Program-made: the position numbers and the translations under genes
IMG/VR virus record: IMGVR_UViG_3300008517_000002
Location: 1-49,254 of that record
Strand: one strand, 5' to 3'
DNA length: 49,254 bases
DNA from: a virus
Part shown: positions 1-49,254 of the stretch, piece by piece
Layout: each line of letters begins with the position of its first letter
Position numbering within the stretch: the stretch's first letter is position 1
The notes under the pieces: generated by a model
Told to the model about the DNA's origin: nothing
The model's database searches: none
Seen by the model: only the letters and a program-made list of their open reading frames with translations

Positions 1-162
1 CAGCAAGTAAAGCAATGGCAAATTAGTGTTAAAAATGAACAGGGATATTACAACTATACAGGGATATATGGAAAAACTCTTGGCGAAGCTGTCAAACAGC
101 TTGCTTCAAATATAGAATATAGAGAGATAATTGGAGAATACAAAAACGCTAATGAGGGCTAA
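1..162 (+). CDS. C-terminal part of an unknown small phage protein (5' end missing)
   Basis: An open frame runs from the first base to a TAA at 160-162 and encodes 53 residues ending KNANEG. Its start codon lies outside the window, so the gene is cut by the contig edge. The next gene starts 3 bases after the stop, with GAGGG inside this gene as its likely ribosome binding site. I do not recognise the family. The last genuine bases of the other contig end do not continue this frame directly, so a short stretch is probably missing between the two ends. Confidence 0.6.
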   Translation, partial: QQVKQWQISVKNEQGYYNYTGIYGKTLGEAVKQLASNIEYREIIGEYKNANEG

Positions 163-165
163 AAA

Positions 166-375
166 ATGTTGTATCAAAAAGCTAAAATTGAGAACAATAG
201 ATTAGTTATCACCGAAAGTAAAAAAATCGACCAGAGTAAATTGACAAGTGATTGTTGGCCAATACAGATTAACGGCTTATCAGCTTGTGAAATATGCAAG
301 TTTCTCGATACTGCTGATTGTGGCGGTCAAGCTATACGAAAACGATTATTAAGGGGGACTAAAGATGCTATATAG
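166..375 (+). CDS. Small hypothetical protein, 69 aa
   Basis: An ATG preceded by GAGGG opens a 69-residue protein with Cys-Trp and Cys-x2-Cys pairs around residues 30-45 and a basic C-terminus. Its last 11 bases overlap the next gene. This close packing, with each start inside or beside the previous stop, is the pattern of the whole early block and supports it being real. No family recognised. Confidence 0.65.
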   Translation: MLYQKAKIENNRLVITESKKIDQSKLTSDCWPIQINGLSACEICKFLDTADCGGQAIRKRLLRGTKDAI

Positions 376-574
376 ACTATTTACAGAGAACAAAAACTAT
401 GAGCAGATAAAAAAACTAATTCGTGATTACTTTGATGGTGCAACGATTATCAAGGCGGACGGTATCTGGCAAGGCAAACCAGAACATAGCTTGATTATCG
501 AGATTAACGACCAGTATAAATGCGGGGAAAAAATTAACGGTCTATGCTATGCCATAAAGAAATTAAACAAGTAG
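365..574 (+). CDS. Small hypothetical protein, 69 aa
   Basis: The start is inside the end of the previous gene and is preceded by a strong AAGGGGG site. The product is 69 residues with a mixed charged composition, an aromatic-rich N-terminus (MLYRLFTENKNYEQ) and a Lys-rich tail. It looks like a small alpha/beta protein; family and function are unknown. Confidence 0.65.
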   Translation: MLYRLFTENKNYEQIKKLIRDYFDGATIIKADGIWQGKPEHSLIIEINDQYKCGEKINGLCYAIKKLNK

Positions 575-631
575 AATAAAATACTTGTGCAGAGAATTGA
601 ATCGGATAGTAAATTAGTATAGGAAAACATT

Positions 632-826
632 ATGTTATCGAAGAAAAATTATAGGGCAATAGCGGATTGTATTGCAAAAAGCCGATGTTCTGATTGTGAA
701 ACAGATATTGAATCAGGTATAAATCAAGGATGTCAGGATATTGCATACAGATTAGCTGATTATTGTGAACAGGATAATCCGCTATTTGACCGGCAAAAGT
801 TTTTGGATGTTTGTTTCAAGGATTAG
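632..826 (+). CDS. Small cysteine-rich hypothetical protein, 64 aa
   Basis: The 64-residue frame carries six cysteines, including a Cys-x2-Cys pair (CSDC), which may bind a metal. It begins after a 57-base gap that contains no gene. The upstream AGGAAAAC may serve as the ribosome binding site. The following gene starts 3 bases after the stop. No family recognised. Confidence 0.6.
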   Translation: MLSKKNYRAIADCIAKSRCSDCETDIESGINQGCQDIAYRLADYCEQDNPLFDRQKFLDVCFKD

Positions 827-828
827 TT

Positions 829-1167
829 ATGAATTGTCTAATAACAAAAACCGGAAAGCAAATTGATTGTACCAGTGGAACACACGAAATAAATTGTGTA
901 CAGCAATTAAAGATGACGTTGACGCAATTTATGAATGAGGGTGGTGTTCGTGTTTTAATCCGGCACGACACAGCAGCGATAGAATATTATGAACCAATGA
1001 CCGACAAACAGAATCGAATCATCAATAAATTATTAAAAGAACAGCCGATTTACTGTATTGTTTGTGCGTTCAAAACAATAACAAAGTTTAGGCCTATACG
1101 CAGTTTTGTATTTGATGGTAGTTTACTACCTAAACGAAATATAAACGGCTTAAAACGCAAGCTATGA
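829..1167 (+). CDS. Hypothetical protein, 112 aa
   Basis: I choose the ATG at 829, just after the previous stop, rather than an upstream start inside the previous gene. The product of 112 residues is rich in Ile, Lys and Cys and ends in a basic tail (NINGLKRKL). Without an obvious motif I cannot assign a function. It is followed by 37 bases and then another tiny gene. Confidence 0.65.
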   Translation: MNCLITKTGKQIDCTSGTHEINCVQQLKMTLTQFMNEGGVRVLIRHDTAAIEYYEPMTDKQNRIINKLLKEQPIYCIVCAFKTITKFRPIRSFVFDGSLLPKRNINGLKRKL

Positions 1168-1204
1168 ATCCAAAAAACTGGTATATTGCGAAAGCGGAGT
1201 AAAA

Positions 1205-1381
1205 ATGAAAATTACAAACGGCGAATTTATTGATTGTCTTGAAAAGGCAAAAGTAAAAATGAAAGCAATTCAAGAGCAAAACAATACACTAATTGATTTT
1301 GTTCAGACACGGGATTTAATTAACCGAACGGCATTATGTATTTATGATATTGTTCAAGATTTTATAAAAAACAGGGGGTAA
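1205..1381 (+). CDS. Small hypothetical helical protein, 58 aa
   Basis: A 58-residue frame begins ATG at 1205 after GGAGTAAAA and ends at a TAA whose upstream AGGGGG serves the next gene. The sequence is Lys-rich and predicted largely helical, with Glu/Lys/Gln runs in the middle. Its spacing and ribosome binding site fit the neighbouring gene chain. Function unknown. Confidence 0.6.
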   Translation: MKITNGEFIDCLEKAKVKMKAIQEQNNTLIDFVQTRDLINRTALCIYDIVQDFIKNRG

Positions 1382-1389
1382 AAAAAAAA

Positions 1390-1683
1390 ATGAAAGATAA
1401 CTACGGTGAACAAGTGGACGAATTAGCATTAGTATTATTACCTGATATTGTTGATTTAACCGATGAGGAAATTAGAATAATAGCTAACGCTAAATGGTAT
1501 GATGTAATTTTCGGCAATGAACAAGTTTTACTTTGTGCCGATTATCGGGAAATTGGGGGTTTGTGTGAAAATGGTATTGTAGGTTGCACCAATGATAAAA
1601 ATGGAATTGTGGAAATTATGCGAGTAAATGAAGTCCTAAAACGATGGGATACTGAATATGGCGATGGATTTTATCACGCATAG
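1390..1683 (+). CDS. Hypothetical protein, 97 aa
   Basis: The ATG follows AGGGGG and ten A residues. The acidic 97-residue protein has a hydrophobic N-terminal segment (LALVLLPDIVDL) and a Cys-containing centre. No family recognised. It ends 17 bases before the next start. Confidence 0.65.
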   Translation: MKDNYGEQVDELALVLLPDIVDLTDEEIRIIANAKWYDVIFGNEQVLLCADYREIGGLCENGIVGCTNDKNGIVEIMRVNEVLKRWDTEYGDGFYHA

Positions 1684-1699
1684 AATTAGGGGTAAAATT

Positions 1700-1924
1700 A
1701 TGGATTTAACAGGACAGATTATTGCTTATGAATCAGGTGAATTATCAGATGAGGAAACTATTGAATTGTTTTCTATGCTGGTAAAAAACGGTATGGCTTG
1801 GACGTTACAAGGTAGCTATGGCAGGATGGCACAAGGATTGATTGATGCCGGATTTTTAAGTGAAATCGGAGAGATTGACTATGAACGAATAAATGATGAA
1901 GTATTAGAGGGAAACTTTGAATGA
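1700..1924 (+). CDS. Small conserved phage protein (IIAYExGEL...WxLQGxYGRxA family)
   Basis: The ATG at 1700 is preceded by TTAGGGG, a better start than the one within the previous gene. The 74-residue product has the pattern IIAYESGELSDEE, a Trp, then LQGSYGRMAQGLIDAG. I recognise this from many unrelated tailed phages, where it is a small protein of unknown role (a DUF-type family). Usual members are of about this length. It probably acts in early infection, judging from position only. Confidence 0.75.
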   Translation: MDLTGQIIAYESGELSDEETIELFSMLVKNGMAWTLQGSYGRMAQGLIDAGFLSEIGEIDYERINDEVLEGNFE

Positions 1925-2057
1925 AAACTGAAATTAAAAAGCACGGTCGAGAAAAATAATTGAGCGTCTGATAAAACGTCCACGATTAGTGTGGAATTGG
2001 CGATTATTAACACCAGACCAGATAAAAAAATTAAGAAAAAATGAAGTTTTCATTTGA
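1921..2057 (+). pseudogene. Tiny gene interrupted by a -1 frameshift at an A-run
   Basis: An ATG with a good AGAGGG site starts a 12-codon frame that stops at TAA 1957-1959. If the ribosome slips back one base on the AAA codon at 1954-1956, or if one A is missing from the run at 1952-1956, the frame continues to TGA 2055-2057. The joined product of 45 residues is basic, ends LRKNEVFI, and looks more like a real protein than either half. It may be a sequencing error, a true mutation, or programmed frameshifting. Its end overlaps the -35 box of the next promoter. Confidence 0.5.
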
Positions 2058-2081
2058 CTTTTGAATTTTATGTGTTATACT
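2054..2081 (+). promoter_or_regulatory. Sigma70-type extended -10 promoter
   Basis: TTGACT at 2054-2059, a 16-base spacer ending TGT, and TATACT at 2076-2081 form a strong extended -10 promoter. The same design (16-base spacer, TGn, TATACT followed by TTA) recurs at 48,360 and 49,003. It should drive the early genes from 2,104 onward. Confidence 0.75.
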
Positions 2082-2103
2082 TTAAGTAGAAAGTGAGGGG
2101 ATT

Positions 2104-2208
2104 ATGGGAACAGGTTGGCATACGATATTAGGTTTTTTAGCGGGTCAATGGGTTGTAATAAATTTTTTAATTGCAGTAACATTGGTGAAACTTATTAGAG
2201 CATTATAG
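2104..2208 (+). CDS. Single-span membrane peptide, 34 aa
   Basis: The first gene after the promoter at 2054. An ATG preceded by GTGAGGGG encodes 34 residues, mostly one hydrophobic segment (VVINFLIAVTLVKL) ending near basic residues. It probably inserts once in the host inner membrane. Function unknown. Confidence 0.6.
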   Translation: MGTGWHTILGFLAGQWVVINFLIAVTLVKLIRAL

Positions 2209-2213
2209 AATAT

Positions 2214-2231
2214 AGCCGAACAGAATCGGCT
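2214..2231 (+). other. Small stem-loop between early genes
   Basis: AGCCGA (2214-2219) and TCGGCT (2226-2231) can pair with a 6-base loop. There is no U-run after it, so it is unlikely to be a terminator. It may separate or stabilise messages. Confidence 0.35.
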
Positions 2232-2261
2232 GGAATTATAGAATAAGTAGAGAGGTGAGAG

Positions 2262-2453
2262 ATGAACGAATGTGGAAAATGCCCGAAATGCGGAATAGTT
2301 GGAAATCTTGATTATGGAACAGGATTTTTACAAGAATCTTCTTATTCTTATGGTTATCCTGTTGAATGTCCTGATTGTGGATTTATAGGTACAGAATGGT
2401 ACGATGTAAATTTTGCTTACTACACAGATAATAATGGCGATGGGATGGAGTAA
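2262..2453 (+). CDS. Zinc-ribbon protein, 63 aa
   Basis: The ATG follows a GAGAGGTGAGAG site. Two Cys pairs, CPKC near the N-terminus (with a further Cys four residues before) and CPDC around residues 37-40, make a zinc ribbon of the Lar-like restriction-alleviation or zinc-finger type common in phages. The tail is acidic. The exact partner, nucleic acid or protein, is not visible. Confidence 0.7.
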   Translation: MNECGKCPKCGIVGNLDYGTGFLQESSYSYGYPVECPDCGFIGTEWYDVNFAYYTDNNGDGME

Positions 2454-2468
2454 GATAGGGGGTGAATT

Positions 2469-2627
2469 ATGAGTTTACCAGCAATTAGAATCGTAGATGT
2501 TCAACACAATAACGAATTTGTGGGCGTAGAAGATTTAACTCGAACAGCATTAGGGTCTTTGATATTTGAATGTGAGCGTTTACTTGATGAGCTTAAAGAC
2601 GCTGAAGCTAACGCAGAAGAAGATTAG
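2469..2627 (+). CDS. Small acidic hypothetical protein, 52 aa
   Basis: The ATG follows AGGGGGTGAATT. The product is 52 residues with an acidic, probably helical C-terminal half (LDELKDAEANAEED). It is followed two bases later by the next start. Function unknown. Confidence 0.6.
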   Translation: MSLPAIRIVDVQHNNEFVGVEDLTRTALGSLIFECERLLDELKDAEANAEED

Positions 2628-2629
2628 TT

Positions 2630-2785
2630 ATGTCTAAACGCCTGAACAAACGTGAATTCGATGATGAAGTTTACAGCTTATGGTTCAGCCGTGTGTGCAG
2701 GTTTGGCCGGAAACAAGCAAAGAAAATGATATATGTGGCATATAAAGAATTGCGTAAGCAAGAAAATGAGGGAAAAAAGAAATGA
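2630..2785 (+). CDS. Small basic hypothetical protein, 51 aa
   Basis: A 51-residue, strongly basic product (MSKRLNKREFDDEVYSLWF, then a Lys/Arg-rich helix and KKK end) that may bind nucleic acid. Its TGA overlaps the ATG of the next gene as ATGA. No family recognised. Confidence 0.6.
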   Translation: MSKRLNKREFDDEVYSLWFSRVCRFGRKQAKKMIYVAYKELRKQENEGKKK

Positions 2786-2970
2786 AAAAATTTAGAGTGG
2801 GCGTAAGTTATAGTGGTAGCGTTGTTGTAGAAGTTGAAGCGTGTTGTGAAGATAACGCCTGTGAAAAAGCAGAAATGATTGTAGAAGCAATGGATAATGC
2901 TGAATTTTTGAATGAGCTTGAACCACAACACGCAGAAACGAATATAATTGAGGAAATAAAAGATGAGTAG
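2782..2970 (+). CDS. Small acidic hypothetical protein, 62 aa
   Basis: It starts by ATGA overlap with the previous gene and has GAGGG upstream. The pattern of alternating Val residues (VGVSYSGSVVVEVEA) followed by a helix and an acidic tail is typical of small phage alpha/beta proteins with a xVxVxAxxxxEA core. The protein at 4545 has a similar plan. Function unknown. Confidence 0.65.
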   Translation: MKKFRVGVSYSGSVVVEVEACCEDNACEKAEMIVEAMDNAEFLNELEPQHAETNIIEEIKDE

Positions 2971-3217
2971 TCAACTAATTGAAATAGAATGCGGCTATTG
3001 TGGTGAAACATTTATGGGTGAAATTGATACTGAAACTGGTAAATATTTTGGCGATTGCCCGCATTGTAGCAAGAAAGTATTACCACAGCAGGATATAATT
3101 GACTGGTTTGAAATGGTGTGTGGTGGAATACGGGCAGAATATGAGAGTGGTTGGAGTCATCGAGATTTAGAAATTGATAAGAAAATTCTATTAGATATGC
3201 TGGAGAAATTGAAATGA
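2963..3217 (+). CDS. Zinc-ribbon protein, 84 aa
   Basis: Two Cys-x2-Cys pairs (CGYC near residue 10 and CPHC near residue 32) form a zinc ribbon at the N-terminus, followed by a helical C-terminal half ending LLDMLEKLK. It overlaps the preceding gene by 8 bases and the next by 4. Probable metal-binding protein; target unknown. Confidence 0.7.
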   Translation: MSSQLIEIECGYCGETFMGEIDTETGKYFGDCPHCSKKVLPQQDIIDWFEMVCGGIRAEYESGWSHRDLEIDKKILLDMLEKLK

Positions 3218-3357
3218 AAAAGAAATTAACAGATGAACAAAAAAAAGAATTAACTGAAATATTAACAGAAAATATTTTAGAACGCTATGACCATCCTGAA
3301 TATTGGGATAATAGCATTATTGAAGCATATTATAGCGATTGTGGAGTTGAATTATGA
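3214..3357 (+). CDS. Small acidic helical protein, 47 aa
   Basis: The start overlaps the previous stop (ATGA) and GGAGAAATTGAA lies upstream. The 47 residues are Lys/Glu-rich at first and acidic at the end. The stop overlaps the next ATG. Function unknown. Confidence 0.6.
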   Translation: MKKKLTDEQKKELTEILTENILERYDHPEYWDNSIIEAYYSDCGVEL

Positions 3358-3563
3358 AAATTAAGAAAAGAATTAGTATAGTGGCTGATATTCTGGTCGA
3401 TGAGGATTTTGATACGAATTATCTATGTATTTGTGAAGATGCTTCAGACCAAACGTGCCTTGATAGCTACTCGCTTTATGTAGGCCGGTCGGATGATTTT
3501 GAGGTACTGGAATATATTAGCCAAGAAACAGTTGAGGAGGGTGAATCAGATGGAAAAAGTTGA
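3354..3563 (+). CDS. Small acidic hypothetical protein, 69 aa
   Basis: Linked to its neighbours by ATGA at the start and a 14-base overlap at the end. The 69 residues are acidic with four cysteines and no clear motif. The last codons carry the GAGGAGGGT ribosome binding site for the next gene. Confidence 0.6.
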   Translation: MKIKKRISIVADILVDEDFDTNYLCICEDASDQTCLDSYSLYVGRSDDFEVLEYISQETVEEGESDGKS

Positions 3564-3705
3564 TATTATAGCCAGTGGGTATGAATGGATATGCCCTGAT
3601 TGTGAAACATTTAATCGAATAATGGGATTAACAGAAGAAGTAAAATGCTGTTGTTGTGGTGCGGAGTTTGAAACGAATCCACACGAAGATGTTTTTGGAG
3701 ACTGA
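3550..3705 (+). CDS. Zinc-ribbon protein, 51 aa
   Basis: The ATG at 3550 sits downstream of GAGGAGGGT, so it is preferred to a start 57 bases earlier. The product has CPDC near residue 15 and a run CCCC near residues 34-37, a clear zinc ribbon, followed by an acidic tail. Role unknown. Confidence 0.7.
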   Translation: MEKVDIIASGYEWICPDCETFNRIMGLTEEVKCCCCGAEFETNPHEDVFGD

Positions 3706-3708
3706 AAA

Positions 3709-3867
3709 ATGGAATTACGGTGTGAATGCGGAAATGAATATGATTTTTATTCAGTAACTACGGCAAGTTTTATAGTAGATGCCGAGGGCAACAGGGAAGA
3801 AAAACTTGATGAGAATACACATTATTATTGTCTTGATTGTGATAAAGAAGTATTTATGGGAGAATAA
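3709..3867 (+). CDS. Zinc-ribbon-like protein, 52 aa
   Basis: This short frame starts 3 bases after the previous stop. It has CEC near residue 5-7 and CLDC near residues 41-44, which suggests a fourth zinc ribbon in a row. It ends 1 base before the next gene's ATG, for which it supplies the GGGAGAA site. Confidence 0.65.
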   Translation: MELRCECGNEYDFYSVTTASFIVDAEGNREEKLDENTHYYCLDCDKEVFMGE

Positions 3868-3868
3868 A

Positions 3869-4531
3869 ATGAACTATTATAAATTGACAAATCAAAAAAT
3901 GCAAACCCATAACGGTTTTCAATGGACATTAAAAAAATGGGTTCGTACTTCCGGCAGGGGTGCATTGTGTACTTCTGGATGGTTACATTGTTATAATCAC
4001 CCCCTGTTAGCTGTATTATTTAACCCAATTCACGCCGGTATTGAAAATCCTCGATTATTCGAGGTAGGTATTAAAGGTAAAAGGAAAACCGACAGGGGGT
4101 TAAAATTTGGATTTACCCAAATGCGGCTAATAAAAGAATTACCGTTCTCGCAAATTACACGGATTCAAAAAATAGCATTCACTATTTTGTGTGTAAAAGA
4201 GATTTATAAAAATGAGGGCTGGAACCAATGGGCGGATAATTGGTTGTCGGGAAAAGATAGAAGTAATGACGCTGCTTATGATGCTACTGATGCTGCTACT
4301 GCTGCTGCTGCTTATACTACTGCTGCTGCTTATGCTGCTTATGCTTATACTACTGCTGATACTGCTGCTACTGCTGCTGCTTATGCTGCTTATGCTGTTA
4401 CTACTGCTGCTGCTCCTGTTTATGCTAATGCTGCTGCTGATGTTACTTATGCTAATGCTGCTGCTTATGCTGCTTATGCTGTTGATGTTCTAAATTTGAT
4501 TAAGTTAGCAAAAAAAGCTATGGAATATTAA
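3869..4531 (+). CDS. Phage protein with Ala/Tyr/Thr low-complexity repeat tail, 220 aa
   Basis: I place the start at ATG 3869, just after GGGAGAATAAA, rather than at an upstream codon that would overlap the previous gene. The first 130 residues form a globular domain starting MNYYKLTNQKMQTHNGFQW with Cys, Trp and His conserved around GWLHCYNHPLLAVLFNP. I recognise this type from other phages, where it is uncharacterised. Residues 135-205 are an Ala-rich tract with Tyr, Thr and Asp, encoded by tandem GCT-rich codons. In other phages the family also carries such Ala tracts. The end is basic and hydrophobic. Confidence 0.7.
   Translation: MNYYKLTNQKMQTHNGFQWTLKKWVRTSGRGALCTSGWLHCYNHPLLAVLFNPIHAGIENPRLFEVGIKGKRKTDRGLKFGFTQMRLIKELPFSQITRIQKIAFTILCVKEIYKNEGWNQWADNWLSGKDRSNDAAYDATDAATAAAAYTTAAAYAAYAYTTADTAATAAAYAAYAVTTAAAPVYANAAADVTYANAAAYAAYAVDVLNLIKLAKKAMEY
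4271..4483 (+). repeat. GCT-rich trinucleotide repeat tract inside a coding region
   Basis: About 70 codons, most of them GCT, alternate with TAT, ACT, GAT, GTT and AAT. Sub-repeats such as GCTGCTTATGCTGCTTATGCT occur several times. It is in frame with the 220-residue protein and codes for Ala/Tyr/Thr. The lack of synonymous change in the Ala codons suggests recent expansion by slippage. Confidence 0.85.
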
Positions 4532-4544
4532 GAGGGGGTAAAAA

Positions 4545-4715
4545 ATGAAATATAAAGTAAGAATCCCGTATCACTCATATACGGAACAGATTATTGATGC
4601 AAACGATATGGAAAAAGCAATAGAAATAGCAATGGCAACAAATTCCGATACAGAACAGTTAATTGATAATGTAGAACAAGATGGTGATGTAGAGATAGAA
4701 GAAATGGGGAATTGA
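4545..4715 (+). CDS. Small hypothetical protein, 56 aa
   Basis: The ATG follows AGAGGGGGTAAAAA. The product has alternating hydrophobic residues at the N-terminus, a helix (EKAIEIAMA) and an acidic end, the same beta-beta-alpha plan as the protein at 2782. Function unknown. Confidence 0.65.
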   Translation: MKYKVRIPYHSYTEQIIDANDMEKAIEIAMATNSDTEQLIDNVEQDGDVEIEEMGN

Positions 4716-4716
4716 T

Positions 4717-4929
4717 ATGAAATTAGCAAAATATTTGGCGGATTATATTAACTACGATTTAGAAGAAAATGATTATCACGCAGATGGTGGTTATTTTACT
4801 GACGCAGACTTAATTCGTGGTGGTATTGAAGTATTTGAATCGACCGAGGGTGTTGAGGTGTTGGTTGTAAACGAGAAAATAGCAGAAACAATAAAACAGG
4901 CAATACAAGATGCGGAGAATAGTAAATGA
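4717..4929 (+). CDS. Small acidic hypothetical protein, 70 aa
   Basis: Starts one base after the previous stop, with GGGGAATTGAT upstream. The 70-residue acidic product contains a Tyr/Asp-rich N-terminus and a C-terminal helix. It overlaps the next gene by 4 bases. Function unknown. Confidence 0.65.
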   Translation: MKLAKYLADYINYDLEENDYHADGGYFTDADLIRGGIEVFESTEGVEVLVVNEKIAETIKQAIQDAENSK

Positions 4930-5090
4930 ATCAACAAATCAAACTAAACGAAAGAGCATCCTTAAATCGGCCAGCTTGGACAAGTGAATCGAGTACGGGG
5001 CTGTGGGATGCGTATAGGCATTTGCACGTGGGAACGAAGGATAGGTCGGTAGTGAAAGATTATTTTGATAAGTCAAAGGGTAAAAAATGA
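4926..5090 (+). CDS. Small hypothetical protein, 54 aa
   Basis: Joined to both neighbours by ATGA-type overlaps. The 54 residues contain WTSESSTGLWDAYRHLH and a Lys-rich end. Its codon use is less AT-biased than its neighbours (several CGG, GGG and CTG codons). Function unknown. Confidence 0.6.
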   Translation: MNQQIKLNERASLNRPAWTSESSTGLWDAYRHLHVGTKDRSVVKDYFDKSKGKK

Positions 5091-5290
5091 AATATCCACA
5101 AATAGTAGAAAAAGCTCGATTTGAAGCAGTCGAATCAGGTGAACCACAAATTATTTATGAAGCTCGACCGAAGGGTAAAGTGAGCTATGGGTACAGCACG
5201 CAGGAAGAATTTAATCAGATACTTGAATCAGGTAAATTTCCGATAATCCGATTGTTGTTATGTTATCCGGATGGGATAGTGGTACAATGA
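5087..5290 (+). CDS. Small hypothetical protein, 67 aa
   Basis: Starts in an ATGA overlap and ends overlapping the next ATG. The 67-residue product has a C-terminal stretch of hydrophobic residues interrupted by Pro (IIRLLLCYPDGIVV). No family recognised. Confidence 0.6.
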   Translation: MKYPQIVEKARFEAVESGEPQIIYEARPKGKVSYGYSTQEEFNQILESGKFPIIRLLLCYPDGIVVQ

Positions 5291-5421
5291 TGACCACTCT
5301 AATCACTGATTATGATAAAGAATGGCTTTTATGGGCTGAATTATTTGCTAAATTTTGGCCAAAAGCGTGGCTTAATGATTTAGCTGAAATGGCCGATAGG
5401 ATGCTTTTAACATTTGGCTGA
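5287..5421 (+). CDS. Small Trp/Leu-rich protein, 44 aa
   Basis: ATGATG at 5287 overlaps the previous stop. The 44 residues are rich in Trp, Leu and Ala with alternating charges and could form an amphipathic helix. About 100 bases without a convincing gene follow (5422-5523), containing only AT-rich sequence with GTGAAAAATG-type near repeats. Function unknown. Confidence 0.5.
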   Translation: MMTTLITDYDKEWLLWAELFAKFWPKAWLNDLAEMADRMLLTFG

Positions 5422-5523
5422 TTGGATTTTATAGGACATTAAAAAATATTTTGAAAAATGTGCGAATAATGTGAAAAATGGGGCAAATAGGTGATTATTA
5501 GAGCTATAAATGGAAGGATAAAA

Positions 5524-5907
5524 ATGAGATGCGGAATTACTAAAGATGAAATTAAATGCTATCGATTACGGCATCATAATTTTAAGGGATTAACCACAAT
5601 AGAAACAGCCAGAAAAATGAATATTACAGTTGAAAAAGTAAGACGACTATTAAAAAGTTTAAGAGCTAAAGCTCCGCAATTATTTCCTATTCTTACATAT
5701 CGACAATATCTTGTTTATTGGTTATATGTAAAAAAGGGATTGTCAATGTATGAGATTGCCCTTTATTTACGCACTTCATATTCAAACGTATGGGGTTTAT
5801 TAAATAAGGCAAAGAAAAAGGGTATGCCGTTCCCTAAATTATGTGGACTCGGAGATATGGCATCTTATGAAGAAGGAATGGACAATTATATTATACGGAA
5901 ATTTTAG
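5524..5907 (+). CDS. Helix-turn-helix DNA-binding protein, 127 aa
   Basis: The ATG at 5524 follows AAGGATAAA; a GTG at 5491 is a weaker alternative. Two helix-turn-helix-like segments can be seen, near residues 26-47 (TTIETARKMNITVEKVRRLL) and 81-103 (LSMYEIALYLRTSYSNVWGL), both with the Ala/Ile-x3-Gly/Asn-like turns found in sigma-4 and transposase HTH domains. It is basic and probably a transcription regulator or other DNA-binding factor acting on phage genes. It is the only clear regulator candidate in the early block, and the inverted repeat at its stop codon may be its own target. Confidence 0.6.
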   Translation: MRCGITKDEIKCYRLRHHNFKGLTTIETARKMNITVEKVRRLLKSLRAKAPQLFPILTYRQYLVYWLYVKKGLSMYEIALYLRTSYSNVWGLLNKAKKKGMPFPKLCGLGDMASYEEGMDNYIIRKF

Positions 5908-5986
5908 GGAGAAAAGTTAATGTTGAGACGCAACGAAAATAATAATATAATAAAAAGTTGGAACGGTCAGTTAACTTTCTCCCTAA
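5904..5986 (+). promoter_or_regulatory. Inverted repeat that can hide a ribosome binding site
   Basis: TTAGGGAGAAAAGTTAA at 5904-5920 and TTAACTTTCTCCCTAA at 5971-5986 are complementary except for one base in the A/T run. The left arm holds the stop codon of the HTH gene and the GGGAG site of the short frame at 5920. Pairing in RNA would hide that site; in DNA the arms could be operator half-sites. Confidence 0.6.
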
Positions 5987-6015
5987 CGATGTTGATACAC
6001 ACGGACTTAAATTAG
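5920..6015 (+). CDS. Possible 31-aa peptide inside the inverted repeat
   Basis: An ATG 7-8 bases after GGGAGAAAAG opens a 31-residue frame ending TAG 6013-6015. The peptide has no recognisable motif. The strong ribosome binding site favours translation, but the frame is short and its DNA may be conserved for the inverted repeat instead. It could be a leader peptide for the nucleotide cassette that follows 12 bases later. Confidence 0.35.
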   Translation: MLRRNENNNIIKSWNGQLTFSLTMLIHTDLN

Positions 6016-6027
6016 AGAAGTTGTAAT

Positions 6028-6402
6028 ATGCACGATAGCGGGAAACGAGAAAAATTTAGTACAGGTGCAGTACGGGATACAGCAGAAGATAAAGCTCGAC
6101 CTGATTTAATTTCACCGTATGCACAGATGCGTAAAGGTGAATGGCTACGACTTGGAGCATTAAAATATGCTGAACGTAATTGGGAAAAGGGTATGAAAAT
6201 CAGCCGATGTATAGCATCTATGGAACGCCATTTGCAGGAATATAAAATGGGCTTATTGAATGAAGATCATCTGGCCGCTATTGCTGTAAATGCCGAGTTT
6301 ATTATGCACTATGAGAAAATGATTGAAATGGGCCTATTGCCCGCTGATTTAGATGATATGCCGAAGTATGAGCAGCAAGAACCAAAAGGAGCAATAATAT
6401 GA
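6028..6402 (+). CDS. dATP/dGTP diphosphohydrolase-like protein (DUF5664/MazZ-type), 124 aa
   Basis: The sequence shows the signature of the phage dATP/dGTP diphosphohydrolase N-terminal family: SGKREKFSTGAVRDT (residues 4-18), DLISP (26-30), ALKYAERNWEKG (44-55), RHLQEY (67-72), then EDHLAAIAVNAEF (79-91). Members are all-alpha MazG-like enzymes that hydrolyse dNTPs to dNMP and pyrophosphate, with acidic residues binding metal. The length is typical. It is the first gene of a four-gene nucleotide cassette and overlaps the next gene by 4 bases. A related protein, MazZ, works with PurZ in Z-genome phages, but no purZ is present here, so adjusting host dNTPs is more likely. Confidence 0.75.
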   Translation: MHDSGKREKFSTGAVRDTAEDKARPDLISPYAQMRKGEWLRLGALKYAERNWEKGMKISRCIASMERHLQEYKMGLLNEDHLAAIAVNAEFIMHYEKMIEMGLLPADLDDMPKYEQQEPKGAII

Positions 6403-6794
6403 GATTCTACCTTTCTCATTCAATTCGTGGCAAATATGGTAAGGATGCTATGCCTACGCAGATAAAAGAGAACTGCGATAAGATAATGAATATAGTCAGT
6501 GAGATACGTCTTAAGTTACAATCAGTAGATTTATATGTACCCGCAGAACATGAGGACTTTGTTTATATAGCATTCAGAGATAAATATCTAACCGAAAAAC
6601 AAGTTCTTGAAATTGATTGCAAGATTATCGACAAATGTGATGGTGTAATTATATACGCACCGGCTGATGACCCAATACAAGGCGGTCGAATAATAGAATA
6701 TAAACATGCCAAAGCTACTAATAAACCAGTATATGTATTTGAACATATTAATGAAGTTGTTTCGTGGTTAGCACAGCAGATAATGAGGGCATAA
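6399..6794 (+). CDS. Nucleoside 2-deoxyribosyltransferase-like protein, 131 aa
   Basis: The fold signature is that of the NDT/TIR-like Rossmann group: YLSHSIRG at the N-terminus, a middle strand CDGVIIYAPADDP (about residues 83-95), then GGRIIEYKHAKATNKPVYVF with the Glu expected to be the nucleophile of deoxyribosyltransferases. Members cleave or exchange the N-glycosidic bond of deoxynucleosides or nucleotides. Many phages carry similar short proteins of unproven substrate. ATGA overlap with the diphosphohydrolase suggests a joint pathway. The family call is good; the reaction is inference. Confidence 0.65.
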   Translation: MRFYLSHSIRGKYGKDAMPTQIKENCDKIMNIVSEIRLKLQSVDLYVPAEHEDFVYIAFRDKYLTEKQVLEIDCKIIDKCDGVIIYAPADDPIQGGRIIEYKHAKATNKPVYVFEHINEVVSWLAQQIMRA

Positions 6795-6795
6795 T

Positions 6796-7488
6796 ATGAG
6801 AATTTTAGATATTTCTGATTTGCATGAACCATGTAGCCGGAAGGGTGCGTTAGCTTTTTGTAAAGATTTACGCCGAAAATATAAAACAACGCATACTATC
6901 TTCAGCGGAGACGTAACTGATTGGCACAGCATTAGTTTTCATGCCCATCATCCCGAAATGCCGGGGCCAAAAGACGAATATGAATTGGCCTTTAAAAATA
7001 TACAGAAATGGTATAAAACATTTCCTAAAGCAGATGTCGTACTCGGAAATCATGATAGGCGTGTAATACGGCTCGCTGAATCAGTTAATATACCCGCACG
7101 TTTTATAAGAAATTATAAGGACATCTGGAAAACTCCTAATTGGACATGGGCTGATAGTTTTATTTATGATGAAATTTATTTTGTACATGGTGATGGTTGT
7201 GGCTCAGGATTATACCCTGCTTTTAATCTTGTACGTCAAATGGGTATGTCTGTTTGTATCGGCCACCACCATTCAGCCGGTGGAGTTAAATGGCTTGTGA
7301 ACCCATTACGTAGAATGTTTGGCCTTGATGTCGGTGCTCTAATTGATGACAAGGCAATGGCATTTGCTTATGGTAAACAGGCAACAAAGCGTTCTGTTTT
7401 AGGTGCTGCTGTTATATTAGATGGCACTCCGATACATATCCCGATGCCATGCGGCAGGGGGGAGAAATATCATGATAGCAGATTCTAA
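6796..7488 (+). CDS. Calcineurin-like metallophosphoesterase, 230 aa
   Basis: All metal-binding motifs of the family are visible: D8-x-H10, G38-D39, G84-N85-H86-D87, H131 and the G-H-H-H at 156-159. The family cleaves phosphomonoesters or diesters with two bound metals. Substrates in phages vary (nucleotides, 2',3'-cyclic ends). It lies between a deoxyribosyltransferase-like gene and a HAD phosphatase and overlaps the latter by 17 bases, so a nucleotide substrate is plausible. Full length with no signal peptide, so cytoplasmic. Confidence 0.85.
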   Translation: MRILDISDLHEPCSRKGALAFCKDLRRKYKTTHTIFSGDVTDWHSISFHAHHPEMPGPKDEYELAFKNIQKWYKTFPKADVVLGNHDRRVIRLAESVNIPARFIRNYKDIWKTPNWTWADSFIYDEIYFVHGDGCGSGLYPAFNLVRQMGMSVCIGHHHSAGGVKWLVNPLRRMFGLDVGALIDDKAMAFAYGKQATKRSVLGAAVILDGTPIHIPMPCGRGEKYHDSRF

Positions 7489-7852
7489 AATGCTAAGTCA
7501 AAGACCAATTGATAAAATAGCAGTTATAGATTTTGATGGGACTCTTTGTAAGTTCGCATTCCCTGATGTTGGCCCGATTGAGCCAAATGTAAAAGAAGCA
7601 TTAGAAACATTAAAAGCTGCTGGTTATACGATAAAGATTCATTCGTGTAGGACTGCAACTTATTGGGGTCGGGAAGGTGAACGTGGAGTACATACAAAAA
7701 TAATATTAGAATTTATGGAAAAATATAATCTGCCCTATGATGAGATTATAACGTCCCCATCAATGGATAAACCCATTGCAGATGTATATATCGATGATAG
7801 GGGAATCGGGTATAAAAATAACTGGTTAGAAATTGCGAGGAGATTAACATGA
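7472..7852 (+). CDS. HAD-superfamily phosphatase, 126 aa
   Basis: The ATG at 7472, after GGGGGGAGAAATATC, is chosen over an upstream start inside the previous gene. The HAD motifs are DFDGTL near residues 20-25 (Asp nucleophile and acid/base), HSCR near 57-60, and DVYIDDRGI near 105-113. No large cap domain fits, so this is a small capless phosphatase, similar to phage 5'-nucleotidase or polynucleotide 3'-phosphatase types. It ends the nucleotide cassette and overlaps the next gene by 4 bases. Confidence 0.8.
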   Translation: MIADSKMLSQRPIDKIAVIDFDGTLCKFAFPDVGPIEPNVKEALETLKAAGYTIKIHSCRTATYWGREGERGVHTKIILEFMEKYNLPYDEIITSPSMDKPIADVYIDDRGIGYKNNWLEIARRLT

Positions 7853-8103
7853 GTTTAAAAATTACAATTAAAGCGTATAAAAAAGTAGAAGATAAAATAA
7901 CTGTTGATGATGTTAAACCAGGAATGGTTTTTAAATATGATAATGGAATAACAGGTTTAAAACTTTATGATGGAGAAGTGGTTTTATTAAAATATTCGCA
8001 TGAAAATAATTGGCTTAAAATATCTGATGGTTCTATGGATTATTATGGTGTAGAAATTCTTGGCCGTTTGGATGAAATAATAGTGGTACAAAATAATGGC
8101 TAA
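7849..8103 (+). CDS. Hypothetical protein, 84 aa
   Basis: Coupled to the HAD gene by ATGA. A likely all-beta protein: short strands with Lys/Val alternation, then VKPGMVFKYDN and a repeated Gly/Tyr turn pattern. No family recognised. Confidence 0.6.
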   Translation: MSLKITIKAYKKVEDKITVDDVKPGMVFKYDNGITGLKLYDGEVVLLKYSHENNWLKISDGSMDYYGVEILGRLDEIIVVQNNG

Positions 8104-8200
8104 ACCAAAGAAATCACAACATCAGCGTAAGATAGAACGGCGTAAAATGTATAAGGGATTAATGAAAGATCCCCGGTCTGGTTATAAGAGGAATAAGTAA
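8096..8200 (+). CDS. Very basic peptide, 34 aa
   Basis: The 34 residues contain about a dozen Lys/Arg (MAKPKKSQHQRKIERRK) and may bind nucleic acid. It overlaps the previous gene by 8 bases and its TAA shares an A with the next ATG (TAATG). It is in a chain of tiny overlapping genes, which supports it. Confidence 0.55.
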   Translation: MAKPKKSQHQRKIERRKMYKGLMKDPRSGYKRNK

Positions 8201-8298
8201 TGAGTATTCTAATAGAATTTTTAATGGCCGCTATTTATGGTGCTATTGGTGGTTTAATTGTATCAGTTCCAATATATTATTTTTGGTTGCGGAAATAA
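8200..8298 (+). CDS. Single-span membrane peptide, 32 aa
   Basis: TAATG overlap at the start, with AGAGGAATAAG upstream as ribosome binding site. Nearly the whole peptide is one hydrophobic helix (FLMAAIYGAIGGLIVSVPIYYF) with a Leu-Arg-Lys end. Likely inner-membrane; function unknown. Confidence 0.6.
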   Translation: MSILIEFLMAAIYGAIGGLIVSVPIYYFWLRK

Positions 8299-8447
8299 TG
8301 GGCAAAGGTAGCAAGCGTAGGCCGATGCAAATATCAGAGGAAGAATACGTCTTACGGTGGGCGTATGGGCGTGATGAGTTATGGATTACAGAAGAAGAAT
8401 TCCAAAAACGAGTTAAGGAAATTAGGAAGCGTACAGGAAAACCATAA
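8298..8447 (+). CDS. Small basic hypothetical protein, 49 aa
   Basis: TAATG overlaps join it to both neighbours. The product is a basic N-terminus (MGKGSKRRPMQ), then an acidic-aromatic helix and a basic end. I recognise the plan MGKGSxRRP...EE from many phage genomes, without known role. Confidence 0.6.
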   Translation: MGKGSKRRPMQISEEEYVLRWAYGRDELWITEEEFQKRVKEIRKRTGKP

Positions 8448-8626
8448 TGGGAATGACAGATCAGGAAATTAAAGATTGGGTATGTTCAGAATATAAACGT
8501 GTTGAAACTGTATCAGATAGGGCTGAAGCAAATCAGATACGTTATCGAGCTAAAGTTATTTTTGATTTACGGGTTCCTAATCCAGTTGTTTGTCCCACTT
8601 GTTTTCAGAAAATGCACAAAGGATAA
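8447..8626 (+). CDS. Small hypothetical protein with a C-terminal Cys-x2-Cys, 59 aa
   Basis: TAATG overlap at its start. The first half is helical and charged; the end has VCPTCFQKMHKG, half of a possible zinc site. Function unknown. Confidence 0.55.
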   Translation: MGMTDQEIKDWVCSEYKRVETVSDRAEANQIRYRAKVIFDLRVPNPVVCPTCFQKMHKG

Positions 8627-8628
8627 TT

Positions 8629-9072
8629 ATGACAGAAAAATTCCAACGAACTAATCCGCTTGCACGTGGTGATGAAAATATTAGACCATTAGATGTTTAT
8701 ACTGAACATGCTGAGATTAGGAAACAGGTTTATGGCGAGATTAGGAAATTACTTGTTACTTTAGGCAATAATAGTTCTCATACTGTTTATATGTTCCTTA
8801 AATGTCTAACCCCTCCTAAAAACCTGCATGATCCGGGCCGATTGCCAGTATATGTGGCTGTACCCAGAAGTAAAACTTCTGATAAGCGATCATGTGTGTG
8901 GGCTGTAATTAGCTGTTTGGTTCAGGCATATTGGGAGTATGAGCTTGATGATGATTGGGGACAAAAATCAGTAACTCTTGAATTACTAAATAAACTCCGA
9001 AAGATTAACGACCATTACCCGAAAATGAAAATAGCCGGGGCTGAGAACAAAGGATATTGGCTGGAGTTATAA
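8629..9072 (+). CDS. Hypothetical protein, 147 aa
   Basis: I use ATG 8629, two bases after the previous stop, with AAAGGATAATT upstream. The protein has a basic centre (VAVPRSKTSDKRSC), several Trp/Tyr and no detectable motif. It sits just before the polymerase cluster, so a replication link is possible but unsupported by the sequence. Confidence 0.65.
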   Translation: MTEKFQRTNPLARGDENIRPLDVYTEHAEIRKQVYGEIRKLLVTLGNNSSHTVYMFLKCLTPPKNLHDPGRLPVYVAVPRSKTSDKRSCVWAVISCLVQAYWEYELDDDWGQKSVTLELLNKLRKINDHYPKMKIAGAENKGYWLEL

Positions 9073-9209
9073 TGAAAGAAATAATACATAAGCATAAAGA
9101 TGGTAAATGGTATTTTTTCAATGAATTCTGGGCTATTTGTAATGGACCATATAATTCAAAAGAAGAAGCTGAAAACGCATTAGAGGAATATTGGGAAAAA
9201 GAAAGATAA
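9072..9209 (+). CDS. Small aromatic-rich protein, 45 aa
   Basis: TAATG overlap with the previous gene and the next one. The 45 residues follow the pattern HKHKDGKWYFFNEFW...GPYNSKEEAENALEEY, typical of small phage proteins with two strands and a helix. Function unknown. Confidence 0.6.
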   Translation: MKEIIHKHKDGKWYFFNEFWAICNGPYNSKEEAENALEEYWEKER

Positions 9210-9373
9210 TGAGAAAGAAAAGAAAAATACATTATGCCCGTAATTGGGCTTTTAATATAGTGTGTAGGGTACATCATTTTACCTATCTTGATTATACTTT
9301 CAATAAACGAAGGGTTACTTGTAAAAGGTGTCGTAAAACAGAACAGTATAAAACAGGAAAAACTATTAAATGA
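9209..9373 (+). CDS. Small basic Cys-containing protein, 54 aa
   Basis: TAATG overlap at the start. Strongly basic, with Cys near residue 19 and CKRC near residues 38-41, so a small zinc knuckle is possible, and nucleic-acid binding is likely from charge. It overlaps the polymerase start by 4 bases. Confidence 0.6.
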   Translation: MRKKRKIHYARNWAFNIVCRVHHFTYLDYTFNKRRVTCKRCRKTEQYKTGKTIK

Positions 9374-11511
9374 CCTGGCTTGATGTATTAAAACAAATTA
9401 ATTGGCCCACTGAAACTCTGATGATAGACTTCGAGACGTATTTCGACACAGATTATTCTCTATCTAAGATGTCCACTGTGGAGTACATTACGGATTCTCG
9501 ATTTGAGTTCATTGGTCTGGGCTTTGAGATTCTAAATCACTCGAAGGCAAATGGTCCAGTTTTTATTCCAGGCCCAGATGTACCCTGGGCAGTCAGGCGA
9601 CTTAAAAAAATATTCGGTAAGGCATTTCATAACTGTACAGTAGTTGCTAAAAATTGCAAATTTGATATTCTAATATTATTAGAAAAATTTGGAATCAATC
9701 CACCATTTATAATTGATATAGAAGATCTATCGAGATTTTATGATTCCAGAATGTCGCAGAAACTTAAAGATCTGGCCCTAATGTTTAACCTGGAAGCAAA
9801 GGGCGATACAAAACAATTTAAGGGGCAACATTGGGAAGATATGGATCATCAGGCAATGAAAGAATATAATCTTGGAGATATTAGAAATGAAAATGCCCTT
9901 TTACAAATTTTATTACCAATTGTTAATAACCCTGAATTTGAAATCCCTCTCGCTCGGCATACGCTCGGAATGTATTTGTCTCCGCATTTTCGGCTGGATT
10001 ATGCACTTGCTAATAATCTTACATTACAAATGGAACAGGAACTTTTGGCGGCGGTTAAACAAACTGGCCACACGAAAAAAGAAATAAGTGGCACACTCAG
10101 CTTCACTGAACTCCTGATCAATGTTTTACCTAATAGAGAGAAAATACCAGTCAAAGCTGGGAAACCAGGAAAAAACATGGTTAAACTTTTGGGACAACCC
10201 GGAGTTGTGCCCGCTTTTGCAAAAACTGATGAAGGATTCAAGCAATTATTAAATCACACTAATGGGAATGTGCGTATTCTGATGCAAGCTAAAGTAGCAT
10301 CTAAATCCTGGCCGGGGCATATTAAACGGATACAATCTTTAATGGCCCAATGCAAAGCGTCAAATGATCTGCTTCGTGTACCCTTAAAATATTATGGTGC
10401 ACATACTGGGCGTTGGTCTGGTACTGAGAAGATCAATGTACAGAATTTTGGTGGCCGGGGTCGGGGAGCAGAAGTACATTCGTTAATCAGGAAAATGCGT
10501 AATATGTTAATAGCACCAGAAACTGAGACATTGGCAATTACTGATTCAGCACAAATAGAAGCCAGAATTCTTGCTTGGATCGCTGGTCAAACTGATTTAA
10601 CTGAAGGATTTAGAAATGGAGAAGATATTTACTCAGTGTTTGCAAGTAGGTTGTTTAATTGTGGTGTGCATAAGCCTACTGATAATGATTCTGAAGAACA
10701 AAAAGGAATTCTTAAAATAAAACGTGGATTTGGCAAAGATGGAATTCTTGGCTCAGGTTATGGGATGGGTCCAGTTAAATTTTATTTAAATTGTATTGTA
10801 AATAATGGTTTACGCCCATTATTTAAAGAACCATCTACACTTGATGGAGAATTATTAAAAAAAATAATGCGACAACATACTAAGGATTTGATGTTATGTG
10901 GTCTTGAAAATTATATAGTACCAGAATCAGGAAAATATGATGAAAAATTTATAGCATATCTTATATTAGCATATCGTACTAAATATGCCAGGATTCCAGA
11001 GTTCTGGACCCGCATAGAAAAAGCATTTAGATATGTAATTAAATATCCGAGAGAAGTTGCAACTATTCATATACGTGGTAAAACTGTATCTTTTAAGAAA
11101 CATATTACTGCATCCGATGATTCATTTAATCCGGGTTTTAAATTCTGGAAATCGGGCAACACAGTTCATCTACAGTTACCATCAGGCCGGGTATTGAATT
11201 ATCGACATGCTCATCTGGATAAAAAAGGTACTATTAAATATCATTGGGGACATCTTTGGGGTGGAGCAATCACGGAAAATGTAGTTCAAGCAATTGCCAG
11301 AGATCTATTGGGTTATTGGATTTTAGAATGTGAACGAGAAATCGGTCCGGTTATATTACATTCTCATGATGAGATAGTGTGTATGGTTGATAAATCAGAA
11401 GCTATGGATAAACTATCAGAAATGATTGATATATTTTCTACCGGTCCTGATTGGGCCGATGGTTTGCCGCTTTCGGCTGAGGGCCAATTGACAGAGATGT
11501 ACATAAAATAG
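9370..11511 (+). CDS. Family A DNA polymerase with 3'-5' exonuclease
   Basis: The replicative polymerase, 713 residues. The N-terminal DnaQ-like proofreading domain shows exo I D20-F-E22, exo II around N95-x3-FD, and exo III Y166-x3-D170. The polymerase domain shows GRWSGTEKINVQNF (about 347-360), motif A DSAQIEARI (392-400), motif B K-RGFGKDGILGSGYG (about 449-464) and motif C HSHDEI near residue 665. All catalytic acids are present, so it should be active. The size is close to T7 gp5. It overlaps the preceding tiny gene by 4 bases and heads the replication genes. Confidence 0.95.
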   Translation: MTWLDVLKQINWPTETLMIDFETYFDTDYSLSKMSTVEYITDSRFEFIGLGFEILNHSKANGPVFIPGPDVPWAVRRLKKIFGKAFHNCTVVAKNCKFDILILLEKFGINPPFIIDIEDLSRFYDSRMSQKLKDLALMFNLEAKGDTKQFKGQHWEDMDHQAMKEYNLGDIRNENALLQILLPIVNNPEFEIPLARHTLGMYLSPHFRLDYALANNLTLQMEQELLAAVKQTGHTKKEISGTLSFTELLINVLPNREKIPVKAGKPGKNMVKLLGQPGVVPAFAKTDEGFKQLLNHTNGNVRILMQAKVASKSWPGHIKRIQSLMAQCKASNDLLRVPLKYYGAHTGRWSGTEKINVQNFGGRGRGAEVHSLIRKMRNMLIAPETETLAITDSAQIEARILAWIAGQTDLTEGFRNGEDIYSVFASRLFNCGVHKPTDNDSEEQKGILKIKRGFGKDGILGSGYGMGPVKFYLNCIVNNGLRPLFKEPSTLDGELLKKIMRQHTKDLMLCGLENYIVPESGKYDEKFIAYLILAYRTKYARIPEFWTRIEKAFRYVIKYPREVATIHIRGKTVSFKKHITASDDSFNPGFKFWKSGNTVHLQLPSGRVLNYRHAHLDKKGTIKYHWGHLWGGAITENVVQAIARDLLGYWILECEREIGPVILHSHDEIVCMVDKSEAMDKLSEMIDIFSTGPDWADGLPLSAEGQLTEMYIK

Positions 11512-11520
11512 GAGAATAAA

Positions 11521-11637
11521 ATGGATTTAGATTGGGTAGTTTGTCCACATTGCGGAAATGTACAAGAAGAAGATTGTGATAATGATAGTTTTATCTGCAA
11601 TGAATGTGGTGAGATATTTCATTATGAAAAACCTTAA
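11521..11637 (+). CDS. Mini zinc-ribbon protein, 38 aa
   Basis: The ATG follows AGGAGAATAAA. CPHCG near residues 8-12 and CNECG near residues 26-30 make a complete zinc ribbon in only 38 residues. It lies directly after the polymerase gene. A role as a small regulator or polymerase accessory is only a guess. Confidence 0.7.
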   Translation: MDLDWVVCPHCGNVQEEDCDNDSFICNECGEIFHYEKP

Positions 11638-11701
11638 ACGTAAACGTTTCAAACGCCGTAAGGATTTCTTGAGTTTCTGGCTAAAGAATCTCCTAAAGTA
11701 A
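11624..11701 (+). CDS. Possible very basic peptide, 25 aa
   Basis: The frame overlaps the zinc-ribbon gene by 14 bases and encodes MKNLKRKRFKRRKDFL then a hydrophobic end. Its charge is unlike random sequence, and GGTGAG upstream could serve as a weak site, but it is short. Confidence 0.35.
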   Translation: MKNLKRKRFKRRKDFLSFWLKNLLK

Positions 11702-11760
11702 AAATCCCCCAATGGGGAAACGGGTATTCAGAAAGCAATGAACAGATTGCGGAGATATTG

Positions 11761-12213
11761 ATGAAACGCCGCACTAAAGACCAGAAACTTAAAGATTACT
11801 ATGATGCTTTCAAGTGCATCAGAGAGGACAGAAAAGTGAAACGAGAAGGTACTAAAGACGGTAGCATAGCTACACATCCGGTTGTAGAAGTGTTTAACCA
11901 CCCAGAGAAAGTTGTTCTTGCAAGTTGTCTTACCTGGTTATATGCACGTAATATATTCTGCAACCGTCATGATGCTGGATCATTCCAAAATCAACACGGA
12001 CAATGGGGAACTTATGGTATCAAAGGTTCAGGTGACATCATTGGACTACTAAAAACTGGACAGCATTTTGAGATTGAATGCAAACGAGGATCAGGTGGGC
12101 GATTATCTGCGAAACAACAAAAACGGATGCAACAGATCAGAGAGAATAATGGACTATATTTTGTAGTGCATGGTGTAGAGGAGTTGGAATATTATATGAG
12201 AGATTTGATATGA
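11761..12213 (+). CDS. VRR-NUC-type PD-(D/E)XK nuclease, 150 aa
   Basis: The ATG at 11761 follows GCGGAGATATTG. The C-terminal half shows the VRR-NUC pattern: GSGDIIGLL (about residues 98-106), FEIECKRGSGGRLS with the catalytic E-x-K, then Q-x3-QQIRENNGLYFVVHGVEEL. The family, found in phages and in Fan1-type enzymes, cuts branched or flapped DNA such as Holliday junctions. It is near the other recombination nuclease genes. The N-terminal 55 residues are basic and unassigned. Confidence 0.85.
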   Translation: MKRRTKDQKLKDYYDAFKCIREDRKVKREGTKDGSIATHPVVEVFNHPEKVVLASCLTWLYARNIFCNRHDAGSFQNQHGQWGTYGIKGSGDIIGLLKTGQHFEIECKRGSGGRLSAKQQKRMQQIRENNGLYFVVHGVEELEYYMRDLI

Positions 12214-12413
12214 AAAATTATGGAAAAACTATACAATGGGGTGATAACTCTGAATATACGATTAATATTTGTACTCATTGGAGTTGTTGGGGTTTACCTT
12301 TTATTATTGATTGGCATTATTTTAATGATGCAATAGAAAACAGATGTTATAATCTTGATATACATTTCTTGTGTTTTATTCTTAGTATAGAAATTTGGAG
12401 GTGGAAGGAATGA
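12210..12413 (+). CDS. Hypothetical aromatic-rich protein, 67 aa
   Basis: ATGA overlap with the nuclease gene and a 4-base overlap with the next. Rich in Trp, Tyr, His and Cys, with a hydrophobic stretch (FLCFILSIEIW) that may be a membrane segment. Function unknown. Confidence 0.55.
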   Translation: MKNYGKTIQWGDNSEYTINICTHWSCWGLPFIIDWHYFNDAIENRCYNLDIHFLCFILSIEIWRWKE

Positions 12414-12568
12414 AAGTAAAAGAATTAATAGAAAAACTTAAATTGGCTCCAGAAGATGCTACAGTAGAACGTGGAGATTCTAATAAAGTTGGAAATCCAA
12501 TAACGACTGATATATATAAAATAGAAATAGAATTGGGAGAAGATTATCAATCAGTAACTATTTGGTAA
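12410..12568 (+). CDS. Small hypothetical protein, 52 aa
   Basis: The ATG follows GGAGGTGGAAGGA, one of the strongest ribosome binding sites in the window. The sequence starts MKVKELIEKLKLAPEDATV and ends with a beta-rich part, the common plan of small phage proteins of the 'EL...L..lp.da.V' type. Function unknown. Confidence 0.65.
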   Translation: MKVKELIEKLKLAPEDATVERGDSNKVGNPITTDIYKIEIELGEDYQSVTIW

Positions 12569-12577
12569 AGGGATAAT

Positions 12578-13717
12578 ATGGCACAAAAGATTTTTCTTTC
12601 TGCGTCAGCAATCAAAGATTTCAAAGCCTGCCCGATGCGGTATCGAAACGCACACTATTATGGCATCAGGCCAGTTGTAGATACCGAAGCGAAACGTGTT
12701 GGGACCAACTGGCATAAAATCCAGGAGATTAATGGTGCGAGCTATGATAGTGACGAAGCTCGTATGGAAGCAGTTGTAGCAGAACTTAATGAGGTCTATG
12801 GTAAGATACCCGATGCCCTGGATATGGAAAAGTTGGAAATTGAGCGAATCATTCTACTCTATTCCTTGTTAGGTTACAACTGGTATTACGGAAACCAAAA
12901 AGAAGAAGTGTTAGCTACTGAGATAAAATTTGAAATCCCAGTTGTTAATCCTGAGACTGGTAGAGCGTTACCTAATGTGGTTAATAGAGGTAAGATTGAT
13001 AAGCTCATCAGAGTTAATGGGCTAATATATGTCAAGGAACACAAGTCCACATCCAGTTCAGTTGATCCTGATTCTGATTTTTGGGGCCATTTAAAATTAG
13101 ATACTCAAACTAATAATTATGTGTATGCTGCTCGTAAGTTACAGGCACAAGGTAAATTGGAACAGTATGGTATATATGCTGATAAACATTATGATGCTCC
13201 TATTGCCGGAGTATATTTTGATGCCTGGCACAAACCAGGAATCAGGCCGAAGAAACTCAGCCAGGGTGATAGTAAAAAGTTCGTAGAAGATGGAATGTAT
13301 TGTGGTGGGGAAAAATTTGAGGTAATTTGCGAAGCAAACCATACCATTATTGTAAATAATAAATTGGTTGGTGTCGAATCCGGCAAAAAAGAGGGTACAT
13401 TTGCTATCCGAGAAACCCCGGAGATGTTCGGTGCTCGTTTGCTTCAGGATATTGTAGAGCGTTCTGAGTTCTACTTTAATTGCAAAGAACTTACCAAGAC
13501 TGATCAGGATATAATTAAATTTGAATGGGAACTCTATAATATCTATAAGACCATACAGGAGATGGTTAAAACAGAACATTGGTATTCGGATGAAAACCAA
13601 TGTGAGGCCAAGTTTAAATGCGATTATATGGAACAGTGTTACAATAATATATTAATTGATCAGGACCATGTGCCTGATGGTATGGAACTTATATTTAAGA
13701 GGGAGAAATCAGAATGA
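12578..13717 (+). CDS. Cas4/RecB-like PD-(D/E)XK exonuclease with Fe-S cysteines, 379 aa
   Basis: The Cas4/AddB plan is complete. C18 is the N-terminal cluster ligand, H46 lies in GTNWHKIQE, and D141 is in RGKIDKL. E154-x-K156 is in VKEHKS, and the QxxxY motif is Q177-Y181. C342, C348 and C354 form the C-terminal ligands of a 4Fe-4S cluster. The family trims DNA ends 5'-3' and supports recombination. Directly followed (4-base overlap) by a Sak4-like ATPase, so the two likely act together in strand processing and annealing. All catalytic residues are present. Confidence 0.88.
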   Translation: MAQKIFLSASAIKDFKACPMRYRNAHYYGIRPVVDTEAKRVGTNWHKIQEINGASYDSDEARMEAVVAELNEVYGKIPDALDMEKLEIERIILLYSLLGYNWYYGNQKEEVLATEIKFEIPVVNPETGRALPNVVNRGKIDKLIRVNGLIYVKEHKSTSSSVDPDSDFWGHLKLDTQTNNYVYAARKLQAQGKLEQYGIYADKHYDAPIAGVYFDAWHKPGIRPKKLSQGDSKKFVEDGMYCGGEKFEVICEANHTIIVNNKLVGVESGKKEGTFAIRETPEMFGARLLQDIVERSEFYFNCKELTKTDQDIIKFEWELYNIYKTIQEMVKTEHWYSDENQCEAKFKCDYMEQCYNNILIDQDHVPDGMELIFKREKSE

Positions 13718-14598
13718 CAGCTAAAACACCACCTAAACCGCCGGTTAAACCACCGGCTACTAAAACAAAATTAATGCCACCAACACCAGTAGCACCTGCT
13801 CCGAAATCCAGTAGGGTTATAAAGACATTTCACATAACTGATTGGGATGGTGACAAAGAAGGTGAAAAAATTATTCTGCATAGTAAACACGGAATGGGTA
13901 AAACAACTCTTGCATCAATGGCTCCGACACCTGGATTTATTGGACTCGATGATGGTGGTCGTAAAATAAGACACCCTGTTACTGGAGAAAAATTAAAATA
14001 TGTTCCTGGTATAGAAACATTCCAAGATGTCCGAGACGCATTGCATCAGGTAGATTTATTTAATGATTATGAAACTATCGTGATTGATACTGGTACTTAT
14101 CTTCAGCATCTTGGGCTATTATATACATTCGCAACTATAAAAGGCCCGCAAGGTAGGGTATATACTAACATCGAACAATATGGGTATCATAAGGGTTATC
14201 GTTATTTGTATGATACTATGCACCATATTCTCGGTGATCTGGATCCGTTAGTTAGAAAAGGTAAGAATGTTATTATTGCATGCCAGATGTTACCAGTTAG
14301 AATATCTAATCCAGGTGGTGAGGATTTCTTATGTAACACACCGGAATTACAAACAGATCCTAAAGCTAATGTAGCTGCTGATTATATGTCATGGGCGGAT
14401 CATGTGTTTATGATTGATCATACTGATATTCAAGCTAAGGATGGTAAAGCAGCATCAACTGGTGAACGGTGTATTAGAGTACATCCTGAGATACATTTTG
14501 AAGCTAAGTCCAGGACACTTGGATCTGATCTTGCTACGGTATCGTTTGAAAATAAACAAGATAATTCAATTTGGCAGTTTTTATTTGGGAGTGAATAA
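13714..14598 (+). CDS. Sak4/RecA-like phage ATPase, 294 aa
   Basis: A Pro/Lys/Thr-rich disordered N-terminus (residues 1-35) precedes a P-loop domain with Walker A SKHGMGKTT (57-65) and Walker B YETIVIDTGT (119-128). This is the phage nucleotide-binding (AAA_24/Sak4) type, a single-strand annealing or RecA-like recombinase. Its place between a Cas4-like exonuclease and the SSB region is the usual one for these genes. It overlaps both neighbours (ATGA, TAATG). Target preference cannot be read from sequence. Confidence 0.82.
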   Translation: MTAKTPPKPPVKPPATKTKLMPPTPVAPAPKSSRVIKTFHITDWDGDKEGEKIILHSKHGMGKTTLASMAPTPGFIGLDDGGRKIRHPVTGEKLKYVPGIETFQDVRDALHQVDLFNDYETIVIDTGTYLQHLGLLYTFATIKGPQGRVYTNIEQYGYHKGYRYLYDTMHHILGDLDPLVRKGKNVIIACQMLPVRISNPGGEDFLCNTPELQTDPKANVAADYMSWADHVFMIDHTDIQAKDGKAASTGERCIRVHPEIHFEAKSRTLGSDLATVSFENKQDNSIWQFLFGSE

Positions 14599-14924
14599 TG
14601 GCCCTAAAACTCAAAGGTGATACAGAACCTGGTCGAAACGAATTTTGTCCCTGTAAATCAGGCTTGAAATTTAAATGCTGTCATGGGGACGCCCTGAAAA
14701 AAGAGGTTTGTAATCGGGTAGCCAACGAAAAAATGATTCAGCTAATCCGAGAAGAACAACGTAAAAAAGGTATACCCATAAAAGTTATGTGTCCTGAATG
14801 TGGCGGGACAGAGGGATTTATTGATATTTGTGAATTCTGCAATGGTACTGGAACAGTAATCGAAGATCAAGTTAAAGAAAGATATGAAGAATTAACTGAA
14901 GGGGAATCAGATGAAGAAAGTTAA
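14598..14924 (+). CDS. SEC-C motif plus DnaJ-like zinc-finger protein, 108 aa
   Basis: TAATG overlap with the ATPase. Residues 13-31 (GRNEFCPCKSGLKFKCCHG) match the SEC-C zinc motif found at the end of SecA and in many small proteins. Residues 65-85 hold CPECGG and CEFCNGTGT, one CxxCxG-type zinc site like those in DnaJ. The C-terminus is acidic and helical. The two zinc units together suggest a protein-binding adaptor. No function is proven. Confidence 0.75.
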   Translation: MALKLKGDTEPGRNEFCPCKSGLKFKCCHGDALKKEVCNRVANEKMIQLIREEQRKKGIPIKVMCPECGGTEGFIDICEFCNGTGTVIEDQVKERYEELTEGESDEES

Positions 14925-15090
14925 ATTTGGTGAGATAAAAATCGGAACACATTTCAAACGCTATAAATGTATCTATGTAAAAAAAAGTGAACTTAATGCT
15001 ACTAATATAGGAACTGGACGTGGGGTATTCGTATATTATTCTGATAATGTAATCCCGGTAACAGTTACAATTAAAGTAAAGGAGAAATAA
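14911..15090 (+). CDS. Small basic beta-rich protein, 59 aa
   Basis: It overlaps the SEC-C gene by 14 bases, with GGGGAATCAG upstream. The sequence alternates Lys and Val with a KIGTHFKRYKCIYVKK segment, suggesting a small all-beta protein. Function unknown. Confidence 0.55.
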   Translation: MKKVKFGEIKIGTHFKRYKCIYVKKSELNATNIGTGRGVFVYYSDNVIPVTVTIKVKEK

Positions 15091-15092
15091 TT

Positions 15093-15281
15093 ATGATAGA
15101 ATTAAGATTAGTATGCGAATGCGGCCACGAATCAACATTTGCGAATCATACATATGATAGTGGAAAAGATGCTTTTGTTATTTACAAAGAATGTCGTTAT
15201 ATATGTAAAGAATGTGGAAAAGATATGGAACTACAGGTTGTTAAGATCGAATCAGAAACTCAAGAAACCATTATAAGTTAA
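15093..15281 (+). CDS. Zinc-ribbon protein, 62 aa
   Basis: Two bases after the previous stop, with AAGGAGAAATAATT as ribosome binding site. CEC near residues 8-10 and CRY-ICKEC near 34-41 form a zinc ribbon. It precedes the SSB-like gene by 18 bases. Role unknown. Confidence 0.65.
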   Translation: MIELRLVCECGHESTFANHTYDSGKDAFVIYKECRYICKECGKDMELQVVKIESETQETIIS

Positions 15282-15299
15282 TTTAGAGGAGAAATAATT

Positions 15300-16145
15300 A
15301 TGGGTAGAGTCGATAGAACTGGAACATTTCGTTGTAGCCCAATTGAAACGGGCGTAGGAGTTTCAAGAAATAAATTCCCAGTATTTACTGCTCAAGTTAA
15401 ACTGCTTGAATATTGGGATGAGGACGCAGGGGCGTGGCATCCCTGGGAAGAATACGAACAAGATGCGACAATATTTGCCACCCTTTTTGGGATAGGTAAG
15501 AAATCCCAAAAAATGGAGCCAACCCTAAACCACGTTCAGATAAGTAAGGTCTTTAATTGGGATGGTACAGATTTTGGTTATCTTAATGATACTGATTTCT
15601 CTGCTCTAAAATTCCAGGTACGCATCGAAGATAATGATCCTGATTATGCTGATAAAAATCCTTATGTAGTAAATTGGGTTGATGAATATGATGCTGAACC
15701 AGGACGAAGGATAAAGAAACTTGATGTTGCAGGAATAAAAGAACTTAATCAACAATTTGCCATGCTTTTAAAGCAAACTGGTAAGAAAGCTGCCCCGGCT
15801 AAAGCCCCGACTAAAGCTCCAGAAGTACCGGCAGTTACGCAGACGGCTACTAAAGCTGTTAAAGCTAAGAAGGGCAAGAAACAAACAGAAGCTGCTAAAG
15901 CTCCGCCTAAAGCTCCGCCGCAAGTACCGACAGTACCCGGTATTCCAGAGGGTAAATGTACGAAACAAGAAGCCTGGGGAACTGTATGTGAGTTAAAAGA
16001 TGATGCTTGTAGTGATGAGCAACTAAAGGCCGCCTGGCTTGCCGCTCTTGCAGCGACTGCACCTGATATAGAGGAAAAGAACATTACATCTGAGCAATGG
16101 TTCACGATTAGAGATGCCGTATTGAATGATGTCGGGAAGTTTTAA
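15300..16145 (+). CDS. Probable single-stranded DNA-binding protein, 281 aa
   Basis: Starts after GAGGAGAAATAATT. Residues 1-150 are a beta-rich domain with several aromatics (FPVFTAQVKLLEYWDE, AWHPWEEYEQDATIF), consistent with an OB-fold ssDNA binder. Residues 160-210 are a Lys/Ala/Pro linker, and the last 70 residues form a small helical domain (KCTKQEAWGTVCELKDD) seen in some phage replication proteins. It lies between recombination and primase genes, where ssDNA-binding proteins often sit. There is no exact family match, so the assignment rests on composition and context. Confidence 0.55.
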   Translation: MGRVDRTGTFRCSPIETGVGVSRNKFPVFTAQVKLLEYWDEDAGAWHPWEEYEQDATIFATLFGIGKKSQKMEPTLNHVQISKVFNWDGTDFGYLNDTDFSALKFQVRIEDNDPDYADKNPYVVNWVDEYDAEPGRRIKKLDVAGIKELNQQFAMLLKQTGKKAAPAKAPTKAPEVPAVTQTATKAVKAKKGKKQTEAAKAPPKAPPQVPTVPGIPEGKCTKQEAWGTVCELKDDACSDEQLKAAWLAALAATAPDIEEKNITSEQWFTIRDAVLNDVGKF

Positions 16146-16179
16146 AATGCCTGGGGTATGTCCCTGGGAAAATATTACG

Positions 16180-16202
16180 GGGGCGAGGTGCGTCTTCGCC
16201 CC
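16180..16202 (+). other. GC-rich stem-loop after the SSB-like gene
   Basis: GGGGCGA (16180-16186) and TCGCCCC (16196-16202) pair around a 9-base loop. No U-run follows, so it is not a standard terminator. It may slow transcription or protect the 3' end of the upstream message. The stretch is clearly more GC-rich than its surroundings. Confidence 0.5.
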
Positions 16203-16216
16203 ATTTGGAGAATAGT

Positions 16217-16429
16217 ATGGTAGAAGAAATAAAAATTAAATTTCACTTAGGTTATCCAATAGAACAACGAGGGTGGAAATGTTATACTATAGGGTGTAGT
16301 CTGGAGTCTATAATGTTAGTTGAAGAAGTGGATATTATTCGTAATAGAGGAATTCCACGCAAACAAGTTTTAGAACACATACGGGCGATAATAGATGTAG
16401 AACTACAACAAATAGAACTCGAAGGTTAA
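16217..16429 (+). CDS. Hypothetical protein, 70 aa
   Basis: The ATG at 16217 follows TTTGGAGAATAGT; a TTG 12 bases upstream is less likely. The 70 residues form an alternating strand part and a helical end (VLEHIRAIIDVELQQIELEG). It ends two bases before the primase-helicase gene. Function unknown. Confidence 0.6.
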   Translation: MVEEIKIKFHLGYPIEQRGWKCYTIGCSLESIMLVEEVDIIRNRGIPRKQVLEHIRAIIDVELQQIELEG

Positions 16430-16431
16430 TC

Positions 16432-18720
16432 ATGCCAAAGAAAACGGACTTTACTAAGCTATTCAAAATATTTCAGAATAACGTTTTTATATTCCCAGCT
16501 ATATTAGATGCTCTTGCTGAGGAACTTGGCGTAAGCATTGATTCTATAAACAGATTAGGTGTTGGATTTTATCCAGGACATCAAGCATGGGCATTTGCTG
16601 AACGTGATGCTAAAGGTAATATAACCGGCATAGCTTTACGTGGGACCAATGGCAAAAAATTTATGGTACATGGTTCCAAACACGGTTTATTCTATGAGGT
16701 AAATAATGAAAAGAAAAATTATAATGGATATGTGCCGGGAAAGCAGAATTGGATTAGAGTGTCCGCACAAATGCCATGCCCGGTTTGTGGAAAAAGTGAT
16801 GGATGTCTTTTACCAAAAGATTCACCAGAGAAACCTTCAGCAGTGGTATGTGTCCACATATCTAACGGAAGTTGCAAAGCTCTTGAACTCGGATATTTGC
16901 ATATCCTTAACCAAAAACAGAATCAAGGTAAAATTCAAAGAACGGGGTTTCTTTTACGAGCGTCTAACCAACCAATCCTTATCGTTGAAGGTGCGTCTGA
17001 TGTTCTCACGGCTATGGACCTGGGTTTCGTGGCAATTGGTCGTCCATCTGCTGAAGGGGGTATGGATATTCTGTCGAAAATGCCGTTATATAAAAAGGAA
17101 ATCTGGATTGTGGGGGATAACGATGCGGGGGCTGGGCGGTCAGGTATGCAAAAAGCATTCGCCACCATTCAATCTTTAACTAATAATGTCACCATGTTTT
17201 TACCACCAGAAGGTATTGAAGATTTACGTGATTGGGTACAACACGGCTTAACTCAAACTGCTTTATTTGAATACGCTAAAGAATATGGGAAAATAGATCA
17301 GGACCCTAATGTTTTCAAATTGGATGATCCTATAGAAATAGGTGAGAGATTTCTTAAAGAAAAGTTCACCATAGAAGGTTGTCCCACTCTCCGTAAATAT
17401 AAGGGACAATGGGTACAGTGGCAGGGACACGCCTATAAAGAATCTCCATTAGATATAGTACGTGGTGATGTTTACAAATATCTGGAGGGTAAAAAATTCT
17501 TGAGAACTGGATCAAAGGGCGATGTCCAGATCATTCCATATAAAGCTGGCAGAGGGCGAGTAAGCGACATACTGGATGTTTTGAATATGGTATGTCCAAT
17601 TGAACAGGACCCTCCGATCTGGCTTGATGATAAAGAACATCCGGACCCGTCTAAATTAATAATATTTCAAAATGGCATCTTGAATATACAGGAATATATA
17701 GAAGGTAAGATTACGCTACACAATCCAGATCCAAATTTATTTGCATTCCACGTGTTTCCATATAATTATGATGAAGATCTTAATTCAAATTTATTAGAGA
17801 ATTTTTTATATGAAATATTTGAAACTGATCTTGAGCGTATAAAATTACTTCAACAATGGTATGGATATAATATAGTTCCGGATATGAGCAGGGACACAGT
17901 TATGTTATTTACTGGGGTCCCAAGATCAGGAAAAAGTACATTGCTCGATACAATGGGACACATGCTTGGCAGAGATCAATGTGTATCAATAGATTTCCGT
18001 GATCTTATTAGCCCATTCGGGCGTGAGCCGATGCTTGGGAAGCTGGCCGCCCTATTGGGAGATGTGAAATCACCTCGGCCAAATGATGCCGAAGCCGCTC
18101 TTGAAATGATATTACGTATTAGCGGGGGTGATCCGGTTGGTGTAAATCGTAAAATGATTCGACAGTTAGCCCAGGTATATCTGAAAACAAGATTTACAAT
18201 GGCGATGAATAATCTTCCTGTTTTCACGGACCATGCCAGAGCATTTCAGGCCCGGTTAGCTGTAATTGGATTTGATAAATCTTATGTAGGAAAAGAGAAA
18301 CCAGAACTCAAACAACAATTAATCAAAGAAGCCAGCCGGGGTAAAATGATTAATTTTGCTTTACGGGGTTTAAAAGACCTACAAGAAAATGGACGATTTA
18401 TTGTACCCAGAAGTTCTATTCCAATTCTTAAATCAATAACACGAATTTCTTCACCCGTTGTTATTTTTGTTGATGAGTGTTGTATTATTCATCCGGATCA
18501 AAGTGTCAGTAAAAATATGATATTTGAAGCCTGGCAGTATTGGTGTAGTGAATCAGGGCGTAAAGCAGGGGTTAAAGAGCAGTTTGGCAGATGGCTTACA
18601 TCTACTTGTCCGCACCTTGAAACGGAACGAATTAGACATAATGGGCGGCGTGTTTATATGTATAAAGGAATTGGACTACAAGATTTTGTATTTACTGATT
18701 ATTTAGGGAGACCGAAATGA
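16432..18720 (+). CDS. Bifunctional primase-helicase (TOPRIM primase, SF3/D5-like helicase)
   Basis: A 762-residue replication protein. Residues 116-148 hold CPVC...C...C, a zinc-binding site of the primase. The TOPRIM domain has IVEGASD at 184-190 and GDND at 228-231. The helicase domain has Walker A GVPRSGKS (495-502), a B motif around LAALLGDVKSP, and a sensor TMAMNNLP, as in SF3/poxvirus D5-type helicases. It should unwind at the fork and make primers for the family A polymerase. This is the D5 type, not a T7 gp4 RecA-type helicase. It is full length with all motifs intact. Confidence 0.9.
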   Translation: MPKKTDFTKLFKIFQNNVFIFPAILDALAEELGVSIDSINRLGVGFYPGHQAWAFAERDAKGNITGIALRGTNGKKFMVHGSKHGLFYEVNNEKKNYNGYVPGKQNWIRVSAQMPCPVCGKSDGCLLPKDSPEKPSAVVCVHISNGSCKALELGYLHILNQKQNQGKIQRTGFLLRASNQPILIVEGASDVLTAMDLGFVAIGRPSAEGGMDILSKMPLYKKEIWIVGDNDAGAGRSGMQKAFATIQSLTNNVTMFLPPEGIEDLRDWVQHGLTQTALFEYAKEYGKIDQDPNVFKLDDPIEIGERFLKEKFTIEGCPTLRKYKGQWVQWQGHAYKESPLDIVRGDVYKYLEGKKFLRTGSKGDVQIIPYKAGRGRVSDILDVLNMVCPIEQDPPIWLDDKEHPDPSKLIIFQNGILNIQEYIEGKITLHNPDPNLFAFHVFPYNYDEDLNSNLLENFLYEIFETDLERIKLLQQWYGYNIVPDMSRDTVMLFTGVPRSGKSTLLDTMGHMLGRDQCVSIDFRDLISPFGREPMLGKLAALLGDVKSPRPNDAEAALEMILRISGGDPVGVNRKMIRQLAQVYLKTRFTMAMNNLPVFTDHARAFQARLAVIGFDKSYVGKEKPELKQQLIKEASRGKMINFALRGLKDLQENGRFIVPRSSIPILKSITRISSPVVIFVDECCIIHPDQSVSKNMIFEAWQYWCSESGRKAGVKEQFGRWLTSTCPHLETERIRHNGRRVYMYKGIGLQDFVFTDYLGRPK

Positions 18721-18839
18721 GATACATCTTAAATTATTTAAATGAACATCCGGATATTGGTATTTTAATAGGGTATGGGCTTATTATACTCGGCGGTATT
18801 TTAATGTATTTAGGTTTTTCGGGTATGGTGACAAATTAA
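18717..18839 (+). CDS. Small membrane protein, 40 aa
   Basis: ATGA overlap with the primase stop. One long hydrophobic span (IGILIGYGLIILGGILMYLGF) follows a short polar N-terminus. Likely inner-membrane. With 19119 and 19652 it is one of three membrane genes in a row, a possible lysis-related set. Confidence 0.6.
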   Translation: MRYILNYLNEHPDIGILIGYGLIILGGILMYLGFSGMVTN

Positions 18840-18853
18840 AAGGAGAAACTATA

Positions 18854-19126
18854 ATGCCATATATAAATCAAGTGCGTAGACGATCTATAGAAAAACAAGA
18901 AACTACACCAAATGTTCCGGGAACCTTAAATTATGCGATTACTAAAATAATTCATAATTATATAAAAGATAATGGTTTGTGTTATAATAATCTTAATGAG
19001 GTAATAGGTGTTCTTGAATGTGCTAAACAGGAATTCTATCGTGCAGTAGCAGCTCCATATGAGGACATAAAACGTAAAGAAAATGGTTCAATTTCAGAAT
19101 TAGATAAGGAGAAATCAGATGAATAG
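18854..19126 (+). CDS. Small conserved phage protein (GVLECAKxEFYR...APYED family), 90 aa
   Basis: Starts MPYINQVRRR after AAGGAGAAACTATA. The core GTLNYAITKIIHNYI, then NLNEVIGVLECAKQEFYR and AAPYEDIK, is a pattern I know from many tailed phages and prophages, where it is an uncharacterised small family (DUF6899-type). Length is typical. It overlaps the membrane protein gene by 8 bases. Confidence 0.75.
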   Translation: MPYINQVRRRSIEKQETTPNVPGTLNYAITKIIHNYIKDNGLCYNNLNEVIGVLECAKQEFYRAVAAPYEDIKRKENGSISELDKEKSDE

Positions 19127-19652
19127 ATATGATTGGGGATTTTGGGCAATGATAATTATGTTAATTCTACTTCTTTTGTCAGGTATTTTTATGCCCGGTT
19201 GTACTGCCATACAGCATAGAGATGCACCTATTATTGTGGCCCCTACATCTGCTGTTCAATTATGGCAAGCTGCTAAAGCATCTAATTGGCTTGTCACCAT
19301 GTCTATATTGGGAATAGCTGGCGGGGTATTTGCAACTTTGAACGGACAAAAATGGGGTATGGCAGTTGTTGTTTCCTGTAGTGTTTCTTTATTTATGTCC
19401 CTGGCTGTTGCCAAATTTGCATGGTGGATGGCAGTATGTGGTCTGCTTGGATCAATAGGTTTATGTGCTGTGAGTATTTTAATAAGGAAGCGGGCATTAG
19501 TAGAAATTATTAAGGGTGTGCAGTATTTTAGAGATACTGAAATAGAACATGATCGGTTGGATTTTGAATTAATAGAAGCTCAGAAATCTAAATCCACACA
19601 AAAGATCGTACAGAATATTAAAGCCGATCTTAAAGTTAAAGGAGAGATCTAA
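19119..19652 (+). CDS. Membrane protein with possible lipobox, 177 aa
   Basis: The N-terminus has a hydrophobic segment (AMIIMLILLLLSGIFMPGC) that ends in Gly-Cys, a lipobox-like site. Two or three more hydrophobic spans follow at about residues 57-75, 80-100 and 105-125, and then a charged helical tail of about 50 residues. It overlaps the next membrane gene by one base. Its size and topology could fit a lysis or superinfection protein, but I see no diagnostic motif. No endolysin was found nearby. Confidence 0.6.
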   Translation: MNRYDWGFWAMIIMLILLLLSGIFMPGCTAIQHRDAPIIVAPTSAVQLWQAAKASNWLVTMSILGIAGGVFATLNGQKWGMAVVVSCSVSLFMSLAVAKFAWWMAVCGLLGSIGLCAVSILIRKRALVEIIKGVQYFRDTEIEHDRLDFELIEAQKSKSTQKIVQNIKADLKVKGEI

Positions 19653-19915
19653 TGATAGCGATTAACTGGCTGCTAATAATTATTCTGATAGCGGCAGGAG
19701 TGCTCGAAATATATCTATTAATTAAGGGTAAACCCACTATATCACAAGGGATGGGTTTAATTAATTTTCCCCTGCCCCGAAAAGTAAATCTGGTGATAAT
19801 AATCAGCCTTGCTGTGTTAATTGGTTTCTTGTTTCTACGATGGCAGGTTGATATACATAGATTTACAATAGCTATGTATTGTCTAATTTTTGGCCATGTA
19901 TTTGGGAGATTTTAA
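19652..19915 (+). CDS. Three-span membrane protein, 87 aa
   Basis: TAATG overlap with the previous gene. Three hydrophobic stretches are visible: residues 4-25, 48-65 and 70-85. The size and span number are compatible with a holin, but many small phage membrane proteins look similar and no endolysin is adjacent. TAATG overlap with the next gene too. Confidence 0.55.
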   Translation: MIAINWLLIIILIAAGVLEIYLLIKGKPTISQGMGLINFPLPRKVNLVIIISLAVLIGFLFLRWQVDIHRFTIAMYCLIFGHVFGRF

Positions 19916-20280
19916 TGATCCATTTCCAAACAGAAAAAGATGTAATTGATTGGCTGATAGATAACTGTCCACGTCCGGCTATTGTCCGAACACTGGAACA
20001 GGGTAAAATAGAGTTCCTGGGGGGATTCGAGGACATTCCCCCCTCAGCTCTACCCGGATGGATTCTAAAAGTAAAATCAATATATGGTGGAAAATGGATT
20101 GTTGCTGTTTTGGCAAATGAGATTACACATAGATATGAGATTAGAATTATAAAATCTATTCCCTGGAGAAATTGGGTGGGTACAGATTATTTAGCTAATC
20201 ATAAAAGTTTTAGAATTAAACTATATAGCGGAGATAATCCAGAATTATATAAGGAGCTTAGAGATGGTAAATCACTTTAA
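19915..20280 (+). CDS. Hypothetical protein, 121 aa
   Basis: I use ATG 19915 in TAATG, with TTTGGGAGATTTT upstream. The protein has a helical N-terminus and a Trp/Tyr-rich beta part (GWILKVKSIYGGKWIVAVLANE). No family recognised. It overlaps the next gene by 17 bases. Confidence 0.6.
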   Translation: MIHFQTEKDVIDWLIDNCPRPAIVRTLEQGKIEFLGGFEDIPPSALPGWILKVKSIYGGKWIVAVLANEITHRYEIRIIKSIPWRNWVGTDYLANHKSFRIKLYSGDNPELYKELRDGKSL

Positions 20281-20497
20281 ACCAATACCTGATCTTTTAA
20301 AAATCATAGACGTACCAGGTTTTATTTTGAAACAAACTGGAGTCCGGCGGGGTGTGTGGATAGTCTATCATTGGATAAAAAAAGGTCGTAGAAGTTACAG
20401 TGGTCATAATGTTAAATTAAAAACAGAAAAATATTGCTGCCAACTGTTTACCAGAGAATCTTATGTGATGGACTTTTTAAGACGGTTAGAAGAATAA
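20264..20497 (+). CDS. Small basic hypothetical protein, 77 aa
   Basis: Starts inside the previous gene, with AAGGAGCTTAGAG upstream. A basic protein with beta pattern and Gly/Arg turns (GVRRGVWIVYHWIKKGRRSYSG). Its TAATG overlaps the HNH gene. Function unknown. Confidence 0.55.
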   Translation: MVNHFKPIPDLLKIIDVPGFILKQTGVRRGVWIVYHWIKKGRRSYSGHNVKLKTEKYCCQLFTRESYVMDFLRRLEE

Positions 20498-20958
20498 TGA
20501 ATAAAATTTGTACTAAATGTAAAAAAGAATTACCAGCAACTGTGGAATATTTTTATAAAGATAGTATACATTCTGACGGTTTACGAAGTGAATGTAAAAA
20601 ATGTACTTTAAAATGCCGTCAAAAATATCAACAGAGTCATAAAAAACAACTTAATGAATATGCAAGGGAACACTATAAAAAGTATTATGTAACTATTAGA
20701 GGTTTGTTAATAAAAAAATTCTCGGATATAAAAAAGCGTTGTAACAATTCTAATTTTAAACAATATAAGGACTACGGTGGACGTGGTATTAAATGTTTGT
20801 TTAAATCATCTAATGAATTTATAGATTATGTTATAAATGAATTAAAAGCCGATCCACGTGGGTTAGCTATTGACCGCATTGATAATAATGGACATTATGA
20901 AAAGGGTAATATCCGATTTATCACGCAATTAGAAAATAATAAAAATAAAAGAGAGTAA
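20497..20958 (+). CDS. HNH-type endonuclease with N-terminal zinc finger, 153 aa
   Basis: The start is ATG 20497 in TAATG; earlier in-frame starts lie inside the previous gene. N-terminal CTKC and CKKC pairs (residues 5-8 and 34-37) resemble the endonuclease VII zinc module. A basic linker follows. The C-terminal domain has YKDYGGRGIKC, AIDRIDNNGHYEKGNIR and QLENNKNK, the pattern of phage HNH nucleases. It is probably a free-standing homing endonuclease, or else a recombination nuclease. Codon use is A-rich even for this phage, which supports separate arrival. Confidence 0.75.
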   Translation: MNKICTKCKKELPATVEYFYKDSIHSDGLRSECKKCTLKCRQKYQQSHKKQLNEYAREHYKKYYVTIRGLLIKKFSDIKKRCNNSNFKQYKDYGGRGIKCLFKSSNEFIDYVINELKADPRGLAIDRIDNNGHYEKGNIRFITQLENNKNKRE

Positions 20959-20959
20959 T

Positions 20960-21214
20960 ATGAAAATTATAGAAACAAATGATATTTTAGAAGGAATTGA
21001 TGTAGATACACTTGAAAAAATAGAACCCATCCTTTGGTGTTATCAAGGAATGTTTTGTGTGATACCAATACAGATTATCCAGAATAGAATTTATCTAAAA
21101 TCGGCCTTCAAAAAATTTCCAGAAGGAAGGACAAAACAGTGTGCGTTAGAAATTATTTGGAATGATGGAATTCCTGTAGACCCAAAGGTGGGATATGCTT
21201 TAATGGGAGAATGA
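20960..21214 (+). CDS. Hypothetical protein, 84 aa
   Basis: Starts one base after the HNH stop, with AGAGAGTAAT upstream. A small acidic alpha/beta protein with no recognised motif. Confidence 0.6.
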   Translation: MKIIETNDILEGIDVDTLEKIEPILWCYQGMFCVIPIQIIQNRIYLKSAFKKFPEGRTKQCALEIIWNDGIPVDPKVGYALMGE

Positions 21215-21215
21215 T

Positions 21216-21377
21216 ATGGAACTTGTAAAATTAATTTTTACTACTCATGACCAACAGGGTCGATGGTTACAGGAATTAAATGCTATATTAAAATATGCTA
21301 TAGAAGCTAAAATGATTTTTGATGATAGCTATGGTCGTGGAACTCTTGTGATATACGCCCTACTTGATAAGGAGTAA
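21216..21377 (+). CDS. Small hypothetical protein, 53 aa
   Basis: One base after the previous stop, with GGGAGAATGAT upstream. The product MELVKLIFTTHDQQGRWLQE has a helix and ends in a strand. No family recognised. AAGGAG near its end serves the next gene. Confidence 0.6.
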   Translation: MELVKLIFTTHDQQGRWLQELNAILKYAIEAKMIFDDSYGRGTLVIYALLDKE

Positions 21378-21378
21378 T

Positions 21379-21561
21379 ATGAAAGAATTTGAGAAATGGT
21401 GGGAAGAAAATAAAAATAATATACCTTATGATCCTATACACGATGATAAAAATTGTGCTAATATCGGGTGGAAAGCAGCTTTAAAATGGGTCTTAAATTA
21501 TCCAGATTTAATTGATCATTATATGCTTGATTATGTTAAAGAAGAATTATCCGGTGAGTAG
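21379..21561 (+). CDS. Small hypothetical protein, 60 aa (last gene of the plus-strand block)
   Basis: ATG 21379 follows AAGGAGTAAT. Residues start MKEFEKWWEENKNNIPYDP and include a Cys and several Trp. The pattern FEKWWEE...AW.KAAL.W resembles small phage proteins of unknown role. Its 3' end overlaps the convergent minus-strand gene by 15 bases, and there is no terminator between the blocks. Confidence 0.65.
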   Translation: MKEFEKWWEENKNNIPYDPIHDDKNCANIGWKAALKWVLNYPDLIDHYMLDYVKEELSGE

Positions 21562-21717
21562 AGCAATAATCAGTGATATAATGGAACCAAAAGTAATAGC
21601 TATCATTGGTATAGTCACCATCCAGTGATGCTTTATATGATTAGTAAAGTGCTTAGTAAGGGTGCAAACCCGTTCATCAACTCGAATTAAAAGTTCATCT
21701 CTTTCTTCATCATTCAT
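21547..21717 (-). CDS. Small tail-anchored membrane protein (XhlA-like layout), 56 aa
   Basis: The start ATG (21717-21715) overlaps the stop of the 1,413-residue gene (TAATG). The first 35 residues are charged (MNDEERDELLIRVDERV) and helical, and residues 37-55 are one hydrophobic span. This plan matches small hemolysin XhlA or DUF-type phage proteins that associate with holins and lysis. It is the last gene of the late operon, a common lysis position, so a lysis role is plausible but not shown. Confidence 0.6.
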   Translation of the reverse strand: MNDEERDELLIRVDERVCTLTKHFTNHIKHHWMVTIPMIAITFGSIISLIIALLTG

Positions 21718-24700
21718 TATCTTTTCCTCGGTCTCTTTCTACGTGGTCGTACTCTACGCCTTCCGAGTGGTGGCTCTTCTTCTTCTTCTTCTTTGATCCA
21801 ACCTTTATAGACCCGATCTATCTCAGAAACAGGAACACCCTCCGCCGTTCCCACTCCTTTATAGATTTTGATCACAGCCCGTTGAAATGCTTCCTTTGCT
21901 TCTTTTGTGTCCCCATTTAGATAATGTGCAGCAGCAATACTAAAATCAGCAGGAGCTTGTGCAATTATATTTATTACTCTGGCCGGGAATGCCTCGATAG
22001 CTTCGCCATGAAATTCCAATTTCTCCCCGATAAGAACATTTATAAAATTACCAATAGAGTTCTTCAGTATTGTGCCCAATATAGGAAACATACTCATTGG
22101 GGCTTCGAGTATATCAGAAACATACTGCCAGGGTTTTTTAATTTTCCTTGCTAATAAACCTAAAATTGTAGCACGTATAATTGTATTAAGAGTATAACTT
22201 GCTAATACCGCTCCATATTTTTTAGCCTGTCGCCCACGATCATGAGTTGATTTATTACTACGCTCATATTCCAGATTAGCTTCATGCAATATAGTAAGTG
22301 ATTTCTCATGGAATGTACGGAATGGAAAAAATACTTTCCGAACCAGTCCAGATGTCATCATAGATCTGTTCCACTTGTCCCATGATGGTTGAGATCTTTG
22401 CCATAAATAATGTGCTCTTTCCCTAATTGCTCTGGCCCAATCTTCATTATTTGGTTGGGATTTTCCTTGCTCATCAATTATCCAACCAGCTTCAAATGAT
22501 ACATTCTTATCTGCCCACCAAATTGCTGAATCACCGCCGGACTTCATTGTACCAGCTTGTGCTTTAACGTATTCTCTTTCAGCTATTTCTCGTCCTGCTG
22601 AGAGAGCACCCATGTCGGCCATTCTAAGTGTAATGCCAAGCACATTCTTATCTTCTGCCTTATGGGTGAATAATCTTAAGACAGAATCTGATTTGGCTGC
22701 TTCCCCCATAGCTAAACTACTATGTGCCATATAAAAACGGTCATACGCTATATCAGATAATGTCAATGTTTTTTCTATAGCTCCTGGTTTTAATCCAGCA
22801 AATATACTTGTCATATATTCCGTATCAACAAAAGCCCAATAATTTACTACTGATGTATATTGGGAAACAACAACTCTTGGATTAAAATGTAGATATGCTC
22901 TGTATAATCCCGGCAACCGTTCCGCCATAAATTGCCCAAAAGCTCCTTCTTCTTTTGGTAGTGACTGTGCACGTTCCATAATAGTTAAAAGTTTTTTTCT
23001 AACATCACTATAACCTTTTTGAGCAAGGGCATTATTGAGATCAGGATTATTAATAAGCGTTCTGGCGATTCGGGATGATTCAGCGTGACCAACATATTCA
23101 GCTATTGCATTCTCAAATACAGCAAACCGACTAAAGGCATCACGGGTAACGAGTGGCCTGGTACTTTTTGTCCTGTCCTTAAATATACCACGATTTTCAA
23201 TCAAGTTTACATTAAATTTTTCTTCTTTACCTGGTAAACGCCTTTCATGAGCAACCTCTAATCCCCACCAATGAAAAATTTTAGCAATATCTTTATTTTC
23301 TATACGACCGGAAACATTATTTATACTTGGCTTCCAGACATTTTCACCAACATCCCAAAAAGCATTAATCACAGCTATGGCTTTTGGATTATTCTCTATA
23401 CGCATTGTTATATCATTAATAACCTTTTCATTAAACGCACCAGTTTCAACTTTATTAATTATCGTCCCACCTTCAGATAAATGGCGTAGACCATCTTTTT
23501 CTCCGGTTTCTGGATTTACCTGATTCATCGCTAAATATATATCCATGAGTTCGCCCCATGTCACGTCATATTGTTTATCATTAATATCAATAGTTTGAAT
23601 TTCTGTAGCCATTCCTGGAATAATCCTTTGGAGTATTTTAAATCTTGGGTTTGCATGTTTACTAAGTAATGCAAGATCTGCATTACTTATTTCTGCATCT
23701 TGCCAAGCTCGGAACAAAATGAGATACGCTGATCTTAAATGACCTGTTTCAACATTCCTACTACGCTCTACATTCGTATCGCATACATCAACAAATGTAT
23801 TTCCAAGAATATTTGCTAAATGATATTTAGATGAGTTCTCTTTACCCCAGAGTATTTCCTTTACTCGTTTCCAAGCTCCAGCTTCCCTTTTCCTTACAAA
23901 TTTTTTTGTAATATGTTTTGGCACTTCAACTCTCATCGGGAGATTAACTACATCTTTAGCAGCTTCTTTCATAACAGATGTCATTGTAGTAGTACGATCA
24001 CCAACCTGAATTGGATAGCCGTAATCATCTTCGGCCATTTCCAGACCGGCTATACCACGTTCTTCTTCTAATGCTTCAATTACAGTACGTAAATCTGCTA
24101 TCTTTAATCCTTTAAGAGATCGCTGACCAATAAGTTCTTCTATAAAATCACGCCGTTGTTCATCAGTCCATCCAAGTTTATTTGGTATATTATGTCCGGC
24201 ATATAGTAGCTGTTTACGAGTAAGTCGTTTAGGTTTTATAAGTGGTTTTACCCCTGGTTCAGTAGGAACTTCAGGGGCTTTCTCACGTCTGATTTTTTCT
24301 TCCCGTTCTACGAATAGTTGTTTTACACCACCTTCAACCCATCGAACAAAATCAGGAGTGTGCATTCTACGCCGCATTGCTTTAACAAAACCAGGTTCGG
24401 CTATATGCCCTAACTCATGTGCTATAAGCCGTTTGACACCCCCTTGACTTGGATAAACTTTATCACCAGATTTATACGGAAAACCAGCATGACGTGCTAA
24501 TTTTTTTCCTCGTTTACCATATACGCCCTTTGATATATATGTTTTAGTTCCCTGATTAACAGTAATTTGATGTAACGCAGGATCATAATCCCCCCACACA
24601 CCACGTTCACCTGGTTTTTTATTAAAAATCCATTTTAATGGTCGATCAAGTCCCATTATTTTTTTAGTAGTCTCAACACCCAGATGCCTTGCAATCACTT

Positions 24701-25958
24701 CTCCAACATTCTCAAGAGATGCTTGATCCGTAACTCTCTGTGGGAATCTACTTCTGATTCTCGTAGTAGTCACTTCATCCAAAACAGCATCAGTCAACTG
24801 TTCCTGCTGTTTCTCAGGAGTAGCTTTGGGATCAATCTGCTGTGTAGCATTAGATATAATCTGTGCGGCTTCATCTGATGTAACCTGTACCTCTTGGGAT
24901 ACTCCCCTGGTTAATGCTTTAACCGCAACATATCTTCCAGCAGCAGGGATCATTAAGACAGGTATTTCAACGCCAAGACCAGCAGCATCTTGTTTTATAC
25001 CCGCCCATATTCGTTCAAACGGACCGGCATCTTTCCCTGCTCCAAAATCATCAGCATCAACGAGTCCTTGTAAAATAGTATTTACTCGTTCCTCTCCGAC
25101 TTCACCGAATAAATCATTTACGCCAGTAGCAGTAGAAATTTTTCTTAGAAAATCATCCGATGATTTATTAAACATTCTCCGCCATGCAGTGCCAGTTTTT
25201 TCTACAAGTTTACCCCCAAATGGTAATTTTTTAAGAACTGGTGTACCGTATTTTATTGCACCCTTTGTAATATATTGTCCTGTCATTTCAGAAAGATTTT
25301 CAATATACAATCGCTTTACAGCCTTTGTATAAACCTGAGATTCAGAAAGATCAGGATCTGCAATTTTAATAGTTGAGGCTGTTTCTGAAAATCTAAATGG
25401 TTGCATTATCGCAGCGATTGCTGCATTAACTAATAAAGTTGCACCAGTAGCTAATTTTGGACTCTTAATAGCTTTAGAAATAGCAGCAGTTACAGGTTTT
25501 CTCGCACCATGCGATATAGCAATATCAACTATCCAGGGAAATACATCAAGTATACCGTGTGTAATTGCCTGTGGTGCTGTTACGCCTCTGGTAGCTACCA
25601 TATTTTCCCAATTTTCATATCTTTCTACAGTTCTTTCAGCAGCTTGTTTAAAAAGATCAGCCGCCCGAATACTTTCCCCCGTTTTTAACTTTATCATTCT
25701 ATCGGAACTCGGCCTTCCTTCAAAAGCAAGATCAGGATTAGCTAATTGCTTTTTAGCTTCAAGATAACCTCTTTTTTCTGCACCTTGATAAGGATTAAAT
25801 GGTACGGGAATATGCTCTAATACATCTATTATGTCTACATGCTTGAGAGTTTCCCGTATTCCGACTGGTCCTTTAGCTTCTTGATCAAGTTTAGCATAAA
25901 AATCTTCTGTAGCTATACCAGCTTCACGATCTAATTGTGTATAATCAAATTCAGCCAT
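21717..25958 (-). CDS. Giant internal-virion-type protein with zinc metallopeptidase motif, 1413 aa
   Basis: The longest gene, with GAGGTGAT before its ATG. Residues 1-450 are mostly helical with a hydrophobic stretch around 170-190. Residues 514-518 are HELGH, the HExxH zinc-protease signature, in a domain of about 100 residues (VKRLIAHELGHIAEPGF). Beyond about 700 it is a long Glu/Lys-rich helical region. Near the end there are hydrophobic helices, an acidic run and a very basic tail (RRRVRPRRKRPRKR). Such polyvalent proteins in podophages are ejected with the DNA and help cross the envelope. The protease could open the cell wall or process head proteins. Confidence 0.75.
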   Translation of the reverse strand: MAEFDYTQLDREAGIATEDFYAKLDQEAKGPVGIRETLKHVDIIDVLEHIPVPFNPYQGAEKRGYLEAKKQLANPDLAFEGRPSSDRMIKLKTGESIRAADLFKQAAERTVERYENWENMVATRGVTAPQAITHGILDVFPWIVDIAISHGARKPVTAAISKAIKSPKLATGATLLVNAAIAAIMQPFRFSETASTIKIADPDLSESQVYTKAVKRLYIENLSEMTGQYITKGAIKYGTPVLKKLPFGGKLVEKTGTAWRRMFNKSSDDFLRKISTATGVNDLFGEVGEERVNTILQGLVDADDFGAGKDAGPFERIWAGIKQDAAGLGVEIPVLMIPAAGRYVAVKALTRGVSQEVQVTSDEAAQIISNATQQIDPKATPEKQQEQLTDAVLDEVTTTRIRSRFPQRVTDQASLENVGEVIARHLGVETTKKIMGLDRPLKWIFNKKPGERGVWGDYDPALHQITVNQGTKTYISKGVYGKRGKKLARHAGFPYKSGDKVYPSQGGVKRLIAHELGHIAEPGFVKAMRRRMHTPDFVRWVEGGVKQLFVEREEKIRREKAPEVPTEPGVKPLIKPKRLTRKQLLYAGHNIPNKLGWTDEQRRDFIEELIGQRSLKGLKIADLRTVIEALEEERGIAGLEMAEDDYGYPIQVGDRTTTMTSVMKEAAKDVVNLPMRVEVPKHITKKFVRKREAGAWKRVKEILWGKENSSKYHLANILGNTFVDVCDTNVERSRNVETGHLRSAYLILFRAWQDAEISNADLALLSKHANPRFKILQRIIPGMATEIQTIDINDKQYDVTWGELMDIYLAMNQVNPETGEKDGLRHLSEGGTIINKVETGAFNEKVINDITMRIENNPKAIAVINAFWDVGENVWKPSINNVSGRIENKDIAKIFHWWGLEVAHERRLPGKEEKFNVNLIENRGIFKDRTKSTRPLVTRDAFSRFAVFENAIAEYVGHAESSRIARTLINNPDLNNALAQKGYSDVRKKLLTIMERAQSLPKEEGAFGQFMAERLPGLYRAYLHFNPRVVVSQYTSVVNYWAFVDTEYMTSIFAGLKPGAIEKTLTLSDIAYDRFYMAHSSLAMGEAAKSDSVLRLFTHKAEDKNVLGITLRMADMGALSAGREIAEREYVKAQAGTMKSGGDSAIWWADKNVSFEAGWIIDEQGKSQPNNEDWARAIRERAHYLWQRSQPSWDKWNRSMMTSGLVRKVFFPFRTFHEKSLTILHEANLEYERSNKSTHDRGRQAKKYGAVLASYTLNTIIRATILGLLARKIKKPWQYVSDILEAPMSMFPILGTILKNSIGNFINVLIGEKLEFHGEAIEAFPARVINIIAQAPADFSIAAAHYLNGDTKEAKEAFQRAVIKIYKGVGTAEGVPVSEIDRVYKGWIKEEEEEEPPLGRRRVRPRRKRPRKR

Positions 25959-25959
25959 A

Positions 25960-26913
25960 TCACCTCAGATACCTATCTGCAAATTCTCTACCTTCGATAG
26001 TTTTGCTCCCACCAAGCCTACGATATTCGGCAAGCAATTGTTTACGAGTAATTTTCTGTTCTGCCGGTTTTCTTACCCTGGGTTCTGTAATTGGCTGTCC
26101 CATTGTTGCCGATACTTTATCAGCAAATGTTCCAGGAGTTTCTTCTTTTCTAAATAGTTCCCTTCCTCTTGCAATTACCATAGGGGGACCGGGTATCCAT
26201 TTCATTATTCCCCACATTGTTTTTTCAAATTTCTTTCGCCAGGACTTTTCTTGCTGCTCCAACATCAGTTCCTGCAATCGTGTAGATGCAATATCAGCAG
26301 AAGTAAGACGGGGCATAATTTGTTCTTCTTTATATTGTTTTGCTGATTTCAAAGCCGCCTTACTATTCATCCAACTTTGATATTCAGTTTCACTGGCTGG
26401 TAAACTTTTATCTATTTTACCTGTATAATAACCTTCGTCATCAGTTTTACTCTGATATAATCTTCCTTTAGAATCAAGTACATATGCACCAATTTCATTT
26501 AATAATTCTCTACGTAACCTTAGATTTGCATGATATTCTGTTCGTGGATCTGCTGGTTTGGGAAACATTTTGCCAGCAACTTCTGGTCCGGCTATCATTC
26601 GCCATTTGGCCTGTTCTGCCTGATCTGGACCTAAAAGCCGATCCATTAATTTAAATTGATCAGTTTGCTGTTTATATTGTGTTTGTAGCTGTCGTTTCCG
26701 ATCTTCAATCTGACTTCTGAGCATTCCTCTTATTCGGCCAATTTCATCAGGATCTCGCTCTTGCCTACTCCAGTCGTACTTTCGATTAAGGTCTCGATAT
26801 TTATTTTCCCATTCGGTATCCAATTGTTTAGACGCCTGATCAAATTGTTGCCGAATTAATGTTCCGGGATCCGGGCGACTTGCCGGTAAATTTTCAAATG
26901 GTAATCCTGGCAT
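25960..26913 (-). CDS. Coiled-coil virion protein, 317 aa
   Basis: ATG in TAATG after AAGGAGTACAA. Long charged helices, rich in Gln, Lys and Arg, cover residues 15-100 and 190-240. No enzyme motif is seen. The C-terminal part is basic (ITRKQLLAEYRRLGG). It stands just before the 1,413-residue protein and probably belongs to the same internal or ejected set, as with T7 gp14-16. Assignment is from position and composition. Confidence 0.6.
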   Translation of the reverse strand: MPGLPFENLPASRPDPGTLIRQQFDQASKQLDTEWENKYRDLNRKYDWSRQERDPDEIGRIRGMLRSQIEDRKRQLQTQYKQQTDQFKLMDRLLGPDQAEQAKWRMIAGPEVAGKMFPKPADPRTEYHANLRLRRELLNEIGAYVLDSKGRLYQSKTDDEGYYTGKIDKSLPASETEYQSWMNSKAALKSAKQYKEEQIMPRLTSADIASTRLQELMLEQQEKSWRKKFEKTMWGIMKWIPGPPMVIARGRELFRKEETPGTFADKVSATMGQPITEPRVRKPAEQKITRKQLLAEYRRLGGSKTIEGREFADRYLR

Positions 26914-27593
26914 TATTGTACTCCTTGTGGTAAGATAATTCTTGGGTGAGCAGAAACAACAGTTCCACTTGCAGTTAAATTATAACCACCAATTTTATCA
27001 TTCAATCCACGTATTAAAGGCCAATAAGCGACAAGCCCTAATGGATAACACAAAGGAGAAAATCCTTTAGCTAAACTTGGTAATATCTTCTCAAAGTTAT
27101 CTGCTTTATCTGTATTAGTTGCCCCCGGCCAAGTTGATAAATCCCAAATTACTGCTTCAGCAATCAGACCAGACATAGGCCAAAAATTGCTTGATTGTAC
27201 TCGTATTCCAATACTCGTATTATCAAGATTTATAGGGGTTAGATTTGTATTATCTGTTCCCTTTGAGTCACCATCAAGCAATACCCTTCTATCCGTAGCA
27301 GATGCAAATATTCCGCAAGCGTGATGCCAATTATTTATGGAACATCCAGATGTCGTTTCAGCAATACCAGCACCGTTTCGATAATCTAATACATAAAGAT
27401 TCCCGGAAGTTTGTACTATCTGCAAACTTCTATAATCACTAATAGCATCTTCATCACTTATTGCCATTAAACATTGATGGATACTTAAATCATTGGTGTT
27501 AAACCAACAGCCCATCGCCATCGGAGTAGCAGAATGTACTACTTCTGCTCTTATTAAGTATTCACTTGAACCATCATCAAACAAACGAGCCAT
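26913..27593 (-). CDS. LamG/concanavalin-A-like virion protein, 226 aa
   Basis: TAATG overlaps link it to both neighbours. The pattern is that of a LamG-like beta-sandwich: MAMGCWFNTNDLSIH, YVLDYRNG, then NNWHHACGIFASATDRRVLLDG and GLIAEAVIWDLSTW (about residues 27-155). These domains bind glycans or proteins and often sit in tail fibres or head decorations. Its place among tail genes suggests a host-binding or fibre-tip part. No signal peptide. Confidence 0.7.
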   Translation of the reverse strand: MARLFDDGSSEYLIRAEVVHSATPMAMGCWFNTNDLSIHQCLMAISDEDAISDYRSLQIVQTSGNLYVLDYRNGAGIAETTSGCSINNWHHACGIFASATDRRVLLDGDSKGTDNTNLTPINLDNTSIGIRVQSSNFWPMSGLIAEAVIWDLSTWPGATNTDKADNFEKILPSLAKGFSPLCYPLGLVAYWPLIRGLNDKIGGYNLTASGTVVSAHPRIILPQGVQ

Positions 27594-28198
27594 TATGGTG
27601 TTTCCTTAATTTCAACAAGTAAAAGTTCTGCATCACCTGTTGCATCATCACTTGCAGCATCTCTTGCTATTTTTATTCTAAATCCCTCACCAGCAGCAAT
27701 ACTATCCATATCTGCTCCATCGGTAAAAGTTACACTAACTATATCTACTAAACCTGCAGTACCAGGCACTGTAGTATTATCAATTGAATTAACTGCCGCA
27801 AAGCTATCACCATCAATATCTATTTGTTGATCTCCGATACGTTCAAATGCCACATCCCAATCAACTGTATTGACTTCAGCACTTGTCATCGCATAATGTA
27901 AATAAACTGTTAATCCGCTCCCTGTATAACCTGATGATAAAATACCACTAAATATAGCGGATTCATTTGTGGTATCATCAAAGTCAAGAACTGGATGATT
28001 ATTTCTTGTATCTAATGTTGCAAAGTTACTTGCAGGTGGTTCATTACATTGTGGAGTAAAAATTAAAGAATTTCCAAGCATAATACTAACTCCATAATTA
28101 CTATCAGGATAATTTACCCAGGCACTACCATTCCAGCGTAATATATCCCCGGTAGTTAAAGATGTTCCCGTTATAATAGGTAATTTATAATCGGCCAT
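27593..28198 (-). CDS. Tail-associated beta-rich protein, 201 aa
   Basis: The N-terminus TSLTTGDILRWNGSAWVN is a pattern common in phage tail-fibre N-termini that attach the fibre. The remainder is Asp/Thr/Ser-rich and probably all-beta. It overlaps both neighbours by TAATG. It is likely a fibre or spike component. Confidence 0.6.
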   Translation of the reverse strand: MADYKLPIITGTSLTTGDILRWNGSAWVNYPDSNYGVSIMLGNSLIFTPQCNEPPASNFATLDTRNNHPVLDFDDTTNESAIFSGILSSGYTGSGLTVYLHYAMTSAEVNTVDWDVAFERIGDQQIDIDGDSFAAVNSIDNTTVPGTAGLVDIVSVTFTDGADMDSIAAGEGFRIKIARDAASDDATGDAELLLVEIKETP

Positions 28199-29283
28199 TA
28201 TATTGTAAACTCAATTGCTCCGTATGCGGCTGTATAAACGCCCAATGTTTGTGCACTTGCTTTTACAGCCGATGTTGCATCAGATAATATTACAACCTGA
28301 CTTAACAGTTCACTATGAGCAGATGCTTTTAAATCACTTATTGCAGAGTCAATTTGAGTATTAATGCTTGCTGTCATATCAGATGTTACTGATAACATTC
28401 GGGTTTCAACAGAATCTACTCCTACTCTAACTGCTGATGTTGCATCAGATAATGCTGATTCATAAGTATGCAAACTTGAATAAAGTGTATTAATACTGTC
28501 GTAATTGCTCTGAGCCAAATTAGATAATGCCGATACATTAATGTCCGCTACTACATTAGATACTGCTGATAGAGTATTACTAATGGCCGATATAAGATTA
28601 CTGTTGGTCGCAAAATCTACTGCTGCTGATGCCTTAACTGCTGATGTTTCATTACTTAGTGCTGATTCATAAGCATATATACTTGTTTTTAAATCAGATA
28701 TTGCAGAATCAACCATAACATTAATATCAGATATTGCACTATCAATCTGAGTATTAATACTGGCCGTCATATCAGATGTAACTGATAACATCCGGGTTTC
28801 AACAGAATCAACTCTATCATCAACTGTACTAATAGCTGTGGCCAAACTTGCCGTATCAAGATCAATAATACTATTTATATCTGATATAGCGGATGCTAAA
28901 TCACTTAATACAGATTCTTTAAGTGCACTTGTGGCATCTGATAGTGCTGATTCATAAGTATGTAAACTTGCTATAATAGATGTAATAGAATCTTGCATCG
29001 CATCTACATCATCTTTATCCCAAGCTGTTCCAGTATAATGATAATAACAATTCTCATCCAAGACCCATACCGTCCAACCTTCTACTGGTGTATCATCCAA
29101 CCAGGCCGCACCATCATAGGTGACAATATGATTTTCAAGTCCTTCCCAAGCACCTGAAGCTACACTGGCTACAATATAACGATCACCTTTGGCTTCACCA
29201 CCTGGGGGAGCAGTAAGATTTATATCTGCTACGGGTGGCTGCCAAGAAAAATCTTCTAAAACTGGAACCCTATAAGTTGCCAT
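28198..29283 (-). CDS. Tail-fibre protein with DUF2793-like head and repeat coiled coil, 361 aa
   Basis: Residues 20-95 match the DUF2793-type fibre head: PPGGEAKGDRYIVAS, then GAWEGLENHIVTYDG and GWTVWVLDENCYYHYTGTAW. The rest (100-350) is a Ser/Asp/Ala-rich coiled coil built from repeats. The unit YESALSDATSA appears near residues 110, 200 (as YESALSNETSA) and 280, and a longer unit VDSVETRMLSVTSDM is present twice. The ATG follows GGAGAAATAATA. It is probably a trimeric fibre shaft; the receptor-binding tip may be the LamG protein two genes on. Confidence 0.75.
   Translation of the reverse strand: MATYRVPVLEDFSWQPPVADINLTAPPGGEAKGDRYIVASVASGAWEGLENHIVTYDGAAWLDDTPVEGWTVWVLDENCYYHYTGTAWDKDDVDAMQDSITSIIASLHTYESALSDATSALKESVLSDLASAISDINSIIDLDTASLATAISTVDDRVDSVETRMLSVTSDMTASINTQIDSAISDINVMVDSAISDLKTSIYAYESALSNETSAVKASAAVDFATNSNLISAISNTLSAVSNVVADINVSALSNLAQSNYDSINTLYSSLHTYESALSDATSAVRVGVDSVETRMLSVTSDMTASINTQIDSAISDLKASAHSELLSQVVILSDATSAVKASAQTLGVYTAAYGAIEFTI
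28338..28814 (-). repeat. Duplicated 80-base unit inside the fibre gene
   Basis: Two nearly identical stretches, about 28338-28420 and 28733-28814, code for the same fibre segment (VDSVETRMLSVTSDMTASI and on). They differ at a few third-codon positions. They show that the shaft grew by internal duplication and could recombine to change its length. Confidence 0.75.
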
Positions 29284-29285
29284 TA

Positions 29286-30353
29286 TTATTTCTCCCCAAT
29301 TAAAATTTTCTCGAATATTTCTTTTATTGTTTTACCGACTTGTTCCATATTAAATTCTTTTTCTGCTATCTTACGTATTATATCATGAACTGTTTGTCTA
29401 TCATGTTTTATATCTTGATAACATTTTTCAATTGCATCAACAAATCCATCTATATCTTTTGGATGTGCAGTATATGGTGTATACGGATTCCCAGTTGCCG
29501 CTACAATGGGACACCCTGATGCCATTGCTTCTCTAACTGTTCTGGATGCCAATACATGTGGCGTCACTATCATATCAGCCGCTCTATAAACTTCATCTAA
29601 AAAAGGAACCGCAGGAAAACAACTTCCCACTAAATCCGCTTTTTGGAGAGCTAAAAGAGTCCTGTTTACTGGCCCGTCATTTTTAGGATATTTTTCATTG
29701 TCCTTTGGTGTTCCAAATATATGTACCCTTGCTGACGGATGTTTGTCTCTTACCCATTTTGCTGCGGCAAATAGAACGGAATATGGCGTAACATATTCTG
29801 TTCGCCATACATTTGTTATTACAATATTAAAATCACCAGTTTTTTTTGATTCCCATTTAAATTTTTTTCCATTGGGATTAAATTTATCCAAATCAACAGG
29901 TGGCGGACAATAACAAATATTCGCACCAGGTAACATTATTTCCCAATTAAAAATATTTTGTTTCCAAAACGTTACGCATGCTTTATATTTTAATATTTCA
30001 TGTGAGACAATAAGTTCTTTTAATGTACGAGTTTTGCCCGTATGTTCAAGTAAAAAACTATATTCAGGTGCTCCATGCAGGCACATTACGATAGGTATAC
30101 CTTTTTCATAAATCCTTTTTGGAATGGCTGAATGTCGTACCAATATATCCGCTTTAAGTGCCCATTCCGGTGAAACTGTTTCAATGTCACCATCTTTACA
30201 CCAAACTCTTGAAGAATTTTCTGGTTTACCCGCTCCATAATCAATCATTTGAGAATCTATTCCGACTTTTCGTTCTGCTAAAATTAGATCCCTTGCTGTT
30301 TCATAGATTCCTGCGGCATGTGGAGCGAATTGGACGAAGTGTCCTATCTTCAT
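29286..30353 (-). CDS. Glycosyltransferase, GT-B fold (GT4-like), 355 aa
   Basis: ATG after GTAGGAGCCTAAT. The N-terminal Rossmann part has MKIGHFVQFAPHAAGIYETARDL. The C-terminal donor-binding domain has VIVTNVWRTEY-type strands and the E-x7-E-like motif region VREAMASGCPIVAATGN with Glu near residue 275. The family transfers a sugar from an activated donor. It is placed inside the tail genes, so a virion protein or the host surface (receptor blocking) may be the acceptor. DNA glycosylation is less likely from this context. Confidence 0.8.
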   Translation of the reverse strand: MKIGHFVQFAPHAAGIYETARDLILAERKVGIDSQMIDYGAGKPENSSRVWCKDGDIETVSPEWALKADILVRHSAIPKRIYEKGIPIVMCLHGAPEYSFLLEHTGKTRTLKELIVSHEILKYKACVTFWKQNIFNWEIMLPGANICYCPPPVDLDKFNPNGKKFKWESKKTGDFNIVITNVWRTEYVTPYSVLFAAAKWVRDKHPSARVHIFGTPKDNEKYPKNDGPVNRTLLALQKADLVGSCFPAVPFLDEVYRAADMIVTPHVLASRTVREAMASGCPIVAATGNPYTPYTAHPKDIDGFVDAIEKCYQDIKHDRQTVHDIIRKIAEKEFNMEQVGKTIKEIFEKILIGEK

Positions 30354-30354
30354 A

Positions 30355-30567
30355 TTAGGCTCCTACCTCGAAAGCACCATATTCAGAAACATATTCAGCA
30401 GCCGTTATATTCCCATCTGCATCAATATATAATAAACCTGTTGCTAATCCAGTAAGCATTAAATTATAGAATGTAGGACTCGCATTTGGACCTATTTTAT
30501 TACCGGCTAATTTTTGTATAGCCCGTCTTGCATCATCTATATTTCTAACAATTGGTACAAGTGCCAT
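30355..30567 (-). CDS. Small virion-associated protein, 70 aa
   Basis: A 70-residue frame starting MALVPIVRNIDDARRAIQKLAG, a helix then a Gly/Ala strand part with LYIDADGNITAAEY. It resembles short proteins that precede phage fibre genes, perhaps an adaptor. Ribosome site weak (AGGTTTTTAA). Function unknown. Confidence 0.55.
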   Translation of the reverse strand: MALVPIVRNIDDARRAIQKLAGNKIGPNASPTFYNLMLTGLATGLLYIDADGNITAAEYVSEYGAFEVGA

Positions 30568-30570
30568 AAT

Positions 30571-31398
30571 TTAAAAACCTGACCTCGGTTGATAACTACT
30601 AAGTGGTATTCCTTTTGCTTTTGAATGTGCTATAGTTTCTGAACTATATTGTCCACCTTTACCGCCCCCTATATATTGTCCACCCGGTCCATAATATGCA
30701 TAACCTTCACCCAACCAATCAGCAAGAGATTTTTCTCCACCAGCTAATTGTTCGGCATATGGTGAACCTGTTTCTCCGCCACCACCTTCAAGCGAATCAA
30801 GTAATCTACCGGCATATCCAGCACCACCACCAGCACCCCCGCCGCCACCTGCACCAGCACCTTCTTTACCAAAAGCAGCAGTTTCAGCAGCACTTCTGGC
30901 GAAAAATTGTTCAGAAGGAGACGTACCACCACTACTTCTTGATGCGAGTGATTGCATAGCTGTACTATATTCCTGTGCACTAATTTGTCGCATTGCTAAT
31001 TGGCGTTGTAATTCCATTTGTGCATTAGCTATTGCAACTTCTTGTTCACGTGCTGTTTGGCGTTCTGAATATCCAGCTTGAGCTAAAACTGCTTCCATTA
31101 ATCGAGCACCACGAAACATTTCTGTTTCAGTTCGCCAGGGTGTAGCCACTTCTTGTTCAAATGCACCAGGAATAGCAGCACCAACAGTAGTTCCAGCTAA
31201 TCCACGACCGACTAATTGAGCTTCTGCTCCTGCTGTGTATGTACCCTTTTTAGCTGCAAGTTGTTCACCACGTATTCCAGCAAATTCACCACCTGGTTTA
31301 TAGTATTCAATTGCTTGTTTTAATATTGATGGTGCTTCACCAGTAACAGGTTTTATATTAACAGGCTTTACAGTAGATGGTGTATATGTTATATTCAT
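30571..31398 (-). CDS. Internal virion protein-like, Gly-rich, 275 aa
   Basis: Starts after GGAAGAATAAG. Residues 60-160 are Ala/Glu/Gln-rich helices (EQEVAIANAQMELQRQLAMRQ). Residues about 180-200 are a Gly run (EGAGAGGGGGAGGGAG), followed by a flexible Gly/Ser-rich tail. The mix resembles small internal-core proteins of podophages. It is overlapped by 4 bases with the nozzle gene. Confidence 0.6.
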   Translation of the reverse strand: MNITYTPSTVKPVNIKPVTGEAPSILKQAIEYYKPGGEFAGIRGEQLAAKKGTYTAGAEAQLVGRGLAGTTVGAAIPGAFEQEVATPWRTETEMFRGARLMEAVLAQAGYSERQTAREQEVAIANAQMELQRQLAMRQISAQEYSTAMQSLASRSSGGTSPSEQFFARSAAETAAFGKEGAGAGGGGGAGGGAGYAGRLLDSLEGGGGETGSPYAEQLAGGEKSLADWLGEGYAYYGPGGQYIGGGKGGQYSSETIAHSKAKGIPLSSYQPRSGF

Positions 31399-33617
31399 CT
31401 TATTCTTCCTAATTCTTTTGCATTAACTAATAATCTTTCCAATGCCCATGTTTCACCAGCATCGTCATTACTCACACGAATACCGGCAAAAGCCCCTCGT
31501 ACTGTTTGTCTTTTAATACTTCCACGTATTCTACCAGGAGCACTTATAACTCCTGCTATATCCGGACTACGGGTTACAGCTTTTAATCTTTCCAAAACTT
31601 TTGCAGCCGAAAGTTCAGTAAATATTTCATAATCAACATCATTTGAATCAGGCTGAAGCGGGCTGGTACTACCGATACCGCCACCTGCTAAAACTCCAAC
31701 TAAAGATGTTATTTTCCCTTCCATATTTTCTTTTGCTAATGGCATTGGACCAAAACATACATAGCTATCAATCGCTTCAACATCAGCTTCAACATCAGCC
31801 CCAATATTATCATCTTTAGCGGCATCATCAGAGAAACGAATATAACCATCGTAACAACCAAATAAAAGATCTCTATAAGTAGGATCATTCGATTCATAAT
31901 AAAATGCTGAACATACTCCACATTCTTCAGGAAATGTCTCTGGGAATAATCCACCCACACGCCCTTCTTCATCTATTATTTTTAAATCAAACCACCAATT
32001 TTTATTTGTCCCATCAGCTAATTCAGTTTTACAAATATGAATTCCATGTCTAATTCTATCATAAGCCATTGTTAATCTATCATCTACATCATCATAATCA
32101 AGATCTTTAATAAAATTAGGATATGATTGTCCAGTTAAATTTTCTGGTATCCCGAATCCCCTTGGGATTTTAATAATTCCAGTTGTAGCCAGGATATAAA
32201 GATTATCTGCACTATCCCAACACCATGCTTTCGATGCGAGTATTCCTGCTGTCAAACTCAATTCTAATATAACTCCACCTTCTGCCGCATTCCCTATCAG
32301 ATACCATATTGATCCAGCAGCACCATAAATACAAAAATCATCTTTATAAGGAATTATAGCAGTAACAACATCACCAATTTCCCCGGCATCTGCATCATTA
32401 CCAGCTACGGCTGATTGGGCATCATTTATCCCATATAACCAATTCCAGGGATTTGCTTGTCGTGATTGATACCACATATGCGGATAATCTTCATCACCCG
32501 CTAACACTACTCGTCCTTGATATAACGCAAGTATAGTCGCCTGATCTGGCATCGCACCATAAGTATTGTCATCACCAGCTAAATTACCATAAGTTGTCCA
32601 ATCATACCAATGAGGTCCATCTACTTGATCTGCATCTAATGTAAATGAAACATCTCCCTCAGTAATAATTGCTTCGCACACATCTGTATCTACAAATGTT
32701 GCATCAGTAATTAATTTACCATAAATATAAGTATCGCCGTCAAGATCGGTAATATAATCAACAACCATCTTAGCACCGGATGAATCACCAGTAATAACGG
32801 TTCCATGCCGGGGATAGACTTTATCTGTTGGCTGAATATCAATTGTATGTAATTCTACATTTATAAAATCGGCTACTTTAAAATTAGTACCATTAGCAAT
32901 AAACACTTTACCATAGGCTTCTACCATATCCAGACCTTTGGAGACATCGAGATCATCTATAGATCCAGCTAACGGACTCATTGTTCCAGCAGAGGATTCA
33001 TACCACACTTCATTAGCACCAATGGCAACTAATTTTTTAGTATACTCTACATTAGCAACAGGCGGAGAAACACCTATAGTTGGTCCACCATATTCCCTGA
33101 ATAAAAGATCTTTAGTACCACCAGGATCTCCAGTTGGATCATTTGCATAAGCACTCCATCCATCATTATATATACATGATGTCCCATTTGCATATGTAGA
33201 TGCTGCACCATCATATCTCCATCTTACTTCGGCAGCACCATTTTCATAAATTGTTGAGGCAACAACAATGGCGTACATTGTACTTGCAGTTAATGCTATT
33301 GGCGTGTTAAGGGTAAATACAACCCACTCACCAGCAGCAGTTGTTGTAATTGCACTACAATCAGTAGTTACACTGGCTAATGCCTCACCATAAGCTGCAT
33401 CAGTACCAAGCGGTATACCGGCAGAAGTAGGTCGTATTTCTATTGTAACATTTCCAACTGTTCCCAATCTAAAAAATTTTAATTCAACTTTTTGAAGTAT
33501 ATGACTTGTTGATGGGGTAAATGTTTGCCCATAATCATATAAGCCAGCCCCATCCGCAGACAGAGCTTTATACCCATCATCGCCAGTTTCATAATATTCA
33601 TATTTTGTTGCGGCCAT
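31395..33617 (-). CDS. Tail hub/nozzle-like protein, 740 aa
   Basis: I set the start at ATG 33617 in TAATG, sharing bases with the previous stop. The body (from about residue 210) has repeated beta blades such as QGRVVLAGDEDYPHMWY, NPWNWLYGIND and VVTAIIPYKDDFCIYGAAGS, the plan of gp10/gp12-like nozzle proteins with a propeller. Residues 15-160 are an extra beta-sandwich (QTFTPSTSHILQKVELKFF and TPIALTASTMYAIVVAS) like carbohydrate-binding modules. It closes and stabilises the packaged DNA at the tail tip. Its normal N-terminal segment lies in the separate gene upstream. Confidence 0.75.
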   Translation of the reverse strand: MAATKYEYYETGDDGYKALSADGAGLYDYGQTFTPSTSHILQKVELKFFRLGTVGNVTIEIRPTSAGIPLGTDAAYGEALASVTTDCSAITTTAAGEWVVFTLNTPIALTASTMYAIVVASTIYENGAAEVRWRYDGAASTYANGTSCIYNDGWSAYANDPTGDPGGTKDLLFREYGGPTIGVSPPVANVEYTKKLVAIGANEVWYESSAGTMSPLAGSIDDLDVSKGLDMVEAYGKVFIANGTNFKVADFINVELHTIDIQPTDKVYPRHGTVITGDSSGAKMVVDYITDLDGDTYIYGKLITDATFVDTDVCEAIITEGDVSFTLDADQVDGPHWYDWTTYGNLAGDDNTYGAMPDQATILALYQGRVVLAGDEDYPHMWYQSRQANPWNWLYGINDAQSAVAGNDADAGEIGDVVTAIIPYKDDFCIYGAAGSIWYLIGNAAEGGVILELSLTAGILASKAWCWDSADNLYILATTGIIKIPRGFGIPENLTGQSYPNFIKDLDYDDVDDRLTMAYDRIRHGIHICKTELADGTNKNWWFDLKIIDEEGRVGGLFPETFPEECGVCSAFYYESNDPTYRDLLFGCYDGYIRFSDDAAKDDNIGADVEADVEAIDSYVCFGPMPLAKENMEGKITSLVGVLAGGGIGSTSPLQPDSNDVDYEIFTELSAAKVLERLKAVTRSPDIAGVISAPGRIRGSIKRQTVRGAFAGIRVSNDDAGETWALERLLVNAKELGRIR

Positions 33618-33838
33618 TAACTTACCACCGTTACTGAACAAATTGCAATTATTGGAAATGCAGTTAAAGCAATTTGATCTGTATATTTCTGACTTAAACC
33701 GGGACGTTGCCCGCCACGTATTCGATTATCAAGTGTATCATACGGGCGAACATTATTTAAATGGGGGGACGTATTCTGTGGTTGTTTGCCTGTTGGGAAC
33801 CCTATATGTTTGCCTTTAATCGGGAATAAAAGTTCCAT
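33617..33838 (-). CDS. N-terminal nozzle segment encoded separately, 73 aa
   Basis: The sequence has the phage nozzle N-terminal motif: a hydrophobic start with GFPTGKQPQNTSPHLNN followed by VRPYDTLDNRIRGGQRPGLS. In related phages this part continues directly into the large propeller protein. Here it ends at a TAA that overlaps the ATG of that protein (TAATG). It may be a real two-chain arrangement with coupled translation, or a frameshift in the assembly. Ribosome site weak (GGATAATATAAT). Confidence 0.6.
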   Translation of the reverse strand: MELLFPIKGKHIGFPTGKQPQNTSPHLNNVRPYDTLDNRIRGGQRPGLSQKYTDQIALTAFPIIAICSVTVVS

Positions 33839-33860
33839 ATTATATTATCCTATAATACCA

Positions 33861-33888
33861 TCCTGGGTAGTATATATACTACCCAGGA
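33861..33888. repeat. Perfect 28-base palindrome
   Basis: The bases from TCCTGGGTAG at 33861 to CTACCCAGGA at 33888 read the same on both strands with no mismatch and an AT centre. It lies in the 83-base gap between the neck gene and the nozzle N-terminal gene. RNA from either strand would form a strong hairpin without a U-run. It might be a processing or pause site, or a protein-binding operator. Confidence 0.8.
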
Positions 33889-33921
33889 CTATAAATAAAC
33901 CATCGGGGGTATAATCCGGGA

Positions 33922-34413
33922 TTAGTTATCAAATCGTGGATGCTTCTCATTAAAATCATGGATGCAGTATCTAACTAAAACTTTCACTGTACTTGTACCG
34001 CCACCTGTATGAGCTTGAGTATCATTATACAACTCTAATCCATCATTAACAGCTAATGATGTGTTGGCAGATAACGCCTGCATGACTTCATAAGCATCTG
34101 CTGATAAATTCATAAAATCAGCCGCTGGTATTGCATCACTAACAACTATGTCACTAATGCTCCGAATAATTAAATCACCACCATCAGCAAAATCTGTTCC
34201 GCTCCAATCAAGAAAAAATACAGCCGACAGGAACTCAATAACTTTACCTGCTCCTGGTGATTCTACAAGCACTTTAGGTACGGTATTTAAAAGAAGAAGT
34301 TCTGCGGCAGAAACTTCCACCAATTTTTCATAAATCATACCTATAGCTCTACGATCCGTACCTGGAATTTGATTTTCTAAATGCCAGGCAATATTACTGC
34401 GATTTGCACTCAT
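33922..34413 (-). CDS. Virion structural protein, neck region, 163 aa
   Basis: ATG after AAAAAGGAGAGAAC. The first 50 residues are helical (LVEVSAAELLLLNT), then Gly/Asp/Ser-rich strands and IRSISDIVVSDA. It lies between the adaptor and nozzle genes and is probably a head-tail or decoration protein. No family recognised. Confidence 0.55.
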   Translation of the reverse strand: MSANRSNIAWHLENQIPGTDRRAIGMIYEKLVEVSAAELLLLNTVPKVLVESPGAGKVIEFLSAVFFLDWSGTDFADGGDLIIRSISDIVVSDAIPAADFMNLSADAYEVMQALSANTSLAVNDGLELYNDTQAHTGGGTSTVKVLVRYCIHDFNEKHPRFDN

Positions 34414-34431
34414 GTTCTCTCCTTTTTATTT

Positions 34432-34450
34432 GGTAGCGAGATGAGCTACC
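34432..34450 (-). other. Stem-loop between neck genes
   Basis: GGTAGC (34432-34437) pairs with GCTACC (34445-34450) with a 7-base loop. On the minus strand it is followed by AAATAAAAA rather than a U-run, so it is not a clear terminator. It sits just before the ribosome site of the 163-residue gene. Confidence 0.4.
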
Positions 34451-34458
34451 TGTTAAAA

Positions 34459-35799
34459 TTATACGTCATGTTCTGTGACGGCATCCCCTTGAACACGATC
34501 AAAGTAACGCCTATCACTTACGTTCATTGAGCCAAGAGTCCTCGGAGCGGACCTGGCATCAATTTTATGAGCCAAAGGAATAGCCTTTTGCATATACCGT
34601 TGTTCCAATCCTTCCTGTAATTCATCAGAATCCATTTCCAATCTTGCCATACAAGCAGCAAGAATACTCTCATCAAACCTGAGTCCAGCCGGATGTACAT
34701 TATTCACTGGTGCTACTACATAGATGCTATCAGCAGCAGGATGTGTTCCCCCTGTTTTTCCATCCGCTTTTAGCCAATCATCATCAACAATATCAAATTT
34801 ACCAGAAGCATAGTCACTTACTATCGCCCAACTACCTTTACCAGTAGCAGAGATTATTTCAATTTTCCATCCGTTAAAATAATCATCTCCTTCTGTTCTT
34901 GCACTATCTGTAAGATTATCCGCACCAGTTCCAGCAGTTGCTTTACCAGTTTCCAAATCTAATTTATCAAAAGTCAGATTATACGGAAACTGTAACGTAT
35001 CACCAGCAGAAGGTTCAGGATCAAGTATCAGTTCAAACCTACGTTTGGCACTTCCATCTTCAAGGTCACTGATAGCTGGTTCAAGTGGGCGAATAGCAGC
35101 GAGTCTCGGATAACCAGATATTACATTCACTGATCGTTTAGCTCTAATCAGAGACTCGTCACACCAGTCAATAACTGTTCCATGTGCGGTATTTGCTGCA
35201 TAATCTATCCTGCCGGTATATTCACCACTAAAATCCTCAGCGAGAGGATACCGGGCAATGTCGCCACCTACAGTTTCTACTGATGTGATGGCATACGTAC
35301 TATCAGCATCCGGATCATTCGCAGTAACATCATCAACGGGCGGAGAATTACCATATTGATCTAACCATTCATCATTACAAATATCAATAACTCCGCCATC
35401 TGCTGTGTAATCTTCAATTTTAGCAAAACTACCAGCACCAGTTCCAGTGAGAATATAAATATAATAATCATTGAGATCATCATCTGTATCATAGGTAGTC
35501 TCAAGAACAGCATCAGTTAAAGAATCTGAATCAGCAGCATCGGCAGTACCAGTAATCCGCACAGATGAAAGTACGACACTTATAATCCGCCGTTGCCACC
35601 GCCAACCTCGTGCCGGGGCATCAGAGATAAACATTCTTATAGCATCGCCGACTATATCCTTGCACAGTTCCAGATTATAGACATCAATTGGAACCATCGC
35701 TTTTTCTGCACCTGTTGATCCATAGTACGCAATTCCCGCTTTTCTGGCAACCCGTTGGATTAGGTCCGCAAAGGTAAGTCTGCTACTCGGCTCTGCCAT
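34459..35799 (-). CDS. Head-tail adaptor (gp11-like) with duplicated beta insert, 446 aa
   Basis: ATG after AAAAGGAGAGACAGAATA. The N-terminus LTFADLIQRVARKAGIAYYG and ELCKDIVGDAIRMFISDAP...GWRW match adaptor/tail-tubular-A-type proteins that ring the portal. Two related beta segments are inserted, about residues 92-175 and 293-365. Each has a D-L-x-D-x-Y-I/K-I-x-I pattern, then GTGAGSFAKIEDY or ATGKGSWAIVSDY, then W-L and P-x-ADS-x-Y. The C-terminal part is helical. It overlaps the next gene upstream by one base. Confidence 0.7.
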   Translation of the reverse strand: MAEPSSRLTFADLIQRVARKAGIAYYGSTGAEKAMVPIDVYNLELCKDIVGDAIRMFISDAPARGWRWQRRIISVVLSSVRITGTADAADSDSLTDAVLETTYDTDDDLNDYYIYILTGTGAGSFAKIEDYTADGGVIDICNDEWLDQYGNSPPVDDVTANDPDADSTYAITSVETVGGDIARYPLAEDFSGEYTGRIDYAANTAHGTVIDWCDESLIRAKRSVNVISGYPRLAAIRPLEPAISDLEDGSAKRRFELILDPEPSAGDTLQFPYNLTFDKLDLETGKATAGTGADNLTDSARTEGDDYFNGWKIEIISATGKGSWAIVSDYASGKFDIVDDDWLKADGKTGGTHPAADSIYVVAPVNNVHPAGLRFDESILAACMARLEMDSDELQEGLEQRYMQKAIPLAHKIDARSAPRTLGSMNVSDRRYFDRVQGDAVTEHDV

Positions 35800-35990
35800 T
35801 ATTCTGTCTCTCCTTTTGGATCTGATGGAATCTCAGGATGCTGATCTTCTGGAAGATCAGCTTCATCTGCTCGCTGGCATCGTTGTGCAATCAGACTAAT
35901 ACTCTGTTGCAATGCTGCATGCTCTCCACGTTTCATCTGGACATTAGAAACTACAATATCAATATTCTGTAATGCTTCCTGTATGGTCAT
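35799..35990 (-). CDS. Small virion-region protein, 63 aa
   Basis: I prefer ATG 35990, with GGAGAACAGA upstream; a TTG at 36002 is less likely. A helix (MTIQEALQNIDIVVSNVQM), then a Pro/Glu/Asp-rich tail. TAATG overlap with the adaptor gene. It resembles small proteins beside coat and adaptor genes; function unknown. Confidence 0.6.
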   Translation of the reverse strand: MTIQEALQNIDIVVSNVQMKRGEHAALQQSISLIAQRCQRADEADLPEDQHPEIPSDPKGETE

Positions 35991-36026
35991 TCTGTTCTCC
36001 AATAAAGTACAGGGTTAAACCCGGTT

Positions 36027-36054
36027 CCGGCTCCCCGCACTAAAGGAGAGCCGG
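36027..36054 (-). other. GC-rich stem-loop
   Basis: CCGGCTC (36027-36033) and GAGCCGG (36048-36054) pair with a 14-base loop. It stands in the 85-base gap after the second head-protein gene. No U-run on the minus strand, so a pause or RNA-protection element is more likely than a terminator. Confidence 0.5.
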
Positions 36055-36075
36055 ATTACGGGTAAAAAATACGAA

Positions 36076-36912
36076 TTACGGATTAATCTGCAAATTTACG
36101 AATGGTGCACAGTCACCAAAAGCACTACCACTACGTTCTACAACAAAACCAACATATTGTCGATTTTGTTTAGCGGCATCATAAGCTGCTGGCATCTGTG
36201 ATAAACCATATTGGTCAACATAAAAAGAACGTTGGTTATTGCCATGACCATGATGTGCGTCACTATCTGGCGTAATACGACAAATGCCCCAAGTCTGAAT
36301 CCAAAAATATTGGCCAGTAGTTGCTTTTACACAAGGTGCTCCAAGTGCAGAAACGTATCCACCAGAGGTTCTACGAACATCACTATATGGATTTCCAAGA
36401 ATCTCGCATTGTGCACCAGCAGTTATAGCAACTTTTATAGCTGCATCGAGATAGATTATAAACGAAGTGCCAGCAGCAGCAAGGGCAGTATTCCCTATAA
36501 TCCCACGTTGTTGTCTATCTCCAGAACTACTACCGTATATTGAAATATACCCACCACGAAGTTCATTCTTAGCTATAATCCCGTCTCTATTGGCACCTAT
36601 CTCCTCTTTAGTACACGTCATAGTAAGGTATTTGTCGCCAACAGCAGCCGCACCTACACTGGCATCTGGGTCACTTTTTTCAGCTATTAATTGGTTGTAA
36701 CTGAAAACAAAATACTTCATACTTTCAAGTGTAGCTCCACACTTTGAGTACCTAAATGCACGACCGTCAGGTGTTACTACTCTATCGCCAACTTCCCATT
36801 TGGGACTTTTAATTGTAGAAGCCTCATAAAGAAAACTCCAATCGGGAGCATCTTTATGACCAACTACGCCCTGAATACCTAACAGGGTTGACTTTGCTTT
36901 TCCTCTTGCCAT
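36076..36912 (-). CDS. Second head protein, probable decoration or minor capsid, 278 aa
   Basis: ATG 36912 has GGAG-AAAAAG upstream; a TTG 15 bases earlier is rejected. The product begins MARGKAKSTLLGIQGVVGH and is Gly/Ala/Tyr-rich and mostly beta, with GGYISIYGSSSGDRQQRG in the middle and several His/Gly near residues 225-230. No enzyme motif. It follows the coat gene and its terminator, so it is made in lower or separately tuned amounts. It could be a decoration protein. Confidence 0.6.
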   Translation of the reverse strand: MARGKAKSTLLGIQGVVGHKDAPDWSFLYEASTIKSPKWEVGDRVVTPDGRAFRYSKCGATLESMKYFVFSYNQLIAEKSDPDASVGAAAVGDKYLTMTCTKEEIGANRDGIIAKNELRGGYISIYGSSSGDRQQRGIIGNTALAAAGTSFIIYLDAAIKVAITAGAQCEILGNPYSDVRRTSGGYVSALGAPCVKATTGQYFWIQTWGICRITPDSDAHHGHGNNQRSFYVDQYGLSQMPAAYDAAKQNRQYVGFVVERSGSAFGDCAPFVNLQINP

Positions 36913-36925
36913 TTTCTTTTTCTCC

Positions 36926-36961
36926 AAAAAGGGGCCAAAAGGCCAGATTGCCTGGCCCCTT
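36926..36961 (-). terminator. Intrinsic terminator after the coat gene
   Basis: On the minus strand AAGGGGCCA and TGGCCCCTT form a 9-bp stem (36961-36953 with 36937-36929), and 5 U residues follow. An inner alternative, GGCC/GGCC, also fits. It lies 15 bases after the coat stop and just before the ribosome site of the next gene. Confidence 0.8.
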
Positions 36962-36975
36962 GAATAAAATTAATA

Positions 36976-38091
36976 TTAGGCAGCACTAATAGCTTTATGA
37001 ATCACAAAGCCACAAGTCCTACGATTCACGCACAAATTATTATGGGATCCATCCAGAAAGACTGTAAACACGGTATGCTGTGTAACTCCACCGCTTATCG
37101 GTTCAGTTTCTTCCATCCAATAACCATCCTGGACATACGGGATAAACTTCTCAAAGTTGATACAATAAATCGGTGCGGTTGCTTCATCAGTCTCTGGATC
37201 TGTATAACCATCCAGTTGATTAATATACACAACCGGCAAACGATTAATTAATACCAAAGCACCATCATCCATTCGGATATTGCCAAGAACTTCTTTCCCT
37301 GTATGCTTGTCATCTTTTGCATCAGCAAGATCCTGCAAAGCAACGGCAGTATCAGCATCACAATAGATTCTCTTAGCTGCATTACGTTTCTGTGCCGGAT
37401 CGTTAATAAATAACGGAGCTTTAAACTGCGTAACCAAAAATGCTTTACGGAAAGTTTTCAATAAACCATTATCTACATTACTATAAGTACCAGCATAGCT
37501 ACGCCATTTAGCCTCACCAGTAGAACCAGCTTCGATACCAGCACAAACAGTTCCCGTACTACCATTTTGATAACGAATTGTTTGACCACTAAAATCAGCA
37601 GCAGTTATTCCCCTATTTAAATGGTTAATGTAATACGGAACACCATACGGATACAGATCATCAGTAGCATTTCTTGGAGATTTCCAGGCATAATTCTCAA
37701 TTAATTTCGCCAAACTCCACAAACCAGCTACTCTGCGAGTTTCAAGTAAACGAATAAAACCCTTAGCGGAGGCTTTATTACGAATAATCTCCAGCTTATC
37801 CCAAGAGTAATGTGTTTTCAACTGGGTCCAGGGCACTGTAATCGTATCCATCACATCGGGAATATTTGGTTGATCAACATCAAATAATCTGCAATAACTC
37901 GCATTTCCATTATCATCGAACATAACCTTACGTTGAATGTTCGTTCCGCCATCGACTTCCATTCGTTCTGTCTGATAAATACGACAGAACTCATAATCAG
38001 TATTATCCCATGTAACTTCAAAATACTGTTCTGGAAGATCGGGAAGCGTAGTTGCGATTAGATCAATAAGATCAGCGTTCTTTACGCTCAT
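36976..38091 (-). CDS. Major capsid protein, 371 aa
   Basis: ATG after AAAAGGAAGGTGAAAT, a strong site. The sequence has features of HK97-fold coats in podo- and siphophages: an N-terminal helix (MSVKNADLIDLIATTLPDL), a long helix/E-loop region (TVPWTQLKTHYSWDKLEI), and GWxL-like turns toward the end. The gene stands directly after the scaffold gene, in the universal order portal, scaffold, coat. The family match is by plan and context, not a close homolog. The length is normal. An intrinsic terminator follows. Confidence 0.85.
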   Translation of the reverse strand: MSVKNADLIDLIATTLPDLPEQYFEVTWDNTDYEFCRIYQTERMEVDGGTNIQRKVMFDDNGNASYCRLFDVDQPNIPDVMDTITVPWTQLKTHYSWDKLEIIRNKASAKGFIRLLETRRVAGLWSLAKLIENYAWKSPRNATDDLYPYGVPYYINHLNRGITAADFSGQTIRYQNGSTGTVCAGIEAGSTGEAKWRSYAGTYSNVDNGLLKTFRKAFLVTQFKAPLFINDPAQKRNAAKRIYCDADTAVALQDLADAKDDKHTGKEVLGNIRMDDGALVLINRLPVVYINQLDGYTDPETDEATAPIYCINFEKFIPYVQDGYWMEETEPISGGVTQHTVFTVFLDGSHNNLCVNRRTCGFVIHKAISAA

Positions 38092-38105
38092 ATTTCACCT
38101 TCCTT

Positions 38106-39308
38106 TTAAGTGCCAAACGTCTTTGCTAAATTCCGTTGGGCACGTGCGATTACTTCCGCCTTGTCTTTTGGTTTACCACCTTCACTAACAGCAGCAACCG
38201 ATTTCTTACCAGCAGAAGGTCGCAATGTTAAACCTTTATTACGTTTAGTTAAAGAAGATTTTATTTCTTCCCTGATAACCTTCTCACGAATCGATTCCGT
38301 TACGAGCAAATGGGCACGCAAAAGAGCATCTGGAACAGAAAGTTCATTTCCCTGCATAGCATTTCCAGCAATCATTTGATCAGCAGTCTGTAAAACCTCA
38401 TAACGGTTCTTCTGTTGTCCCGGTTGTAAATCCTGAAAAATCTGACCCATTCTTATCGTACCATAAAAATCCTTATAAGATTTCATATCCTCAGCAGTAA
38501 AAAATTGTTCAATCAATTTCATATCTGCCTGCTTAGCAGTTGCATCAGCACGTGCTGTAGCTGCTTCCTGATCTGATTTAGCAAATGCAATATCAGCAGC
38601 AGAAGAACTTTTTTGTGATTTTAAAGATTTTACTTCTTGAGTGATCTGTTTAAGAGCATCATTCAACGGTTCAACTACATTAATTAATGGATTATCCCCG
38701 TATTCCTCTTTCAGTTTTTCAACATCAACAAAATCTTTAATCTCAACCTTATCATCTGCTTTAGCTGTATCTTCTACTTGTTGCCTTGTTTGCTCCGCTT
38801 TAATACGACCAAGATTAGCAAAATCCCTGGATGCCCTATTCATGCTGTTATAAATATTCTGAAAAGTTACCAATGCTCGTTCCGGATCAGCCTCGAAAAA
38901 TCCTTTTATATCTTCGGGCTTCCATCCATCATGTTCTGCAGCCCGATGAAAAGCATCAGGTAATTCAAACTTCTTCTCAGTTTTACCATCAGTCTTACCA
39001 TCAGTCTTATCATCAGACTCTGAGGGGGCATCCTTGTTCTCATCCCCGTCCGTGTCCCCGCTATCTTCCTTGTCCTCTTTATCCTCTGGTTTGTCGTCCG
39101 GGGTAGAATCATCTTTAGATTCAGAATTATCTGCCTGATCTTTCTTATCATCAGGGGTAGAGACTCCTTCATCTTTAAGATCTTCTGCCGAAACATCACC
39201 AAGAGTTTCATTTAACCGTTTTTGAACAGCAACCACCACGTTTTCATCTTCAACAGCATTTGCCACGTCTTTTAATGATTGCGTTGGTTCTTTCTCTTCA
39301 TCCACCAT
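38106..39308 (-). CDS. Scaffolding protein, 400 aa
   Basis: ATG 39308, with TTGGAGATAATT upstream, is preferred to a TTG start 12 bases before. Residues 45-125 are an extreme Asp/Glu/Lys/Ser-rich region, and the rest are helices with Gln/Ala/Lys (QEAATARADATAKQADMKL) and a basic end. Such acidic N-terminus and coiled-coil proteins directly before the coat are scaffolds that guide procapsid assembly. No protease motif is seen in it. Confidence 0.82.
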   Translation of the reverse strand: MVDEEKEPTQSLKDVANAVEDENVVVAVQKRLNETLGDVSAEDLKDEGVSTPDDKKDQADNSESKDDSTPDDKPEDKEDKEDSGDTDGDENKDAPSESDDKTDGKTDGKTEKKFELPDAFHRAAEHDGWKPEDIKGFFEADPERALVTFQNIYNSMNRASRDFANLGRIKAEQTRQQVEDTAKADDKVEIKDFVDVEKLKEEYGDNPLINVVEPLNDALKQITQEVKSLKSQKSSSAADIAFAKSDQEAATARADATAKQADMKLIEQFFTAEDMKSYKDFYGTIRMGQIFQDLQPGQQKNRYEVLQTADQMIAGNAMQGNELSVPDALLRAHLLVTESIREKVIREEIKSSLTKRNKGLTLRPSAGKKSVAAVSEGGKPKDKAEVIARAQRNLAKTFGT

Positions 39309-39372
39309 AATTATCTCCAATAGGGTAAGGGTTTAAATTAACCGTTGCTATTTTACGATATTAAGCAATTTA

Positions 39373-39486
39373 TTATTTCCAACCTTTAGGACAAATCCAA
39401 CTATCCTCATTTAATGTCCCGTCATGATTAATATATAAACATGCTACTATCAGTCCATCTTTATTTTTTAATACTAATTTTGACAT
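39373..39486 (-). CDS. Small hypothetical protein, 37 aa
   Basis: ATG 39486 after AAGGGGAAACGAAT, a strong site. The 37-residue product contains DGLIVACLYINHDGTLNED and Cys-Pro-Lys-Gly-Trp at its end. It overlaps the end of the zinc-ribbon gene by 13 bases. The strong site supports it. Function unknown. Confidence 0.6.
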   Translation of the reverse strand: MSKLVLKNKDGLIVACLYINHDGTLNEDSWICPKGWK

Positions 39487-39815
39487 ATTCGTTTCCCCTT
39501 AGACTTTATCCTTTGCCGATGCTTAACAATCCCACACTTTTTCATATACGCTTCGTGATCAGAAAATTTTTCAAATATTGGACGACATGCTTTATCTAAC
39601 CTAATATTTGGAAATAATTTTTCATGCTCGGCTATTTGGGTCGGACTAATCGCCAGGGCATCAGAATGTATTGGATGCTTATAATTGCCATGAATAGCAA
39701 TTTTACAATCTAAAGCCGCATCCCCACCACATTCTGGGCACTTATGAATACCCTTTGTAGTAGTGTCCTCAATAAATATCTTACATCTATTACAAATAAA
39801 TCTATGTGTCACCAT
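39474..39815 (-). CDS. Zinc-ribbon protein (FmdB-like N-terminus), 113 aa
   Basis: The ATG at 39815 is one base after the previous stop and gives a start MVTHRFICNRCKIFIED. An upstream start would overlap the previous gene. Cys pairs CNRC (residues 8-11) and CPECGGD (about 27-33) form a zinc ribbon. The rest has Lys/His and YMKKCG. Similar zinc-ribbon proteins lie near phage portal and scaffold genes; role unknown. Confidence 0.65.
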   Translation of the reverse strand: MVTHRFICNRCKIFIEDTTTKGIHKCPECGGDAALDCKIAIHGNYKHPIHSDALAISPTQIAEHEKLFPNIRLDKACRPIFEKFSDHEAYMKKCGIVKHRQRIKSKGKRICQN

Positions 39816-39816
39816 T

Positions 39817-40053
39817 TTATTTTCTTTTCCCACTCGGTTTAAATTTCTTTTTAGCATAGGCTTTTTTACCATAAAAAATTTCATACAGCTTACGAGCTAC
39901 TTTTTTTACTATATCCTCATCTCGATCAAATCTCTTTTTCACTGATCTTACTGTAGTTTTTTTAACAGCTTTTTTATGGGCTTTTTCAAAAGGTTCACCC
40001 TTTGCCATTTTTCCTTCAAGTTCTTCTACATATCGTGATCTTATAACGCTCAT
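39817..40053 (-). CDS. Basic helical protein, 78 aa
   Basis: The 78 residues carry more than 25 Lys/Arg and a helical centre (DEDIVKKVARKLYEIF). It overlaps its upstream neighbour by 4 bases. Between portal and scaffold genes a head-associated or DNA-binding role is possible, but no family is recognised. Confidence 0.6.
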   Translation of the reverse strand: MSVIRSRYVEELEGKMAKGEPFEKAHKKAVKKTTVRSVKKRFDRDEDIVKKVARKLYEIFYGKKAYAKKKFKPSGKRK

Positions 40054-40271
40054 CCGAGCACCTTTTTTAATTTCTTAGAAACTTTAAGTTCACGTGCTAC
40101 CTCATTAGTAGCTTTAGCCTTATCAGTTATTAACTGTTGGACTGCTTTCACTTTTTTAGCGTCCTTCATAATTTCTTTAGCTTGAATAAGAGTATCAAGA
40201 GCATTCTTAATTTCCCACTCATCAAACCCATTAATTTTTTTTTCAGTCATTGCTTTTATTTCTCCTCTCAT
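40050..40271 (-). CDS. Helical Lys-rich protein, 73 aa
   Basis: The ATG shares bases with the portal stop (TAATG), and AAGGGGTTTATTA at the portal end supplies a good ribosome site. An ATG seven codons inside is an alternative. The sequence is helical and Lys/Ala-rich (QAKEIMKDAKKVKAVQQLI). Function unknown. Confidence 0.6.
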   Translation of the reverse strand: MRGEIKAMTEKKINGFDEWEIKNALDTLIQAKEIMKDAKKVKAVQQLITDKAKATNEVARELKVSKKLKKVLG

Positions 40272-42070
40272 TAATAAACCCCTTGATTAGCCGATTGCGA
40301 TTCATTAGCTCCCATTTGAAAACTTTGATTCTGTTCTTTCTGTGAGCTTGAAACTGACCTCTGTCCAGGATAACCACCTTGTTGTTGTATACCCTGTGGT
40401 GATCCCATTCCAGCTTTACCAGCATTCTGTGGTCCCATAGCCATTATTAGTTTAATACGATTCATAAATTCAGGGTCCTCAAACCAATCCTTAGCTGTCT
40501 CTGTAATATCGAGTTCTTCAGCAAGATCTGTAAGTACCCTTACTACATTAAGTGCCACGCCCATTTGCGTAGCTATTTGCCCGGATGTCATAACACCCGG
40601 AATCACATTAGTGGCAAATTCCATCATACGTTTAGATTTTATAGTAGGATCAAGCCGTGACATTGATCTGGCTTTAAGATTAAATGCAAAATTAAGAAAA
40701 TCACCGCTACGCTGTTCCGGTGTTAATCGTAGTTGTATCTGTCTACCACCGGCTCGGCGTTTTGTTAATGGTAAATCAATCAATGGATCAGTATGCAAAT
40801 ACCAGGCCATTTTCTTATTAAGCTCAGCAGCAATATCATAAATTATATCACGCATGTCCTCTACTGTAACATTCGCATTCGCCTGAAGCAACTGGGCTTG
40901 TGTAGCTGTTCGTGCATCTGATTTTAATCCGGCCATTTGATCTGGATTTCCGGACATATAATTAAACCAAATCTGCATCTGACTTAACATGGATGCGTTA
41001 TCACGATTTTGCCCACCGAATGATGCAACTTTCACTGAATCCGGATTACCAGCAATCATGTCACCATCTCTTGCTGTACGAATATCTTCAGCTTCATCCG
41101 CTCCAGCAGGATCATATATACCAATGTCCTTTTGACGATTAGATTGTTCCATACTTTTTACCATTGATTTATTAGCCATCACATGTAGGTCATGCCAAAT
41201 ACCTACAGGAGCCACTGGATATGGGTTTCCGGGAACCGGTGGAGTTAGTGACATCGTAGTATATGGTCCTTCACTTGGGCCATAAAAGTCAACGCCCCTT
41301 ATATAATCATCAAATATAATAACATTCGGATCAGGAATTAATAGACTTACATTAGCTTCTGGAACAAATAATTCCACTACATCAACAAAATCCTGTAATT
41401 CAAACATTTCAATATTACTAAGATTTGATTGTGTTAATTTTTCAATTTTATTTTTGGCATCCGGATGTGTAGATCGTGGTAATCTCATAACCAAATCATG
41501 ATCACAATTATTATCATCCAGTAATAATTGACGTGGAACCCTATTTCGATCACCCAGAAACGCCGCCTTATCGAAAGCCCTGCATGAAGGATCAATTACA
41601 AAATCATCAAGATCTACAAGATCACTGTAAACCTGACCAGGATCTATCTGGAGATCACCCCATGTAATTACTTGTCCACTGGCCGCAATGCCGGTTTTAA
41701 AGATCCCCATCGCAAACAGTGCAGCGACTATTCCACCACGTAAAATTTCTTTTAATTTGATTTTCTTGTCTATAGAATCGAGGGCAAGGCCAAGTAGATA
41801 CGCATAATCCTCTTGATTCACATCTTCAGTTGTCACCTTAGTAATCGGATTTTTCATTACAAGATTCGGGACCAGGGTACGTATAGCATGAAAAATCAGA
41901 TTTATGGGTTCATCTCCGGTTATACCTTTTGAGGATGCGTAATACTGGCCTACATACTGCTTAATAAACATGGCCCTTGCTCGTCTATATCGTCTTAACC
42001 TTTGGAATCCGTTCTTAACGACTAAGGCAATTTTACGGGGATATTCTGATTCAACTCTCAATTCTCTCAT
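40271..42070 (-). CDS. Portal protein, 599 aa
   Basis: The position right after the large terminase gene and the size are those of a podophage portal. Visible features are the helical N-terminus, an Asn/Pro-rich stretch with QPGQ-like turns, LQLRLTPEQRSGDFLNFAF in the middle (about residues 445-465), and a Gln/Gly/Asn-rich disordered tail (KAGMGSPQGIQQQGGYPGQ). It forms the ring through which DNA enters and leaves the head. Its start overlaps the stop of the small Cys protein (ATGA). Confidence 0.85.
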   Translation of the reverse strand: MRELRVESEYPRKIALVVKNGFQRLRRYRRARAMFIKQYVGQYYASSKGITGDEPINLIFHAIRTLVPNLVMKNPITKVTTEDVNQEDYAYLLGLALDSIDKKIKLKEILRGGIVAALFAMGIFKTGIAASGQVITWGDLQIDPGQVYSDLVDLDDFVIDPSCRAFDKAAFLGDRNRVPRQLLLDDNNCDHDLVMRLPRSTHPDAKNKIEKLTQSNLSNIEMFELQDFVDVVELFVPEANVSLLIPDPNVIIFDDYIRGVDFYGPSEGPYTTMSLTPPVPGNPYPVAPVGIWHDLHVMANKSMVKSMEQSNRQKDIGIYDPAGADEAEDIRTARDGDMIAGNPDSVKVASFGGQNRDNASMLSQMQIWFNYMSGNPDQMAGLKSDARTATQAQLLQANANVTVEDMRDIIYDIAAELNKKMAWYLHTDPLIDLPLTKRRAGGRQIQLRLTPEQRSGDFLNFAFNLKARSMSRLDPTIKSKRMMEFATNVIPGVMTSGQIATQMGVALNVVRVLTDLAEELDITETAKDWFEDPEFMNRIKLIMAMGPQNAGKAGMGSPQGIQQQGGYPGQRSVSSSQKEQNQSFQMGANESQSANQGVY

Positions 42071-42207
42071 CTTTTATCTTTATAACTTATACATTTTGCC
42101 CGCAATATATTTTCACCCTTAACACCTTTTTCATGTAGGACTTTTAATATCGGGCAATCTTTTTTCTTTCTGTGAACACACTTTTTACACTGTTCTTTAG
42201 TTGCCAT
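42067..42207 (-). CDS. Small basic Cys protein between terminase and portal, 46 aa
   Basis: ATG 42207 follows the terminase stop by two bases and its TGA overlaps the portal ATG. CKKC near residues 7-10 and Cys near 18 and 39 suggest a zinc site, with a basic composition. Too short to be found by size filters. Function unknown. Confidence 0.6.
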   Translation of the reverse strand: MATKEQCKKCVHRKKKDCPILKVLHEKGVKGENILRAKCISYKDKR

Positions 42208-42209
42208 TT

Positions 42210-44129
42210 CTATACACCGAAATCAAACGGTTGTTTCCAGCCTGTTTTCTTTCTTTTCTTCTCTAATGCCATTTTTCGCCTGCGGGCAAATGACCCTTCT
42301 GGAGCATTTGGGCTTTTAAATTTCATTTTAGGAATCTCTTTGTCTTCAAGTGTCAAAGCATCAGCAATAACAACATCACCATGAGTTTTCTTTGCTGCCT
42401 GACTTTCTTTAACTAAATATGCCGGTCCAATTCCACCATCATCATACCAAACATATATATTACATTCTTCAAGTCCCCATTTTGAATGATTAATATATCC
42501 GCCATGAGCTAATAATCTATCATATAATAACAATAATTCTTTTTTAGATGATGAATTTGCATGCCACCCATATTTCTTTAATTTCTTATTCCGGATTTGT
42601 CCTGGTTGATGATCTCTATAATAATAGGGATAATGGAATTCTTTAACAATTAAACGACCAAAATCCCATCCAGGACCATTCATCTCCCATTTCAAAAACG
42701 GAAGTTTTTTATCTCCTCGGCCACCGCACCAGAGAGCTATTGCGGTAACAATCCTGGCCATTTCATACGGCGGAGTATTCGCATCACGCCACTCTGCAAT
42801 TTTCTCACCCGTCTCTTTACATTTGATTGAAATAACAGAATTTGACGCCCCCATTCCTTTGCTAAGATCAATACCAAAAATATAATTCTTAGACTGATCA
42901 GGACGACCCATAAGTAAATTAGTCCACACTCGTAATGGACCATTTTTATCACGATTAAATTTTACTTTTGATAAAACCCTACTACGAATTATTTTTGGGA
43001 TCTGATCATTTGCAACACCTTTTTTGAAATCTACGTTCCATCTGGTCTTAGGTTCACAGGCGAAAAAAGCAATATGTCTATCAGCATTACCAGGAGTAAA
43101 AAATTGTGATCCAGATTCAACATCTTGGGCTAAAATTTCTCTTGCCATTTCTTGTGGAGATCTAACTTTTTCCTCCTCATCAAACCAGGGAGAACGAATT
43201 TCCCAAATACCCGTCACCGGATGTTTTCGTACATAACGCCCCTTACCTTTATCCGGATGATCCCAAAACATTAATGGAAAAACCTTTATCTGTTTTGAAT
43301 TTTTCCACATACTATATTCAGTACCAGGCCCGGCTACAGTTGAATTTACAATACGCATATAACAAGCATCTCTTGTAGCACTACGCATTAATTTTCCGTT
43401 TTCAACTTTAGCGAACTCATCAAGTAAACCAATTAATCGTCTATCACCTGATGCGGCATGTTCTGTCGTTGATTCACCATCTATGCAAGAACCATTCTCC
43501 ACATTAAGTAAGTGCATTTTAGTACGATTCTTTTCTCCATAGTGACATTGTGGAGGAAGCATCCATTCTGGCAACCAGTTATTGATATAATCATGCCGTT
43601 GAAATAAAGCCTTCATATTACCGGCTTTATCTACATAATCCTCAGTACGTGACATTTCAAGTAATTGACTATCTGGTCTAAATAACCAGAGCCAATGTAA
43701 ATATGCCAGACAACACCAACTTGCTCCCATGTCACGTGTCTTATTAATCAGAATATCTTTACCGGTTTCAAGAGATTTTTCAAATTGACCAAAAAGATCA
43801 TCCTGGACTTCCCACGTAATAAATGCCGTGTGTGCATTCACAGCTTCAATACGTTTTCCCGTCTCCGGGCACACATCGAATTGGTGAAAAGTCATCACAA
43901 AAGCATTAATCCAAAAAAGCAAAGATTGTTTACAAGCTGCCATCAAATCATTTTGGAGAATTATATCATTTTCGGCCTCTTGTAAAAGTTTCTTTCGCCA
44001 CTGAAAATTTTCAGTTTCCTGTTTTGGTACTAATATCCCGGTTTTTGGATCCTCCCAAAATCGTGGAGTACCAGGAAAAGGCTCCCGTAACTTTGGCTTG
44101 ATCTGTTCTTCAATCGCTATATTACCCAT
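42210..44129 (-). CDS. Large terminase subunit, 639 aa
   Basis: The packaging ATPase and nuclease. Walker A variant NKTRDMGASW is at residues 129-138, and Walker B LIGLLDEFA at 232-240 with D237-E238. The nuclease part begins with FGIDLSKGMGASNSVISI (about 435-452), whose Asp is a metal ligand. The length is normal for large phages. It precedes the portal gene and follows the presumed small terminase. Ribosome site weak (GAAAAG). Confidence 0.92.
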   Translation of the reverse strand: MGNIAIEEQIKPKLREPFPGTPRFWEDPKTGILVPKQETENFQWRKKLLQEAENDIILQNDLMAACKQSLLFWINAFVMTFHQFDVCPETGKRIEAVNAHTAFITWEVQDDLFGQFEKSLETGKDILINKTRDMGASWCCLAYLHWLWLFRPDSQLLEMSRTEDYVDKAGNMKALFQRHDYINNWLPEWMLPPQCHYGEKNRTKMHLLNVENGSCIDGESTTEHAASGDRRLIGLLDEFAKVENGKLMRSATRDACYMRIVNSTVAGPGTEYSMWKNSKQIKVFPLMFWDHPDKGKGRYVRKHPVTGIWEIRSPWFDEEEKVRSPQEMAREILAQDVESGSQFFTPGNADRHIAFFACEPKTRWNVDFKKGVANDQIPKIIRSRVLSKVKFNRDKNGPLRVWTNLLMGRPDQSKNYIFGIDLSKGMGASNSVISIKCKETGEKIAEWRDANTPPYEMARIVTAIALWCGGRGDKKLPFLKWEMNGPGWDFGRLIVKEFHYPYYYRDHQPGQIRNKKLKKYGWHANSSSKKELLLLYDRLLAHGGYINHSKWGLEECNIYVWYDDGGIGPAYLVKESQAAKKTHGDVVIADALTLEDKEIPKMKFKSPNAPEGSFARRRKMALEKKRKKTGWKQPFDFGV

Positions 44130-44130
44130 A

Positions 44131-44511
44131 TTAACTTTTCAAAGAACTCTTTGCTAATTTATTTAATCGTTTCTTTCCTTGTTCTGAAACTCTATCTGCA
44201 ATCGTCCGTTTATTTCCTTTTTCTGGATTCATCAACGGTGCTCTACCTTCCATCCGATCAAAAATCATACTCATCAATACTTTATCAGGTGGATGGGTAA
44301 TATCTACTAATCCACCTTTTTCAATTCTTTGTTCCACATAACCCAACGCACGCTGCCACATCAGACGGGCCAAAGCCTCAGCTTTAGAAGCCATTTGATC
44401 TTCGCCATCAGCACCTTTTATAAGTTCGGTTTCTTCAAGAGCAATACTACGTATAAACTGACTTAACAACTGACCAGCTTTTTTAATTTTTAAAGGTTTT
44501 TTCTTAGCCAT
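44131..44511 (-). CDS. Probable small terminase subunit, 126 aa
   Basis: The gene lies directly before the large terminase gene, the usual place of the small subunit. The sequence is mostly helical with a basic end and a central AEALARLMWQRALGYVEQRIEKGG region. No clear helix-turn-helix is seen, so this rests on position and size. It overlaps its upstream neighbour by one base. Confidence 0.6.
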   Translation of the reverse strand: MAKKKPLKIKKAGQLLSQFIRSIALEETELIKGADGEDQMASKAEALARLMWQRALGYVEQRIEKGGLVDITHPPDKVLMSMIFDRMEGRAPLMNPEKGNKRTIADRVSEQGKKRLNKLAKSSLKS

Positions 44512-44720
44512 TATTTCTTTCTGAACGTTTTGTCCAACTTTTTCTGAACCTTCTTAACCAACCCTTTACGTTTTGTCTCAGCAAAATGTTTTAAATTTTT
44601 CGTACCCATTTTTGCCATTTGTTTTGACGCACCTTTAAGTTTAGATGCTGGGAGTTTACCTTTTTTCGCAGCAAGAGCTATTCCTGCTGCCTGCTGTTGA
44701 GCTTTCGATTTTGCAGGAAT
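44511..44720 (-). CDS. DUF3008-like basic protein with apparent ATT start, 69 aa
   Basis: From an ATT at 44720-44718 the frame reads IPAKSKAQQQAAGIALAAKK, then LKGASKQMAKM and a tail with ETKRKGLVKKV. DUF3008-type phage proteins begin MPAKSKAQQ, so the ATT is exactly where their ATG lies. GGAAGGCAGGG lies 5-14 bases upstream as ribosome site. Either a rare ATT start or a base change is possible. No ATG in this frame gives a better start, since a TAA stands 24 bases upstream. It overlaps the small terminase start by TAATG. Very basic; role unknown. Confidence 0.65.
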   Translation of the reverse strand: MPAKSKAQQQAAGIALAAKKGKLPASKLKGASKQMAKMGTKNLKHFAETKRKGLVKKVQKKLDKTFRKK

Positions 44721-44784
44721 GGTTTTACCCTGCCTTCCTTATTTTCCACTTATGAATAATTCTGTGGCATTCTATTTATGCCTT

Positions 44785-45504
44785 TTAGCTGGCATTTTCT
44801 AATTCTCTTTCTGCTTTATAAATATTTACCACAAGTCGACAAATATTAGAAGGAATTACCAAGCTAATATTATCGTAATAACCATACCCGCCAACTAAAA
44901 CTCCGACCACACGACCTTGCATATTATATACAGGACCACCTGAATTCCCTGAAAACGAAGCAGAATCACTTTGAATCATTAATTTCTCACCAAAAAAATC
45001 AATATCACGTTTTAATCCAGATATAATTCCAGCAGTTACTGTATTAAATAAATTAAAACCAAGCGGGGAGCCAATTATAAAAACTTCTTCACCCTTACGT
45101 AAATTGTCTGAATTTCCTATATGGGAAAATGGTAGTTTTTCTGCATCAATCTGGATTAAGCCGACATCTGTTATATTAGACAGATAACTTTTATTACTCC
45201 AGAATTCTTGACCATCGGGTAATATAACTTTAAATGCCACAGCCCCGTCAATTACATGCCCGGCTGTAAGAACTAATCCATCAGAAGAAATTATCACTCC
45301 TGATCCAGACCAAAGACGGTCGCCATACTCATCTACAGCTTCCACATATACAACTGATGGGTCAACGGTCCGAATCAGAGAAACTAAATTAACCTGATAA
45401 GTTACAGGTTCTGGTTTAGGTCTATTGTATACTGTTGGAAAACATGCAGCGAATATCACAGCTATAGCTACTGCTATGAGCCATTTCTTCGGATCTTTAC
45501 TCAT
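44785..45504 (-). CDS. Trypsin-like serine protease (HtrA/Do type) with signal sequence, 239 aa
   Basis: ATG after AAAGGATTAAA. Residues 1-22 are a Lys-tipped hydrophobic segment ending in FAAC, either a signal anchor or a lipoprotein signal with a weak lipobox. The catalytic triad is clear: H83 in LVLTAGHVIDG, D113 in ITDVGLIQID, and S188 in SFSGNSGGPV. It has no PDZ domain, so it is a shortened HtrA-like protease acting in the periplasm or membrane. It lies in the head-gene operon. It could degrade host envelope proteins or mature the virion. Confidence 0.88.
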   Translation of the reverse strand: MSKDPKKWLIAVAIAVIFAACFPTVYNRPKPEPVTYQVNLVSLIRTVDPSVVYVEAVDEYGDRLWSGSGVIISSDGLVLTAGHVIDGAVAFKVILPDGQEFWSNKSYLSNITDVGLIQIDAEKLPFSHIGNSDNLRKGEEVFIIGSPLGFNLFNTVTAGIISGLKRDIDFFGEKLMIQSDSASFSGNSGGPVYNMQGRVVGVLVGGYGYYDNISLVIPSNICRLVVNIYKAERELENAS

Positions 45505-45515
45505 TTTAATCCTTT

Positions 45516-45854
45516 TTAATCAGCAAGCCGTGCCAGATGTACATTCTTTGTACTCGTATCACCTTCAAGATATAAAGTCGTTTTACCTTCTGGTATCTTA
45601 ACAACCATAGGAACATTTGCACCAGCAAACCACTCTATATTAGCTGCCGTAGATGTTACACCAGTTATGCTTGCTAAAATTCCTGTACCCATTCCAACTA
45701 ATACGTATCTTGCACCACCCACAACTGTAAACGTCTTATCATCACCGGCTGTACCAGTTGCTACTGTCTGTCCTGATGCAGCCACAGGATTTATGGCCTG
45801 CACTCCAGCACCCACTCTATTACCACTATTATCAATTTGATACCCACTATCCAT
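45516..45854 (-). CDS. Beta-rich protein of unknown role, 112 aa
   Basis: ATG after CAGGAGAAAAAATA and in a TAATG overlap. The sequence is Gly/Ala/Thr/Val-rich with GARYVLVGMGTGILASITG and KIPEGKTTLYLEG, consistent with a small beta-sandwich as in head-decoration proteins. It stands before the protease gene. No family recognised. Confidence 0.55.
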   Translation of the reverse strand: MDSGYQIDNSGNRVGAGVQAINPVAASGQTVATGTAGDDKTFTVVGGARYVLVGMGTGILASITGVTSTAANIEWFAGANVPMVVKIPEGKTTLYLEGDTSTKNVHLARLAD

Positions 45855-46000
45855 TATTTTTTCTCCTGAAGTAGTCTTTTAAAATATTCTCTTTCCCTGC
45901 GTGTAGCTTCTAAATCAAACTGCATATAAAGTAATTGAACTCGCATATCCTCTATAAGTTTTTTCATTTTCGCAGTTTCTGCTCGTAAGCTCCTGGACAT
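45854..46000 (-). CDS. Small coiled-coil protein, 48 aa
   Basis: ATG after AAGGACCTTAAAAT. The whole protein is one charged helix (LRAETAKMKKLIEDMRVQLL and EATRREREYFKRLLQ). Its start overlaps the end of the Cys-rich gene by 37 bases and its stop overlaps the next ATG. Function unknown. Confidence 0.6.
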   Translation of the reverse strand: MSRSLRAETAKMKKLIEDMRVQLLYMQFDLEATRREREYFKRLLQEKK

Positions 46001-46110
46001 ATTTTAAGGTCCTTCCTTTTACGATACAGGTGTTCTTTCCGACAGGCTCCCTCGCAAGATTTCTTATTACAAGCACATAAAAATTCTATATATTTTTCAC
46101 CCTCGGCCAT
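45964..46110 (-). CDS. Small Cys-rich protein, 48 aa
   Basis: ATG 46110 overlaps the end of the previous gene. Five cysteines (CAC near residues 12-14, then 19, 23 and 38) with many Lys/Arg suggest a zinc-binding finger. It overlaps the coiled-coil gene by 37 bases, in a different frame. Function unknown. Confidence 0.5.
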   Translation of the reverse strand: MAEGEKYIEFLCACNKKSCEGACRKEHLYRKRKDLKICPGAYEQKLRK

Positions 46111-46303
46111 TTTCAATCGCCCTGTCAATATTCATCTTATTCCTTGCTTCTGCCCGTTTCCGACCCATTATCACTCCGAGATCTCGCTGTACGCCACTCT
46201 GACTCGTCAGATCCTGCACCTGTTTTACAAATGCTTCTCTGGACATGTCCTTTATCTTTAACGCATTATAAACCTGATGAATTTCCTGCAACGGCATAGT
46301 CAT
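46097..46303 (-). CDS. Small hypothetical protein, 68 aa
   Basis: ATG 46303 follows AGGAGTGCAAACCT inside the SPFH gene, better than an upstream start lacking a ribosome site. A helical protein (PLQEIHQVYNALKIKD and DLGVIMGRKRAEARNKM). Overlap with the SPFH gene suggests coupled expression. Function unknown. Confidence 0.6.
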   Translation of the reverse strand: MTMPLQEIHQVYNALKIKDMSREAFVKQVQDLTSQSGVQRDLGVIMGRKRAEARNKMNIDRAIENGRG

Positions 46304-46835
46304 AGGTTTGCACTCCTGTAATTGATTGATCGGTAAGTAATCTGATATTCTTCGTTGTACCCAGATCAGTGATATATACACGCATTATTTCCAGCCCCCA
46401 TCCACGTGCGTCCTTCTTCACGCCTTCAAGTATCTCGGCTTCAATCTGCGATATATTTAATTGTTCAATTGATTCTACCTTACTAATATATCGGCTTATA
46501 ATTCCCAGAGCGAGGGTCTGTAAACTTTTATCATAATCCTGCACTTTCAATAACGCATTCTGTGCATCACGAATCCGGTACATAATCGCTCCGCCAAAAC
46601 ACATATCCCGGCTATCTTTCGTCAACACACTCTGCACACGAAGATCTACAACCTGCGGCGTTACAGTTATTTTCGTCATCTCTTGAATCAAGGGCCAGTA
46701 AACATACCAACCAGATGAAGTAAGATGCACTCGATTCCCCAGAGTTACTCGCACACCACCTTCATCTGGAGATACAAGCCAAATTCTCGGTATCCAGCAT
46801 AACAATCGGTCCAGTAACTGAGTTAGCCAGTTCAT
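46266..46835 (-). CDS. SPFH/Band-7 (stomatin, prohibitin, HflK/C-like) protein, 189 aa
   Basis: The N-terminus has a short hydrophobic stretch (LLDRLLCWIPRIWLV). It then shows the SPFH pattern: EGGVRVTLGNRVHLTSSGWYVYWPL, TVTPQVVDLRVQSVLTKD, MYRIRDAQNALLKV and the end of the domain with LEIMRVYITDLG (about residues 145-160). Such proteins form membrane-bound rings that hold proteases or channels. This one lacks the long C-terminal coiled coil of HflK/C. It may shape the host inner membrane or modulate FtsH-like proteases. It overlaps the preceding membrane gene by 4 bases. Confidence 0.82.
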   Translation of the reverse strand: MNWLTQLLDRLLCWIPRIWLVSPDEGGVRVTLGNRVHLTSSGWYVYWPLIQEMTKITVTPQVVDLRVQSVLTKDSRDMCFGGAIMYRIRDAQNALLKVQDYDKSLQTLALGIISRYISKVESIEQLNISQIEAEILEGVKKDARGWGLEIMRVYITDLGTTKNIRLLTDQSITGVQTYDYAVAGNSSGL

Positions 46836-47053
46836 TTCCTACTCCATTTCCAGAAGTTATACAGACTAAGTAAAATTGTAGGTATGGCTATTAACAGTAA
46901 ACCGTATATTTTCGTCTGTAATGCCACGTATATCCACAGGAGTTCACTTACTACATGGGCAATGTGACCCCATTTATCCTTGCAATCGACCAGATACTTG
47001 GCAAATAACGTGATTATTGCTGCAATCCAGTGAATATTACACCTTCTTTCCAC
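46832..47053 (-). CDS. Membrane protein heading the late operon, 73 aa (GTG start)
   Basis: The frame begins with GTG at 47053, and the ribosome site upstream is weak. Residues 7-20 and 38-68 are hydrophobic with Tyr/Trp-rich turns (ELLWIYVALQTKIYGLLLI), reminiscent of one repeat of PnuC-type small-molecule transporters, but the protein is too short for a full transporter. ATGA overlap with the SPFH gene. It is the first gene after the control region; function unknown. Confidence 0.55.
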   Translation of the reverse strand: MERRCNIHWIAAIITLFAKYLVDCKDKWGHIAHVVSELLWIYVALQTKIYGLLLIAIPTILLSLYNFWKWSRK

Positions 47054-47159
47054 TTATAACCGCAATAGCCACTAAAAACTGTCATTTTCTGAGAGTTTCT
47101 GGAAATTTTTTATATATTTTTTACGTTAATCCAGCATCCGGTGGTTATCCAGTGTGTGA

Positions 47160-47296
47160 TCTGTGTGCGGGGCCACTTTTTATGATTTTTCTGCTTCCAA
47201 GAAGGGGGTCACTCCACAGCGGGACTCCTATTCGATGGGTGCCACCCACCCCCTTACGGTTTGTCCTGACAGGCCACACAGAGCCATAGGACGAAC
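47160..47296. ncRNA. Candidate structured RNA or leader element
   Basis: Two local hairpins can form. AAGGGGGT (47202-47209) pairs with ACCCCCTT (47248-47255). GTTTGTCCT (47259-47267) pairs with AGGACGAAC (47288-47296), with an inner GGC/GCC. A third pairing, TCTGTGTG (47160-47167) with CACACAGA (47275-47282), competes with the second, so two states are possible. On the minus strand this lies in the 5' leader of the late operon. Composition is far more GC-rich than its surroundings. Strand and role are inference. Confidence 0.4.
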
Positions 47297-47421
47297 AAGC
47301 AATACCCTGTTACCTATTACTCATATAAACGCACACAGCGACCGCACAGGAGCCAGAACAGGTATCAGGTTGCAAACATAGATGGCTGGTTAGCTTGACG
47401 TGGTGATATTATAATGCCCAA

Positions 47422-47509
47422 TTAACATAGATAACAAACATATTACATAGTTAGTTAGATAATTACTTACCTTATGTAATAGTTAGATGCATTAACTTAA
47501 CATAGATAA
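47422..47509. repeat. Direct repeat TTAACATAGATAA
   Basis: TTAACATAGATAA occurs at 47422-47434 and again at 47497-47509. Near copies of TTACATAGTTAG and TATGTAATAGTTAG lie between them, as imperfect inverted and direct partners. This cluster sits between the hairpins and the TTTACTAAA boxes. Confidence 0.65.
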
Positions 47510-47520
47510 TACAACGTCCA

Positions 47521-47868
47521 TTTTACTCTAAAAGATTATACCTGGGACAGTTTACTAAACTATTTAGTAAAATAAAAACGATAATCCTCTATTCCATATA
47601 TACTTATAATGATTTTAGTAAAATGGCCTATGTAACCGCTTACATCCTCCCCTATATACATATATGGGCATACTATATATACTATACATACGTCCTATAA
47701 CCTATATATACATATATAATAATAATATATTACTACAATACATAACATAGACATAGACCATTAAGTAAAATCAGACTATAAATGCAAGTATATGCAATAG
47801 TTACGCTGACCAGACAATAAAAGACCATTTACTAAAATACCTGTTCTTTACTAATTACGTTACTAAAA
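47521..47868. repeat. Iterated TTTACTAAA boxes (possible iterons or operators)
   Basis: TTTACTAAA is seen at 47551-47559 and 47828-47836, and its complement TTTAGTAAA at 47563-47571 and 47614-47622. Variants occur near 47522 (TTTACTCTAAA), 47761 (TTAAGTAAA), 47847 (TTTACTAAT) and 47860 (GTTACTAAA). The pair at 47551 and 47563 is an inverted repeat with a 3-base gap. Repetition in both orientations points to a DNA-binding protein's sites. Confidence 0.7.
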
Positions 47869-47878
47869 GGTGATATTC

Positions 47879-47900
47879 TGGTCTATGTATAGAGAGACCA
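47879..47900 (+). other. Stem-loop before the endonuclease VII gene
   Basis: TGGTCT (47879-47884) pairs with AGACCA (47895-47900), with a 10-base loop, and TATTTTATT follows. It could be a weak terminator or an RNA leader element. Confidence 0.35.
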
Positions 47901-47934
47901 TATTTTATTAACCTAATTATTGGAGATATATCAA

Positions 47935-48351
47935 ATGGAACGATTATGTAGAATATGTAAAATAAAACCAGCTTTATTTGATGGTGTAAAGTGTGCCGAT
48001 TGTAGAGGGGAAAGTAAAATACCACCAATTCCGGAACGAATAAGACCACCGATACATAACAGACCAGTAAAAGAGCAAACCGCAGGTGGTTGTGGTAGAG
48101 TATCAGGATATTCGAGTAATTGGCGTAATTTAACCAGAGAGCAAATAGACGCATTACAGGGAAAACAAGCTGGTAAGTGTGCTATTTGTAAAGAAAAACG
48201 GTTTTTAGTATTAGACCACGACCATAAGACCGGCAAGGCAAGGGGATATTTATGCCGTGGCTGTAACTTAAGAGTATCAGGCCACGAGGACGCTGATTTT
48301 ATTAAACGAGTTACAGAATATCTGGATAATCCGCCTGCGGATAATTTATAG
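47935..48351 (+). CDS. Recombination endonuclease VII-like protein, 138 aa
   Basis: ATG 47935 has TTGGAGATATATCAA upstream; a TTG 15 bases earlier is less likely. The N-terminus has CRIC and CADC (residues 5-8 and 20-23). The nuclease core has CAICKEKRFLVLDHDHKTGKA, then GYLCRGCNLRVSGHEDADF, the pattern of T4 endonuclease VII: a zinc site and the catalytic DHDH. It should cut branched DNA before packaging. It is on the far side of the control region from the other recombination genes. Confidence 0.88.
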   Translation: MERLCRICKIKPALFDGVKCADCRGESKIPPIPERIRPPIHNRPVKEQTAGGCGRVSGYSSNWRNLTREQIDALQGKQAGKCAICKEKRFLVLDHDHKTGKARGYLCRGCNLRVSGHEDADFIKRVTEYLDNPPADNL

Positions 48352-48359
48352 AATAACAC

Positions 48360-48387
48360 TTGCATTGTCCTGATTTTGTGTTATACT
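48360..48387 (+). promoter_or_regulatory. Sigma70-type extended -10 promoter
   Basis: TTGCAT at 48360-48365, a 16-base spacer ending TGT, and TATACT at 48382-48387 followed by TTA. Same build as the promoters at 2054 and 49003. It starts nine bases after the endonuclease VII stop and drives the small gene at 48417. Confidence 0.75.
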
Positions 48388-48416
48388 TTACATAGTTAAA
48401 CTGAAAGGGGCCGGAA

Positions 48417-48593
48417 ATGATAACAAAAGATATAATTAAGGTAAAACCACTAAAAGTATATTTGTCAGCAACAACGAGTAAATGTAAATATGGGCAAACT
48501 TATAATCTATCGGATAAAAATGCAGCGAATTACGTGCCTAACCTCAAGACAGCAAAGCAACGATTTATGGAGTTTTATAATAAGTTTGAATAA
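48417..48593 (+). CDS. Small basic protein, 58 aa
   Basis: The first gene after the promoter at 48360, with GAAAGGGGCCGGAA upstream. Basic, with an N-terminal strand part (KVKPLKVYLSATTSKCKYG) and a helical end (AKQRFMEFYNKFE). No family recognised. 75 bases follow before the next gene; they hold no gene but a TTGACA with no clear -10. Confidence 0.6.
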   Translation: MITKDIIKVKPLKVYLSATTSKCKYGQTYNLSDKNAANYVPNLKTAKQRFMEFYNKFE

Positions 48594-48668
48594 ATACGGA
48601 CGCCAGCAATTATAAGTTAGTGATGTTATTTGACAAGTAAATAGGGGCTAATAGAAAAGGGGTGAATT

Positions 48669-48947
48669 ATGGTTATAGAGCCAAAAGAAAAAGGGGAATT
48701 AAAAATGCACTTAAAAGACGGTATCCGTTCATTGAGAGAACAACCAGCAGATATTGCACAAGCCGAACATAATTTTTTTGAGCTTGCAGACCATTTAGGA
48801 ATTAGTGCATTAGAACTAACAGAATTTCGTTGTTTTCGCTGTGGCAATACTTATGAATTGCAATATGCTTCGCAAGATGATAAGGGCTTATGTAAGTATT
48901 GTGAGGAATTTGACGATAATAATGGTGAATTACAAGAAATCAGTTAG
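48669..48947 (+). CDS. Zinc-ribbon protein, 92 aa
   Basis: ATG after AAAGGGGTGAATT. A charged helical N-terminal part, then FRCFRCGNTYEL (about residues 53-64) and LCKYCEEF (about 73-80) form a zinc ribbon. A terminator follows 13 bases after the stop. Probably an early regulator or host-factor binder, by position only. Confidence 0.7.
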   Translation: MVIEPKEKGELKMHLKDGIRSLREQPADIAQAEHNFFELADHLGISALELTEFRCFRCGNTYELQYASQDDKGLCKYCEEFDDNNGELQEIS

Positions 48948-48960
48948 CCCCTATACCACA

Positions 48961-48993
48961 AGGCGTCTGATATAAAAATCAGGCGTCTTTTTT
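48961..48993 (+). terminator. Intrinsic terminator
   Basis: AGGCGTCTGAT (48961-48971) pairs with ATCAGGCGTCT (48978-48988) through 11 pairs, two of them G-U, with a 6-base loop and a U-run (48988-48993). It ends the unit of the zinc-ribbon gene and insulates the promoter just after it. Confidence 0.85.
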
Positions 48994-49002
48994 ATTTTAT
49001 AC

Positions 49003-49030
49003 TTGCATTATCCTAAAATTATGCTATACT
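49003..49030 (+). promoter_or_regulatory. Sigma70-type extended -10 promoter
   Basis: TTGCAT at 49003-49008, a 16-base spacer ending TGC, and TATACT at 49025-49030 followed by TTA. The third copy of this design. It points rightwards off the window end, so in the circular or permuted genome it should feed the genes at position 1. Confidence 0.75.
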
Positions 49031-49211
49031 TTAGATATGGGACGAATACTATTGATTAGCTTGTTGTGGGAATTGTGGTGATTATACTCACGTTCACGTT
49101 AAACTTAACGGATTAAAATATAAGACCTGAAAGCTGTCGAGTTTTTAACTAATAAGGCAGACTACGTAAGGCACGGTCAGGGATGACCAGCAATTATAAA
49201 ATGATTAAGGG
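49031..49211 (+). other. Leader downstream of the last promoter
   Basis: No clear gene is present. An ATG at 49037, only 7 bases from the -10 box, opens a 14-codon frame that could be a leaderless peptide. A small inverted repeat, CGTTAA/TTAACG, lies near 49098-49111. ATG at 49183 opens a frame that is cut at the end of the genuine sequence, but it lacks a well-spaced ribosome site. Probably the 5' leader of the gene cut at position 1. Confidence 0.4.
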
Positions 49212-49254
49212 CTGTCTCTTATACACATCTCCGAGCCCACGAGACTAGGCATGA
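49212..49254. other. Nextera adapter left in the assembly
   Basis: 49212-49230 is the 19-base Tn5 mosaic end, 49231-49245 is the rest of the Nextera read-2 adapter, and 49246-49253 is TAGGCATG, the known N706 i7 index, followed by one more adapter base. None of this belongs to the phage. The contig was extended into a read that ran through its insert, so the genuine sequence ends at about 49211. Confidence 0.97.

Follow-up and report, generated by a model that had tools for sequence, protein, structure and literature searches.

The window, that is the whole stretch of 49,254 bases analysed here, is a virus record in which a cassette of four genes occupies positions 6028–7852. The features considered below, all on the + strand, are the following:

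5491..5907, + strand: HTH protein with sigma-70 region-4-like motifs (PF08281, 31.3 bits)
6028..6402, + strand: gene 1 (P0001), step 1, stand-alone DUF5664 (dGTP_diPhyd_N) protein, predicted dNTP pyrophosphohydrolase (PF18909)
6399..6794, + strand: gene 2 (P0002), step 2, NDT/DNPH1-superfamily protein, predicted dNMP N-hydrolase or deoxyribose-5-phosphate transferase (AlphaFold2 fold)
6796..7488, + strand: gene 3 (P0003), calcineurin-like metallophosphoesterase (MPE), phrog_221 (PF00149)
7472..7852, + strand: gene 4, accessory small HAD phosphatase of phrog_1238, resembling 1xpj and BT0820 (1xpj similarity)
7849..8103, + strand: ORF of 84 aa, overlapping gene 4 by 4 bases
9370..11511, + strand: family A DNA polymerase (PF00476), the independent anchor used below

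An earlier note on this DNA had described the four genes, and its layout is reproduced in every detail: genes 1 and 2 overlap by 4 bases (6399–6402), a single base (6795) separates genes 2 and 3, and genes 3 and 4 overlap by 17 bases (7472–7488). The families it had proposed are likewise borne out, as DUF5664, NDT-type, metallophosphoesterase and HAD. The ORF at 7849–8103 gave no match in a Pfam search; its overlap with gene 4 indicates that it probably belongs to the same operon, which is thus probably longer than previously stated. On the upstream side, the HTH protein is a possible regulator, found again ahead of DUF5664 in several relatives: homologues (cluster c3) lie near DUF5664 in L005, L006, L008 and L036, and a similar protein is present in L093. 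A search of the window for direct or inverted terminal repeats found none.

P0001 belongs to DUF5664, matching PF18909 at 61.9 bits for a Pfam cut-off of 27. The same domain is found in the DUF5664-DUF550 (MazZ-like) dATP/dGTP pyrophosphohydrolase of Acinetobacter phage SH-Ab 15497, but the DUF550 part of that enzyme (PF04447) was not detected in P0001 by the Pfam search. This had led to the idea of P0001 as an inert “N-terminal” domain, which was abandoned in view of the published assays on Arthrobacter phage Wayne, whose stand-alone DUF5664 protein (gp51) converts dATP, dUTP and dGTP to dNMPs (PMC12884076). The profile of the lineage DUF5664 family, the lineage being defined below, matches Wayne gp51 at 1.6e-20. 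P0001 is without the DxxSG loop present in other DUF5664 members. No structure could be matched with confidence to its fold model (pLDDT 81), the MazG-like chains (7ody, 2yxh, dCTPase) appearing only within helical-bundle noise; phmmer searches of P0001, P0002 and P0003 against the PDB returned nothing meaningful.

P0002 scores 20.2 bits against PF05014, under the cut-off of 28.8, and found no match by tblastn in the phage collection. Its AlphaFold2 model, built from 10 relatives (pLDDT 93), nevertheless displays the NDT/DNPH1 fold across its full length, with a Foldseek probability of 1.00 to 7m5h (E 2.5e-3) and a structural Z of 13.8 to 7m5h and of ~10 to MilB and DNPH1. The Tyr-(Asp/Asn)-Glu triad of this superfamily is also present: when P0002 is aligned with DmtZ (gp53 of Gordonia phage Ghobes and of Wayne), Y4-D73-E100 corresponds to the DmtZ triad Y6-N77-E103, which is catalytic (PMC12884076), with Asp in place of Asn. 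The NDT relatives retain the triad (10 aligned; the reading frame of L006 begins after the Tyr), as do the aligned DUF4406 proteins, except the stand-alone ones of L023 and L034, where Asp gives way to Asn or Ser. With such a fold and such residues, P0002 should be an active NDT/DNPH1-superfamily enzyme, as far as sequence and model can predict.

Two further residues bear on the reaction. P48 aligns with Pro57 of DmtZ, which is typical of transferases, and R10 replaces Asp12, a residue important for DmtZ and at whose site Arg is common in hydrolases (PMC12884076). DmtZ is an NDT-like enzyme which hydrolyses dAMP and makes dZMP by transfer (PMC12884076); as Arg stands at its important Asp12 position, the substrate of P0002 may not be dAMP. 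Wayne gp53 is picked up by the lineage NDT profile as a weak match, at 7e-4 in a set of 31 sequences. With the nucleoside 5'-monophosphate N-hydrolases DNPH1/Rcl and MilB, P0002 shares the fold, the triad and the Arg at the hydrolase-common position; it differs from them by a structure-aligned identity of ~12–23%, by the retained transferase-typical proline, and by being viral and linked to DUF5664.

Gene 3 matches PF00149 at 32.1 bits (cut-off 21.5) and phrog_221 at 3.8e-42, and its full set of metal ligands (D8, H10, D39, N85, H86, H131, H157 and H159) is invariant; a profile search for a solved relative found none. Gene 4 is a member of the HAD superfamily, with motif I DxDGT in the form DFDGTL and a resemblance to the solved HAD protein 1xpj (8.5e-9). 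All its matches to the Pfam and NCBIfam HAD families are under cut-off, so that we place it in no named HAD subfamily; the PHROG name “phosphoheptose isomerase”, to which the HAD matches give no support, was not retained. Both proteins probably act on neighbouring phosphate esters.

Searches run separately with NDT, MPE, polymerase and HAD led to a lineage of related uncultured phages of ~45–50 kb. No useful close DNA relative of the cassette region was found among isolated phages, to which the window polymerase is at best ~25–27% identical over nearly its full length. With this polymerase as anchor, 30 records were gathered (L094–L123, ~35–53% identity), of which 8 are cut too near the gene. 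All 22 left have genes for both steps near the polymerase, though some of these records duplicate MPE-anchored ones exactly or nearly so; in L104 the step-2 gene is another PF05014 protein. By comparison, none of 50 polymerase loci and none of 52 MPE loci at greater distance has the pair. The conserved linkage that the earlier note proposed to look for in gene neighbourhoods is thus found for these two genes. Besides, DUF5664 and MPE adjoin NDT in 5 of 5 NDT-anchored records, the order DUF5664-NDT-MPE-HAD of the window recurs in L118 and L119, and L008 has all four genes in another order. The cassette is not a chance assembly, for relatives with an MPE of 48–77% identity carry these genes together as well.

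For the module counts, we took 42 non-redundant loci with MPE and visible upstream sequence. Each of them has one step-1 and one step-2 gene, in the order step-1, step-2, MPE, with HAD inserted in two. Step 1 is mostly DUF5664 (33 loci), otherwise a DUF1599-like protein (phrog_1485, 5 loci), a phrog_6802-like protein (3 loci) or MazG (L031, PF03819). Step 2 is of NDT type in part of the loci, as NDT (15), DUF4406 (12) or the other PF05014 protein of L104, and of phosphatase type in the rest, as an NT5C 5'(3')-deoxyribonucleotidase (11) or an HD “dNMP phosphatase” (3). Fusions also occur: DUF4406 is joined to DUF5664 in 8 of the 12 DUF4406 loci (among L015–L022 and L024), and L121 is a DUF5664-NDT fusion. 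The independent annotations of the step-2 families all point to deoxynucleotide or dNMP chemistry (dNMP phosphatase for phrog_318, deoxyribonucleotidase for phrog_2643).

The quick MPE tree implies at least 16 step-2 changes (11 when all NDT-like types are merged) and 8 step-1 changes; these counts are descriptive, since the classes were drawn up after viewing the neighbourhoods, and could be inflated by recombination of the MPE gene itself. Closely similar MPEs are found beside different enzymes, e.g. in the pairs L012/L014, L025/L027, L023/L029 and L094/L115. Such repeated non-homologous replacement of each step implies that selection bears strongly on the reaction and not on any single gene. 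HHalign detected no homology between DUF5664, the DUF1599-like families (phrog_1485 and phrog_6802) and MazG, and we do not claim them as one family.

Two observations were made in passing on these loci. A small, conserved membrane-like protein of ~90–100 aa (cluster c16) is encoded just upstream of step 2 in L012, L025, L027 and L033; it stands between steps 1 and 2 in NT5C or HD loci and never with NDT in this sample. The different step-1 proteins of L007, L012 and L175 resemble one another in a C-terminal extension (GWYV...WPTKxAAExAL), which gives the impression of a single tail attached to unrelated domains.

The idea of the four genes as one unit finds no support. HAD is present in 5 of the 42 loci. 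MPE is found in 18 of the 22 polymerase-anchored records, L110, L112, L120 and L123 being confirmed without it, and its relatives occur in 637 records of isolated phages. In the three isolates examined, MPE lies near a ribonucleotide reductase, near endonuclease VII and polynucleotide kinase, or in the late region, and no annotated partner of step-1 or step-2 type stands beside it. As the pair also occurs without MPE, what is conserved is the pairing of steps 1 and 2, to which MPE is often and HAD occasionally added, both as separable extras.

This separability could be pushed further, up to supposing that the stretch between the HTH gene and the polymerase simply gathers four unrelated accessory genes that share no function. 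In this direction go the MPEs that occur without the other three genes in cultured phages, the rarity of HAD, and the DUF5664-DUF4406 protein of Stenotrophomonas virus Jojan60, which has no neighbouring MPE. However, a mere early-gene neighbourhood hardly explains why, through many swaps, fusions and a change of viral context, every visible slot still holds one gene for each step, nor why the pair is absent from the 50 more distant polymerase relatives, and we hold it for very improbable.

The nearest characterised parallel is the PurZ0 module of Wayne and Ghobes (DUF5664-1, DmtZ and DutZ). In Wayne the genes follow the order PurZ0 (gp50), DUF5664 (gp51), gp52 and DmtZ-DutZ (gp53), so that, as in the window, a stand-alone DUF5664 protein is close to an NDT-superfamily enzyme; the triad is of the same Tyr-(Asp/Asn)-Glu type, and the predicted flow, from dNTP to dNMP to base, is identical. 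By its PF18909 score and its match to the Wayne family, P0001 also corresponds to the DUF5664, or dNTP-clearing, component of a PurZ/PurZ0 module. Apart from the papers on Z-phages and on gp48 (see below), we found none in the literature joining these families.

From this parallel one might expect a base-modification module, where a canonical dNTP is cleared, or its base exchanged in the manner of DmtZ, and a modified base enters the phage DNA. The adjacency of Wayne DUF5664 to PurZ0 and its closeness to DmtZ-DutZ, the synthesis of dZMP by DmtZ through deoxyribose-5-phosphate transfer (PMC12884076) and the “transferase” proline P48 of P0002 all go that way. Unlike Wayne and Ghobes, however, the window has neither PurZ0 nor DutZ, its pair is followed by MPE (and HAD), and predicted dNMP phosphatases replace NDT in relatives. 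PurZ/PurZ0 (PF00709) was found in 0 of 33 records including the window, with a positive control that matched in 14 of 14 genomes; DutZ/dUTPase (PF00692) in 0 of 28 long records; and thymidylate synthase, ThyX and ribonucleotide reductase in none of the 28 long lineage records. The earlier note had remarked that no modifying synthase is present, which extends to the lineage records searched and speaks against any known type of modified-base pathway. Nor does the window polymerase look close to the DpoZ of Wayne and Ghobes, the two with which it was compared (~25% over short stretches, these two DpoZ being 37% identical to each other). Finally, the predicted phosphatases that stand in for NDT in 14 of the 42 loci cannot exchange bases, so that the function common to the loci is unlikely to be base exchange. 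The making of a modified base, which the earlier note had entertained, thus appears improbable to us.

We favour another reading, to which we give a probability of about 0.65: genes 1 and 2 would form a two-step deoxynucleotide disposal, whose shared function would be the net removal of dNTPs and dNMPs and not the synthesis of a modified base. We infer its activities, substrate and purpose from the genes, the predicted fold and catalytic residues of gene 2, the linkage, the swaps and the absence of a synthase. In step 1, the DUF5664 pyrophosphohydrolase would convert one or more dNTPs to dNMP and PPi; in step 2, the NDT/DNPH1-type enzyme would split dNMP into free base and deoxyribose 5-phosphate. 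In sister phages the second step would be ensured by the predicted NT5C or HD dNMP phosphatases, giving nucleoside and Pi. On the model of phage Wayne, purines and/or dUTP would be the most plausible class to be removed. The earlier proposal of a passage from dNTP to dNMP, followed by removal or exchange of the base, is thereby strengthened: the assays of Wayne DUF5664 and of DmtZ provide its first two steps with a direct biochemical precedent (PMC12884076). The fusions of DUF5664 to NDT and to DUF4406, the pairing kept in 42 of 42 loci despite the switches and the matching annotation of the replacements speak for disposal.

Certain points count against it. Lytic phages normally enlarge the dNTP pool, and destroying dNTPs seems costly for such a phage; P0001 is deprived of the DxxSG loop and its fold model matches nothing clearly, and P0002 has Arg at the Asp12 site; and the step-1 replacements phrog_1485 and phrog_6802, in which no homology to DUF5664 or MazG was detected, are candidate equivalents only. 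Candidate purposes are the cleansing of the pool from dUTP or damaged nucleotides, the depletion of a host nucleotide, and the removal of defence-made nucleotides. The first is in keeping with the use of dUTP by Wayne DUF5664.

The third purpose touches on host immunity. Mycobacteriophage A10ZJ24 gp48, which belongs to phrog_221 and has a metallophosphoesterase domain as gene 3 does, is a phosphodiesterase for which a role in counter-defence has been published; in addition, the structure search places NDT folds near TIR/ThsB folds, and a degrade-only logic with frequent module swapping fits an arms race. The enzymes might thus destroy nucleotides of immunity (deaminated or chain-terminating ones, cyclic signals, NAD derivatives), with MPE as main effector. 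We nevertheless consider this unlikely. Gp48 is reported to act on host DNA integrity and not on signals, it is only 22% identical to gene 3, and its neighbourhood is different; PADLOC models gave 0 matches for all four proteins; the annotations of the step-2 replacements point to dNMP enzymes; and the supposed effector is missing from 4 of the 22 polymerase-anchored records. The two-step disposal itself might constitute a new, modular and degrade-only, metabolic counter-defence, retained throughout the lineage, where unrelated enzymes would alternate in the two slots because the phage has to clear particular host-made nucleotides (e.g. deaminated or otherwise faulty dNTPs produced by host defence), an extension which we regard as doubtful.

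With disposal as the preferred reading, a lineage without detectable dNTP-building enzymes retains a route that apparently destroys deoxynucleotides, and phages showing no sign of base modification join the 2-aminoadenine phages in which the partnership of DUF5664 with NDT has so far been characterised. The resulting question, which nucleotide is removed and why, is one for enzyme assays.

The pair is also found in another viral context. L092, a virus-like contig of 179 kb placed by binning in a Borrarchaeum MAG and possibly an archaeal virus, has overlapping DUF5664 and NDT genes without MPE; at 4836–6405 of this contig, a gene with a weak dUTPase_2 (MazG-like) match, DUF5664 and NDT stand in a row. 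The lineage itself includes L093, a contig of 47 kb from a Planctomycetota MAG, and this binning is a weak hint at the host.

Some other genes of the window deserve mention. On the − strand, 44785–45504 encodes a trypsin-like serine protease with an N-terminal hydrophobic stretch (PF13365, 3e-29), which is unusual in a phage; 46266–46835 a SPFH/Band 7 (stomatin-like) protein (PF01145, 4e-21), unexpected in a small phage; and 29286–30353 a group 1 glycosyltransferase (PF13692), on the strand of the structural genes. On the + strand, 3779–4531 encodes a DUF7666 protein with a long low-complexity tail rich in Ala, Tyr and Thr.
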